In this document: positions 1 through 34,309 of the stretch, piece by piece
Numbering within the stretch: position 1 is the stretch's first letter
How the letters are laid out: every line of letters begins with the position of its first letter
DNA from: Chloroflexota bacterium
GTDB lineage: Bacteria; Chloroflexota; Anaerolineae; Anaerolineales; Villigracilaceae
NCBI GenBank assembly: GCA_016865985.1
Contig: VGNO01000007.1
Location: 1-34,309, forward strand
DNA length: 34,309 bases
Direction: 5' to 3'
Notes under the pieces: model-generated
The model's input: the letters and a program-made list of their open reading frames with translations, nothing else
What the model was told of the DNA's origin: nothing
Database searches by the model: none
Position numbers and translations under genes: made by a program

Positions 1-96
1 ATCGGCATCGGGATGCTCTCCGGATTCATCGTCCTGCTGGCCGAACGGTCGGGGCTGATGAAGAGGGGCGATAAATCGGCGGAGAAAAAAGATTAA
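1..96 (+). CDS. C-terminal end of a membrane protein (partial)
   Basis: An open frame runs in from the left edge and ends at TAA (94-96). The visible 31 residues are a hydrophobic stretch (IGIGMLSGFIVLLAE) followed by a lysine-rich tail (KRGDKSAEKKD), the usual shape of a last transmembrane helix with a positive cytoplasmic end. The 5' part lies outside the window, so the family cannot be named. The stop codon overlaps the first bases of the inverted repeat that brackets the next gene, so the repeat may have supplied or replaced the original 3' end of this gene. Confidence 0.6.
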   Translation: MGIGMLSGFIVLLAERSGLMKRGDKSAEKKD

Positions 97-119
97 CACA
101 AAGGACACGAAGGGAGCAC
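93..119 (+). repeat. Left inverted repeat of GxxExxY cassette A
   Basis: The sequence TTAACACAAAGGACACGAAGG begins on the stop codon of the upstream gene, as TTAACACAAAGGACACGA and on. An inverted version (reverse complement begins TCAACACAAAGGACAGAAAGG) sits at 541-583 after the gene. The same repeat family flanks the second GxxExxY gene at 2088-2121 and 2549-2577. The repeats are richer in A and T than the flanking genes. Confidence 0.8.
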
Positions 120-120
120 T

Positions 121-537
121 ATGGATTCAAGGATACCAAAGGCAAAGGCTTTTGCTCCGATTCCACCCGAGGTGGAGCGGGTTGGGAAGATTGTGCTGGA
201 CGCGGCTTTTCGCGTCCATACGGCGCTCGGCCCGGGTCTGCTGGAATCGGTTTATATGACTTGTCATGCGTATGAAATCCGCGAAAGTGGCCTGCTCGTG
301 GAATCGCAGGTGGCCGTTCCAGTTGCATACAAAAACATGCGGATGGAAGGCGGCTTGCGCTTGGATTTGCTCGTGGAGAAGAGCGTGATTGTCGAGGTCA
401 AGGCAGTTGAAATGATGAACCCTGTTTACGAAGCGCAACTCCTGACTTATCTGCGACTCACCGGTATTCGTCTCGGTTATCTCATCAACTACACTGTTCC
501 GCATCTCAAAAACGGCATCAAGCGCATGGTCGTCTAA
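121..537 (+). CDS. GxxExxY family protein, copy A (PD-(D/E)xK-like)
   Basis: The 138-residue product carries the family signature G39-LL-E42-SV-Y45 inside HTALGPGLLESVY. A core resembling the PD-(D/E)xK nuclease fold follows: LDLL with D82, then VIVEVKAVE with E92 and K94, then a conserved YEAQLLTYLRLTG helix and a C-terminal LKNGIKRMVV. Length and motif order fit the family (about 125-140 residues). The fold is associated with nucleases, but no activity is established for this family and none can be read here. It shares most of its sequence with the gene at 2126-2536, yet the DNA has diverged. The repeat region lies directly upstream, and the GGGAG in the end of the repeat may act as the ribosome-binding site for the ATG at 121. 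Function is unknown; a role in defence or mobility is inference. Confidence 0.9.
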   Translation: MDSRIPKAKAFAPIPPEVERVGKIVLDAAFRVHTALGPGLLESVYMTCHAYEIRESGLLVESQVAVPVAYKNMRMEGGLRLDLLVEKSVIVEVKAVEMMNPVYEAQLLTYLRLTGIRLGYLINYTVPHLKNGIKRMVV

Positions 538-540
538 AAA

Positions 541-583
541 TCCCTTTGTGCCCCTTCGTGATTCCTTTCTGTCCTTTGTGTTG
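541..583 (+). repeat. Right inverted repeat of GxxExxY cassette A
   Basis: CCTTTGTG-type units (CCCTTTGTGCCCCTTCGTG, then CCTTTCTGTCCTTTGTGTT) are inverted relative to the units at 93-119. The run ends just before the methyltransferase start at 591. The two arms could pair in DNA or in a transcript spanning the gene. Confidence 0.78.
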
Positions 584-590
584 AGAATCC

Positions 591-1472
591 ATGACCAAAC
601 GTAAAACCACCAAAACATCCTCCTTCGGGACCCCGGGCCGGGTCGGCCACAACTCGTCCGCGTTCTACGCTGGGAAGTTGTACCGCGGCCAGCCGCGCGG
701 ACAGGATGACGCGCCGTATGTCGAGAACCCCGTCCCGCCCGCGTCGCTCGACCGTATCTTCTGCCGCTCCGCCGAGACGACGACCGCACTCCCGGCTTGC
801 TCCGTCCATCTCATGGTCACCTCGCCGCCGTACAACGTGGGCAAGGAGTACGATGAAGACCTCTCGCTGGAGGAGTACCTGGCCTTCCTCGAACGCGTCT
901 GGAAGGAGACGTACCGCGTCCTCGTGCCGGGCGGACGCGCCTGCATCAACATTGCCAACCTCGGGCGCAAACCCTATCTCCCCCTTCACTCATTGCTGAT
1001 CACTGATTTACTGTCTTTGGGCTTCCTGATGCGCGGCGAGATCATCTGGAACAAGGCTGCCAGCGCAAGCCCGTCCACGGCGTGGGGTTCGTGGAAATCG
1101 GCGGGCAACCCGACGCTGCGCGACGTGCACGAGTACATCCTCGTCTTCTGCAAGGATACTTTCAAACGCCAGAACCCGGAGAAGCGCGAAAGCACCATCA
1201 CGCGCGATGAGTTCCTCGAATACAACAAATCGGTCTGGAACTTCGCCGCCGAACCGGCGCGCAAGGTGGGACACCCGGCCCCGTTCCCGGTCGAGTTGCC
1301 GAGGCGGTTGATACAACTCTACACGTTCGAGAATGAGATCGTGTTGGACCCGTTCATGGGCAGCGGTCAAACCGCGATTGCGGCGCGAAAGAGCAACCGT
1401 CATTTCATTGGTTACGAGATTGACGAAAACTATGTAGCGCTTGCCAACCAGCGGATTTCTGAAGGAGCGTGA
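591..1472 (+). CDS. Beta-class DNA (N4-cytosine or N6-adenine) methyltransferase
   Basis: The 293-residue protein transfers a methyl group from S-adenosylmethionine to an exocyclic amino group of a base in DNA. Catalytic motif IV, TSPPY, is at residues 77-81 and the SAM-binding motif I, DPFMGSG, is near residues 254-260. Motif IV before motif I defines the beta order. After motif I comes RHFIGYEIDENYVALA, the usual helix-strand of this family. TSPPY is common in N4-cytosine enzymes but also occurs in N6-adenine ones, so the modified base is undecided. The first 50 residues are a low-complexity leader. No restriction endonuclease gene with a recognisable motif lies beside it, so it may be an orphan methylase or the modification part of an unrecognised system. 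The next gene begins 3 bases after its stop, which indicates coupling. Confidence 0.92.
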   Translation: MTKRKTTKTSSFGTPGRVGHNSSAFYAGKLYRGQPRGQDDAPYVENPVPPASLDRIFCRSAETTTALPACSVHLMVTSPPYNVGKEYDEDLSLEEYLAFLERVWKETYRVLVPGGRACINIANLGRKPYLPLHSLLITDLLSLGFLMRGEIIWNKAASASPSTAWGSWKSAGNPTLRDVHEYILVFCKDTFKRQNPEKRESTITRDEFLEYNKSVWNFAAEPARKVGHPAPFPVELPRRLIQLYTFENEIVLDPFMGSGQTAIAARKSNRHFIGYEIDENYVALANQRISEGA

Positions 1473-1475
1473 ATC

Positions 1476-2090
1476 ATGAAGCCTGCCAGTGTTGTGCAAT
1501 GCAAGGATTTCCCCTGCCTCGACATTCAGCAGCAGAGTCATTTCATCCCTGAAATCGTCATTGACCCGAAGAATATCTCCATCCTGCTCATCTCCGAAGC
1601 CCCACCAGCGAACCGCGCCGACTATTACTACGCCGGACCGGATGCGCTGTTCGCCAAAACGACCGTCCTCGCGTTTCAAGATGCCGGAGCAAAAGTGAAG
1701 TCGGTGCAAGATATTCTCGACCTCGGCGTTTATCTGACACCCGCGGTCAAGTGCGGCAAGGCAGGCGTCGGTGTTGCTACCGCCACAATCGAACACTGCT
1801 CGCGCCTGCTCGAAAAAGAGATCGCCCTGTTTCCGAACATCAAGGTCTTCCTGCTGATGGGCGACGTGGCGATCAAGGCGGTCAATAGGATCGCGAAACG
1901 CAACGGCGAGCCGCGCGTCATCCCGGCGGGGGCCACGTACAAGATCCGCGGCGGCGAGTTCCATTTCCGCGGGGCGCGGGCGTTTCCGTCTTATGTGCAG
2001 GCCGGTCCGGCGTTTTTTGTGGAAAAAAGTAAAAGAAAAATGATTGGCGAAGATATCCGAAAAGCCTTGCAAATCATAAAGGATTCCTAA
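1476..2090 (+). CDS. Uracil-DNA-glycosylase-superfamily protein, probably with an Fe-S cluster
   Basis: The 204-residue product has the layout of family 4/5-like uracil-DNA glycosylases. ILLISEAPP (residues 36-44) corresponds to the GEAPG motif, VYLTPAVKC (85-93) to the TNVVKC strand, and VFLLMGDVA to the central LLLG strand. Four cysteines, C9 and C14 near the N-terminus and C93 and C108 later, sit at places comparable to the 4Fe-4S ligands of these enzymes, although C9-x4-C14 is wider than the usual CxxC. The C-terminal catalytic His-containing motif is not obvious: FPSYVQAGPAFF stands where HPS.. is expected. It may therefore have altered catalysis. AGGAG precedes the ATG. Its 3-base distance from the methyltransferase stop suggests joint expression. 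Repair or defence roles are both possible. Confidence 0.7.
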   Translation: MKPASVVQCKDFPCLDIQQQSHFIPEIVIDPKNISILLISEAPPANRADYYYAGPDALFAKTTVLAFQDAGAKVKSVQDILDLGVYLTPAVKCGKAGVGVATATIEHCSRLLEKEIALFPNIKVFLLMGDVAIKAVNRIAKRNGEPRVIPAGATYKIRGGEFHFRGARAFPSYVQAGPAFFVEKSKRKMIGEDIRKALQIIKDS

Positions 2091-2121
2091 CCACAAAGGG
2101 CACGAAGGAGCACAAAGGAAA
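2088..2121 (+). repeat. Left inverted repeat of GxxExxY cassette B
   Basis: The repeat starts with the TAA stop codon of the UDG-like gene (CTAACCACAAAGGG, then CACGAAGGAGCACAAAGG) and runs to 5 bases before the second GxxExxY start codon. The units match those at 93-119. As at cassette A, the upstream gene's stop is embedded in the repeat. Confidence 0.8.
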
Positions 2122-2125
2122 AGAT

Positions 2126-2536
2126 ATGGATAAACCCATTCAAAAACGATTTGCGCCCATCCCAGTGGATGCGGAGGTGATTGGGAAGAAGGTATTGGAC
2201 GCCGCATACGCTGTCCACACGGCGATCGGGCCCGGTTTTCTGGAATCGGTTTACGAGGCCTGCCTGGCGCACAAACTCCGCCAAGAAAATGTATTGGTGT
2301 CAACGCAAGTGGTCATGCCTGTTACGTTTGAAGGCGTACAGATAGAGACCGGACTGCGCCTCGATTTGCTTGCCGGGAAACTGGTCATTGTCGAACTCAA
2401 GTCGGTCGAAACGATGATCCCACTCTATGAGGCTCAACTGCTCACCTATCTCAAGGTCACCGGCTTGAGGCTTGGCTATTTGATCAACTTCAATGTTGTC
2501 CATCTCAAGAACGGAGTCAAGCGCATGGTGAATTAA
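2126..2536 (+). CDS. GxxExxY family protein, copy B (PD-(D/E)xK-like)
   Basis: A second, diverged copy of the family, 136 residues. The signature is G37-FL-E40-SV-Y43. The PD-(D/E)xK-like core is D80 in LRLDLL and E90/K92 in VIVELKSVE, followed by YEAQLLTYLKVTG and the shared tail LKNGVKRMVN. Compared with copy A the central segment differs most, so this is not a recent tandem duplication. AAGGAAAAGAT in the adjoining repeat can serve as the ribosome-binding site for the ATG at 2126. It is bracketed by the same inverted repeats as copy A. The function is unknown; preserved acidic and lysine residues in both copies argue that the nuclease-like site is under selection. Confidence 0.9.
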   Translation: MDKPIQKRFAPIPVDAEVIGKKVLDAAYAVHTAIGPGFLESVYEACLAHKLRQENVLVSTQVVMPVTFEGVQIETGLRLDLLAGKLVIVELKSVETMIPLYEAQLLTYLKVTGLRLGYLINFNVVHLKNGVKRMVN

Positions 2537-2548
2537 GACTCCTTAAAG

Positions 2549-2577
2549 CCTTTGTGTTCCTTTGTGTCCTTTGTGGT
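2549..2577 (+). repeat. Right inverted repeat of GxxExxY cassette B
   Basis: CCTTTGTGTTCCTTTGTG followed by TCCTTTGTGGT gives three CCTTTGTG units in the orientation opposite to 2088-2121. The reverse complement, CTACCACAAAGGACAC, matches the CTAACCACAAAGG start of the left arm. Confidence 0.78.
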
Positions 2578-2600
2578 AGAAAGATTCGTGGTGAAAAACA

Positions 2601-4301
2601 ATGACAGATAACCTGAAACCCATTGGCTATATTGTTGGCGGCGGATTGAAAGAGTCGTTCCGCGCCCGCCTCACCGTTCCCTCGCAGGAAATCCAGGAGG
2701 GCGCTTTCGTCGTCATCCCGAGCGGCGACTGGCAGTTCTACGGCCTGGTCACCGACTTGCAACTGGGCGCGACCGACCCGCGCTTCGCCGACGAGCAGTC
2801 TGGGACGCGCCTGCCGCCCGCGCTGGCCCAGGCGCTGCACGGCCATACGCTCTATACCAACCTGGAGATCCTGCCGGCGCTGATGCTCGAGCGCGGACCT
2901 GAACCCGGTTCGCCGGAGTACGCGGCTTGGATGAAGGAAAAGGCCGATAGAACACCGCGCCCGCTCCCGGTCAAGACCGTGCCGCCGCACCACGCCCCGG
3001 TCCGGTTGGCGTCGGACGGCGACATCTCCGAGATCTTCGGCAACCCGTCCGAGAAGGGCAACTTCGTCATCGGTTACACCCGCGAACAGGGACACCCGGT
3101 CTGCATCGACCTCGACAAGTTCATCCAGCGTTCGGCGGGCGTCTTCGGGGCGACCGGCGCCGGCAAGTCGTTCCTGACCCGCATCGTGCTGGCCGGGCTG
3201 ATGCACCACGGCAAGGCATCGACGCTGGTTTTCGACATGCACAACGAGTACGGTTTCGACGACACCGCCTCCGACACCGGGATGCCGGTGACAGGCTTGA
3301 AGACGAAATTCGCCAGCCGCGTCCGTGTGGTCGGGCTGGGACCGAAGGCGCTCATCCGCAATAACACGCCCGATTTCAACCTGGAGATCGCGGCGGCCGA
3401 CATCACCCCGGCGGATATCGAACTGCTGACCGGCGAACTGAACCTGCGCGAGACCACGCCGACCGTGCTGCACGCCCTGGCGCGCTCGTTCGGCGGCGAC
3501 TGGTTCCGGCGGTTCCGGGAGATGAACCGGGAGGAGGTGGAGGTCGAGGACGAAAGGGGGAAGGTGAAGCGCGTGCCGCACCCGTCCAGCGTGGCAGCCT
3601 GGGCCAATGCGAACGGCGTGAACACGATGGCGGCGGAGGGACTGCAGGACAAACTGCGCCGCCTGTTCGACAAGCCGTACATCGTCGAGAAGCCGGCTGC
3701 CGATTCGCTCGGGCAGATGGTGGACTCGCTGGAGAAGGGGAAGCATGTCGTCCTGTCGTTCGGCAACTTCGAGACCGACCTGGATTACCTGTTCGTCTCC
3801 AACCTGCTGACGCGCAAGGTCAAGCAGGTCTGGGAGGACAGTACTAACGCCTTCCGCTCCACCGGCAAGGACGAGCCGCGCCAACTGGTGATCGTGCTGG
3901 AGGAGGCGCATAAACTCCTGAACCGTGAGATGGCGGGACAGACGACCTTCGCCGCCATCGCCCGCGAGATGCGCAAATACTACGTGACGCTGCTCATCAT
4001 CGACCAGCGCCCGTCGCAGATCTACGATGAGGTGCTCTCGCAACTCGGGACGCGCATCTCCGGCTGGCTGGGGGACGAGGACGATGTCCATGCCGTGCTA
4101 TCCGGCCTGTCGGGGCGCGAGTCCCTGCGCGGGATGCTGGCGCGCCTGCAGCCGAAGGAGGAAGTGCTGCTGCTGGGCTGGGGTGTGCCGATGCCGCTGC
4201 CGGTGCGCTCGCGGCGCTACGACGATGTTTTCTGGCGCGAGTTGCTCGGCGCGGGCGGGAAGAAGGACGAGGCGCAGATCATGAAGGAGTTGGGGTATTG
4301 A
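2601..4301 (+). CDS. HerA-type DNA translocase ATPase
   Basis: The 566-residue protein belongs to the HerA/FtsK group of ring-forming DNA-translocating ATPases (DUF87-like). Residues 1-100 form a beta-rich N-terminal region like the HAS barrel that docks a nuclease in HerA-NurA complexes. The Walker A motif GATGAGKS is at 183-190 and Walker B, LVIVLEEAHKLL, is near 427-438. The following IIDQRPSQIYDEVLSQ helix carries the sensor and arginine region. The C-terminal MPLPVRSRRYDDVFW is typical of the family. In archaea HerA works with the nuclease NurA in end resection; bacterial relatives pair with varied effectors in phage defence. No NurA is seen here. Possible partners by position are the GxxExxY protein just upstream and the 94-residue protein downstream. 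No strong ribosome-binding site precedes the ATG. Confidence 0.88.
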   Translation: MTDNLKPIGYIVGGGLKESFRARLTVPSQEIQEGAFVVIPSGDWQFYGLVTDLQLGATDPRFADEQSGTRLPPALAQALHGHTLYTNLEILPALMLERGPEPGSPEYAAWMKEKADRTPRPLPVKTVPPHHAPVRLASDGDISEIFGNPSEKGNFVIGYTREQGHPVCIDLDKFIQRSAGVFGATGAGKSFLTRIVLAGLMHHGKASTLVFDMHNEYGFDDTASDTGMPVTGLKTKFASRVRVVGLGPKALIRNNTPDFNLEIAAADITPADIELLTGELNLRETTPTVLHALARSFGGDWFRRFREMNREEVEVEDERGKVKRVPHPSSVAAWANANGVNTMAAEGLQDKLRRLFDKPYIVEKPAADSLGQMVDSLEKGKHVVLSFGNFETDLDYLFVSNLLTRKVKQVWEDSTNAFRSTGKDEPRQLVIVLEEAHKLLNREMAGQTTFAAIAREMRKYYVTLLIIDQRPSQIYDEVLSQLGTRISGWLGDEDDVHAVLSGLSGRESLRGMLARLQPKEEVLLLGWGVPMPLPVRSRRYDDVFWRELLGAGGKKDEAQIMKELGY

Positions 4302-4349
4302 TTGGAGGTCATAGTATAAAATCCATTAACTTGTGAAAGGAAATAACCT

Positions 4350-4406
4350 ATGGAACAATTTCCCCCTGAATGGAGAGATCTTAAATCCATGCGCGGTATT
4401 CGATGA
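4350..4406 (+). CDS. Possible 18-residue ORF, perhaps a truncated gene start
   Basis: AAGGA (4337-4342) lies a good distance ahead of ATG 4350, and the frame reads MEQFPPEWRDLKSMRGIR then TGA. The start signals are better than those of several long genes nearby, but the product is tiny and matches nothing known to me. It may be the surviving start of a gene interrupted by the hairpin-rich sequence that follows at 4407-4560. Confidence that a functional peptide is made is low. Confidence 0.25.
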   Translation: MEQFPPEWRDLKSMRGIR

Positions 4407-4598
4407 GCCCCGGAGGGGCATTCGCTCCGAGCCGTGACGTTTACGTCCCGGCGATCATGGAGAAACGGTGACCGCCCTCATAACCATCCTCTTCTTCCTG
4501 CTCATTCCCGAATAGCAGATGCCCATCACCTTGGAGGTGACGGGCACAACCCCGCCGGGTTATTTACGATGGATAGATAACACAATTAGGAGCGACCA
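4407..4598 (+). other. Non-coding, hairpin-rich gap
   Basis: Together with 4302-4349 this is a gap of nearly 300 bases without a convincing gene. It holds several short hairpins: GCCCC-GGA-GGGGC near 4408-4420, GACGT-TT-ACGTC near 4436-4448, and a longer stem GCCCATCACCT/AGGTGACGGGC at 4521-4545 with one mismatch. None is followed by a clear T tract, so they are not convincing terminators. They could be a decayed repeat element. Confidence 0.4.
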
Positions 4599-4883
4599 AT
4601 GAGCAAACGCAGCATCATCGAACAGGTCCAGGCGCAGGGCGCGGTTGCGGCGCACACCACCGGGCGGTATGTGGACATCGCCGGACATGTCCCGGTGCGG
4701 GTGACGATGGCCACCCCGATCTACAAGGCGCGTGACAAGTTCCGCAAAGGCGACAGGGTCGCCATCATCGACATGGACGAGAACGTAGCCTTTATCTGCA
4801 TCGTCAGCGGGGTCGAACTGGGCGGCCTGTCGCGCACGCCGACCCTCACCCTCGACCGGGCGAGGAAGATCCGCCTCGAATAA
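4599..4883 (+). CDS. Conserved-looking 94-residue protein of unknown function
   Basis: The frame starts with MSKRSIIEQVQAQ and has good codon structure up to TAA. AGGAG (4589-4593) stands 5 bases before the ATG. The sequence alternates hydrophobic strands with short turns (YVDIAGHVPVRVTMATPIY, then KGDRVAIIDMDENVAFICIVSG), which looks like a small beta-barrel or OB/HAS-like fold. No family was recognised and no catalytic motif is seen. It follows the HerA gene on the same strand after about 300 bases and is convergent with obg, 17 bases away. A link to HerA, for instance as a barrel-type adaptor, is inference from position alone. Confidence 0.7.
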   Translation: MSKRSIIEQVQAQGAVAAHTTGRYVDIAGHVPVRVTMATPIYKARDKFRKGDRVAIIDMDENVAFICIVSGVELGGLSRTPTLTLDRARKIRLE

Positions 4884-4900
4884 CCCGCTTCCGCCCCCCC

Positions 4901-6192
<1,292 letters not shown>

Positions 6193-6210
6193 CCGTCTCT
6201 TCCCCAGGGC

Positions 6211-6255
6211 TTGACGAAAGCCGCAACCAACGATATTATATGACGTATATAATAT
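6211..6255 (+). promoter_or_regulatory. PadR operon promoter with overlapping palindromic operator
   Basis: TTGACG at 6211-6216 and TATTAT at 6234-6239 are separated by 17 bases. The -10 lies within a 23-base palindrome, 6233-6255. Its arms are ATATTATAT and ATATAATAT around a GACGT centre, matching at 9 of 11 positions per arm. An AT-rich palindrome over the -10 of a PadR gene is the expected site for autorepression; binding by this PadR is inference. Confidence 0.75.
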
Positions 6256-6287
6256 TGGATTAGTCCTATATAAAAGGATTTCCACAC

Positions 6288-6845
6288 ATGTCCCTCGAAT
6301 TCGCCATCCTCGGCTTCCTCAACTACCACCCTTTCACCGGCTATGATCTAAAAAAAGTCTTCGACACCTCCATCCGCCACTTCTGGCCAGCCGACCAAAG
6401 CCAGATCTACCGCACCCTGACACGCCTGACAGAACAGGGTTTCGCCAGGATGGAAAAGGTCCCGCAGGCCGACCGCCCCGACCGCAAGGTCTATCACATC
6501 ACCGAGGCGGGACGCGCCGCCCTGCTCGGATGGCTGTCTGGCCCGCCGCCGATGGACGAGCCGCGCAGCGCCCCGCTGATCCAGGTCTTCTTCGCCGGGC
6601 AACTCTCGGACGAAGAGAGTCTCGCCAAGTTCGAGGGCTTCGCCGCCATCATGCGCGAAATTCTGGCGCGCTACGACCAGGTCCCGGCGCAGATCGGACC
6701 TTACCAGCAGGAGATCGCCTCCCCGCGCGAACACTTCTTCTGGCTGCTGACTCTCGACAACGGCATCCGCTCGATGCGCGCCAACCTGGAGTGGGCCGAG
6801 AGCGTCATCGAAAAAATCAAATCCGGAAAGGTTCCCCGAGAATGA
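6288..6845 (+). CDS. PadR family transcriptional regulator
   Basis: The 185-residue protein starts with the PadR winged helix: LEFAILGFLNYHPFTGYDL, then SQIYRTLTRLTEQGFARME (recognition helix) and the wing DRKVYHITEAGRAALLGWL. A C-terminal helical half of about 90 residues provides the dimer arm, as in PadR-s2 proteins. PadR proteins repress genes for stress or detoxification until a phenolic or other ligand binds. The AAGGA before ATG 6288 fits. The palindrome in its promoter suggests autorepression. The next gene's ATG overlaps its TGA (ATGA at 6842-6845), so it is the first gene of an operon with a membrane Fe-S protein and a flavodoxin-like protein, probably its regulated targets. Confidence 0.92.
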   Translation: MSLEFAILGFLNYHPFTGYDLKKVFDTSIRHFWPADQSQIYRTLTRLTEQGFARMEKVPQADRPDRKVYHITEAGRAALLGWLSGPPPMDEPRSAPLIQVFFAGQLSDEESLAKFEGFAAIMREILARYDQVPAQIGPYQQEIASPREHFFWLLTLDNGIRSMRANLEWAESVIEKIKSGKVPRE

Positions 6846-7606
6846 ATCGCCAACTTCCCCTCCGCCAGCGCGTCCGCAAGGCGCTCGTCATCCTGGCTTT
6901 CCTCTCCTTCCCCATCACGATGAATTTCCTTTCACCCTATGTCATCATTGACGGGGCGGCCAACGGCATCCTCAACGGCAGCCTGGTTATGTTCGGGCTG
7001 ATGTTCATCTCGTCGCTGTTCCTGGGCCGCGCCTGGTGCGGATGGGTCTGCCCCGGCGCGGGGATGCAGGAGATCGTCGAACCGGTCAACAGCAACCCGG
7101 TCCGGGGACGGCGCGTGGATTGGGTCAAGTGGCTCATCTGGATCCCGTGGATTTCGCTCATCGTTTGGCTGGCAGTCCGTTCGGGCGGTTACCAGACCGT
7201 GGACCTGCTCTACCACACCCAGGGCGGCATCTCGGTGGCAGGGTCCGCCGACCGCCCGATCCTGTTCGCCTACATCATCTACTACTTCGTCATCGGCCTG
7301 TTCGTCGGGCTGGCGATCTTCGTTGGGCGGCGGGCGGGATGCCACACCATCTGCTGGATGGCGCCCTTCATGATCTTCGGGCGCTGGCTGCGCAACCGCT
7401 TCGGCTGGCCGTCGCTGCGGTTGAAAGCGGACATCGCTGCCTGCGCCGACTGTAAGAAATGCACCAGCAACTGCCCGATGAGTCTAGATGTCAATGTCAT
7501 GGTGCAGGCAGGAAAGATGGAAAATACCGAGTGCATCCTGTGCGGCACCTGCGTGGACAATTGCACCAAGCAGGCTGTTCGCTATTCATTCAGTTCAGGA
7601 AAGTAG
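6842..7606 (+). CDS. Membrane 4Fe-4S electron-transfer protein (NapH/NosR-like)
   Basis: The 254-residue protein has several transmembrane helices, with RAWCGWVCPGAGMQE after the second, the CxxxCP-type motif of NapH/CcoG/NosR relatives. The C-terminus has two ferredoxin clusters: CADCKKCTSNCPMSL and CILCGTCVDNCTKQA. It probably passes electrons between the membrane and a flavoprotein. The ATG at 6842 overlaps the PadR stop; a longer open frame running back to 6530 is a shadow of the PadR gene. The next gene, a double flavodoxin-fold protein, begins 6 bases after the stop, so the two most likely form a redox pair. Substrate and direction are unknown. Confidence 0.9.
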   Translation: MNRQLPLRQRVRKALVILAFLSFPITMNFLSPYVIIDGAANGILNGSLVMFGLMFISSLFLGRAWCGWVCPGAGMQEIVEPVNSNPVRGRRVDWVKWLIWIPWISLIVWLAVRSGGYQTVDLLYHTQGGISVAGSADRPILFAYIIYYFVIGLFVGLAIFVGRRAGCHTICWMAPFMIFGRWLRNRFGWPSLRLKADIAACADCKKCTSNCPMSLDVNVMVQAGKMENTECILCGTCVDNCTKQAVRYSFSSGK

Positions 7607-7612
7607 GTCGAA

Positions 7613-8884
7613 ATGAAAATCACCATTCTGAACGGCAACCCCGAACCATCCTCTTTCGATGACTACCTGACGCAGGTGACTGCCGCGCTCGAAGGCAAAG
7701 GACACACCGTGACCCGCCTCGACCTGCGCGGCCTGCCGCTGCGTCCCTGCATCGGCTGCTGGGGCTGCTGGGTCAAGACGCCCGGCGAGTGCGTCAACCG
7801 CGACGCCTCCCTGGAAATGGACCGGGCAATTATCAACTCGGACTTCACCCTGTGGGCCGGTCCGCTGAAGATGGGCTTCCCCTCGGCGCTGCTCAAAATG
7901 GCCCAGGACAAGCACCTGCCGCTCATCCACCCCTACATGGTCGTGGACCACATGGAAGCCCACCACCTGCGCCGCTACCCGCGTTACCCGCGTCTCGGCC
8001 TGCTGGTGGAAAAAGAGGTCACCACCGATGAACGCGACCTGCAAATCGTGACCGACATCTACTGCCGGACGGCGCTCAACTTAAAGTCGCGGCTGGAATT
8101 CTCGCTGACGACCGAAACCTCTGCCGCAGATGTCGCCGCCCGCATCGCCACCCGGACCGTCCGCCCGCTCCCGTTACCGGGGCGTCTCGCCCCCACCCGG
8201 GGCGCGACCATCGCCCCGCCCACGCGGCTGACGCTCTTCAACGGCTCGCCGCGCGGCAAACGCGGCAACACGCCCATTTTCCTGCGAGAGTTCGCGGCCG
8301 GTTTCGGCGGCGAGGTCGAGACGCACCATCTCATCCAACTCAAGCAGGTCAATGAACACGTGCAGGCCTTCGCCGAGGCTGAATGCGTCCTCGTCGGCTT
8401 CCCGCTCTACACCGACGCCATGCCCGGCTCGGTCAAACGGTTCTTCGAGGCGCTCGAGCCGCTCACCGGGCGGAAGGGCAACCCGCCGGTCGGTTTCATC
8501 GTCCAGTCCGGCTTCCCGGAGGGACTGCACTCGCGCTACGTGGAGCGTTATCTTGAAAAATTGGCCGCCCGGCTGGGCAGCCCCTACCTGGGGACGATCG
8601 TCAAGGGCAACGGCGAGGGGACGCGCCTCATGCCGCCTGAGATGACCCGCAGTCTGTTCGAGAGCCTGCAGGCCCTGGGGTCCGGTTTCGCCCGCGAGGG
8701 GAGGCTCGATCCCGAAATCCTTGCACGCATCACTGTACCCGAACGATTTCCGCTTTACCTGTGGCCCGTTTTCAAAATTTTCCTGCGCCTGCCGATTGCC
8801 CATTCTTATTTCGATGGGATGTTGAAGAAGAACGGCGCTTACGAGCGGCGCTTCGCCCGGCCGTTCCTTGCGGAGAGTCGCTGA
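7613..8884 (+). CDS. Double flavodoxin-fold (NADPH-dependent FMN reductase-like) protein
   Basis: The 423-residue protein is a fusion of two flavodoxin-like units. The first starts with MKITILNGNPEPSSFDDYL (FMN phosphate loop) and contains CIGCWGCWVKTPGECVNRD, the cysteine cluster motif of iron-sulfur flavoproteins. The second begins near residue 205 with LTLFNGSPRGKRGNTPIFL, includes VLVGFPLYTDAMPGSVKRFFEAL, and lacks the cysteine motif. The C-terminal 60 residues include hydrophobic LYLWPVFKIFLRL, which may touch the membrane. It likely takes electrons from, or gives them to, the Fe-S membrane protein encoded just upstream. The duplicated fold with only one cysteine-bearing half is unusual. 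The gene ends one base before an aldo/keto reductase remnant. Confidence 0.87.
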   Translation: MKITILNGNPEPSSFDDYLTQVTAALEGKGHTVTRLDLRGLPLRPCIGCWGCWVKTPGECVNRDASLEMDRAIINSDFTLWAGPLKMGFPSALLKMAQDKHLPLIHPYMVVDHMEAHHLRRYPRYPRLGLLVEKEVTTDERDLQIVTDIYCRTALNLKSRLEFSLTTETSAADVAARIATRTVRPLPLPGRLAPTRGATIAPPTRLTLFNGSPRGKRGNTPIFLREFAAGFGGEVETHHLIQLKQVNEHVQAFAEAECVLVGFPLYTDAMPGSVKRFFEALEPLTGRKGNPPVGFIVQSGFPEGLHSRYVERYLEKLAARLGSPYLGTIVKGNGEGTRLMPPEMTRSLFESLQALGSGFAREGRLDPEILARITVPERFPLYLWPVFKIFLRLPIAHSYFDGMLKKNGAYERRFARPFLAESR

Positions 8885-8980
8885 GACGCGGCGCAGGTGG
8901 AGGAGAACTGCAAGGCGATGGAGTTTGGTCCGCTGACGAGGGAGCAGATGGAGGAGATTGACAAGATACTGGAACGATAA
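8885..8980 (+). pseudogene. Aldo/keto reductase C-terminal remnant 1
   Basis: Directly after the flavodoxin stop codon an open stretch reads QVEENCKAMEFGPLTREQM, then EEIDKILER and TAA. This is the C-terminal helix region typical of aldo/keto reductases (QVEEN...FGPLT.EQ...EID). No start codon or catalytic part precedes it, so it is the 3' end of a deleted gene. A near-identical 27-base segment recurs at 9678-9704 after the transposase. Confidence 0.7.
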
Positions 8981-8983
8981 TCA

Positions 8984-9037
8984 TGTGCGATGCACTTCCA
9001 GTAAACACGTGCGACGCACTTTGAAAGTGCGTCGCAC
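8984..9037 (+). repeat. REP-like hairpin upstream of RAYT 1
   Basis: GTGCGACGCACTT (9009-9021) and AAGTGCGTCGCAC (9025-9037) form a perfect 13-base stem with a TGA loop. A partial extra copy of the left arm, GTGCGATGCACTTCCA, lies at 8985-9000 and could compete for the same right arm. The GCACTT/AAGTGC core is shared with the hairpin after the gene, as expected for REP sequences recognised by the adjacent transposase. Confidence 0.75.
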
Positions 9038-9059
9038 ATAACGCGTAAAAGGAGTATCA

Positions 9060-9638
9060 ATGGCTCGCAGAGAAATCGCCTTTTTACCCAACCAGTATTA
9101 CCATATCTATAACCGCGGCGTTAACCGCGAGCCGATTTTTCGCGCAGACAGAAATTATTATTTCCTCTTGCAGCGCTTCAAAGAGAATTTGCCCGACAAC
9201 CAGGTTTCAGCGATTGCCTACTGTCTGATGCCAAATCATTATCATTTTCTGCTCCGACAGGACGGCGAAATCCCCATTAGCGCTTTGATGCAGGCCGTCT
9301 TCAACAGCTACACCAAAGCCTTCAACAAAGCCTATGCACGCAGCGGGACCTTGTTCGAAGGCCCATTTCGCGCCGTTGGAGTGGACACATACGAATACCT
9401 CCTGCATCTCTGCAGATATATTCACCGCAATCCCTTGGAGGCAGGGTTGGTCAATCACCCGGCGAATTGGGTGTTTTCGAATTATCTCGAATGGATTGGC
9501 AAGCGGCAGGGCAGTTTGGTGGAGCATGAATTCGTGCAAGAAAACTTTCCTGATCCGGCTGAATACGAAGGGTTTGTCCTCGATTACACGCCGCCCGAAA
9601 AAGTGGCAAAGGCGATGAAAAAGTTCGAATTCGATTAG
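9060..9638 (+). CDS. REP-associated tyrosine transposase (RAYT), Y1/HUH family
   Basis: The 192-residue protein is an IS200/IS605-like single-strand nuclease of the RAYT type. The HUH motif is H60-Y-H62 in CLMPNHYHFLL. The catalytic tyrosine is probably Y84 in FNSYTKAFNKAYARSGTLFEGPF. The C-terminal CRYIHRNPLEAGLV is the standard family end. These enzymes cut and rejoin REP hairpins rather than moving as classic insertion sequences. AGGAG stands 5-9 bases before the ATG. The gene lies between two perfect hairpins (9009-9037 and 9642-9672) with a common GCACTT stem core, and between two aldo/keto reductase remnants. Length is complete, so the enzyme may be active. Confidence 0.93.
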   Translation: MARREIAFLPNQYYHIYNRGVNREPIFRADRNYYFLLQRFKENLPDNQVSAIAYCLMPNHYHFLLRQDGEIPISALMQAVFNSYTKAFNKAYARSGTLFEGPFRAVGVDTYEYLLHLCRYIHRNPLEAGLVNHPANWVFSNYLEWIGKRQGSLVEHEFVQENFPDPAEYEGFVLDYTPPEKVAKAMKKFEFD

Positions 9639-9641
9639 CGA

Positions 9642-9672
9642 AGTCCCACGCACTTCCAAAGTGCGTGGGACT
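9642..9672 (+). repeat. REP-like hairpin downstream of RAYT 1
   Basis: AGTCCCACGCACTT (9642-9655) pairs perfectly with AAGTGCGTGGGACT (9659-9672) across a CCA loop, a 14-base stem beginning 3 bases after the transposase stop. The GCACTT-CCA-AAGTGC core resembles the upstream hairpin. It is followed by TTG rather than a T tract, so it is more likely a REP than a terminator. Confidence 0.75.
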
Positions 9673-9675
9673 TTG

Positions 9676-9723
9676 TTGACGAGGGGGCAGATGGAGGAGA
9701 TTGAGCGGATTCTGGGGATGTAA
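9676..9723 (+). pseudogene. Aldo/keto reductase C-terminal remnant 2
   Basis: The frame LTRGQMEEIERILGM ends at TAA (9721-9723). It matches the end of remnant 1 (LTREQMEEIDKILER): 26 of 27 bases agree at 9678-9704 against 8935-8961, then the DNA diverges although the protein stays similar. The two ends therefore come from related but not identical reductase genes, or from an old duplication. Confidence 0.6.
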
Positions 9724-9762
9724 AGCAAAGAGTCGAGCCAGTCCATCACCCGACTCTTGTAG

Positions 9763-9781
9763 GTCAGGCATCCTGCCTGAC
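9763..9781 (+). repeat. Perfect 8-base hairpin
   Basis: GTCAGGCA-TCC-TGCCTGAC forms a complete stem. It lies after a looser stem GAGTCG (9730-9735)/CGACTC (9751-9756). Neither strand carries a T tract behind it. It sits between the RAYT patch and the convergent lipoprotein gene and may be a REP of another family. Confidence 0.55.
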
Positions 9782-9843
9782 ACGATTGTGCCGTCTCTAT
9801 AACCCCGGCAAGCGTGCTACTCCCCCTCCCAGGCCTTCCCACT

Positions 9844-10239
9844 CTACCTGACCACTGAGCATTCCAGCCCCAGGTCGCGGCAGGCCTGCTCCACCTGTCC
9901 GATAGTCGCCTCATCGGGCAGCGGGAAGCGCTCCAGCGCCATCCAGGTGACGAACTGGCCGGGCGCCAGCCGCTTCAGCGCCTCCTGCAGTTCCTCCGGG
10001 CCATCCATGAACCGTCCGGCGGACAGGATCTCCTCGTCGGTTTTCAGCCGGTTGGTGCCTTCCAGCAAGGCAAAGTACCACCGCCCGTCCTCCTGCCAGG
10101 TGTATAACTCGAAGCCTTTCAGCGAAACAGCGCCCGGAGCCTCATCAGGAACGGCACCCGGAGTCTCGTCAGGGCGGCAGCCTGCCAGCAGGACGGCCAG
10201 CAGCAAGCAAGCCGAGAGCATCAAGGAAATCTTATTCAT
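9844..10239 (-). CDS. Small lipoprotein of unknown function
   Basis: The 131-residue product begins MNKISLMLSACLLLAVLLAGC: a lipoprotein signal peptide with lipobox LAGC. Two short repeats (DETPGAVPDEAPGAV) follow, then a small domain with FELYTWQEDGRWYFALLEGTN and a C-terminal FPLPDEATIGQVEQACRDLGLEC. It is probably anchored outside the membrane. The start at 10239 was chosen because GGAGG stands upstream and the signal peptide starts there; the longer open frame to 10431 overlaps the SIMPL gene. It is 14 bases downstream of the SIMPL gene and probably the last gene of the operon that begins with the response regulator. Confidence 0.85.
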   Translation of the reverse strand: MNKISLMLSACLLLAVLLAGCRPDETPGAVPDEAPGAVSLKGFELYTWQEDGRWYFALLEGTNRLKTDEEILSAGRFMDGPEELQEALKRLAPGQFVTWMALERFPLPDEATIGQVEQACRDLGLECSVVR

Positions 10240-10253
10240 ATCCTTCCTCCACT

Positions 10254-11063
10254 CTAATCCAAATCGAAACTGACGTACACCTCGGCTTGGACCGAGATGT
10301 GCCCCGGGCTGACCGGACCCTCGCTTGCCCCCTCCCCGCCTCCCGTCGTCGGAGCGTTTTGGACGACATTCTGCGCCCACAGGAACTGGCTGTTGCCGTA
10401 GCCGTAATACCAGCCGCTGTAGTAGGACCAACTGTTCTCGCTGATGCTCAGTACGCAGCCAACCTCTGCCCCGGCTGCCTCTGCCAGCGCCTCGGCCTTT
10501 TGGACGGCGGCCTCCATCGCCAGGAGGCGCGCCTGGTCGCGATAGGTGCGCAGGTCGCTGGTATAAAATTCGACATTCACCACCTGGTTGGCGCCCGCCC
10601 CAAAGGCGGATGCGATTAAATCGCTGGCCTTATCAACCTTCCGCAGGGTGACGGCCAGCACGTTGTTGATCCGGTAGCCCTTGATGTAGAGCGAATCGTA
10701 ATCTTCATAGAGCGGCTCGATGACGTAATTGTCGCTGGTGATGTCGCTGGCGGCCACCCCCAAGGCCTGAATGGCGGCCTTCACCCGCTCGATGGCCGAG
10801 GTGTTGCGGCGCTGGACCTCCGCCGGGGAGACCCCGTTCGATTGGACGCCCAGCTGGATCAAGACCCGGTCCGGGACGACGTTGATCACGGCTCTCCCGC
10901 TGACCGCCACATTGCGGCCATAATCACAGGTAGCCGCCTGTTCGGTCGGTTCGGGGACGGGCGTGGCAGCGCGGGCGCCCCATTGCGGCAGCCCGAGCGT
11001 CACCAGGACGAAGACCAGGATGACGGTCAGGATGACATTGAGAGTGTTCGGGAACGACTTCAT
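10254..11063 (-). CDS. SIMPL domain (DUF541) exported protein
   Basis: The 269-residue protein starts with a signal peptide or anchor (LNVILTVILVFVLVTLGLP). A SIMPL domain follows: NVAVSGRAVINVVPDRVLIQLGVQ, then RVKAAIQALGVAASDITSDNYVIEPLYE, YRINNVLAVTLRKVDKA and QARLLAMEAAVQKAEALAEAAG. SIMPL proteins occur in the envelope and are linked to stress; their biochemical role is poorly defined. The ATG at 11063 has AGGAGG ahead of it, so the longer frame to 11099 was not used. It lies 72 bases after the sensor kinase, suggesting it belongs to the kinase operon and may be its output or a signal modulator. Confidence 0.9.
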   Translation of the reverse strand: MKSFPNTLNVILTVILVFVLVTLGLPQWGARAATPVPEPTEQAATCDYGRNVAVSGRAVINVVPDRVLIQLGVQSNGVSPAEVQRRNTSAIERVKAAIQALGVAASDITSDNYVIEPLYEDYDSLYIKGYRINNVLAVTLRKVDKASDLIASAFGAGANQVVNVEFYTSDLRTYRDQARLLAMEAAVQKAEALAEAAGAEVGCVLSISENSWSYYSGWYYGYGNSQFLWAQNVVQNAPTTGGGEGASEGPVSPGHISVQAEVYVSFDLD

Positions 11064-11135
11064 GTGAACCTCCTGTTGGATGGGAATTTCCCCCAGCATA
11101 CATCGCCTGCCGGTCAGAAGGGTGTCAGGAGATGG

Positions 11136-12608
11136 TCAATCGGATGGCAGTCCGGCGGCCGGCAACCAGAAGGTCATCTCCGTCCCACGGCCGGGTTCAC
11201 TGCGCGCCTGGATGGCGCCCCCCTGGGCGAGGACCAGTGACCGGGCGATGGCCAGCCCCAACCCGCTTCCACCGCTCCGGCGGTCCCGGGAGGACTCCAC
11301 CCGGTAGAAGCGCTCGAAGACGAACGGCAGATGCTCGGGCGGGATGCCTGCACCGCCATCGGCCACCGAAACATACACGCGCCCCTCCTCCCGCCGGATG
11401 GTCACGCTGACCACCGCACCCTCCGGGGAATGGCGGATGGCATTCTCGAGCAGGTTGTCGAGCGCCTGAGCCAGTCTGTCGGCATCCCCGCGCGCCGAGC
11501 CTCGAGGCGGCCTGCCCGTCTCGTCGTCGACCCGCAGCTTGATCCGGCGCCGGGTGGCCAGCCCGGCCAGCCGCCCGCAGCGCTGGCGGGCCAGTTCTGC
11601 CAGTTCGACTGGCTGCAGATCGAGCAGAAGCGCCCCGGCATCCGCCCGCGTCAGGACCAGCAGATCGTTCACCAGCCGGATCAGTCGGGCGGCCTCCCTC
11701 TGCATGCCTGCCAGCAGCGGACCGCGCCCCTTCTTGTCGTCCAGGGCGCCATCCTCCAGGGTCTCGATCGTGCCCTGGATGACGGTCAGCGGGGTGCGCA
11801 GTTCGTGGGTGACATCCGCCAGGAAGGCGTCCCTGGCCTGCTTAGAACGCTCCAGGTCGGCCGCCATGGCATTGAATGCCCGGCCCAGGCCGTCCAGTTC
11901 GGTGACCCGGCTGCCGGTCGGGGCGCGCTGCCCCAGGTCCCCCGCACCGACCGCCGCGGCAGTGCGCGACAGGTCCTCCAGTGGACGGGCCAGCCGGCGA
12001 GCCAGGAAGAAACCTGCCAGTCCGGCCAGCAGACCCGCCGCCAAGACCGCCCCCCCCAGTTGCAGCAGGACCGCCGCAGGGAGCCCGCCGACCGGGAGCG
12101 GCTCCGCCAGGTAGACGATCCCGGTCAGGGCGCCGGCGGAGTCGTAGACCGGGGCGGCTGCATACAGCGCCCGGCCACCATTGCCCACCTCAACCCGCCG
12201 GACAGCCGTCGCCGCCTGGCCTTGCAGCGCCTGCTGGATCTCCCCTCGGGCAAGCAGTTCCTGCGGGGAAACCAGCGCGGCCTGTTCAGCCACCGGCGCC
12301 AGCACGGCAGAGCCTCCCGGCATGAGCGGCAGGCTGAAAGCCACCCCGCCGTTCTCGGTCAGCAGGCGGGTATGGATTCCGGGCTGGACATTGGCGGCCT
12401 GCGAATAGGGATCGGACGCCTGGAGCGGCAGGGGGACATCCTGCAGGGCGGCGGCGATCAGACGCGCCTGGGCCAGCAGATTGGCGGACTGGCTGGACAG
12501 GTAGAGTCGCTCGACCGAAACCCAGGCCAGCAGCCCGGCCAGGAGCATGCCGGTCAGCAGGACGGCCAGGTGGCTGAGGGTCAATCGCAGACGCAGGGAG
12601 GCAGGCAT
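11136..12608 (-). CDS. Sensor histidine kinase
   Basis: The 490-residue membrane kinase has an N-terminal helix (LTLSHLAVLLTGMLLAGLLAWV), an extracytoplasmic sensor of about 150 residues, and a second helix (LLQLGGAVLAAGLLAGLAGFFL). Then come a HAMP region and the dimerisation domain with the phosphoacceptor H268 in DVTHELRTPLTVIQG. The ATPase domain carries the N box NLLENAIRHSPEG, the G1 box VADGGAGIPPEHLPFVFERFY and the G2 box GGSGLGLAIARSLV. It autophosphorylates and passes phosphate to the partner regulator, whose stop codon lies 3 bases upstream of this gene's start. The stimulus is unknown; the sensor region has no recognised domain. Confidence 0.95.
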   Translation of the reverse strand: MPASLRLRLTLSHLAVLLTGMLLAGLLAWVSVERLYLSSQSANLLAQARLIAAALQDVPLPLQASDPYSQAANVQPGIHTRLLTENGGVAFSLPLMPGGSAVLAPVAEQAALVSPQELLARGEIQQALQGQAATAVRRVEVGNGGRALYAAAPVYDSAGALTGIVYLAEPLPVGGLPAAVLLQLGGAVLAAGLLAGLAGFFLARRLARPLEDLSRTAAAVGAGDLGQRAPTGSRVTELDGLGRAFNAMAADLERSKQARDAFLADVTHELRTPLTVIQGTIETLEDGALDDKKGRGPLLAGMQREAARLIRLVNDLLVLTRADAGALLLDLQPVELAELARQRCGRLAGLATRRRIKLRVDDETGRPPRGSARGDADRLAQALDNLLENAIRHSPEGAVVSVTIRREEGRVYVSVADGGAGIPPEHLPFVFERFYRVESSRDRRSGGSGLGLAIARSLVLAQGGAIQARSEPGRGTEMTFWLPAAGLPSD

Positions 12609-12611
12609 GGG

Positions 12612-13301
12612 TCAGCCTTTCAAGCGGTAGCCGATCCCGCGCACCGCTTCGATGGCATCCACTTCCTTTGAAACGCGACGCAGTTTGGCGCGCAGGCGCT
12701 TGACGGCGCTGTCAACGGCGCGCGTGTCGCCGGTGAAATCGTAGTTCCAGACCTGTTCCAGCAAACGCTCGCGCGTCAGCACGCGCCCGCGGTTGGCCAG
12801 CAGGCGGTGGAGCAGATCGAACTCCAGGCGGGTCAGTTCGATGGGGATTTCCCCCACCGCGGCTGTCCGGCGCTCGGGATAGAGGCTCAGGCTGCCGGGG
12901 CCGTGCAGCAGTACCGCTTCGCCGCCCACCTCGGCAGGCCGACCGCGGCGCAGGACGGCTTTGACGCGCGCCATCAGTTCGCGCACGCTGAACGGTTTGC
13001 AGACGTAGTCATCCGCCCCCAGTTCCAGGCCGACCACCCGGTCGGTCTCCTCGCCCCGGGCGGTGATCATGATGATAGGGACGGAACTGTCCCGGCGCAG
13101 TTCGCGGCAGACATCCAGCCCGTCCACTTCGGGGATCATCAGGTCGAGCAGGATCAGGTCGGGCTGTGATGCGCGCGCCAGGCGCAGGGCCTGCCGCCCG
13201 TCGGAGGCGGTCAGGACGCGATAATGGGCCTTGCGCAGGTTATAGGCCAGCAGGTCGGCCACGGCGGATTCGTCATCTACAATCAAGATGCAGGCGGACA
13301 T
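12612..13301 (-). CDS. OmpR/PhoB family response regulator
   Basis: The 229-residue protein has a receiver domain with the acidic pair D9/D10, phosphoacceptor D53 in LILLDLMIPEVDG and a lysine in YVCKPFS. A C-terminal winged helix follows: IELTRLEFDLLHRLLANRGRV, the recognition helix RAVDSAVKRLRAKLRR and the hairpin IEAVRGIGYRLKG. It is the first gene of the operon and the kinase follows after 3 bases. A minus-strand TATGAT (about 13320-13315) lies only about a dozen bases ahead of the ATG, giving a very short leader. The 12-base palindrome at 13364-13375 lies in its divergent upstream region with the 41-residue peptide gene and is a candidate binding site. Confidence 0.96.
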   Translation of the reverse strand: MSACILIVDDESAVADLLAYNLRKAHYRVLTASDGRQALRLARASQPDLILLDLMIPEVDGLDVCRELRRDSSVPIIMITARGEETDRVVGLELGADDYVCKPFSVRELMARVKAVLRRGRPAEVGGEAVLLHGPGSLSLYPERRTAAVGEIPIELTRLEFDLLHRLLANRGRVLTRERLLEQVWNYDFTGDTRAVDSAVKRLRAKLRRVSKEVDAIEAVRGIGYRLKG

Positions 13302-13363
13302 CCCCCAGAGGATATCATAGTTTTGTGGCAGGATGATGTCAGTCGGTTCTACAGGAACTCCAT

Positions 13364-13375
13364 GTTGAATTCAAC
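13364..13375. promoter_or_regulatory. Perfect 12-base palindrome between divergent genes
   Basis: GTTGAATTCAAC is a perfect inverted repeat located between the response regulator (start 13301, minus) and the small membrane peptide (start 13405, plus). Its position suits an operator controlling one or both. OmpR-type regulators usually bind direct repeats, so a different repressor is also possible. Confidence 0.4.
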
Positions 13376-13404
13376 GTATACAAAGCATAGAAGGGAGTTG
13401 CGCG

Positions 13405-13530
13405 ATGAAAGGTAATTTTTGGATGATCGCTGGTGCAATCATTGCTGCGCTGGCAGGACTTGGCTGGCTGTTGTTCCATCCGAGTGAATTCCGCTCGATC
13501 ACGCTGCCGGGCTGCCTTCCGGCAAGATAA
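13405..13530 (+). CDS. 41-residue single-span membrane peptide
   Basis: A short frame starts MKGNFWMIAGAIIAALAGLG, then WLLFHPSEFRS and a tail ITLPGCLPAR. It has a strong ribosome-binding site (AAGGGAG, 8 bases before ATG 13405) and a rho-independent terminator begins 33 bases after its stop, so it is a complete transcription unit of its own. The first 27 residues make one transmembrane helix; the tail has one cysteine. It is divergent from a two-component system, which suggests it may be a target or small regulator of that system, as known for small membrane proteins that act on sensor kinases. No homologue was recognised. Confidence 0.6.
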   Translation: MKGNFWMIAGAIIAALAGLGWLLFHPSEFRSITLPGCLPAR

Positions 13531-13562
13531 AACCCAGGATCCAAGTACACATCCCCTAACGA

Positions 13563-13601
13563 GAGACGGCCACCGGATTGGTAACCGTCTCTTGTTTCTG
13601 T
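13563..13601 (+). terminator. Rho-independent terminator after the 41-residue peptide gene
   Basis: GAGACGG (13563-13569) pairs with CCGTCTC (13585-13591), with an inner ACC/GGT pairing, followed by TTGTTTCTGTT. The T-rich side is on the plus strand, so it ends the small gene; it lies against the convergent gene ending at 13601. Confidence 0.7.
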
Positions 13602-14926
13602 TATTTCATGCCCCGGCTGAACTTCTTCTTCAGTATATCCTCCAGCGTGGGCTGGCCGATCTCCTGCAACTCGTAGCGCACGCGCTGGTGGGGCTTCTCG
13701 ATCTTGATGACGCGCGTCAGGTCAATGGGTGTGCCGATGATGACCATGTCCACGTCGGCTTTGCGGATGGTGGCTTCCAGGTCCTTCATCTGCGCTTCAC
13801 CGTAGCCCATGGCGGGCAGGATGGGGCCGGTCTTGGGATATTTCTGGTAGGTGGCCTTGATGGACTTGACTGCGAACGGGCGCGGGTCAACGATCTCCTT
13901 CGCCCCGAAGCGCTTGGCAGCCACGTACCCGGCGCCGTAGGCCATCTCGCCGTGGGTCAGCGTCGGGCCGTCCTCGATGACCAGGACGCGCTTGCCCTGG
14001 ATCTCGGCGGGTTTGTCCACGAAGAGCGGGGAGGCGGCCTCGATGACGGTCGCTTTCGGGTTCAGGGTGCGCAGGTTCTCGCGCACGCGGATCACAGCCT
14101 GCGGGTCGGCGGTGTCCACCTTGTTGATGACGATCACGTCTGCATCGCGGGCGTTGGTCTCGCCGGGGTGGTAGGCGCTCTCGTGGCCGGGGCGGTGCGG
14201 GTCGGCCACCACGATTTTCAGGTCCGGGACGTAGAACGAGAAGTCGTTGTTGCCGCCGTCCCACAGGACGATGTCCACTTCCTTCTCGGCAGCGCGCAGG
14301 ATCTTCTCGTAGTCCACACCGGCATAGACAATGACGCCGTTGTCAAGGTGCGGTTCGTATTCCTCGCGCTCCTCGATGGTGCACTCGTGCTTGTCGAGGT
14401 CCTTGTAAGTGGCGAAGCGCTGGACTTCCTGCTTGACCAGGTCGCCGTAGGGCATGGGGTGGCGGATGGCGGCCACCTTGAAGCCCATGCCGCGCAGGAT
14501 GAGCGAGACGCGGCGGGTGGTCTGGCTCTTACCCGAACCGGTGCGCACGGCGCAGACCGAGACGACCGGCTTGCTGGATTTGACCTGGGTGCTCTTCTTG
14601 CCCATCAGGCGGAAGTCCGCGCCGGCAGCCAGCACCATCGAAGCCTTGTGCATCACATACTCATGTGGAACATCCGAGTAGGCAAAGACGACCTGGTCTA
14701 CCTTTAAATCATTGATGAGTTTCAACAGGTCGCTCTCGGCGTGGATCGGGATGCCTTTGGGATAATGTTTCCCGGTCAGCGCGGCGGGATAGGTGCGGCC
14801 TTCGATGTCGGGGATCTGGGTGGCGGTGAAGGCCACCACGTCGTAGTCGGGGTTGTCCCGGAAGGCCACGTTGAAGTTGTGGAAGTCGCGCCCGGCGGCG
14901 CCCATGATGAGGGTACGGATTGGCAT
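13601..14926 (-). CDS. Cyclic 2,3-diphosphoglycerate synthetase-like P-loop protein
   Basis: The 441-residue protein starts MPIRTLIMGAAGRDFHNFN, a Rossmann-like N-terminal domain, then has a P-loop AVRTGSGKS at residues 126-134. Further features are VLWDGGNNDFSFYVPDLKIV, DADVIVINKVDTAD and a C-terminal VDMVIIGTPIDLTRVI. This is the domain order of cyclic 2,3-diphosphoglycerate synthetase family proteins. In methanogens the enzyme makes the osmolyte/thermoprotectant cDPG; bacterial members are common but largely untested, so the product here is unproven. AGGAG precedes the ATG at 14926, and three 15-base repeats lie immediately upstream. A longer frame to 14989 would translate those repeats and is not preferred. 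It follows argS on the same strand, 110 bases away. Confidence 0.82.
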   Translation of the reverse strand: MPIRTLIMGAAGRDFHNFNVAFRDNPDYDVVAFTATQIPDIEGRTYPAALTGKHYPKGIPIHAESDLLKLINDLKVDQVVFAYSDVPHEYVMHKASMVLAAGADFRLMGKKSTQVKSSKPVVSVCAVRTGSGKSQTTRRVSLILRGMGFKVAAIRHPMPYGDLVKQEVQRFATYKDLDKHECTIEEREEYEPHLDNGVIVYAGVDYEKILRAAEKEVDIVLWDGGNNDFSFYVPDLKIVVADPHRPGHESAYHPGETNARDADVIVINKVDTADPQAVIRVRENLRTLNPKATVIEAASPLFVDKPAEIQGKRVLVIEDGPTLTHGEMAYGAGYVAAKRFGAKEIVDPRPFAVKSIKATYQKYPKTGPILPAMGYGEAQMKDLEATIRKADVDMVIIGTPIDLTRVIKIEKPHQRVRYELQEIGQPTLEDILKKKFSRGMK

Positions 14927-14942
14927 GTAGGTTCTCCTTTTG

Positions 14943-14987
14943 AAGTGTTCCAGTGTCAAGTGTTCCAGTGTCAAGTGTTCCAGTGTC
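14943..14987 (+). repeat. Three tandem 15-base repeats
   Basis: AAGTGTTCCAGTGTC occurs three times back to back (14943-14957, 14958-14972, 14973-14987) in the leader between argS and the cDPGS-like gene. The unit is a multiple of 3, and on the minus strand would read TLEHL repeats if translated. Such an array is liable to change copy number. Confidence 0.85.
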
Positions 14988-15036
14988 ACGACTCGGTGTC
15001 ACGTGATACTGGGCAACGTGACGCCGGGAAACGGGA

Positions 15037-16842
15037 TTACATAACTTCTGGCGCCGTGATGCCCATCAACGCCAAAGCATTGGCAAGCGCCTGCCGGGCG
15101 GCAGCCACCAGATGCAGGCGGGCGGCCCGGATAGTCTCCACTTCAGACTGGATGACCGGCACGGCGTGGTAGAAACTGTGGAAGGTGTTCGCCAGTTCGT
15201 AGGCGTAACTGGCCACCACCAGCGGACGGTACTCCTGCGCGGCCTGCTCGACCACGTCCGGGAAGCGCGACATCAGGTCGATCAACTGGACCTCGTGCGG
15301 GGTCAGTTCGTACCCGAACGACGCCTCCGCCGGAGCGGTACCGCCCGCTTTGCGCAGGATGGAGTTGGCCCGCACGTGGGCGTTCTGGATGTACGGTCCG
15401 GTGCGGCCGTCGAAACTCAGGGCTTCGTCCATGTTGAAGACTGTGTCGCGGTTGTTGTCCACCGAGAGCATGGCATAGACCAGCGCGCCCAGCCCTACCT
15501 GGCGGGCCACTTTGCGGCGCTCGTCCTCGGGCATGTCGGGGGTGCGTTCTCCCATCGCTGCCAGGGCGCGGCGCTCGGCCTCCTCGATCACATCCTGGAG
15601 CAGCACCACCCGTCCGCGGCGGGCCGACATGGCCCCTTCCGGCAGGCTGACGAAGCCGTAGCCCAGGTGGAAACACTTCTCGGCCTGCGGGAAGCCCATC
15701 AGGCGCAGGATGGCAAAGGCCTGCTGCAAGTGCAGGCTCTGCCGCACGTCCACCACATAGACGGACCGGTCAACGTGATAGGTCTCGAACTTGACCTTCG
15801 CCAGCGCCAGGTCCTTGGTCAGGTAGAGCGAAGTCCCGTCGGCCCGCAGGATAACGTTGGTGCGGTACTTTTCCCTGGTCAGGCCCAGTTTCTCATCAAT
15901 CTTGACGATTACCGGCCCGCCCTGCGGACGTTCATCGTCGGCGATGCCGCGCCTGACGAGGTCTTCGGCGATGGCCTTGGACGGCTCGTCCACGTCGCTT
16001 TCGAAGAACCAGACGTCAATCTTGACATTCAGCGTATTCAGGATGTCGCGCAGTTCTTCCAGGCTCCACTCGCGCGTCTCCAGCCACAACTGGCGCACGG
16101 CGGGATCGCCCGCATCCCAACGTCGGTACAGGTCACGCCGCTCGGCGTCGTAGGCTTCGCGCTGCGCCTTCTGCCCGGGCGTCTCGTTCTCCTGCGGCTC
16201 GAGCAGTTTGACCGCCTCCACATAGATCTTCGAGAGCCATTGTCCTCGCTCGTGGATGCCCTGCGGCTCCTGGCCGCGGTGGAACTTGTCGTACGCCCAC
16301 AGGACCGTGATCACGCTCAGGCCGATGTCGCCCGGATACGACGCTCGGACCGTATCGAACCCGGCGAACTGGACGATGCGCGCCAGCACCTCGCCCAGGA
16401 TGATGTTGCGGGCGTGTCCGATGTGGACCGAATGGTGGGTGTTGACGTTGGCATATTCCACCATCACCCGTTCACCCTTCGGCTTCCCCGCCCCGAAGCG
16501 CGGACCCGAATCCAGCACGCCGCGCACCACACGCTGGGCGTACTCTGAGGTTGAGAAGTAAAGATTCAGATAGCCTTTCACCGCTTCGACGCGGCTGATG
16601 CCCGGCACGTCCATCTGACCGGCTATCTGTTCGGCGATCTCCTGGGCGCGCTGCGGCACCGGGACGCCGCCTACCTTCCCGGCCTTGGCTTCAGCCGCGG
16701 CAGTGGCGAAGAACGAGGTGCTGATGCCCCATTCCCCGCTGAACGGGATTGGCTTCCACTCCAGCGCGGCAACCGGGATGCCTTGCGCGTTGCAGAAGGC
16801 CTTGATCTTTGCTTCGAGGGTTTGTTGTTCGGTCAGAAACAT
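15037..16842 (-). CDS. argS: Arginyl-tRNA synthetase
   Basis: The roughly 601-residue class I synthetase charges tRNA-Arg. The N-terminal Add-1-like domain includes WGISTSFFATAAAEA. The HIGH motif is HIGH in NTHHSVHIGHARNIILGEV, near residue 140, and MSARRGRVVLLQDVI occupies the place of the KMSKS loop, with the lysine lost, as in many ArgRS. The C-terminal DALR anticodon-binding domain ends with RAARLHLVAAARQALANALALMG. ATG 16842 gives MFLTEQQ, which fits the family, but a TTG at 16860 has GGAGG-like sequence further upstream and is an alternative. The extended -10 TGATATAAT at about 16897-16889 lies upstream. Confidence 0.95.
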   Translation of the reverse strand: MFLTEQQTLEAKIKAFCNAQGIPVAALEWKPIPFSGEWGISTSFFATAAAEAKAGKVGGVPVPQRAQEIAEQIAGQMDVPGISRVEAVKGYLNLYFSTSEYAQRVVRGVLDSGPRFGAGKPKGERVMVEYANVNTHHSVHIGHARNIILGEVLARIVQFAGFDTVRASYPGDIGLSVITVLWAYDKFHRGQEPQGIHERGQWLSKIYVEAVKLLEPQENETPGQKAQREAYDAERRDLYRRWDAGDPAVRQLWLETREWSLEELRDILNTLNVKIDVWFFESDVDEPSKAIAEDLVRRGIADDERPQGGPVIVKIDEKLGLTREKYRTNVILRADGTSLYLTKDLALAKVKFETYHVDRSVYVVDVRQSLHLQQAFAILRLMGFPQAEKCFHLGYGFVSLPEGAMSARRGRVVLLQDVIEEAERRALAAMGERTPDMPEDERRKVARQVGLGALVYAMLSVDNNRDTVFNMDEALSFDGRTGPYIQNAHVRANSILRKAGGTAPAEASFGYELTPHEVQLIDLMSRFPDVVEQAAQEYRPLVVASYAYELANTFHSFYHAVPVIQSEVETIRAARLHLVAAARQALANALALMGITAPEVM

Positions 16843-16887
16843 GGTTTTGTTGCAGGACAAGTTGGAAACTTATCCTACCTCCGGCAA

Positions 16888-16900
16888 AATTATATCATCC
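16888..16900 (-). promoter_or_regulatory. Extended -10 promoter element of argS
   Basis: The minus strand reads GGATGATATAATT, containing the extended -10 TGATATAAT. The identical 13-mer stands before the gene starting at 26020. It is followed by GGAGGT and then the argS start. Confidence 0.55.
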
Positions 16901-16912
16901 GACAATCACAAA

Positions 16913-16945
16913 AGCGGGAGGCCCGTCGTTCTGGGCGCTCCCGCT
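16913..16945 (-). terminator. Terminator after rpsT
   Basis: AGCGGGAG (16913-16920) pairs with CTCCCGCT (16938-16945), with an inner GCCC/GGGC pairing. On the minus strand the stem is followed by TTTGTGATTG and on the plus strand by CATGATTTTT. Its place 30 bases after the rpsT stop makes it the likely rpsT terminator, separating it from argS. Confidence 0.65.
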
Positions 16946-16976
16946 CATGATTTTTGCAAGCCGCGAACGTCTATTC

Positions 16977-17489
16977 CTATTTCGCGCTGGTTTTTTTTGG
17001 TTTGGCAGTCGTCTTCTTGGCGGTTGTTACCTTCTTCGGCTTCGGGGATGGAGCGGCTGTCTCCTTCTTCTTGGGAGCAGCAGTCTTCTTCGAAGCGGCG
17101 GTCTTGGTCGCGCCCGACTTGGGGGCGGCCGCCTTGCGGGTGGTGGCCTTCTTCGCAGGTTCGACTGCAGTCTTGGTCTCGGCTGCCGGGGGTTCTTCGA
17201 TCTTCCTGACTTCAACGACTTCCGCCGGTTTGATGCCCGCCAGTTGCTTCAGCAAGCGCGATTTGCGGCGCGCGACATTGTTCTTGTGCAGCACGCCCTG
17301 CTGGGCAGCCTTGTCCAGCCGACTGATGGCCTGCATGACGGCAGTGCGGGAGGCATCGACCTGCCCGGCTTCGATCGCACTCTGGGCGGTCTTGATCGCC
17401 GAGCGGGTCTGGCCGCGCACCACGCGGTTGCGCAGGCGACGCTTTTCATTCTGACGATTGCGTTTGATTTGAGACTTGATGTTTGCCAA
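16977..17489 (-). CDS. rpsT: 30S ribosomal protein S20 with a long basic C-terminal tail
   Basis: The first 88 residues are a typical S20: MANIKSQIKRNRQNEKRRLRN and then HKNNVARRKSRLLKQLAG. S20 binds 16S rRNA early in small-subunit assembly. About 80 further residues follow, rich in lysine, alanine, threonine and proline (AAPKSGATKTAASKKTAAPK), like the tails of histone H1-type proteins. The whole is 170 residues, twice the usual length. The start codon is TTG, with GGAGG 8 bases before it; E. coli rpsT also starts with UUG, where the weak start is tied to autogenous control. A good promoter lies upstream (17531-17559). The gene is alone, with its own terminator. Confidence 0.95.
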   Translation of the reverse strand: MANIKSQIKRNRQNEKRRLRNRVVRGQTRSAIKTAQSAIEAGQVDASRTAVMQAISRLDKAAQQGVLHKNNVARRKSRLLKQLAGIKPAEVVEVRKIEEPPAAETKTAVEPAKKATTRKAAAPKSGATKTAASKKTAAPKKKETAAPSPKPKKVTTAKKTTAKPKKTSAK

Positions 17490-17530
17490 AGTTACTTCCT
17501 CCGAATGTCAATCCAGGTACACGGGTCGGT

Positions 17531-17559
17531 ATTCTACTTGAAAGGGGGTATTCTGTCCA
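17531..17559 (-). promoter_or_regulatory. rpsT promoter
   Basis: On the minus strand TGGACA (17559-17554) and TAGAAT (17536-17531) are separated by 17 bases, differing from consensus at one and two positions. It lies about 40 bases before the TTG start and is divergent from the comEC promoter. Confidence 0.65.
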
Positions 17560-17586
17560 GTACGGATTCAGGCATGCGTTTTCCCC

Positions 17587-17615
17587 TTGCACGGCTTGCC
17601 CGAACCCTGTACAAT
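17587..17615 (+). promoter_or_regulatory. comEC promoter
   Basis: TTGCAC (17587-17592) and TACAAT (17610-17615) are separated by 17 bases. The start codon used for comEC lies 58 bases downstream. Confidence 0.6.
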
Positions 17616-17673
17616 CGTGGCATCGGGGGTGGTTTCCCCGCAGCCCGGAACCCAACGGCAACCCTGTCTCCGC

Positions 17674-20031
17674 ATGACCATCCGACTTCCCCTCCTCTGG
17701 CTTTCATTGGCATTCCTGGCCGGCCTCATGCTGGCCGGTTCATTGTCCCTGTCGCTGACCGTCTGGTTGGTCCTGGCCGGGGCCAGCCTGCTGCTGGCCG
17801 GCGCGGCGTCCGTCCTACCCAGGCTGCGGCGGGGGCCTGGCGCGTCGCCCATCCCGGTTGTGCTGTGGCTCATCCCGGCCCTGGTCTTCCTGGGCGGAGC
17901 GCGTTACCAGGCCAGCCAGCCGCAGATCGACGCCTTCCACGTTGCCTGGTACAACGACCGTACCTATGACCTGCTCATCACCGGGACCGTGGTTGAACCG
18001 CCCGATACCCGTGAATCCTACACCAACTTGCGCCTGCAGGTGACCGGCGTGGATACCGGGCAGGGGTACGACTTCCCGGCCTCCGGCCTGCTCCTGGCGC
18101 GGGTGGACAGCGGTGAGGTGTACCACTATGGCGACATCCTGCGCCTGCGCGGCCGGCTGGAAACCCCGCCGGAGGACGAAGAATTCTCGTACCGCGATTA
18201 CCTGGCGCGGCAGGGCATCCATGCCTACATGCCGGAGGCCGAAGCCACCCGCCTGCCGGGTCGTGCAGGAAATCCCGTCCTGGCGGTCATCTTTTCTATC
18301 AAGGATGAATCCCTCACCAGTATCTACCGCATCTTCCCCGACCCGGAGGCCTCGCTCCTGGCGGGTATCCTGCTCGGCGTGGATACCGGCCTGCCGGCGG
18401 ATCTCCAGCAGGCATTTAAAGATACCGGCACGGCGCACATCATCGCCATTTCGGGTTTCAACATTGCCATCCTTTCCGGCCTGCTTGTCAGCCTGTTCAG
18501 CCGGGCGCTGGGTCCCCGGCGGGGTGTCGTGGCAGCCATAGCCGGCATTGCCCTCTACACCATCCTGGTCGGCGCGGACGCGGCGGTGGTGCGGGCGGCG
18601 GTGATGGGCACGCTCTCGCTCTTCGCCCGCCAGGTCGGCCGCCGCCAGGACGGGCTCAATACCCTGGGAGTGACCGCCGCCGTCATGTCCCTGTTCAACC
18701 CCTACCTGCCCTGGGATGTCGGCTTCCAACTTTCCTTCAGCGCCACCCTGGGACTGATCCTTTACGCCCAGCCCTTCCAGCAGGCGGCAGAGGCCTTCCT
18801 GGCGCGGCGGCTCCCACCCGAGACCGCCCAGCGGGTGGCGGCGCCGCTGGCCGAGTACTTCCTGTTCACCCTGGCGGCGCAACTCACCACCCTGCCGGTC
18901 ATGGCCTATCACTTCGGGCGTATCTCGCTCGTCTCGCTGGTTGCCAACCCCTTCATCCTGCCCGCCCAGCCGCCGGTGATGGTGTTGGGCGGGTTGGCGC
19001 TGCTGGTCAGCCTGGCGTACATCCCCGCCGGGAGGCTGGTTGCCCTGACGGCCTGGCCGTTCACAGCCTACACCATCCGGGCGGTGGAACTGTTCGACCG
19101 CCTGCCGGGCGGTGTGCTGGCGCTGGGCGACTTCTCGGCGCTCTTCGTTTTCCTGTTCTATGCCATCCTGTTGGTTCTCACCTTCGGCTGGGACCGCGTA
19201 AAAAACCTGCGCCCGGCGCTCAAGCCTGCCTTGCTCTTTTCCACCCTGGGTGTGCTGACCGTGCTGGTCTGGCGCTTTGCCGCCGCCGCCCCCGATGGCC
19301 GCCTGCACCTGACCTTCCTGGAGGTGGGTTCGGCCCACGCCATCCTGATCCAGACCCCCTCCGGGCGCGCCGTGCTGGTCAACGGCGGACCGGGAGTCGC
19401 CAGTCTCTCCGACGGTCTCGGGCGGCGCCTCCCGCCCTTCAACCGGCGGCTGGACTTCCTCGTGGTGGCGTCCACCGGGGAGCAGGAACTGGCGGCCCTG
19501 CCGCGACTGCTGGAGCGGTTCCCCCCGGCGCAGGCGCTGTGGGCGGGGAACCCCGAAGCCTCCTATGCCTCGCGCCAACTGGATGAAACCCTGACCGGAG
19601 GCGGGATCCCGGTCGTCTACGCCGCGCCTGGTGTCACCCTGGACCTGGGCGAGGGCGCCCGGCTCGAGGTCCTGGACGCCAACCCGCGCGGCGCGCTGTT
19701 GCTCGTTGCCTGGGAGGGCTTCCGCGCCTTGCTGCCGCTTGGCGTCAATTTTGCCGTCTTCGAGGAATTTGTATACGGCCGCGCCATCGGCCCGGTGACG
19801 GCGCTGCTGCTGGCCGAATCCGGTTACGCCCCGGCCAACCCACCCGATTGGATCGAAAACCTGCGCCCACAGGTCGTCATCCTGAGCGTCGCCGCCGACG
19901 ACCCGTTCGGCCTGCCCGACCCCCAGACGCTCGAGATCCTGAAAGGTTTTACCCTGCTGCGCACCGACCGCGACGGCTGGATCCACTTGACGACCGACGG
20001 CCGTAGTATGTGGGTGGAATCGGCGCGCTGA
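17674..20031 (+). CDS. comEC: ComEC/Rec2-family DNA uptake channel protein with degenerate C-terminal domain
   Basis: The 785-residue protein has an N-terminal pair of helices, a DUF4131-like beta domain and a competence domain with the hallmark TAHIIAISGFNIAILSGLL, followed by many helices. ComEC carries single-stranded DNA across the membrane during transformation. Its C-terminal metallo-beta-lactamase-like domain starts at LHLTFLEVGSAHAILIQTP, but residues that should bind metal are lost: DVGQGD is EVGSAH, DGG is NGG, and the HxHxDH loop is replaced by VVASTGEQELAALP. The nuclease-like activity is therefore probably absent. ATG 17674 (MTIRLPLLWL) begins the first helix and was preferred to the longer frame from 17587, whose start lies within the promoter. 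No clear ribosome-binding site is seen. Confidence 0.9.
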   Translation: MTIRLPLLWLSLAFLAGLMLAGSLSLSLTVWLVLAGASLLLAGAASVLPRLRRGPGASPIPVVLWLIPALVFLGGARYQASQPQIDAFHVAWYNDRTYDLLITGTVVEPPDTRESYTNLRLQVTGVDTGQGYDFPASGLLLARVDSGEVYHYGDILRLRGRLETPPEDEEFSYRDYLARQGIHAYMPEAEATRLPGRAGNPVLAVIFSIKDESLTSIYRIFPDPEASLLAGILLGVDTGLPADLQQAFKDTGTAHIIAISGFNIAILSGLLVSLFSRALGPRRGVVAAIAGIALYTILVGADAAVVRAAVMGTLSLFARQVGRRQDGLNTLGVTAAVMSLFNPYLPWDVGFQLSFSATLGLILYAQPFQQAAEAFLARRLPPETAQRVAAPLAEYFLFTLAAQLTTLPVMAYHFGRISLVSLVANPFILPAQPPVMVLGGLALLVSLAYIPAGRLVALTAWPFTAYTIRAVELFDRLPGGVLALGDFSALFVFLFYAILLVLTFGWDRVKNLRPALKPALLFSTLGVLTVLVWRFAAAAPDGRLHLTFLEVGSAHAILIQTPSGRAVLVNGGPGVASLSDGLGRRLPPFNRRLDFLVVASTGEQELAALPRLLERFPPAQALWAGNPEASYASRQLDETLTGGGIPVVYAAPGVTLDLGEGARLEVLDANPRGALLLVAWEGFRALLPLGVNFAVFEEFVYGRAIGPVTALLLAESGYAPANPPDWIENLRPQVVILSVAADDPFGLPDPQTLEILKGFTLLRTDRDGWIHLTTDGRSMWVESAR

Positions 20032-20150
20032 AATGCCCGGCAAGACCCTCCTGGGGAAGGGTGTGGTCTGGGGGAACTATCCGTATAATTGCTGCGTATT
20101 CTGGTGTTACAATCCGGCTCTATGGTTCCCCTGAAGGAGAGTTGTTTGTA

Positions 20151-20864
20151 ATGAGTAAAGTTATCCGTACGCTTCTCTTTATTCTTTTTGGGATCGGCGC
20201 GTTGTTTGGCATGACCCTGGCGGCAGCCACCACCATCGCCAACCTGGAAGCCGATTTCTATTTCGGTTTCAGTTACCAGGGCGATGAATCGCTCAAGAAC
20301 CTGGATTGCCCTGTCATTCTATCCGGGGACGAGGTTGGGACAGTGGCGGTTACCCTTTCCAACCCCAACGAAAAAGAGATCGAGCCGCTTTTCCAGGTGG
20401 AAATTGGGAACATGGGGCTCTTCCGCTCCTACCGCGACCGGATGTTCATCCCGGCCGGTGAAAGCCAGACCCTGCAATGGACAGTCTCGCGTGACGACGT
20501 GGTCTTCAACCACCTGATCTTGGTCAAACTCTTCCAGTTTGCGGCTTTCAAGACCCCCACCCGTGACGGTTCGTGTGGCATCGTCTACCTGGACCTGCCT
20601 TTCAGTGGCAACCAGGTTCTGGTGTCCACCATCGCCATCAGCCTGGCGGGGATGGGTCTCGCAATCCTGCTCTGGCTGGCATTGGACAAAATCCAGTCCG
20701 ATTACAAGGCGCGGCTGACGCGTGCCATGCTGGTGATGGCCGGTTGTGTGACCGCGGCGCTCGTCACCGGGGTGTTGGGCGTCTGGTTGCTGGGTGTGCT
20801 GTTCTTCATGGTCTCCCTGCTCCTGATCGCCGAAGTGGTCCGCTCGTTCACCGCCACTGCCTGA
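20151..20864 (+). CDS. Membrane protein of unknown function with an external beta domain
   Basis: The 237-residue protein starts MSKVIRTLLFILFGIGALFG, an anchor or signal helix, followed by an external domain of about 140 residues. That domain contains GTVAVTLSNPNEKEIEPLF and FIPAGESQTLQWTVSRDD, which read like an immunoglobulin-like beta-sandwich. Three helices follow near the end: VSTIAISLAGMGLAILLWLAL, MLVMAGCVTAALVTGVLGVWL and LGVLFFMVSLLLIAEVV. AAGGAGAG stands 8-10 bases before the ATG. It is the same strand as comEC, 119 bases away, with a TATAAT at 20084-20089 between them. No family was recognised; an envelope role is inference. Confidence 0.8.
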   Translation: MSKVIRTLLFILFGIGALFGMTLAAATTIANLEADFYFGFSYQGDESLKNLDCPVILSGDEVGTVAVTLSNPNEKEIEPLFQVEIGNMGLFRSYRDRMFIPAGESQTLQWTVSRDDVVFNHLILVKLFQFAAFKTPTRDGSCGIVYLDLPFSGNQVLVSTIAISLAGMGLAILLWLALDKIQSDYKARLTRAMLVMAGCVTAALVTGVLGVWLLGVLFFMVSLLLIAEVVRSFTATA

Positions 20865-20938
20865 TGCTCCGTGTAAGCGACTGACCGAAAAATGGATTGT
20901 CTGCTCATGCGATGACCTGGTACGAAATATCGGTTTAT

Positions 20939-20989
20939 CAACAGCCGCCCCAAAAGGACGGCTGTTGCGTTATCAACCGGGGATATAAT
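20939..20989 (+). promoter_or_regulatory. Hairpin plus -10 element before the folate cyclo-ligase
   Basis: CAACAGCCG (20939-20947) and CGGCTGTTG (20959-20967) form a perfect 9-base stem. TATAAT follows at 20984-20989, and the start codon is at 20996, exactly where transcription would begin. No Shine-Dalgarno sequence is seen, so the mRNA may be leaderless. The stem covers the place where a -35 would lie and lacks a T tract behind it. Confidence 0.5.
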
Positions 20990-20995
20990 CGCGGT

Positions 20996-21577
20996 ATGTC
21001 CATCCCGCCCGCCCTCGAAAAGGGACAACTCCGTTCGCAGTGCCGCCGGCAGCGCGCCAGCCTGGGGGCTGAATTCAGGCTCCAGGCCAGCAGGGAGATC
21101 TGCGCCCACATCACCGCCTGGCCTGTTTTCCAACAGGCGCGAGTGGTCTCCACCTATCTTGCCATGGGTGCCGAGGTGGACCTTTCCCTGCTCCTGGAAC
21201 AATATCCCACCAGACAATGGGCTGTGCCGCGCGTCCTGCCTGAAGGCCGGATGCTTTTCCATGCCTACGACCCCGCCCACCTGGTGCGACATCCATTTGG
21301 CATGGCAGAACCGGCTGCGCACCTGCCGCTGGTCGCGTCCCTGGAGATCGACCTGGCGCTCGTCCCCGGCCTGGCCTACGATATCTGCGGTTGGCGGCTG
21401 GGTTACGGCGGTGGTTTCTTCGACCGCTTCCTGGCCGGTTTTGGCGGGACCAGCCTGGGGGTGGCCTTCGCGGCGATGGTTTTGAGCGACCTCCCCCACC
21501 ACGGGCACGATGTCCCGGTCCAGTACCTGGCAACGGAAACGGGCGTCATCTGCGCTGCGAGCCGGCCAGCGGCCTGA
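20996..21577 (+). CDS. 5-formyltetrahydrofolate cyclo-ligase
   Basis: The 193-residue enzyme uses ATP to convert 5-formyltetrahydrofolate to 5,10-methenyltetrahydrofolate in one-carbon metabolism. The family landmarks are KGQLRSQCRRQRASL (N-terminal ATP-contacting basic helix), VVSTYLAMGAEVDL, IDLALVPGLAYDICGWRLGYGGGFFDRFL (the LGYGGGYYDR signature with FF) and a C-terminal VPVQYLATETGVI. The ATG at 20996 lies 6 bases after a TATAAT, so the message is probably leaderless. The 3' end overlaps the convergent YitT gene by 32 bases. Confidence 0.93.
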   Translation: MSIPPALEKGQLRSQCRRQRASLGAEFRLQASREICAHITAWPVFQQARVVSTYLAMGAEVDLSLLLEQYPTRQWAVPRVLPEGRMLFHAYDPAHLVRHPFGMAEPAAHLPLVASLEIDLALVPGLAYDICGWRLGYGGGFFDRFLAGFGGTSLGVAFAAMVLSDLPHHGHDVPVQYLATETGVICAASRPAA

Positions 21578-22430
21578 AACCCTCCCCCAGCGCCTCGTGC
21601 GCCTGGCCGATGACCATGAAGGCCGCAGGGTCGGCATCATGGACGATCCCCTTCAATTGCGCCACTTCGGAGCGCGCCACCACACAATAAAGGATGGTCT
21701 TATCGTCCCCGGTGAAGCCTCCCCGCCCTGCCAGATAGGTGACCCCGCGCTCCATGAGGTTCAAGATGCCATCTGCCACCTGCTCCGGCCGGGTGGTGAC
21801 GATGAAAGCCGTGCGCACCGTGCCGGGACCTTCGAGGGTGGTCTCGGCCACGATCCCGCTGACGTAGAGGGTCAGCAGGGCGTAGAGCGCCTTCTCCCAG
21901 CCGAAAATGAATCCGGCCGCCAGGATGACGGCTGAATCGACCAGCAGGTAACTCTGCGACATGGGCACGCCGCGCCAGTGGTTGAGGATGCGCGCCAGGA
22001 TGTCGCTCCCGCCGCTGGCGCCCAGCCCGCGGTATACCAGGCCGTAACCGACCCCGCAGACGATAGCCCCGTAAAGGGCGTTCAGCACCAGGTCCTCCAC
22101 CAGCCCCTCGGGTGGGAAGAACGGCAGCCAAAGGAGTGCGTCGGCGAACAGGGAGAAACCTGCCACCGCCGCCACCGTGCGGCTGATGAAACGCCGGCCG
22201 CCCAGGTAGCGCCAGCCGAGCAGGAAGAGCGGGATGTTGCCGGTGAAGACCATCAGGCCGATCGGCCAGCCGCTGAAATGGTTGACCAGTTGGGCGATGC
22301 CGCTCACCCCGCCGCTGGCCAGGTTGGCTGGGACGAGGAACAATTGCAGTCCGATCGCCTGGAGCAATGCCCCGGCTACGATGAGCAGGTAGTCACGGAC
22401 AAGCGGCCAGCGATGCTTCGCGTTTTTCAT
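21546..22430 (-). CDS. YitT family membrane protein
   Basis: The 294-residue protein has an N-terminal membrane half, with DYLLIVAGALLQAIGLQLFLVP, NLASGGVSGIAQLVNHFSG and GLGASGGSDILARIL, the glycine-rich loops typical of YitT/DUF161. A C-terminal DUF2179 domain follows: TAFIVTTRPEQVADGILN, ERGVTYLAGRGGFTGDDKTILYCVVARSE in two parts, ending with HDADPAAFMVIGQAHEALGEGF. The transported substance is not known for the family. Its ATG overlaps the stop codon of the dehydrogenase gene (ATGA), so the two are co-translated. The gene's end overlaps the folate cyclo-ligase gene on the other strand. Confidence 0.93.
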   Translation of the reverse strand: MKNAKHRWPLVRDYLLIVAGALLQAIGLQLFLVPANLASGGVSGIAQLVNHFSGWPIGLMVFTGNIPLFLLGWRYLGGRRFISRTVAAVAGFSLFADALLWLPFFPPEGLVEDLVLNALYGAIVCGVGYGLVYRGLGASGGSDILARILNHWRGVPMSQSYLLVDSAVILAAGFIFGWEKALYALLTLYVSGIVAETTLEGPGTVRTAFIVTTRPEQVADGILNLMERGVTYLAGRGGFTGDDKTILYCVVARSEVAQLKGIVHDADPAAFMVIGQAHEALGEGFRPLAGSQRR

Positions 22431-23326
22431 AAGGTATCCGGTAATTTCAACGCACTCCCGGCCATTTGTTCGATCACGCCGATGACTGCCGAGTTGTCCA
22501 GGTCGCCCATGCCCATCTGGAGCATGGCGTTGAATAACTGGGCATGGACGGCGGCCGACGGGAGCGGGACGCCATACTCGCGGGCCGACTCCATCACGAT
22601 GTCCAGGTCCTTGGCCTGCATGGAGGCTTTGAAACCCGGCTGGCGGTTACCGGCAAAGAGACGCGGCGGTTTGACATCCAGCGTCCAGCACTGGGCCGCG
22701 CCGCCCTTGATGGCCTCCACTACTTTTACGGGGTCCACGCCCGCCTTCTGGGAAAAGAGCAGCAGTTCGCCCATGGCCGCCATCTGCGCCGCGACCATGA
22801 TCTGGTTGGCAGCCTTGGCCACCTGCCCGGCCCCCGCCTCGCCCACGTGCGTGACCGTCTTCCCAATGGCCTGGAGGACCGGCAGCGCCGTTTCCAGCGC
22901 CTCCGCCGGGCCTCCGACCATGATCGCCAGGGTGGCGTTGCGCGCCCCGATATCGCCGCCGGAGACCGGCGCGTCCAGGCAGGACACGCCTTTTTCGGAC
23001 AGGCGCAGGCTCAGGGTCCGCGCCGTGGCGGGTTTGATGGTCGAATTGTCCACCCACACCAATCCTTTATGCGCCCCGGCCAGGATGCCATCCGCGCCCA
23101 GCGCCACCTGTTCCACGTCCGGCGAATCGGGCAGGTTGGTGAAGATCACATCCACCTGGGCTGCCGTCTCCGCCGGGGAGGTTGCGGGGCGCGCCCCCTC
23201 GGCGACCAGTTCATCCACGGCGGGACGCGAACGGTTGTGGACGACCAGCGGGAAGCCGGCTTTGAGGATGTTGCGGGCGATGGACTTGCCCATCAGGCCC
23301 AGGCCGATGTAACCGATTTTGAGCAT
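22427..23326 (-). CDS. Beta-hydroxyacid dehydrogenase (3-hydroxyisobutyrate / tartronate-semialdehyde reductase type)
   Basis: The 299-residue enzyme starts with the NAD(P)-binding motif GYIGLGLMGKSIARN (GxGxMG, residues 8-13). Then come WVDNSTIKPATARTL, the substrate loop CLDAPVSGGDIGARN, and the catalytic-lysine helix GEAGAGQVAKAANQIM. The C-terminal domain includes GFKASMQAKDLDIVMESAREYGVPLP. The family oxidises or reduces small beta-hydroxy acids; the substrate is not fixed by sequence alone. AGGAGGCGCT stands ahead of the ATG, and a minus-strand promoter lies at 23349-23378. It is followed directly by the YitT gene with a 4-base overlap. Confidence 0.92.
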   Translation of the reverse strand: MLKIGYIGLGLMGKSIARNILKAGFPLVVHNRSRPAVDELVAEGARPATSPAETAAQVDVIFTNLPDSPDVEQVALGADGILAGAHKGLVWVDNSTIKPATARTLSLRLSEKGVSCLDAPVSGGDIGARNATLAIMVGGPAEALETALPVLQAIGKTVTHVGEAGAGQVAKAANQIMVAAQMAAMGELLLFSQKAGVDPVKVVEAIKGGAAQCWTLDVKPPRLFAGNRQPGFKASMQAKDLDIVMESAREYGVPLPSAAVHAQLFNAMLQMGMGDLDNSAVIGVIEQMAGSALKLPDTL

Positions 23327-23348
23327 AGCGCCTCCTATGTACCGTAGG

Positions 23349-23378
23349 ATTATACCCGCCCCAGGCGCTGCCGGTCAC
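23349..23378 (-). promoter_or_regulatory. Promoter of the dehydrogenase-yitT pair
   Basis: On the minus strand TATAAT (23354-23349) lies 18 bases after GTGACC (23378-23373). The start codon at 23326 follows with AGGAGG in between. Confidence 0.55.
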
Positions 23379-23538
23379 GAGCAGAAGATGCGGTTTGCCA
23401 CCTCCGGCAGGGCTTTTGGGTACACCAATTTCGACCACCTCCGCTTACATATCCTGGTTGAGTGTGCACCCAACCCCACTTATAACCAGAGAGCCGCAAA
23501 TATTGCGGCCTCGATTCGTTCACGCCGCATGGCAATTC

Positions 23539-23598
23539 GTATCGTCCCGCCGAACTTTGGTCGGGAAATACCGGGCACAGCCCGGCGGTACTCGATAC
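23539..23598 (+). repeat. Branched inverted-repeat structure upstream of RAYT 2
   Basis: GTATCG (23539-23544) pairs with CGATAC (23593-23598) as an outer stem. Inside are a short CCCG/CGGG stem and a clear hairpin CCGGGC-ACA-GCCCGG (23571-23585). The structure ends 23 bases before the RAYT 2 start and is a candidate substrate of that enzyme. The rest of the 23327-23621 gap shows the dehydrogenase promoter and nothing coding. Confidence 0.5.
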
Positions 23599-23621
23599 AT
23601 TTTCGGTTAAAATTCGTGGCG

Positions 23622-24284
23622 ATGACCGAACGCGACTTCTACCGCCGCCGTTTGCCGCACTGGCATCCTTTCAACGCCACATTCTTCGTGACCTTTCGCC
23701 TCGAGGGGTCGCTTCCAAAACCAGTCCTTAACCTGCTCCAGGAAGAGTATGAGCAGGCAAAACATCTTTTTGATCTCCTCCCTCCTGAACAAAGTCATCA
23801 GAAATACTACGATGCCTGCAGGGAAGCCTATGCGCGCTTCGACCGCGCCCTGGACAAGGCAAACGGTCCGCGCTGGCTGACTGAGCCGCAAATTGCCGGT
23901 ATCATCCGAAACGAGATTCATGCCCTTCATCCACACCAGTATTGCCTGCTGGCCTTTTGCATGATGCCCAATCATGTTCACCTGCTTGTGGATATGCAGG
24001 ATATCCCTGCGCCGCCGCCTCGAAAAAATGGCGTTTCATACACTCCTCTGGCCTATGCGCTCTGGCTTTTGAAAGGACGCTCCGGCCATGCCTGCCAGAA
24101 AATCCTGGGAAAGCCAGGCCGGTTTTGGAGCCGCGAAAGTTATGATCATGTGGTGCGCGATGAACATGAATTCGAGCGTATCCTGTCCTATATCGCGAAC
24201 AACCCGGTCAAAGCGGGGCTGGTAAAGCAGTGGGAAGACTGGCCAGATACGTTTGTAGAGCAAACCTATCGCGATATCGTCTAG
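23622..24284 (+). CDS. REP-associated tyrosine transposase (RAYT), second type
   Basis: The 220-residue protein belongs to another RAYT subgroup than the one at 9060. It opens with [20 protein letters not shown], a signature of this subgroup. The HUH motif is H118-V-H120 in [12 protein letters not shown], and [13 protein letters not shown] near residue 175 carries the likely catalytic tyrosine. It ends with [12 protein letters not shown] plus a short tail. ATG 23622 was chosen because the family N-terminus begins there; the longer frame from 23319 crosses the repeat structure. Structured repeats stand on both sides (23539-23598 and 24285-24350), and a decayed reverse transcriptase starts 74 bases after its stop. 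Confidence 0.92.
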
Positions 24285-24350
24285 CGCCAGGCAAAGCCTG
24301 GCGGCGCCGGAATATGGATGACAGGCTAATGCCTGGCAAAGCCTGGCGAT
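24285..24350 (+). repeat. REP-like repeats downstream of RAYT 2
   Basis: CGCCAGGC-AAA-GCCTGGCG (24285-24303) is a perfect 8-base stem starting right after the stop codon. A related unit GCCTGGCAAAGCCTGGCG at 24331-24348 has lost the left-arm complement, and AGGC-TAAT-GCCT (24323-24334) forms another small stem. Confidence 0.65.
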
Positions 24351-24357
24351 ACCAGAC

Positions 24358-25388
24358 ATGTATTCCCAACTCTGCTCCGGGGACAACCTCCTGCTCGGCT
24401 ACCGCAAGGCCGCTAAAGGCAAACGCGGCCATCCCAGCGCGGCCGCCTTCGAGTACCGGCTGGAATACAACCTACTGGCGCTCCAGCGCGAACTGCTGGA
24501 GAGGCGTTACACGCCGGGGGAATACCACAGTTTCTACATCCACGACCCGAAGAAGCGGATTATCTCGGCCGCGCCGTTCCGCGACCGCGTCGTCCATCAC
24601 GCCTTGTGCAGCCTCATCGAACCGGTCTTCGAGCGCTCCTTTATCTTCGATTCCTACGCCAACCGCGCCGGAAAAGGCACGCACCGCGCCATCGATCGCG
24701 CCCAGTAGTTTTCCCGCAGGTATAAATATGTTCTCCCATGCGACATACGCCAGTACTTCCCGTCCATCGACCATGCCATCCTGCGCGGTATCCTGGCGCG
24801 CAATATCCCTGACGAAGGTATCCTCAGGCTGGGGGATCAAATCCTCGCCCGCGGCAGAGGCGTGCTGGCGGAAGAATACGAAATGGTCTTTTTTCCCCGG
24901 CGACGATCTGTTCGCGGCCAGCCGCCCATGCGGCCTGCCCATCGGCAACCTGACCAGCCAGTCCTTGGCGAACTGTTACCTCAATTCGTTCGACCATTTC
25001 GTAAAACGTGAATTGCACTGTCCCGCCTATGTGCGCTCGTGGATGATTTCCTGCTGCTTGCAGATAATAAACTGACCCTGCGGGATTGGAAAAAGGCAAT
25101 TATCGAACGCTTGTCCGGCTTGCGCCTCACCTGCACGAAGAGTCGATGCAGGCGCTTTTGTCCCAATCCGGTCTACCTTTCCTTGGATTCGTCATTTTTC
25201 CTGAATACCGGCGCTTGAAACCCCGAACAGGATTTGCCTTTCGACGCCGCCTCGGGCGCATGTGGAGGGAACAATCCTGCGCAGGGATACCGCTATCGGC
25301 CATCACGACCGCCGTGCAGGGCTGGGTCAACCATGTCCGTTATGGAGACACTTGGGGTCTGAGGCGGTCGGCGCTGGCGGGGCAGTGA
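24358..25388 (+). pseudogene. Decayed reverse transcriptase of the diversity-generating-retroelement type
   Basis: Joined across frames this is a nearly full-length reverse transcriptase. The N-terminal part reads [19 protein letters not shown], then [21 protein letters not shown] and [22 protein letters not shown] (24706-24708) replaces a sense codon; the same frame goes on with [20 protein letters not shown] shift in the T6C4 run (24889-24898) leads to [10 protein letters not shown] (24932-24961), the IGxxxSQ form of motif 4 found in diversity-generating-retroelement enzymes rather than group II introns. A missing base near 25037 breaks Y(V)DDF, and another near 25130 precedes PFLGFVIFPEYRRLK and WVNHVRYGDTWGLRR. 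Sequencing error could explain some shifts, but not easily all four lesions. No template/variable repeat or accessory gene was found. Confidence 0.85.
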
Positions 25389-25395
25389 TGGCCTA

Positions 25396-25428
25396 AAGAA
25401 AAAAGTGCATCCGCTCGGGATGCACTTT
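25396..25428 (-). terminator. Terminator of the 33502-25451 operon
   Basis: AAAGTGCATCC (25402-25412) pairs with GGATGCACTTT (25418-25428), an 11-base stem. On the minus strand it is followed by TTTTTTCTTT, so it ends transcription from the gene stopping at 25451. Confidence 0.85.
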
Positions 25429-25450
25429 AGTCATCGGTTCCAGGTCCCGG

Positions 25451-26020
25451 TCAACGCGCCGGGGCGGAACGCAACTTGCGCGCCAGCAGGATGACCAGCG
25501 CCAGCGCCAGGGCGATGATCAGCAAGCCCGGCAGGCCCACTTCGTCGGCGAATCCGCCCACCGGCAGGGCGACCAGGGTGGCCGATAATGTGGCGGTGGG
25601 GGTCAGGAGGGCGATGGCGACCTGGGTGTTGAGGGCTGCCATGGTGGCGGTCAGCGGGTCGGTCTCGGGGGTGGCGGTGTCGCCATCGAGGGCCACCACC
25701 GGCGTTTCGGTGGCCAGGCCTTCGATGGTCGGGCTGGCGAGAGGCTCGGTCGGCGTCCACAGGCTGGCTTCGACCGTCTGGGTCATGGCCTGCGAGACCT
25801 GGGTGTTCTGGGCGGCCACGGTCGCCGCCTCGGCGGCTTTCCTCCCGCCCTGGGAGGGCGCGATCACCAGGACATAGACCGCCAGGCAGACCAGGGTCAG
25901 GAAGACCAGGCCGGCAAAGATGCCGGCGACGATGATGAAGGTCCGGTTGCTGTTCTCAGGCCCGGCCTCGCCCGGCGCGGCAGGGGATTCCAGGTTGACG
26001 TTGTCGCCTTGTTCGAACAT
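25451..26020 (-). CDS. Membrane-anchored protein with an LPxxG-like C-terminal signal
   Basis: The 189-residue protein has a short acidic N-terminus, a helix (TFIIVAGIFAGLVFLTLVCL), an external threonine/proline/alanine-rich region (TATPETDPLTATMAALNTQ) and a C-terminal LPVGGFADEVGLPGLLIIA helix ending in KLRSAPAR. LPxxG, helix and basic tail resemble a sorting signal, although the usual T is G; GFADEVGLPGL-like ends recur, to my recollection, in Chloroflexota surface proteins. ATG 26020 has GGAGGAAG ahead and was preferred to 26128. It has its own extended -10 promoter (26114-26126) and the operon terminator after it, so it may be transcribed both alone and as the last gene of the upstream operon. 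Confidence 0.8.
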   Translation of the reverse strand: MFEQGDNVNLESPAAPGEAGPENSNRTFIIVAGIFAGLVFLTLVCLAVYVLVIAPSQGGRKAAEAATVAAQNTQVSQAMTQTVEASLWTPTEPLASPTIEGLATETPVVALDGDTATPETDPLTATMAALNTQVAIALLTPTATLSATLVALPVGGFADEVGLPGLLIIALALALVILLARKLRSAPAR

Positions 26021-26113
26021 GACTTCCTCCTTGCTTCTGCCCGGATGGGCAATGGTGCAATCGATCTCCTGTGCGAACCGTTCACCGGACCGTTCCAGCC
26101 ATCCGGATGGCGG

Positions 26114-26126
26114 AATTATATCATCC
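26114..26126 (-). promoter_or_regulatory. Extended -10 promoter element
   Basis: The minus-strand GGATGATATAATT is identical to the 13-mer upstream of argS. TGATATAAT is an extended -10. The start codon at 26020 lies about 94 bases downstream. Confidence 0.5.
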
Positions 26127-26168
26127 AAAAGCCCATCTTAAATGACACCGGCGCCGCAACCGTCCGGC

Positions 26169-27233
26169 CTACCCGGCGCTGTTGATCACTTCCAGGTTCG
26201 CCAGCGGGACCACCAACTGGCTGCCGTCCTCCAGTCGCACCTCCCCGGCCGCCACGCGCAGGCCGCTCGGGACGGTCGTCAGGCCGGGTTTGAGCGCCAC
26301 CAGGGTGGCGATCTCCCCCAGGCGCGGGGCGCGGCACAGGCGGACGCGCTGGCCGGGGGTGAAGTGTTCGCCCAGGTGGGGCGCCGGCGGCTCCTGCGAG
26401 ATCGGCAGCGGGATGACGACCTCCGGCCGCGTCCCGGTGGCGCGGTCGTATGGCTCGGCGTTGACGGTGCATTCGCGCCTGGCGTTGGAGGCCAGCAGTT
26501 TGTAGGCGGCGCTGTTCATCGGGCGGTTCCCGAAACCGTCCACCACCAGCACCGGGAAGCGCGCCTGCGCCGCCAGCCCGATCAATGCCGGGGACAGGCT
26601 GCCGAGCACCAGGCCACGCAGCGGCAGGTCGCTGGCATTGCGCAACGCCTCCGGGTCGGAGCAGGCGCCGGCCAGCAGCACCGAGCCGCGGAAACTGACA
26701 TCCAACCGGCTGGCGACCAGCGGCTCGCCGGGTTCGGTCATCATCGAGAGCATCAGTCCCAGGTCGACCCGGCCGTTGCCCCACACGCCCTGCACCAGCG
26801 CGCCGTGGGTCGTGACCTCCACCCCGCGCCCGGCGATGATGCGGGTGACGATGCCGGGCAGGCCGGCGCGCAGTTCGAGCGTCCCTTCGCCGACTTCCAG
26901 CAGCACCTTGCCGCCCCCGCAGGCCACCACGCGCCCCTCGCGCGGCACCTTGACCGGCAACGGGACGAATCCCCGCCCCTGGGCAATGACCCGCCCGGCC
27001 TCCAGGCGTTCGCCGACCTTGCAGGTGACCAGTTTCCCGGCCGCTTCGGGCGGAAGTCCCAGCGCCTGGCCTACATCCAGCAGGACGTGTTCGCGCCCCA
27101 GGCTGGCTTCCGCCACCACGTCCACCGGGCTGACTTTTTGTTCGAGGCGCGCCGTCACCCGCCCGGCGAGCGGCAGGAGCCGTTCACGGTGGATGGTGGT
27201 CAGGGGCAGGATGTGGGAAAGCGGGGCCAGCAT
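26169..27233 (-). CDS. MutL-associated protein of unknown function, 354 residues
   Basis: The protein contains beta-rich parts and no recognised catalytic motif. Residues about 75-130 (LEAGRVIAQGRGFVPLPV, then GRVVACGGGKVLLEVGEG) look like a barrel-sandwich hybrid fold. The middle has VDLGLMLSMMTEPGEPLVAS and LVLGSLSPALIGLAAQ, and FPVLVVDGFGNRPMNSAAY reads like a nucleotide or ligand pocket. The C-terminus (FTPGQRVRLCRAPRLGEIATLV) resembles a KOW/Tudor-type barrel. The start lies 6 bases after the stop codon of the MutL-like gene, so the two are co-translated and probably act together. The name is descriptive; function is not known. Confidence 0.75.
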   Translation of the reverse strand: MLAPLSHILPLTTIHRERLLPLAGRVTARLEQKVSPVDVVAEASLGREHVLLDVGQALGLPPEAAGKLVTCKVGERLEAGRVIAQGRGFVPLPVKVPREGRVVACGGGKVLLEVGEGTLELRAGLPGIVTRIIAGRGVEVTTHGALVQGVWGNGRVDLGLMLSMMTEPGEPLVASRLDVSFRGSVLLAGACSDPEALRNASDLPLRGLVLGSLSPALIGLAAQARFPVLVVDGFGNRPMNSAAYKLLASNARRECTVNAEPYDRATGTRPEVVIPLPISQEPPAPHLGEHFTPGQRVRLCRAPRLGEIATLVALKPGLTTVPSGLRVAAGEVRLEDGSQLVVPLANLEVINSAG

Positions 27234-27239
27234 CTCCGG

Positions 27240-28991
27240 TCAACCTCCCAGGCTGTAGAGCCATTTCTTGATCATTTCGCGCCGCCGGGCAGGGTCGGGT
27301 GCGAGGCGCAGCGGCCGGCCGCGGGCGTCGATCACCAGCCCGAGCGCCGTCCCGCTGACGGGGATCTGCCCGCCCCGTCCCGCCCCGAAACCGGCATCGG
27401 CATGGTGCAGCGGCTGGAGGCTGGCCTGGCCGGCTTGGCCGGGAGGCAACTGGATCAGTTCCAGCGCGCCCTGCCGCACCTCCACCTGGGTCTCTGCGCC
27501 GCCGCGTACCGACAACCGCAAGCGCAGCACTGGCGTGTTCGGGCGCACGCCGGAGACCACGCTGATCACGGTCGCCAGGCCGAGGAAGGCGCCCGATTCG
27601 AGCACCTGCACCGAAAGGATCGGGCTGCGCCCGGCAGCCGCGCCCAGCGCCGGCAGGAGGTTGTTCTGGTCGAGGATCATGGTGGTGACGCCGGTCGGTT
27701 GGATGCCGTCCAGCAGCATCAACAGGCTCTGCCCAAGGGTGGGGGCGGCGGCGAAGACGCTCCCACCGGCCAGCGCCGGTTCGAAGGCCGGCGTCAGGTC
27801 CGGCGCGGGGCGCGGGATGCCTGCCGGGAAATCGGCGGCGGCCGCCTGCATTGCCAGGGACAGGTTCTGGCGCGCCAGCGCCTGTTCGATGGCCAGGTCC
27901 TCCACCGTGGCCGGCAGGCTGGCGGGGTAGATGGCCTTCTGGTAGATGTAGTCGCGCACGGTCTCGGCCGGGATGTCGAGCGGCAGCCAGCGCAGGATGG
28001 ATTCAAGGCTGGTATGGCGCAGGATGCCCCCCAGCCCCTCCCCCAGCCCGAAGTGCGGGTAGATGCCCTGCACCAGCCGGCCCTGGAAGGCGGCCGAGAT
28101 GGTGGCGGCCGAGGCGCCCAGGTCCACGCCCAGGATGCCCTTCTGCCCGCCGTAGATCTGGCCCAGGAAGCGCACCATCCGGCCGTGGGCGTAACCGGTC
28201 GGCAGCAGGCTGCCATCCGACCAGGCCGCCAGGTCGTCCAACCCGCCGGTCTGGCTGCGCCGGATGTGGGCATAAGCCTGCACCAGGGCGCGTTGGGCGG
28301 GTTGGATATCCTCGGTCTCGAGGCGCGGCAGGATGTTGGGACTGATGTGGAGGGACGGCGTCCAGGGACCGAGGGTATTCCTGACCTTGACGGCATTGTC
28401 CTGGTTCCCGGCGTAGACGATGACCGGGCGTTTATCCGCCGGCAGCAGGTAGCAGGCCAGGCCGACCAGTTCCACCAGGCGGTCGATCGAGCGGGTCGCG
28501 CCGCCGTCGGTGCCCCCGGCGATCAGCAGCAGGTCCGGCTGGAGGCGCAGGATGGAGTCGATCTGTTCCTCCGGCTTGCGCCGGTCGTTCAGGCTGACCA
28601 GGTCCAGCACCCTGGCGTAGGTCGAGCGCGCCAGGCGCTGGATGCTCTCCAGCGAGTAGTCGTTCAGCAGGCCGACCACCACCGTCTTGAGCGCCGGGCC
28701 GGCCGACATGGTGGCGGTGAAATGGTCCACACCGGCGCCGTCCTGGGCGGGGATGATGAGGCGCTGGTCGCCGCCCAGCAGGATGCGCCCGGTGACGGTT
28801 TGCAGGTTGCCAATGGCCTGGTGGACGCCTTCCGCCACGTTCCTGTAAGGGGCGGCGGCCGTGCTGGGCGCCTGGCCGGAGGCGATGAAGCGATAACCGC
28901 CTTCCACCACGTCGAAGAGGGCGGCGCGGGTCGTGACCGTGCCCACGTCCACGGTCAGGAGGGAGTCGGCGGTGATCAGGGATGCAGGCAT
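27240..28991 (-). CDS. MutL-family ASKHA (glutamate mutase L-like) protein
   Basis: The 583-residue protein has the actin/Hsp70/sugar-kinase layout of the glutamate mutase MutL family. Phosphate 1 is LLTVDVGTVTTRAALFDVV near the N-terminus. PDLLLIAGGTDGGATRSIDRL is the central loop, and GILGVDLGASAATISAAF is a second phosphate loop. Family members are usually described as chaperones or activators of B12-dependent mutases. No mutase subunit (MutE/MutS) or B12 gene is in the window; the neighbours are membrane proteins, so another role such as a scaffold or ATP-driven assembly factor is suggested. It is packed with 3- to 6-base gaps to genes on both sides. Confidence 0.85.
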   Translation of the reverse strand: MPASLITADSLLTVDVGTVTTRAALFDVVEGGYRFIASGQAPSTAAAPYRNVAEGVHQAIGNLQTVTGRILLGGDQRLIIPAQDGAGVDHFTATMSAGPALKTVVVGLLNDYSLESIQRLARSTYARVLDLVSLNDRRKPEEQIDSILRLQPDLLLIAGGTDGGATRSIDRLVELVGLACYLLPADKRPVIVYAGNQDNAVKVRNTLGPWTPSLHISPNILPRLETEDIQPAQRALVQAYAHIRRSQTGGLDDLAAWSDGSLLPTGYAHGRMVRFLGQIYGGQKGILGVDLGASAATISAAFQGRLVQGIYPHFGLGEGLGGILRHTSLESILRWLPLDIPAETVRDYIYQKAIYPASLPATVEDLAIEQALARQNLSLAMQAAAADFPAGIPRPAPDLTPAFEPALAGGSVFAAAPTLGQSLLMLLDGIQPTGVTTMILDQNNLLPALGAAAGRSPILSVQVLESGAFLGLATVISVVSGVRPNTPVLRLRLSVRGGAETQVEVRQGALELIQLPPGQAGQASLQPLHHADAGFGAGRGGQIPVSGTALGLVIDARGRPLRLAPDPARRREMIKKWLYSLGG

Positions 28992-28994
28992 ACG

Positions 28995-29669
28995 CTAGAA
29001 GAGGCCGGCCAGGAAATTCCAGATGAAGGAGACGCGTTCGATGAGGGCGGTCATGGCGGAGGCATAGACCCCGGCGAAGAGGGCGCCGAAGGCAAACGCG
29101 ATGAAGACCTGCCCCACCAGGCCGAGCAGTTCCACCAGGCGGTTGCGCCGCGGCCCGGCGGCGGTGTTCCTGGCCCCGAAGTGGAAATAGGCCAGGGTGG
29201 TGATCGTCCCAACCAGGACGATGCTGCCTTCGAAGAGTTTTTCCGGGGCGCTCGCTGCGCCGGTCACATCCAGCAGGCGGGTGGAGGCTTCCACCTGGGG
29301 GAAGAGCGTCCCCAGCACTGCGCCGCCGACCGCCACCGCCGCCGCCACGCCCACCAGGTAGGCCATAGCCGGGTTGCCGAGGCGCGCCGAGCGGGGGGAG
29401 AGTTTCGCCAGCAGCAGGATGCCCAGCCCGAGCGGGATGATGGACAAGAGCCGCTCGCCGGTCCCGCCGGCGGCCAGGGGCTGGAACAGTTTCGGCCACA
29501 GGACCTGGTACCAGGCCACCGCCCCGGCATAACCGGCCGAGACGCCGACGAAGATATGGACCGCCAGGCGGAAGAGGGGGTTGTCGCCGACCAGGTAACT
29601 CAAGACCATGACCGTCAGGAGGAAACTGGCGGCGGCGGTCACCAGGTCAGGGGAAAGGGCGGTGGACAT
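28995..29669 (-). CDS. Multi-span membrane protein of the MutL operon
   Basis: The 224-residue protein has about six transmembrane helices: AAASFLLTVMVLSYLVG, LAVHIFVGVSAGYAGAVAWY, LLSIIPLGLGILLLAKLS, YLVGVAAAVAVGGAVLGTLF, IVLVGTITTLAYFHFGA and VFIAFAFGALFAGVYASAM. No charged catalytic residues stand out within the helices and no family was recognised. Its stop is 3 bases before the MutL-like start and its start is 2 bases after the preceding gene's stop, so it is part of one tightly packed operon. It may anchor or partner the MutL-like protein at the membrane. Confidence 0.8.
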   Translation of the reverse strand: MSTALSPDLVTAAASFLLTVMVLSYLVGDNPLFRLAVHIFVGVSAGYAGAVAWYQVLWPKLFQPLAAGGTGERLLSIIPLGLGILLLAKLSPRSARLGNPAMAYLVGVAAAVAVGGAVLGTLFPQVEASTRLLDVTGAASAPEKLFEGSIVLVGTITTLAYFHFGARNTAAGPRRNRLVELLGLVGQVFIAFAFGALFAGVYASAMTALIERVSFIWNFLAGLF

Positions 29670-29671
29670 GC

Positions 29672-31876
29672 TCAGGGTTTCTCCGTCACCCGGTATGGCT
29701 TGCGGCTGCCAGGTTCGCCGGCCAGGCTCCAGATGCCTCCGGCCAGGATGATCAGCACGGATATGAAGAGGCCGGCGCTGAAGGCGGTCCAGTACGCCGT
29801 CCCCAGGCCGGGACGCTGGATGGACTGCTCATAGGCTTTGCCGCCTGCCAACCCGGTCACCAGGCCTTGCACCTGGCCGGATTCGTAGTACGGGCGGAGC
29901 ATGGGTTCGGCCTGGGCGCTGATGACCATCAACACCGGCCTGCCTTGCAGGTGGGAGGAGGCCTGTTCGATCCAGGCGCGCCCGGTATCGGCGCTGTCGG
30001 TCACGATGATCAGCAGGGTGAAATCGCCCAACTCCCGGACGCCGGCCAGGGGCGGCAGCGACCAGGCATCCGCGCCGCCGGGGGTGACCGGCGCGGCGGC
30101 GGGCGGGTCGATGGCAAAATCGAGGATGCCGGCCGGCCCGCCGGCCAGGTAGCCCAGGTTGACGTATTCCTCCCCGCCGGTGTACTGGTGGAAGGACTGG
30201 GTCTCGAGCATGAAACGCTCGGCCAGGGCCGGGCCGCTGGGGATGGTGGAAACCAGCGCCAGGCGGGCGCCTGTGAAGAGCAGGTTGTCGATCAACGGGG
30301 CGGCGGCGGCTTCGAGTTCGCCGGCCAGCGCTGGTTCGTAATCGAAGGCGATCAGTACCGGCGCATTGACCGGGACGAGCGCCGGGTCCTGGACGACATT
30401 GCGGGCGGCGACCATTTCGGGCGGGTAACCGGACAGGTCGGGTGCGACCTGCATCCCGCTTGCGACCGGCAGCAACACCGCCAGCAGCAGCAGGAGGGCG
30501 ACGACCCAGCGCAGGATGCGCGCCGGTCCCAGCAGGGACGGTTCCGGCAGTTCGCTGCGCTGGCCTTCCCCGGCCACCAGCCGTTCGAGTTGGGCGGCAT
30601 TGCGGGCCTGGTCTTCGCTGGCCTGGAGTTTGATCGAGTATGCCGGGGGTTTGCGGAAGGCGCCCATCCCCGGGGCGGCAGGGAGCACGCCTCGCAGCCC
30701 GGCCAGCGGTCCCTGCTCCTCGGCCGGCAGTTCCTCGCTCTCGCCCAGCGGGGCGGCAGCCACAACGCTTTCCACCGGGCGCATGGCCTGCACCCAGGTG
30801 GGGAGTTGCGCCGGTTCGAGCGAACCATCGACCTGCCCATCACCGGTCTCTGCTGCCGGCCCGGGGGCGGGCGCTTGTTCGGGTTTGATGGTCGAAAGCC
30901 AGTCCGGCGATTCGAGCGGCAGGGAGGAATCGGTCCGGGCGGGGGACTCCTCGCCGCCGGCGATCAACGCCGGGGTGACGCCGGCCGGTCCACCCGGCGA
31001 GGCTGGGGAGCCTTCAGCGGCTGCGACCCCGGCCGCGGCTGCCAGCCAATCCGGGATCTCCTCTCCCGGGCGGGCGGTGGGGGTGCCAGCCAACCCGCCT
31101 CCGGGCATCAGCGCCTCGCCGGCGGTCTCCAGCGGCAGGTAGTCCGCTTCCGGCTGGAGGCGGGAAAGCCAGTCCGGTTCCTCCCCGGGCAGCCTGGCTT
31201 CGGGGACGGGCTGATCCGTCCCGGCCCCGGTTGGCGAGGTGTTCTCGCGCGGCAGTGGCCGGGCATTTTCATCCGGGTGGATGGCCGGACGGGCGACGGC
31301 GTCCTTCAGGACGGCCTCCCCGTCGCCCAGGCGCGAGAGCCAGCCGGGCATTTCTTCCCGGGGCAGGTCGTCCACTGCGGGAGCGGCCGGCGTATCAGGC
31401 GGGGAGGCGGCCGGCGGGACTTCGCCTTCCTCCTGCATCCGGCCGCGCAGGTTGGCAAGCCAATCGGGGACTTGCTCCTCTTCGACCCTGGTCTTATCGT
31501 CCTCCAGGCCTGCCAGCCAGTCGGGGAATTCGACTCTTTCTGCCTCGCCGGCCGGCGCGGGGGCGGGAGGCTCATCGGGGGCAGGTTCGGGCGGCTGGTC
31601 GGGATGGCCGCGCAGGTTCTTCAACCACGATGGCAGCGCCTGTTCCAGTTCGGATGTTTTTTTCTTGACCGGGGGATCGCCGGGGCGGATCAGGTCATCG
31701 TCGGAGGGTTTCGGGCGCACGCCCTCAAACTCGGCGGTGGCTTTCTTGACCGGTTTTTCACCGGGATGGATGGCTGCGCCGCCCGGCGCGGGCTGGAAGG
31801 ATGTGCCGCAGAACTGGCAGGCTGCCACGCCGTCAGGGTTGGTTTTGCCGCAGGTGGGGCAGGCGATTTCAGCCAT
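29672..31876 (-). CDS. Zinc-ribbon membrane protein with eight PxWL repeats
   Basis: The 734-residue protein begins with a zinc ribbon, C6xxC9...C20xxC23 (IACPTCG and CQFCG). A long disordered proline/acid-rich part (residues 30-450) follows, with eight motifs of the type [DE]xPxWLxxL at tryptophans 84, 120, 139, 179, 236, 277, 326 and 361 (LPSWLKNL, FPDWLAGL, VPDWLANL, MPGWLSRL and so on). A helix (ILRWVVALLLLLAVLLPVA) crosses the membrane near 453-473. Then comes an outer domain of about 220 residues with APVLIAFDYEPALAGELEA and FTLLIIVTDSADTGRAWIEQ, and a final helix near 704-722. ATG 31876 overlaps the previous stop by one base. The repeats look like docking motifs for a cytoplasmic partner. 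Confidence 0.85.
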   Translation of the reverse strand: MAEIACPTCGKTNPDGVAACQFCGTSFQPAPGGAAIHPGEKPVKKATAEFEGVRPKPSDDDLIRPGDPPVKKKTSELEQALPSWLKNLRGHPDQPPEPAPDEPPAPAPAGEAERVEFPDWLAGLEDDKTRVEEEQVPDWLANLRGRMQEEGEVPPAASPPDTPAAPAVDDLPREEMPGWLSRLGDGEAVLKDAVARPAIHPDENARPLPRENTSPTGAGTDQPVPEARLPGEEPDWLSRLQPEADYLPLETAGEALMPGGGLAGTPTARPGEEIPDWLAAAAGVAAAEGSPASPGGPAGVTPALIAGGEESPARTDSSLPLESPDWLSTIKPEQAPAPGPAAETGDGQVDGSLEPAQLPTWVQAMRPVESVVAAAPLGESEELPAEEQGPLAGLRGVLPAAPGMGAFRKPPAYSIKLQASEDQARNAAQLERLVAGEGQRSELPEPSLLGPARILRWVVALLLLLAVLLPVASGMQVAPDLSGYPPEMVAARNVVQDPALVPVNAPVLIAFDYEPALAGELEAAAAPLIDNLLFTGARLALVSTIPSGPALAERFMLETQSFHQYTGGEEYVNLGYLAGGPAGILDFAIDPPAAAPVTPGGADAWSLPPLAGVRELGDFTLLIIVTDSADTGRAWIEQASSHLQGRPVLMVISAQAEPMLRPYYESGQVQGLVTGLAGGKAYEQSIQRPGLGTAYWTAFSAGLFISVLIILAGGIWSLAGEPGSRKPYRVTEKP

Positions 31877-32496
31877 CACCTGCTCCCATAAGGCCGGTCG
31901 GCGCCGAACAGGATGCGCAGGCCGGTCGCCAGCGATCCGAGCGCCACACCGATCAGGATGCCGCGTGCCCCGGCCGCCGCCAGCACCTGGGTGAAGAATG
32001 GCCGCAGCAGGTCGCCCAGGATGGGGATCTCGCCGAATGGCAGCGGGGCGGTGCCGAGCAGGATGATCACAGCCGTGACCAGGAAGATGACCGACAACAG
32101 GTTCCTGCGCCGCCGCAGCAGGCGCACACTGGCGTAGACCAGGCTGACGGTCAGGAGCGCCATCAGGCTGGCCTCGACCGGGAACTGGACGGCGTTGAAG
32201 ACGGCTGCCATCACCGGGTGTTCCGGGCGCAGCGCCAGGCCGGCAAGCAGGGTCGCCAGCAGGCACAATACCAGGACGACGCTGTAGAAGCCGCCCTTCT
32301 GTCTGTCCCGCACCCTGGCGCTGTGGACTTTGACAAGGTTGGCGAGGCCGACGAACAGGGCGACGGCCGCCAGGATGACCGCCCAATCGAGTAGCAACCG
32401 GCGCAGGTTGACCAGCAACGGGGTTTCGATGAAATAACCCGCCAGGACGACCAGGCCGACCGCGATGGCAATGGCGGTGGAGATGATCCCTTTCAC
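31876..32496 (-). CDS. Multi-span membrane protein, 206 residues
   Basis: It starts at GTG with MKGIISTAIAIAVGLVVLAGYF and has about five or six helices (LLLDWAVILAAVALFVGLANL, VVLVLCLLATLLAGLALRP, VEASLMALLTVSLVYASVRLL, LLSVIFLVTAVIILLGTAPLP and a final glycine-rich helix). A basic loop VHSARVRDRQKGG lies between helices. The GTG overlaps the upstream stop (GTGA) and its own TGA shares a base with the next ATG, so translation is coupled on both sides. No family was recognised. Its constant company with the zinc-ribbon and MutL-like genes in this operon implies a shared membrane complex. Confidence 0.8.
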   Translation of the reverse strand: MKGIISTAIAIAVGLVVLAGYFIETPLLVNLRRLLLDWAVILAAVALFVGLANLVKVHSARVRDRQKGGFYSVVLVLCLLATLLAGLALRPEHPVMAAVFNAVQFPVEASLMALLTVSLVYASVRLLRRRRNLLSVIFLVTAVIILLGTAPLPFGEIPILGDLLRPFFTQVLAAAGARGILIGVALGSLATGLRILFGADRPYGSR

Positions 32497-33239
32497 AGCA
32501 GCCCCACCATTTTCAACAGCGCGCCGGCCAGGATGGCAAGGATCGCCAGCCAGCGCAGGATGTCCTGTACGGCCAGGCTGGCGGCATGGAACGGCCCGGC
32601 ATTGACATAAGCCCCGGCGGCGTAGAGTTCTTCACCGATCAGGGGGTCCTGGGCGCCGGCATAGAGCACGGCCTGGGCGGGCAGGTTGTCGGTGGCGGAT
32701 AAGGTGAAGGACCCCTTGCGTTCGGCGGTATCGGCCAGCAGGCCGGCTTCGACCCCGAAGTTCCCGATCAGCACATTGGCCGAGACATGTTCGTCGCGCA
32801 TGATGGGGATGGTCCCGGCGGCGTAGGAGAAGGGCGTCAGGCCGGCCAGGCGCCCGGCGGTGGCGTCGTAGAAGCCGCCGGCGGTTGCATCCTGGTAGGA
32901 GACCTGGAGCATGTCCTGCGAGAGGATGGCGACCGCCCCGTCGCCGCTGGAGGCGACCGGGGGCTTGTCCCCGGCGGAGGTCAGGTCTGCCAGGCGGCGC
33001 AGGACGGTCAGGCCGGCCAGGGCTGAGGCGCTCTGCGGGGTGGTCAGGCCGCCGCTGCCGAGCGAAACGTGCAGGCGGGAGCCGTCTTCCACCGCCCGGC
33101 CGATGGCGTGTCCCAGGCGGGAGAAGGCGGCGATCCGGCGGAAGACCGGCGGTTCCTTGCGGCGCAGGGCGGCCAGGAACAGCATCAGCCCGGCGCTCAA
33201 GCCCACCAGCCCGAGGCCGGCAAGGGTGGTCCAGTTCAT
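32493..33239 (-). CDS. Membrane-anchored protein, possibly DUF6754-like
   Basis: The 248-residue protein has an N-terminal helix (LAGLGLVGLSAGLMLFLAAL), a domain of about 180 residues and a C-terminal helix (ILRWLAILAILAGALLKMVGLL). The domain includes GSRLHVSLGSGGLTTPQSASALAGL in part, AILSQDMLQVSYQDATAGG, MRDEHVSANVLIGNFGVEAGLLAD and AVLYAGAQDPLIGEELYAAGAY. These phrases resemble a domain of unknown function I recall as DUF6754; that name is from memory and uncertain. The ATG/TGA overlaps on both sides couple it to its neighbours. A structural or sensory role at the membrane is inference. Confidence 0.75.
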   Translation of the reverse strand: MNWTTLAGLGLVGLSAGLMLFLAALRRKEPPVFRRIAAFSRLGHAIGRAVEDGSRLHVSLGSGGLTTPQSASALAGLTVLRRLADLTSAGDKPPVASSGDGAVAILSQDMLQVSYQDATAGGFYDATAGRLAGLTPFSYAAGTIPIMRDEHVSANVLIGNFGVEAGLLADTAERKGSFTLSATDNLPAQAVLYAGAQDPLIGEELYAAGAYVNAGPFHAASLAVQDILRWLAILAILAGALLKMVGLL

Positions 33240-33502
33240 GCGGCCGACTCCCGCAAGTATTCGATGAAGGCTTGGCCTTCATCATGGTCTTCGAGCAGGT
33301 TTGCCAGGGCGTCGATCTTATCCCCATTCAAAAGCGGCTGTAGGAGCGGGCTGCCCAGGAAGAGCGCCTGCGCCCCGAGCACATTCAGCGGTCCACCGGC
33401 TTCGAGCAGCCAGGCAGCCAGGTTTTCCAGCCCGTAGCGCCGCAGGAACTTTGCCCATGCAGGCCAGGGGATGCGTGTAGGGGAGGGCATTTCGGTTGGC
33501 AT
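33236..33502 (-). CDS. Small protein, first gene of the MutL operon
   Basis: The 88-residue product, MPTEMPSPTRIPWPAWAKFL and on, is mostly helical, with RYGLENLAAWLLEAGGPLNVLG and a C-terminal DHDEGQAFIEYLRESAA. It has no membrane segment. Its TGA overlaps the next ATG by 4 bases. The start is not fixed: ATG 33502 has no Shine-Dalgarno sequence, nor has the internal ATG at 33490. A minus-strand TATACT lies about 20 bases upstream, with TAGACC 18 bases before it. No family was recognised. Position as the first gene suggests it may be a regulator or soluble partner of the complex. Confidence 0.65.
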   Translation of the reverse strand: MPTEMPSPTRIPWPAWAKFLRRYGLENLAAWLLEAGGPLNVLGAQALFLGSPLLQPLLNGDKIDALANLLEDHDEGQAFIEYLRESAA

Positions 33503-33763
33503 AGTCTGTCAGGCGCCTGCCAACAGTATAGCATAAATTGACGGGCGCGGTCTACACGCCACGCAGGATGGCGGGACCATATCCGTCGCCCGGCAGTGAG
33601 TTTATTCCCGCCGAGGGTAGGAAAGGAGGCGCCTTCCAGGTTTGGTAGATACTGCTTCTTGAACAAATACCTTAACTGGAACTGACAAGAACCAGGCAGT
33701 TAGTGTAGTTTTAGGTTCGTTTATTTTCGTTGTATCCTGTAAGCCCAATTTTTGGATGATCCC
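33503..33763. other. Intergenic region with the operon promoter
   Basis: The right-hand 200 bases show nothing coding that I can support. Near 33520-33550 the minus strand has TATACT with an upstream TAGACC at 18-base spacing, a candidate promoter for the operon that runs to 25451. The rest is ordinary sequence with slightly higher A+T near the 33764 gene end. Confidence 0.4.
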
Positions 33764-34222
33764 CTATCCTCTCGCAAGTTCCGAACCTGCGGGAGGGTTG
33801 TTATCCCGTCGGGTGGAAGATGGCGAAAGCGGTCTGATGGCTGTTGTGAATTTTTCCCACAATCTGCGTGCCAGCCAGGCGGCAGACAAGCCTGTTGCGA
33901 AACCGGCCAGCAGGCCTGGGATTTCACCGCCCCAAGATGCAGCCAGTTGACCTGCATACCCCCCGGCCAGCATGGCGGCGGCCATGACCAGCAGCAGGCC
34001 GAGGATATCGAGTGTTATGCCTAGCGCCATCCCCTTGCGGGTGGAAAACCCCTGGCGGTGGAGGCGGATGTGCTTCCTGGCGGCCAGCGTCGCGCCCAAT
34101 GCCAGGCTGGCAGAAAGGATGACGCTGCCCACCAGGCGGGCGTGTTCCGGCCAAAGCACGAGCGGGAGGATGCCAGCCAGGAGGAACAGGATGAAGAGGG
34201 CGAGGCTCAGGGATCGGGCCAT
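33764..34222 (-). CDS. Membrane protein of unknown function, 152 residues
   Basis: Four hydrophobic segments are seen: LSLALFILFLLAGILPLVLW, LVGSVILSASLALGATLAA, MALGITLDILGLLLVMAAAMLAGG and a weaker EIPGLLAGFATGLSAAWLAR. A basic loop RKHIRLHRQGFSTRKG lies between the second and third. The C-terminal tail is basic and hydrophilic (LSPSSTRRDNNPPAGSELARG). The ATG at 34222 lies inside the last codons of the partial upstream gene (stop at 34207-34209), a 16-base overlap implying coupling. No family was recognised. Confidence 0.75.
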   Translation of the reverse strand: MARSLSLALFILFLLAGILPLVLWPEHARLVGSVILSASLALGATLAARKHIRLHRQGFSTRKGMALGITLDILGLLLVMAAAMLAGGYAGQLAASWGGEIPGLLAGFATGLSAAWLARRLWEKFTTAIRPLSPSSTRRDNNPPAGSELARG

Positions 34223-34309
34223 AGGTCGCGGGGAGTCTCGATGCAGGGATCGTTTGCCGGGTCGCGGTAGGTCTCGTAGAAGGTCTCCACGGTCATCCCG
34301 GTCGCTTCA
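34207..34309 (-). CDS. C-terminal end of an unidentified protein (partial)
   Basis: On the minus strand an open frame enters from the right edge and ends at TGA (34209-34207). The visible 33 residues read EATGMTVETFYETYRDPAND, then PCIETPRDLWPDP. The tail is acidic and rich in proline; no family was recognised. It overlaps the start of the membrane protein gene ending at 33764 by 16 bases, so the two are probably in one operon. Confidence 0.55.
   Translation of the reverse strand, partial: EATGMTVETFYETYRDPANDPCIETPRDLWPDP

Follow-up and report, generated by a model that had tools for sequence, protein, structure and literature searches.

Small nuclease genes of the GxxExxY family were found to lie between inverted arms, typically at the end of another gene, in bacteria of several phyla. 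The sequence of the arms follows the lineage of the encoded protein, hairpins built of the same arms occur without the gene in genomes that carry it, and orthologous sites differ in the presence or absence of the cassette. These results suggest a family of small mobile elements not described before, REP/RAYT-like but built on a different enzyme. In the reading that we favor and consider reasonably probable, a nuclease resembling Cas4 and lambda exonuclease stands in the transposase's place.

Two GxxExxY cassettes at gene ends

The window is the whole stretch of 34,309 nucleotides that was analyzed. The features that bear on the two cassettes are as follows.

3 to 95 (+), 3' end of the upstream gene; stop codon TAA at 93 to 95
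95 to 124 (+), left arm of cassette 1 (AACACAAAGGACACGAAGGGAGCACTATGG); inverted repeat and motif match, beginning on the stop codon
121 to 537 (+), GxxExxY gene 1 (138 aa, PD-(D/E)XK nuclease fold); TIGR04256, 133 bits; PF13366, 129 bits
541 to 583 (+), right arm of cassette 1 (CCTTTGTG/CCTTCGTG units); pairs best with the left arm at 553 to 582
591 to 1472 (+), N6/N4 DNA methyltransferase, neighbor; PF01555, 171 bits; type II methyltransferase in PADLOC
1476 to 2090 (+), uracil-DNA-glycosylase-like protein, neighbor; PF03167, 32.7 bits; stop codon TAA at 2088 to 2090 overlaps the left arm of cassette 2
2090 to 2118 (+), left arm of cassette 2 (ACCACAAAGGGCACGAAGGAGCACAAAGG); inverted repeat, 90% complementary
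2126 to 2536 (+), GxxExxY gene 2 (136 aa); TIGR04256/PF13366; conserved E40, Y43, D80, E90, K92, and Q104
2549 to 2577 (+), right arm of cassette 2; inverted repeat partner of 2090 to 2118
2601 to 4301 (+), HerA-type helicase, neighbor; PF01935, 97.7 bits; bounds the orthologous comparison site downstream

A preliminary description of this DNA had placed both genes between inverted repeats, with each left repeat on the stop codon of the preceding gene. Both ORFs, which score far above the profile cutoffs, and all four arms were verified, and the left arms overlap the TAA codons at 93 to 95 and 2088 to 2090. The arms of cassette 1 (95 to 124 and 553 to 582) are 80% complementary, and those of cassette 2 (2090 to 2118 and 2549 to 2577) are 90% complementary. 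With up to 3 mismatches allowed, CACAAAGGACACGAAGG has exactly four matches in the window, one per arm, against a chance expectation of 0.08. The repeats had also been described as more alike than the genes that they enclose, which was borne out: the arms agree at 86 to 95% over their matching stretches, versus 66% of nucleotides and 62% of residues for the genes. At both genes the arms are inverted arrays of 8- to 9-nt units (CACRAAGGN); the general unit skeleton is CRCRRAKKN, about 8 to 9 nt long and often framed by TTAA. Both cassettes lie between protein-coding genes and not in a 23S rRNA gene. The gene that ends at position 95 is not the one that precedes the same block of gene 1 and methyltransferase in L138 and L139.

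The GxxExxY protein

Both window proteins are clear members of TIGR04256 (133.3 and 130.8 bits; cutoff, 35) and of PF13366, PDDEXK_3 (129.2 and 128.3 bits; cutoff, 22), libraries that record the protein family only. The catalytic D...ExK motif is intact, with D80, E90, and K92 invariant across 22 sequences. An AlphaFold2 model of gene 2 (pLDDT, 89.8) had Cas4 SSO0001 and lambda-type exonucleases as its nearest Foldseek matches, with weak E values (4e-3 at best), and the predicted fold appears Cas4/lambda-exonuclease-like. Pfam, NCBIfam, and the fold comparison returned a PD-(D/E)XK nuclease only and no Y1/HUH tyrosine transposase. No relative was found by sequence among solved structures, the phage collection gave no match, and PADLOC called nothing for GxxExxY. 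Judging by substitution ratios, the genes are under purifying selection (dN/dS of 0.04 for gene 1 versus its L115 orthologue and of 0.07 to 0.10 between orthologues of gene 2). In the portions of the literature retrieved, GxxExxY was met in passing, with no text on flanking repeats of TIGR04256 or PF13366; searches with the repeat sequences and related terms returned nothing, and no description of the element was found.

Arms at GxxExxY genes of several phyla

A survey of 104 GxxExxY genes from several phyla gave a mean flanking inverted-repeat score of 42, compared with 21 for swapped flanks and 17.6 for shuffled flanks. Scores of at least 34 were obtained for 70% of these genes, 0% of shuffles, and 3% of 147 control ORFs. 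The preliminary description had asked whether repeats always flank such genes; they do at this majority, and roughly 30% lack clear arms. The left arm starts within 12 nt of the upstream stop codon at 36 of 70 testable genes, versus 2 to 4 of 70 for controls; together with the inverted arms at most genes, this upholds the notion of a modular cassette at gene ends. The neighbors are unrelated, with the 103 downstream genes falling into 61 families. Carriers of the cassette include Chloroflexota, Acidobacteria, Planctomycetes, and Bacteroidota, among the last the cultured Bacteroides finegoldii, with a radA-GxxExxY site, and Bernardetia, which have the same architecture.

The arms might instead act in RNA, where a stem in a polycistronic transcript would protect or release the internal gene, like the intervening sequences (IVSs) of 23S rRNA that are cut by RNase III, and where pairing would be conserved. 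The geometry is that of an IVS, in which a long stem carries the ORF in its loop (PMC4990558), and the cassettes sit between codirectional genes, straight after stop codons. However, mismatches that keep a G.U pair numbered 113 and those that break pairing 132 (P = 0.25), and the absence of a bias toward G.U pairs makes a conserved mRNA stem unlikely; this wobble test led us to drop the idea of an RNA element. Facing units also failed to covary: their variable positions were the same in 8 of 37 cases, versus 17 expected, a tendency to differ more often than chance would give. The direction was the same in three genomes, although stricter selection was only suggestive (9/24, 6/16, and 7/21). 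The excess of A/G mismatches at unit position 4 in one genome, to which the count of 8 of 37 refers, was taken as a lack of covariation and not as selection for mismatches. No Rfam family matched. The conserved RNA structure that the preliminary description had offered as its alternative is thus disfavored, and we regard an action of the arms in RNA as decidedly improbable.

Arm sequence and protein lineage

The sequence of the arms varies from gene to gene and tracks the lineage of the protein, even among paralogs. On the protein tree, arm units are clade specific, and the L003-type paralog has other arms, CGCGGATT. Between genomes, arm similarity and protein identity were correlated with a Spearman coefficient of 0.42 (best of 500 permutations, 0.17), and of 0.35 when one gene per neighborhood was kept (best of 2,000 permutations, 0.22; P = 0.0005), a correlation that simple coinheritance would also produce. 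The corresponding value within one genome was 0.49 (n = 42 pairs).

Gene-less hairpins

Hairpins of 50 to 100 bp with the same arms but no gene occur by the tens per genome. They were found with gapped scans; a strict ungapped palindrome scan missed most of them, the arms being imperfect. The genome of the window has 77 motif matches, versus 10 for the reversed control, and most of these lie in short gene-less hairpins, so that the motif is not private to GxxExxY genes there. Pattern matches and a 434-kb sample of this genome yielded at least 20 distinct CACRAAGG hairpins, compared with two genes with such arms.

The preliminary description had weighed its cassette against repeats scattered through intergenic space with no tie to GxxExxY genes, which themselves would be mostly bare. 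Gene-less repeats are indeed scattered, but most GxxExxY genes have repeats, and at the genome level the tie is tight: at least five motif matches were present in 55% of GxxExxY carriers, versus 3% of noncarriers (151 genomes; P = 1.7e-12). Four of the five top motif counts (62, 106, 115, and 185) belong to genomes that carry the nearest relatives of gene 2. There are two exceptions, G043, with a close protein relative and no motif matches, and G029, with 81 motif matches and no close relative of gene 2.

The motif-rich genome G029, together with the great excess of gene-less over gene-bearing hairpins and the finding of unrelated four-helix-bundle genes likewise between repeats, would fit ordinary intergenic palindromes that are moved by something else, with GxxExxY genes as passengers often caught between two of them. 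Against this stand the dependence of motif abundance on the presence of GxxExxY, the tracking of protein lineage by arm type (within one genome, too), and the different sequences of the arms at four-helix-bundle genes; we judge the passenger explanation quite unlikely. A variant of our favored reading, in which most gene-less hairpins arose by decay, through loss of the internal gene, and not as copies spread in trans, seems to us unlikely, if less so. Decayed genes do exist at L139, L225, and L235, and in G018, whose herA is the closest (84%), a hairpin takes the place of the gene found in the window. The abundance of CACRAAGG hairpins relative to genes with such arms nevertheless argues against decay, as do loop sequences common to L011, L016, and L023, which point to copying of the gene-less form.

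Occupied and empty sites

Upstream of herA, next to the same upstream gene, the site may be empty or hold one of three kinds of hairpin, a GxxExxY cassette, or a four-helix-bundle gene. The preliminary description had suggested a search for empty sites that keep one repeat; empty, hairpin-only, and gene-bearing states all occur at this one orthologous site. The methyltransferase site bears the gene in the window and in L139 and only a 52-bp hairpin in L138, and between the congeners G105 and G082 hairpins are cleanly present or absent. No target site duplication was seen in these filled and empty pairs, which are too diverged to reveal one (none was visible at 84% identity), nor were near-identical recent copies or an excision product seen. 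Of the mobile or modular cassette first proposed, the modular part, at gene ends, stands; mobility we infer as likely. Gene 2 next to herA is common to several families, and this herA-linked gene looks old, mostly vertically inherited, and not highly mobile now.

HerA is commonly paired with nucleases, as in HerA-NurA. GxxExxY could accordingly be a resident partner of neighboring DNA-processing genes, gene 2 forming a helicase-nuclease pair with HerA, and the arms would merely regulate it. Gene 2 does stay beside herA in several families, under purifying selection. However, the linkage to herA is confined to that single locus among the diverse downstream neighbors, and relatives with intact herA have the site empty, hairpin-only, or occupied by a nonnuclease gene. 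We consider such a partnership very improbable.

A proposed REP/RAYT-like element and its relation to known systems

In REP/RAYT systems, an endonuclease gene lies between inverted palindromic repeats, carrier genomes hold many repeat-only copies, and the repeats coevolve with the protein (PMC2817692). The GxxExxY cassette shares the nuclease gene between two inverted repeats, the additional copies of the repeats where the cognate gene is present (G043 and G029 excepted), and a repeat sequence that tracks protein phylogeny. It differs in its PD-(D/E)XK fold, in place of the Y1/HUH tyrosine transposase (IS200/IS605-like) of RAYT, and in its arms, which on inspection by eye are arrays of 8- to 9-nt units without a GTAG/CGTC tag.

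In the reading that we favor, an element would consist of one GxxExxY gene and its two inverted arms, the arms being arrays of short DNA sites. The encoded PD-(D/E)XK nuclease would most likely recognize arm units from its own lineage and, by binding or cutting the arms, could drive the spread and persistence of the element in short intergenic gaps, typically straight after a stop codon; gene-less hairpins built of those arms may spread in the same way. The proposed function, processing of self-specific repeats, concerns a widespread nuclease family known by its motif name only, and would account for a large class of the hairpins that lie between genes in environmental bacteria. Matched pairs of arms and proteins make the specificity testable, with each lineage providing a predicted substrate of its own and paralogs in the same genome serving as nonmatching controls.

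Miniature inverted-repeat elements (MITEs) and small insertion sequences likewise have short terminal inverted repeats, nonautonomous derivatives, and presence/absence polymorphism, but at the GxxExxY cassettes no DDE/HUH transposase was seen, nor any target duplication among the diverged filled and empty pairs, and they carry arms that are diversified between copies in one genome. Unlike a HerA-nuclease pair, they are not constantly linked to herA, as shown by the 61 families among 103 neighbors and by sites that are empty or hold other cargo.

The IVSs of 23S rRNA have complementary ends around an ORF, and their functionality and origin have been called unclear (PMC4990558). With the S23/four-helix-bundle ORF (TIGR02436) of these sequences the cassettes share their layout, a short ORF that forms the loop between the halves of a long inverted repeat; the GxxExxY protein is unrelated, the cassettes are intergenic and not in rRNA, and their arms resemble DNA site arrays and not a conserved RNA stem. 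The proposal would tie the hairpins to the unsolved origin of the IVSs. More tentatively, GxxExxY and four-helix-bundle (IVS/S23) genes may be two cargo lineages of one undescribed element superfamily in many phyla, possibly defined by a small gene between inverted arrays of self-specific 7- to 9-nt DNA units, gene-less hairpin satellites, shared gene-junction sites, and arms that form a diversified code for the encoded protein. In these genomes, TIGR02436 genes are arranged in the same way and use the herA site as well.

Inverted arms around the GxxExxY genes

Both GxxExxY genes of the window had been described preliminarily as lying inside inverted repeats, with the left repeat beginning on the stop codon of the preceding gene, and both claims were confirmed.

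Features at the start of the window
93-95: stop codon TAA of the upstream gene (last codons only, start of the window)
95-124/553-582: inverted arms of cassette 1, around GX1
121-537: GxxExxY gene 1 (GX1)
591-1472: N6/N4 DNA methyltransferase (MTase)
1476-2090: uracil-DNA-glycosylase (UDG)-like protein
2090-2118/2549-2577: inverted arms of cassette 2, around GX2
2126-2536: GxxExxY gene 2 (GX2)
2601-4301: HerA-type helicase (herA)

The left arms of cassettes 1 and 2 overlapped the stop codons TAA 93-95 and TAA 2088-2090, respectively. With up to three mismatches, CACAAAGGACACGAAGG occurred within the 34 kb only at the four arm positions (0.08 expected). In all, 36 of 70 testable left arms started no more than 12 nt from an upstream stop codon (upstream frames of at least 90 codons were counted), compared to 2 to 4 in shifted controls, and the downstream neighbors of 103 GxxExxY genes fell into 61 families. 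Among cultured species, clear arms were present in Bacteroides finegoldii (between radA and the gene for a FAD-dependent protein) and Bernardetia (between ade and the mannose-1-phosphate guanylyltransferase gene); the Sphingomonas copy, between fabD and fabG, had a left arm only. In Prevotella and Treponema, whose copies are more distant, clear arms were looked for and were absent.

Arm types and gene lineages

The genome containing the window had nine GxxExxY matches, and most of its other GxxExxY genes were also bracketed, by arms unlike those of the window (AACCGCAGAG..., GCGGATTTCGCGGATT..., CCACAGATGAACGCAGATAAAC..., and AATCCTTCTAATCAAGG...). The arms of 104 GxxExxY genes from Chloroflexota relatives, Acidobacteria, Planctomycetes, Bacteroidota, and others were surveyed. 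Inverted-repeat alignment of upstream and downstream flanks gave a mean score of 42; with swapped flanks the mean was 21, and after shuffling it was 17.6. A score of at least 34 was reached by 70% of the 104 genes, 0% of shuffles, and 3% of 147 control ORFs drawn from the same loci. Flanks also matched in direct orientation in 38 to 40% of cases, because both sides often carry entire hairpins or the arms occur in tandem. At the GX1 orthologue of genome G018 (L187:1112-1510), the right arm was tandemly amplified, and a gene-less hairpin lay directly upstream.

The common arm skeleton was roughly (CRCRRAKKN)n, often with TTAA on the outer side, and clade-specific units were visible on the tree. 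Arm similarity correlated with protein identity (Spearman 0.42; maximum of 500 permutations, 0.17), also with one gene kept per neighborhood family (0.35; maximum of 2000 permutations, 0.22). Paralogs within one genome gave a correlation in the same direction (0.49, n=42 pairs). Arm type is thus a property of the gene lineage rather than of the genome.

Gene-less hairpins

The CACRAAGGN-type repeat is not private to GxxExxY genes. The CACAAAGGACACGAAGG motif matched 77 times in the 3.2-Mb genome containing the window, versus 10 times for the reversed control, and the majority of copies were stand-alone imperfect hairpins without a gene; 20 distinct ones were examined. The hairpins were built of two to three CACRAAGGN units, a loop of roughly 10 to 40 nt, and two to three reversed units. 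A scan of 434 kb of this genome found 83 hairpin-like places, versus 23 in shuffled sequence, with clear families including CACRAAGG and CGCRGAG types.

These satellites were associated with presence of the GxxExxY gene across 151 genomes of the order, 84 with the gene and 67 without. At least five CACRAAGGNCACRAAGG matches, counts that take in the few gene-bearing arms, were found in 55% of carriers versus 3% of noncarriers (p=1.7e-12, genome kinship ignored). The four genomes with the nearest GX2 relatives had 62, 106, 115, and 185 matches, four of the top five. Two genomes were exceptions: G043 has a close GX2 relative and zero matches, and G029 has 81 matches without a close GX2 relative.

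Occupied, hairpin-only, and empty sites

A search for sites lacking the gene, as the preliminary description had proposed, found empty and hairpin-only states upstream of herA and a hairpin-only state at the MTase site. Upstream of MTase, GX1 is present in the window and in locus L139; L138, whose MTase is 86% identical and whose upstream gene is that of L139, has a 52-bp hairpin alone, immediately after the stop codon.

Many relatives share one conserved gene upstream of herA. The intervening gap was empty in L224, L227, L236, and L241, was 31 to 45 nt without a hairpin in L233 and L244, and held a hairpin in L218 (CACWAAGG type), L221 (CACAGAGA type), and L222 (a third type). A GxxExxY cassette occupied it in 16 loci, mostly fetched for GX2 resemblance, so that the number is no frequency estimate; these include L138 (cassette plus MTase) and L139 (cassette plus MTase and UDG). 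Congeners G105 and G082 (84.5% identity over 352 kb) likewise differed by clean presence or absence of hairpins, e.g., in the gap separating a tRNA gene from the following ORF. No target duplication could be recognized in the diverged pairs of filled and empty sites (herA, MTase, and G105/G082).

Several further arrangements were seen at such sites. The window (1-600) and L139 (440-1480) have different genes to the left of cassette 1 although they have everything rightward in common: the cassette edge coincides with a rearrangement breakpoint. At L139:1376-1480, another GC-rich palindrome breaks up the right arm of the decayed GX1 copy. In L138 (1373-2100) and L139, hairpin elements frame MTase, with or without UDG, in the space that separates herA from the gene normally upstream of it. 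Other dispersed hairpins occupy sites of this kind too: CATTCTGAGCGA...GAAGAATCTC upstream of herA in L222 and TCATTCCGAGCGAAGCGAGGAATC at about C1:710882 of G105 (L286), the latter present or absent between congeners.

DNA sites or RNA stem

If an mRNA stem were selected, arm mismatches should favor G.U. No such bias was found (113 compatible versus 132 incompatible transitions, p=0.25), nor did facing units covary at variable positions, and constant unit positions were unchanged in nearly all copies. This agrees better with DNA sites, arrayed for a protein, than with a conserved RNA stem; the substrate could still be an imperfect hairpin or a cruciform in DNA. In hairpins of G000, G106, and G154, facing units tended to A versus G at unit position 4 (in G000, 8 of 37 facing pairs were the same, with 17 expected; the trend weakened under stricter selection).

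The GxxExxY protein and the kind of element

The dN/dS ratio between GxxExxY orthologues was 0.04 to 0.10, indicating strong purifying selection. E40, Y43, D80, E90, K92, and Q104 were invariant across 22 sequences. No sequence relative was found in the PDB; the structures nearest to an AlphaFold2 model (pLDDT 89.8) were Cas4 SSO0001, LHK-Exo, and lambda exonuclease, followed by a Holliday junction resolvase (best E 4e-3, probability 1.0). We infer that this nuclease recognizes the arms and has a role in spread. The organization is similar to that of REP/RAYT (PMC2817692), but both nuclease family and repeat tag differ; we therefore class the element as a variant, one that codes for a nuclease and has self-specific repeats as well as satellites lacking the gene. 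Open frames of 490 to 610 aa contain some of the GxxExxY matches (G006:C2:95865, G018:C14:62657, G004:C20:120437, and G016:C22:40674), possibly as fusions with another domain.

Four-helix-bundle genes

Four-helix-bundle genes of these genomes (TIGR02436, a family akin to the ORFs carried by 23S rRNA intervening sequences; PMC4990558) also lay between inverted quasi-tandem repeats, with units of about 7 nt. A score of at least 26 was reached by 68% of 34 such genes, versus 3% of swapped flanks and 5% of control ORFs. Their arms were unlike GxxExxY arms in sequence, with units such as AGTGATC, GGACGAT, CAAGTGT, and TAGTTGG, among others (L246-L252, L373-L401). Such a gene occupied the gap upstream of herA in L226, L240, and L245 and likewise lay upstream of herA in L228 and L239. 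An imperfect, partly inverted array, GTGTTCCAGTGTCAA, without a gene, at window positions 14943-15032, resembles the arms of the four-helix-bundle gene of L251.

Follow-up and report, generated by a model that had tools for sequence, protein, structure and literature searches.

What does a MutL-family protein do in an operon that is rich in membrane proteins and carries no mutase gene? This question is raised by eight minus-strand open reading frames (g1 to g8), none with an internal stop, in a 34,309-nucleotide stretch of Chloroflexota DNA (hereafter the window). The genes g1 to g7 form a run from 33502 to 26169 in which neighbours overlap or lie 2–6 bases apart (g1/g2, −4; g2/g3, −4; g3/g4, −1; g4/g5, +2; g5/g6, +3; g6/g7, +6), and these overlaps of 1–4 bases and gaps of 2–6 bases bear out the tightly spaced operon described in a first-pass annotation of this DNA. 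A consensus scan revealed one promoter-like site, against 0.5 expected in shuffles, located upstream of g1 (33525..33554, minus strand; TAGACC-18-TATACT, a consensus match at 9 of 12 positions). It gave no such site before g8, which had been credited with a promoter of its own and whose start, read from the sequence, is the ATG at 26020, 148 bases past g7. A terminator-like hairpin of 11 pairs lies directly past g8 (25402..25428, minus strand), the region containing 4 terminator-like sites against 3.9 expected. An Rfam search of the window produced no match. The first-pass description was confirmed in part: the operon, its membrane proteins, its MutL and the lack of a mutase gene in it stood, and the separate g8 promoter did not.

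The MutL-family ASKHA protein recognised in that description is g6 (583 aa; 27240..28991, minus strand), a member of PF13941 (Pfam E 7.3e-60; 203.4 bits, cut-off 27). Its phosphate motifs can be recognised, although they are less strict than those of other phyla; the MutL rows of Bacillota, Elusimicrobiota and Planctomycetota have them in canonical form. The designation MutL-like ATPase is used here as a statement about fold, and ATP hydrolysis by g6 is presumed. The protein ends in an extension with a DARGRPL signature (27240..27596, minus strand) that matches no Pfam family and is absent from mutase-linked MutLs. TTHB207 was discarded as a relative of g6 (E 0.35, noise). The following gene, g7 (354 aa; 26169..27233, minus strand), encodes a barrel-sandwich-like domain, a central domain and a KOW-like C-terminal domain. 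Its barrel-sandwich matches were weak (RnfC_N, E 0.023; NqrA, E 0.031), it stayed below the RnfC cut-offs (RnfC_N, 15.1 bits vs 25.6; rnfC, 10.3 vs 245.95), and Biotin_lipoyl was matched by 4 of 17 g7 relatives (best E 7.6e-7). A match of g7 to the lysozyme entry 5i8l spanned 28 residues and was set aside as short-match noise. The first gene, g1 (88 aa; 33236..33502, minus strand), encodes a small soluble protein with no Pfam family over cut-off, and adjoins MutL in 10 of 20 loci outside Chloroflexota.

Transmembrane (TM) helices were predicted in g2, g3, g4, g5 and g8, in agreement with the five membrane proteins counted previously; the topologies given here are predictions from a positive-inside reading. 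In g2 (248 aa; 32493..33239, minus strand), TM helices at residues 3–27 and 216–244 flank a Rossmann-like domain predicted to be cytoplasmic, and the protein belongs to DUF6754 (PF20539; E 5.6e-31, 108 bits vs a cut-off of 27), its sole Pfam match. The product of g3 (206 aa; 31876..32496, minus strand) has six predicted TM helices and no confident Pfam family, and that of g5 (224 aa; 28995..29669, minus strand) is a polytopic protein with at least four predicted TM helices and no Pfam family. The largest membrane protein, g4 (734 aa; 29672..31876, minus strand), is composed of a zinc ribbon, a long linker with repeated P-x-W motifs, and a part conserved across phyla, termed g4C (29675..30562, minus strand), in which two TM segments enclose a Rossmann-like domain predicted to be extracytoplasmic. 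The window g4 holds 8 PxW motifs, compared with a mean of 0.14 in shuffles, and these motifs exceeded the shuffle level in 34 of 36 g4 linkers as well as in 6 of 8 zinc-ribbon proteins whose genes precede MutL in lineages that lack the membrane module; at two loci (L083 and L084) the zinc ribbon is present with 1 and 0 motifs, respectively. The last gene, g8 (189 aa; 25451..26020, minus strand), is an additional gene found in part of Chloroflexota, whose product has an N-terminal TM segment, a Thr/Pro-rich region and a C-terminal TM segment. Comparison with hhalign left paralogy unsupported both between g3 and g5 (probability 1.7) and between g2 and g4C (probability 6.7).

The operon is real and beyond chance, since the order and strand of the genes present are identical in all 41 Chloroflexota loci, a set made up of 40 of 67 places plus the window, which is itself among the 67. 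Within this set g2, g3 and g4 were found in all 41 loci, g1, g5 and g6 in 38 each, g7 in 24 and g8 in 17; the three loci without g5 and g6 end inside g4. When only complete cassettes or those with enough downstream sequence were counted, the order g2-g3-g4C-g5 was seen in 15 of 17 Chloroflexota cassettes, the exceptions being L099, where a very long g4 puts a g5 that is present past the 9.5-kb limit, and L143, where the g4C match is missing. Outside Chloroflexota, archaea included, the same four genes form a fixed cassette in 44 of 46 testable cases, and both exceptions come from one locus (L141) and look like overlapping-ORF artefacts.

The membrane cassette and the soluble genes are separate in many genomes, g6 and g7 lying in the same stretch as the cassette in 10 of 47 loci outside Chloroflexota. 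Of the 38 genomes outside Chloroflexota that carry the cassette, 36 nevertheless have MutL, and these 36 also have g7; the other two (G309 and G338) have the cassette and yielded neither MutL nor g7. Among the genomes sampled by phylum, matches to the MutL profile occurred in 66 of 67 with DUF6754 and in 113 of 234 without it (Fisher p 1.2e-16, uncorrected for kinship). MutL-g7 and the cassette are genetically linked, and the neighbourhood survey proposed for this MutL clade found linked non-mutase genes recurring in Chloroflexota and beyond. Two points go further than the first-pass annotation: the membrane genes form a cassette shared between domains, and g7 and g1 pair with MutL elsewhere too. 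The remaining neighbours outside Chloroflexota were inconsistent between phyla and were rejected as a guide to function. An archaeal locus (L174) has DUF47/PhoU-like and PIN-ATPase-KH proteins before MutL, and a sigma-factor-like protein, read by eye, follows MutL in L175 and L181.

On balance, we consider it somewhat probable that these genes encode a single membrane-associated, ATP-dependent machine of two modules, with complex formation, ATP hydrolysis and a role in the envelope or in transport all belonging to what is postulated. A membrane-associated ATP-dependent machine around a mutase-free MutL had been suggested before, and the MutL tree described below supports that reading, in which ATP use, the complex and its function are postulated as well. 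The membrane module would consist of g2, g3, g4C and g5, that is, two polytopic proteins and two anchored Rossmann-like domains, that of g2 on the cytoplasmic side and that of g4C on the outer face. The soluble module would comprise g1, g6 and g7. Its ASKHA-fold MutL and the partner g7 would dock at the cytoplasmic side of the membrane, where in Chloroflexota the g4 zinc ribbon and PxW repeats would provide the contact. ATP would switch the shape of MutL, and g2 together with the polytopic proteins would relay this change to the outer domain, so that something in the envelope would be moved or assembled. Speaking for one machine are the constant gene order, the co-occurrence of the cassette with MutL-g7 and the recurrent PxW motifs, together with a set of 14 paralogue loci, of which three have MutL fused to g7 (L202 and L203 represent this fusion type) and five, all from Bacillota, have MutL-g7 pairs next to FtsX/ABC genes. 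Speaking against it are the separate location of the two modules in many genomes, the families with MutL-g7 that show no cassette, the two cassette genomes that yielded neither MutL nor g7, the loose phosphate motifs of g6 and the possible kinship of the five Bacillota genomes.

An alternative that we regard as unlikely, although it fares best among the rivals, is that MutL-g7, together with g1, acts generally in folding, assembly or reactivation, the cassette being only one client and not a machine that it powers. Some Chloroflexota families have MutL-g7 and a zinc-ribbon protein with none of g2, g3, g4C and g5 in the stretch examined, so MutL-g7 appears able to work without the cassette. Furthermore, annotations describe the mutase-linked relatives as accessory proteins, and paralogous MutL-g7 pairs adjoin genes for an FtsX-like permease and an ABC ATPase in five Bacillota loci. 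These genes were confirmed by Pfam in L205, L206, L207 and L209 and rest on an in-house profile in L208, and the five genomes, which all entered through Bacillota loci, may be related. Same-strand FtsX-like genes at a distance of up to 7 kb accompany 9 of 126 g6 matches (5 loci; the loci overlap and some are duplicates). Against a general factor, the near-universal co-occurrence of the cassette with MutL-g7 suggests a dedicated link between the two.

Less probable still is a sensory or gating complex in which g2 would be an RCK-type ligand-binding Rossmann domain controlling an ion or solute path through g3 and g5, with MutL as regulator. AlphaFold2 models of g2 and g4C reached pLDDT values of 93.0 and 91.7, respectively, and g2 has a conserved glycine-rich loop. 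In VIA-align the g2 model matched RCK domains best (KtrA, Z 10.8, rmsd 3.1, 126 aligned), and such domains appeared for g4C too (MthK, Z 8.5, rmsd 3.1, 126 aligned). However, for g2 they tied with phosphoglycerate kinase (Z 10.6, rmsd 3.1, 147 aligned), several SIS-domain rows came within 1 Z of them, and Pfam assigns g2 to DUF6754 only. No specific fold relative was retained for either domain, the matches listed being generic Rossmann-like folds with none clear of background; glutamate racemase as a g4C relative was partial and weak (E 0.0043, 67 residues). Since a Foldseek search of both models against the PDB gave no match at E 0.001 or better, these folds name no function.

The third alternative, which we hold to be very improbable, is that MutL is still a B12-mutase accessory serving a mutase encoded elsewhere, with its operon partners incidental. 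The claim that the operon has no mutase held for the operon and for the window's contig (C7), where no PF06368, PF01642 or PF02310 match was found, but the genome carries two methylmalonyl-CoA mutases on other contigs (C130 and C10) and four B12-binding domains over cut-off, all off C7. A methylmalonyl-CoA mutase was likewise present in 22 of 22 Chloroflexota carriers tested. Nevertheless, 18 of 38 carriers outside Chloroflexota, all with MutL, gave no methylmalonyl-CoA mutase (PF01642) match, and 3 of 60 carriers (G316, G323 and G329) have MutL and no confident B12-binding domain. The first-pass annotation had named a phylogeny as the test of its view that this MutL stands apart from mutases, and the tree placed the window MutL outside the mutase-linked clade, one branch with 100/100 support separating 58 cassette-type from 9 mutase-linked MutLs. 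Two truncated MutLs and one duplicate were left out of the tree, and L076 was counted as mutase-linked by clade position, no mutase gene being seen among the matches listed. All nine mutase-linked MutLs end at or before position 463 of the 578-position profile, whereas cassette types carry the remainder. Two Chloroflexota genomes (G176 and G290) hold both kinds. The contrast loci have B12-binding and MutE neighbours (L073), an ornithine-aminomutase-type neighbour (L072) or, by annotation, flanking genes for methylaspartate mutase subunits S and E (L197–L199), while conserved non-mutase neighbours accompany the cassette type. In addition, g6 scored below the NCBIfam equivalog cut-off of GlmL (NF040745; 95.6 bits vs 475). 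Judged by sequence, the window MutL is distinct from the mutase accessory, though related to it, because it has an extra C-terminal domain, lies across the 100/100 branch and belongs to a type also carried by genomes without a methylmalonyl-CoA mutase match. Finally, that these are unrelated housekeeping genes kept in order without a common function is hardly credible, as they remain linked in archaea and in different bacterial phyla, and as MutL and g7 occur as fusions.

Returning to the two-module machine, we propose more tentatively, at somewhat short of an even chance, that it is an undescribed, ancient, cross-domain ATP-dependent envelope machine with a four-protein core of uncharacterised families and a Rossmann-like domain on each face, whose MutL-g7 pair also drives FtsX-type complexes. 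If so, B12-mutase MutLs would form a side branch within an older family of membrane-linked ATPases, and a new membrane machine, three of whose four membrane families are absent from Pfam, would span Chloroflexota, Bacillota, Planctomycetota, Elusimicrobiota and archaeal lineages. A large MutL clade, many of whose members have no adjoining glutamate mutase, would also gain a place and a role open to testing, and the machine would bear on what MutL does for B12 enzymes. The open-access literature, as far as it was covered, held no description of DUF6754, nothing on MutL with glutamate mutase in Chloroflexi or on GlmL with methylaspartate mutase, and no occurrence of PF13941, PF20539, TIGR01319 or IPR006230, only of COG2185; broader searches of that partly covered literature returned nothing on the cassette genes, and a description elsewhere is possible.

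Several known systems resemble parts of the operon. In type IV pilus and type II secretion assembly, PilM and GspL are actin-fold cytoplasmic proteins attached to an inner-membrane assembly; g6, in contrast, falls in PF13941, and the membrane proteins encoded with it gave no Pfam match to a family of pilus or secretion proteins. RnfC and NqrA share a weak barrel-sandwich likeness with g7, which differs in its KOW-like C-terminal domain, and g2 to g5 match no Rnf or Nqr subunit in Pfam. Clusters for FtsX-type (MacB/LolCDE-like) ABC transporters hold the paralogous MutL-g7 pairs of the five Bacillota loci, whereas g2 to g5 of the window match no FtsX or ABC family. DUF6754 is a Pfam family without known function of which g2 is a member, and beyond that membership g2 sits in a four-gene cassette with three families absent from Pfam, plus MutL-g7. 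In family terms there is a likeness to GlmL/MutL, the accessory of methylaspartate mutase and ornithine aminomutase (PF13941; NF040745, NF040744), with which g6 has the ASKHA family in common over about 460 residues. Unlike GlmL/MutL, g6 has no adjoining mutase subunits, carries an extra C-terminal domain, belongs to a separate clade (100/100) and is paired with g7 and a membrane cassette.

The eight genes of the operon are encoded as open genes on the minus strand of the window, contig 7 of a source genome of 3.2 Mb in 421 contigs: g1 (33236-33502), g2 (32493-33239), g3 (31876-32496), g4 (29672-31876), g5 (28995-29669), g6 (27240-28991), g7 (26169-27233) and g8 (25451-26020). Consecutive gaps from g1 to g7 were -4, -4, -1, 2, 3 and 6 bases, and g7 and g8 were separated by 148 bases. 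A scan of the region revealed a single promoter-like site upstream of g1, and a hairpin was found 3' of g8. The gene arrangement described in the first-pass annotation was confirmed, but the separate promoter that it had assigned to the last gene was not, since the scan detected no site before g8.

Just beyond the operon terminator lie reverse-transcriptase-like protein pieces in differing frames (24358-25388, plus strand), recognised by eye from IGNLTSQ and YVRSW stretches; a Pfam search with three of them gave no match, and they are probably a decayed element. A Y1/IS200-like transposase gene directly adjoins them (23319-24284, plus strand; Pfam Y1_Tnp, E 2.9e-4, under the cut-off), and another lies at 9060-9638 on the plus strand (Y1_Tnp, E 6.5e-11). 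The match of the 462-aa protein encoded at 13601-14989 on the minus strand to a nucleotide-binding family of CobW/HypB type is weak (E 2.2e-4); by eye, the protein looks like cyclic 2,3-diphosphoglycerate synthetase.

Pfam assigned g2 to DUF6754, and its AlphaFold model (60 sequences, mean pLDDT 93.0) shows a Rossmann-like domain with one TM helix before it and another after it. The g4 protein starts with a zinc ribbon (match under the Pfam cut-off), followed by a long linker and a C-terminal part, g4C, which was also modelled as a Rossmann-like domain between two TM helices (pLDDT 91.7). Judging from the charges flanking the helices, the g2 domain would lie inside and the g4C domain outside. 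Two g2 proteins carry long N-terminal extensions, with HEAT repeats in L133:7583-10738 and fibronectin-III-like by eye in L141:2746-4668, which are consistent with an outside N-terminus. Six TM helices were predicted for g3 and at least four for g5. MutL (PF13941, E 7.3e-60) is encoded by g6, and g7 combines a barrel-sandwich-like part (RnfC_N, E 0.023; Biotin_lipoyl down to 7.6e-7 in its relatives) with a KOW-like C-terminus (SPT5 match, E 2.4e-4). No Pfam family exceeded the cut-off for g1, g3, g4C, g5 or the C-terminal extension of g6. The C-termini of g8 relatives in L050, L032 and L042, composed of a TG-containing tail (LPQTG in L050), a TM helix and basic residues, are reminiscent of a sorting signal.

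DUF6754 was present in 67 of 301 genomes of the phylum, and 40 of these 67 places plus the window (41 loci) were compared with iterated profiles. Genes g2, g3 and g4 were found in all 41 loci, g5 and g6 in 38 (in the remaining three, the contig stops inside g4), g1 in 38, g7 in 24 and g8 in 17, with strand and gene order constant throughout. In fourteen loci g6 had no adjoining g7, which was encoded elsewhere in 14/14 of those genomes. The profile of cassette-type MutL, the g6 clade with a C-terminal extension, matched 179/301 genomes, its weaker matches taking in some mutase-linked MutLs (e.g. G089, G178); it matched 66/67 genomes with DUF6754 versus 113/234 without (Fisher p 1.2e-16, uncorrected for kinship).

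Scanning a species-genome collection with the g2 alignment yielded 388 relatives, of which the best 80 comprised, by record titles, 33 from Chloroflexota and 47 others. According to MAG titles, the latter include Bacillota, Planctomycetota, Elusimicrobia, WOR-3, Eisenbacteria, Oligoflexia, Deltaproteobacteria, Latescibacterota, Hydrothermota and Armatimonadota (Chthonomonas), and among archaea Bathyarchaeota, Methanomethylicota, Culexarchaeia and Thermococci. The order g2-g3-g4C-g5, hereafter the cassette, was kept in 44 of 46 testable cassettes outside Chloroflexota, and both exceptions, in L141, look like overlapping-ORF artefacts. Seven loci held two or more cassettes. Outside Chloroflexota, g4C was mostly a protein of ~270-300 residues without linker.

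In 10 of the 47 non-Chloroflexota loci, g6, g7 and the cassette shared one stretch. Among the 38 genomes reached from the 47 loci, MutL was present in 36 and g7 in the identical 36, both being absent from cassette genomes G309 and G338. The surroundings of 20 MutL genes from this genome set were retrieved, and 14 of the genes had g7, and 10 had g1, as a neighbour. A divergent MutL and g7 form a single protein, in one reading frame, in L202 (991 aa), L203 (835 aa) and L204 (702 aa). The genes thus fall into two modules, a membrane g2-g3-g4C-g5 and a soluble g1-g6-g7 module, which Chloroflexota hold within one operon. The phosphate motifs of MutL sequences from other phyla are canonical (e.g. 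DCGSTTTKA, DIGGATTD); the window MutL has looser versions (DVGTVTTRA, DLGASAAT). Close to g1 in several genomes outside Chloroflexota we observed a 158-218 aa protein, alike by eye (L187:10190-10672, L189:6437-7093, L191:10187-10684, L163:12918-13394), which may be an additional component; a Pfam search with the L187 copy gave no match. In archaeal L172, L174 and L179, the genes before MutL encode a DUF47/PhoU-like, a PIN-ATPase-KH and a small protein (Pfam for L174 only).

Five genomes reached via Bacillota loci (G302, G312, G310, G305 and G303) contain five loci (L205-L209) in which paralogous MutL-g7 pairs adjoin genes for FtsX-family permeases and for ABC ATPases, identified by Pfam in L205, L206, L207 and L209 and by an own profile in L208. 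The pair thus works beside more than one type of membrane complex. HTH-TPR regulators lie inside the L205 and L209 clusters, and the FtsX/ABC-linked clusters could represent a separate regulated export system.

The g4 linker repeats the motif [LIVMFEDS]-P-x-W-[LMVI], with 8 copies in the window and up to 49 elsewhere; for 34/36 g4 proteins, the count was reached by no more than 2 of 200 shuffles. Eight Chloroflexota loci without a recognised membrane module encode a zinc-ribbon protein directly upstream of MutL, with 7-15 motif copies in six (exceptions, L083 and L084). Among 445 proteins of >300 residues from these loci, 41 had at least three copies, and 40 of these are, by coordinates, g4-type or MutL-upstream zinc-ribbon proteins. 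The natural reading is that the P-x-W repeat would dock MutL or g7.

We lean towards one membrane-associated, ATP-dependent machine, in which the MutL-g7 pair would act as cytoplasmic motor or switch. Its main rival, that MutL-g7 serves assembly in general and the cassette is a client of it, seems to us rather improbable, and a sensor or gate ranks after it as an unlikely reading. Fold searches do not separate the machine from these two, because both Rossmann-like domains (g2, g4C) match many enzymes equally well.

A role of g6 as mutase accessory was rejected on clade, C-terminal part, GlmL score and mutase-free carriers. One 100/100 branch of an unrooted tree parts 58 cassette-type from 9 mutase-linked MutLs, and these nine stop short of the C-terminal part of the cassette-type profile. 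For the GlmL equivalog, which has a cut-off of 475 bits, the window MutL scored 95.6. Five genomes of the phylum have, between them, six MutL places that score 450-567 bits against PF13941, with Pfam neighbours being B12-binding and MutE in L073 and an ornithine-aminomutase-type protein in L072; those of the other four were judged by eye in part of the surroundings, and L076, with no mutase gene among the neighbours listed, is labelled mutase-linked by clade position. In three plasmid records, whose MutLs complete the nine, glmL is flanked by annotated methylaspartate mutase subunits S and E. Against the rejection, the source genome encodes two methylmalonyl-CoA mutases and 22/22 tested Chloroflexota carriers at least one; however, this enzyme was absent in 18 of 38 carriers outside Chloroflexota, all with MutL. 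A B12-binding domain exceeded the cut-off in 57/60 carrier genomes, and G316, G323 and G329 have MutL and no confident B12-binding domain.

An open-access literature search found DUF6754 and PF13941 named nowhere and nothing on these genes, and Pfam has no entry for three of the four families of the membrane module. To our knowledge, no described system has these parts, and we therefore rate this one, whose function we infer, as new as a whole, with one component, MutL, coming from a known family.
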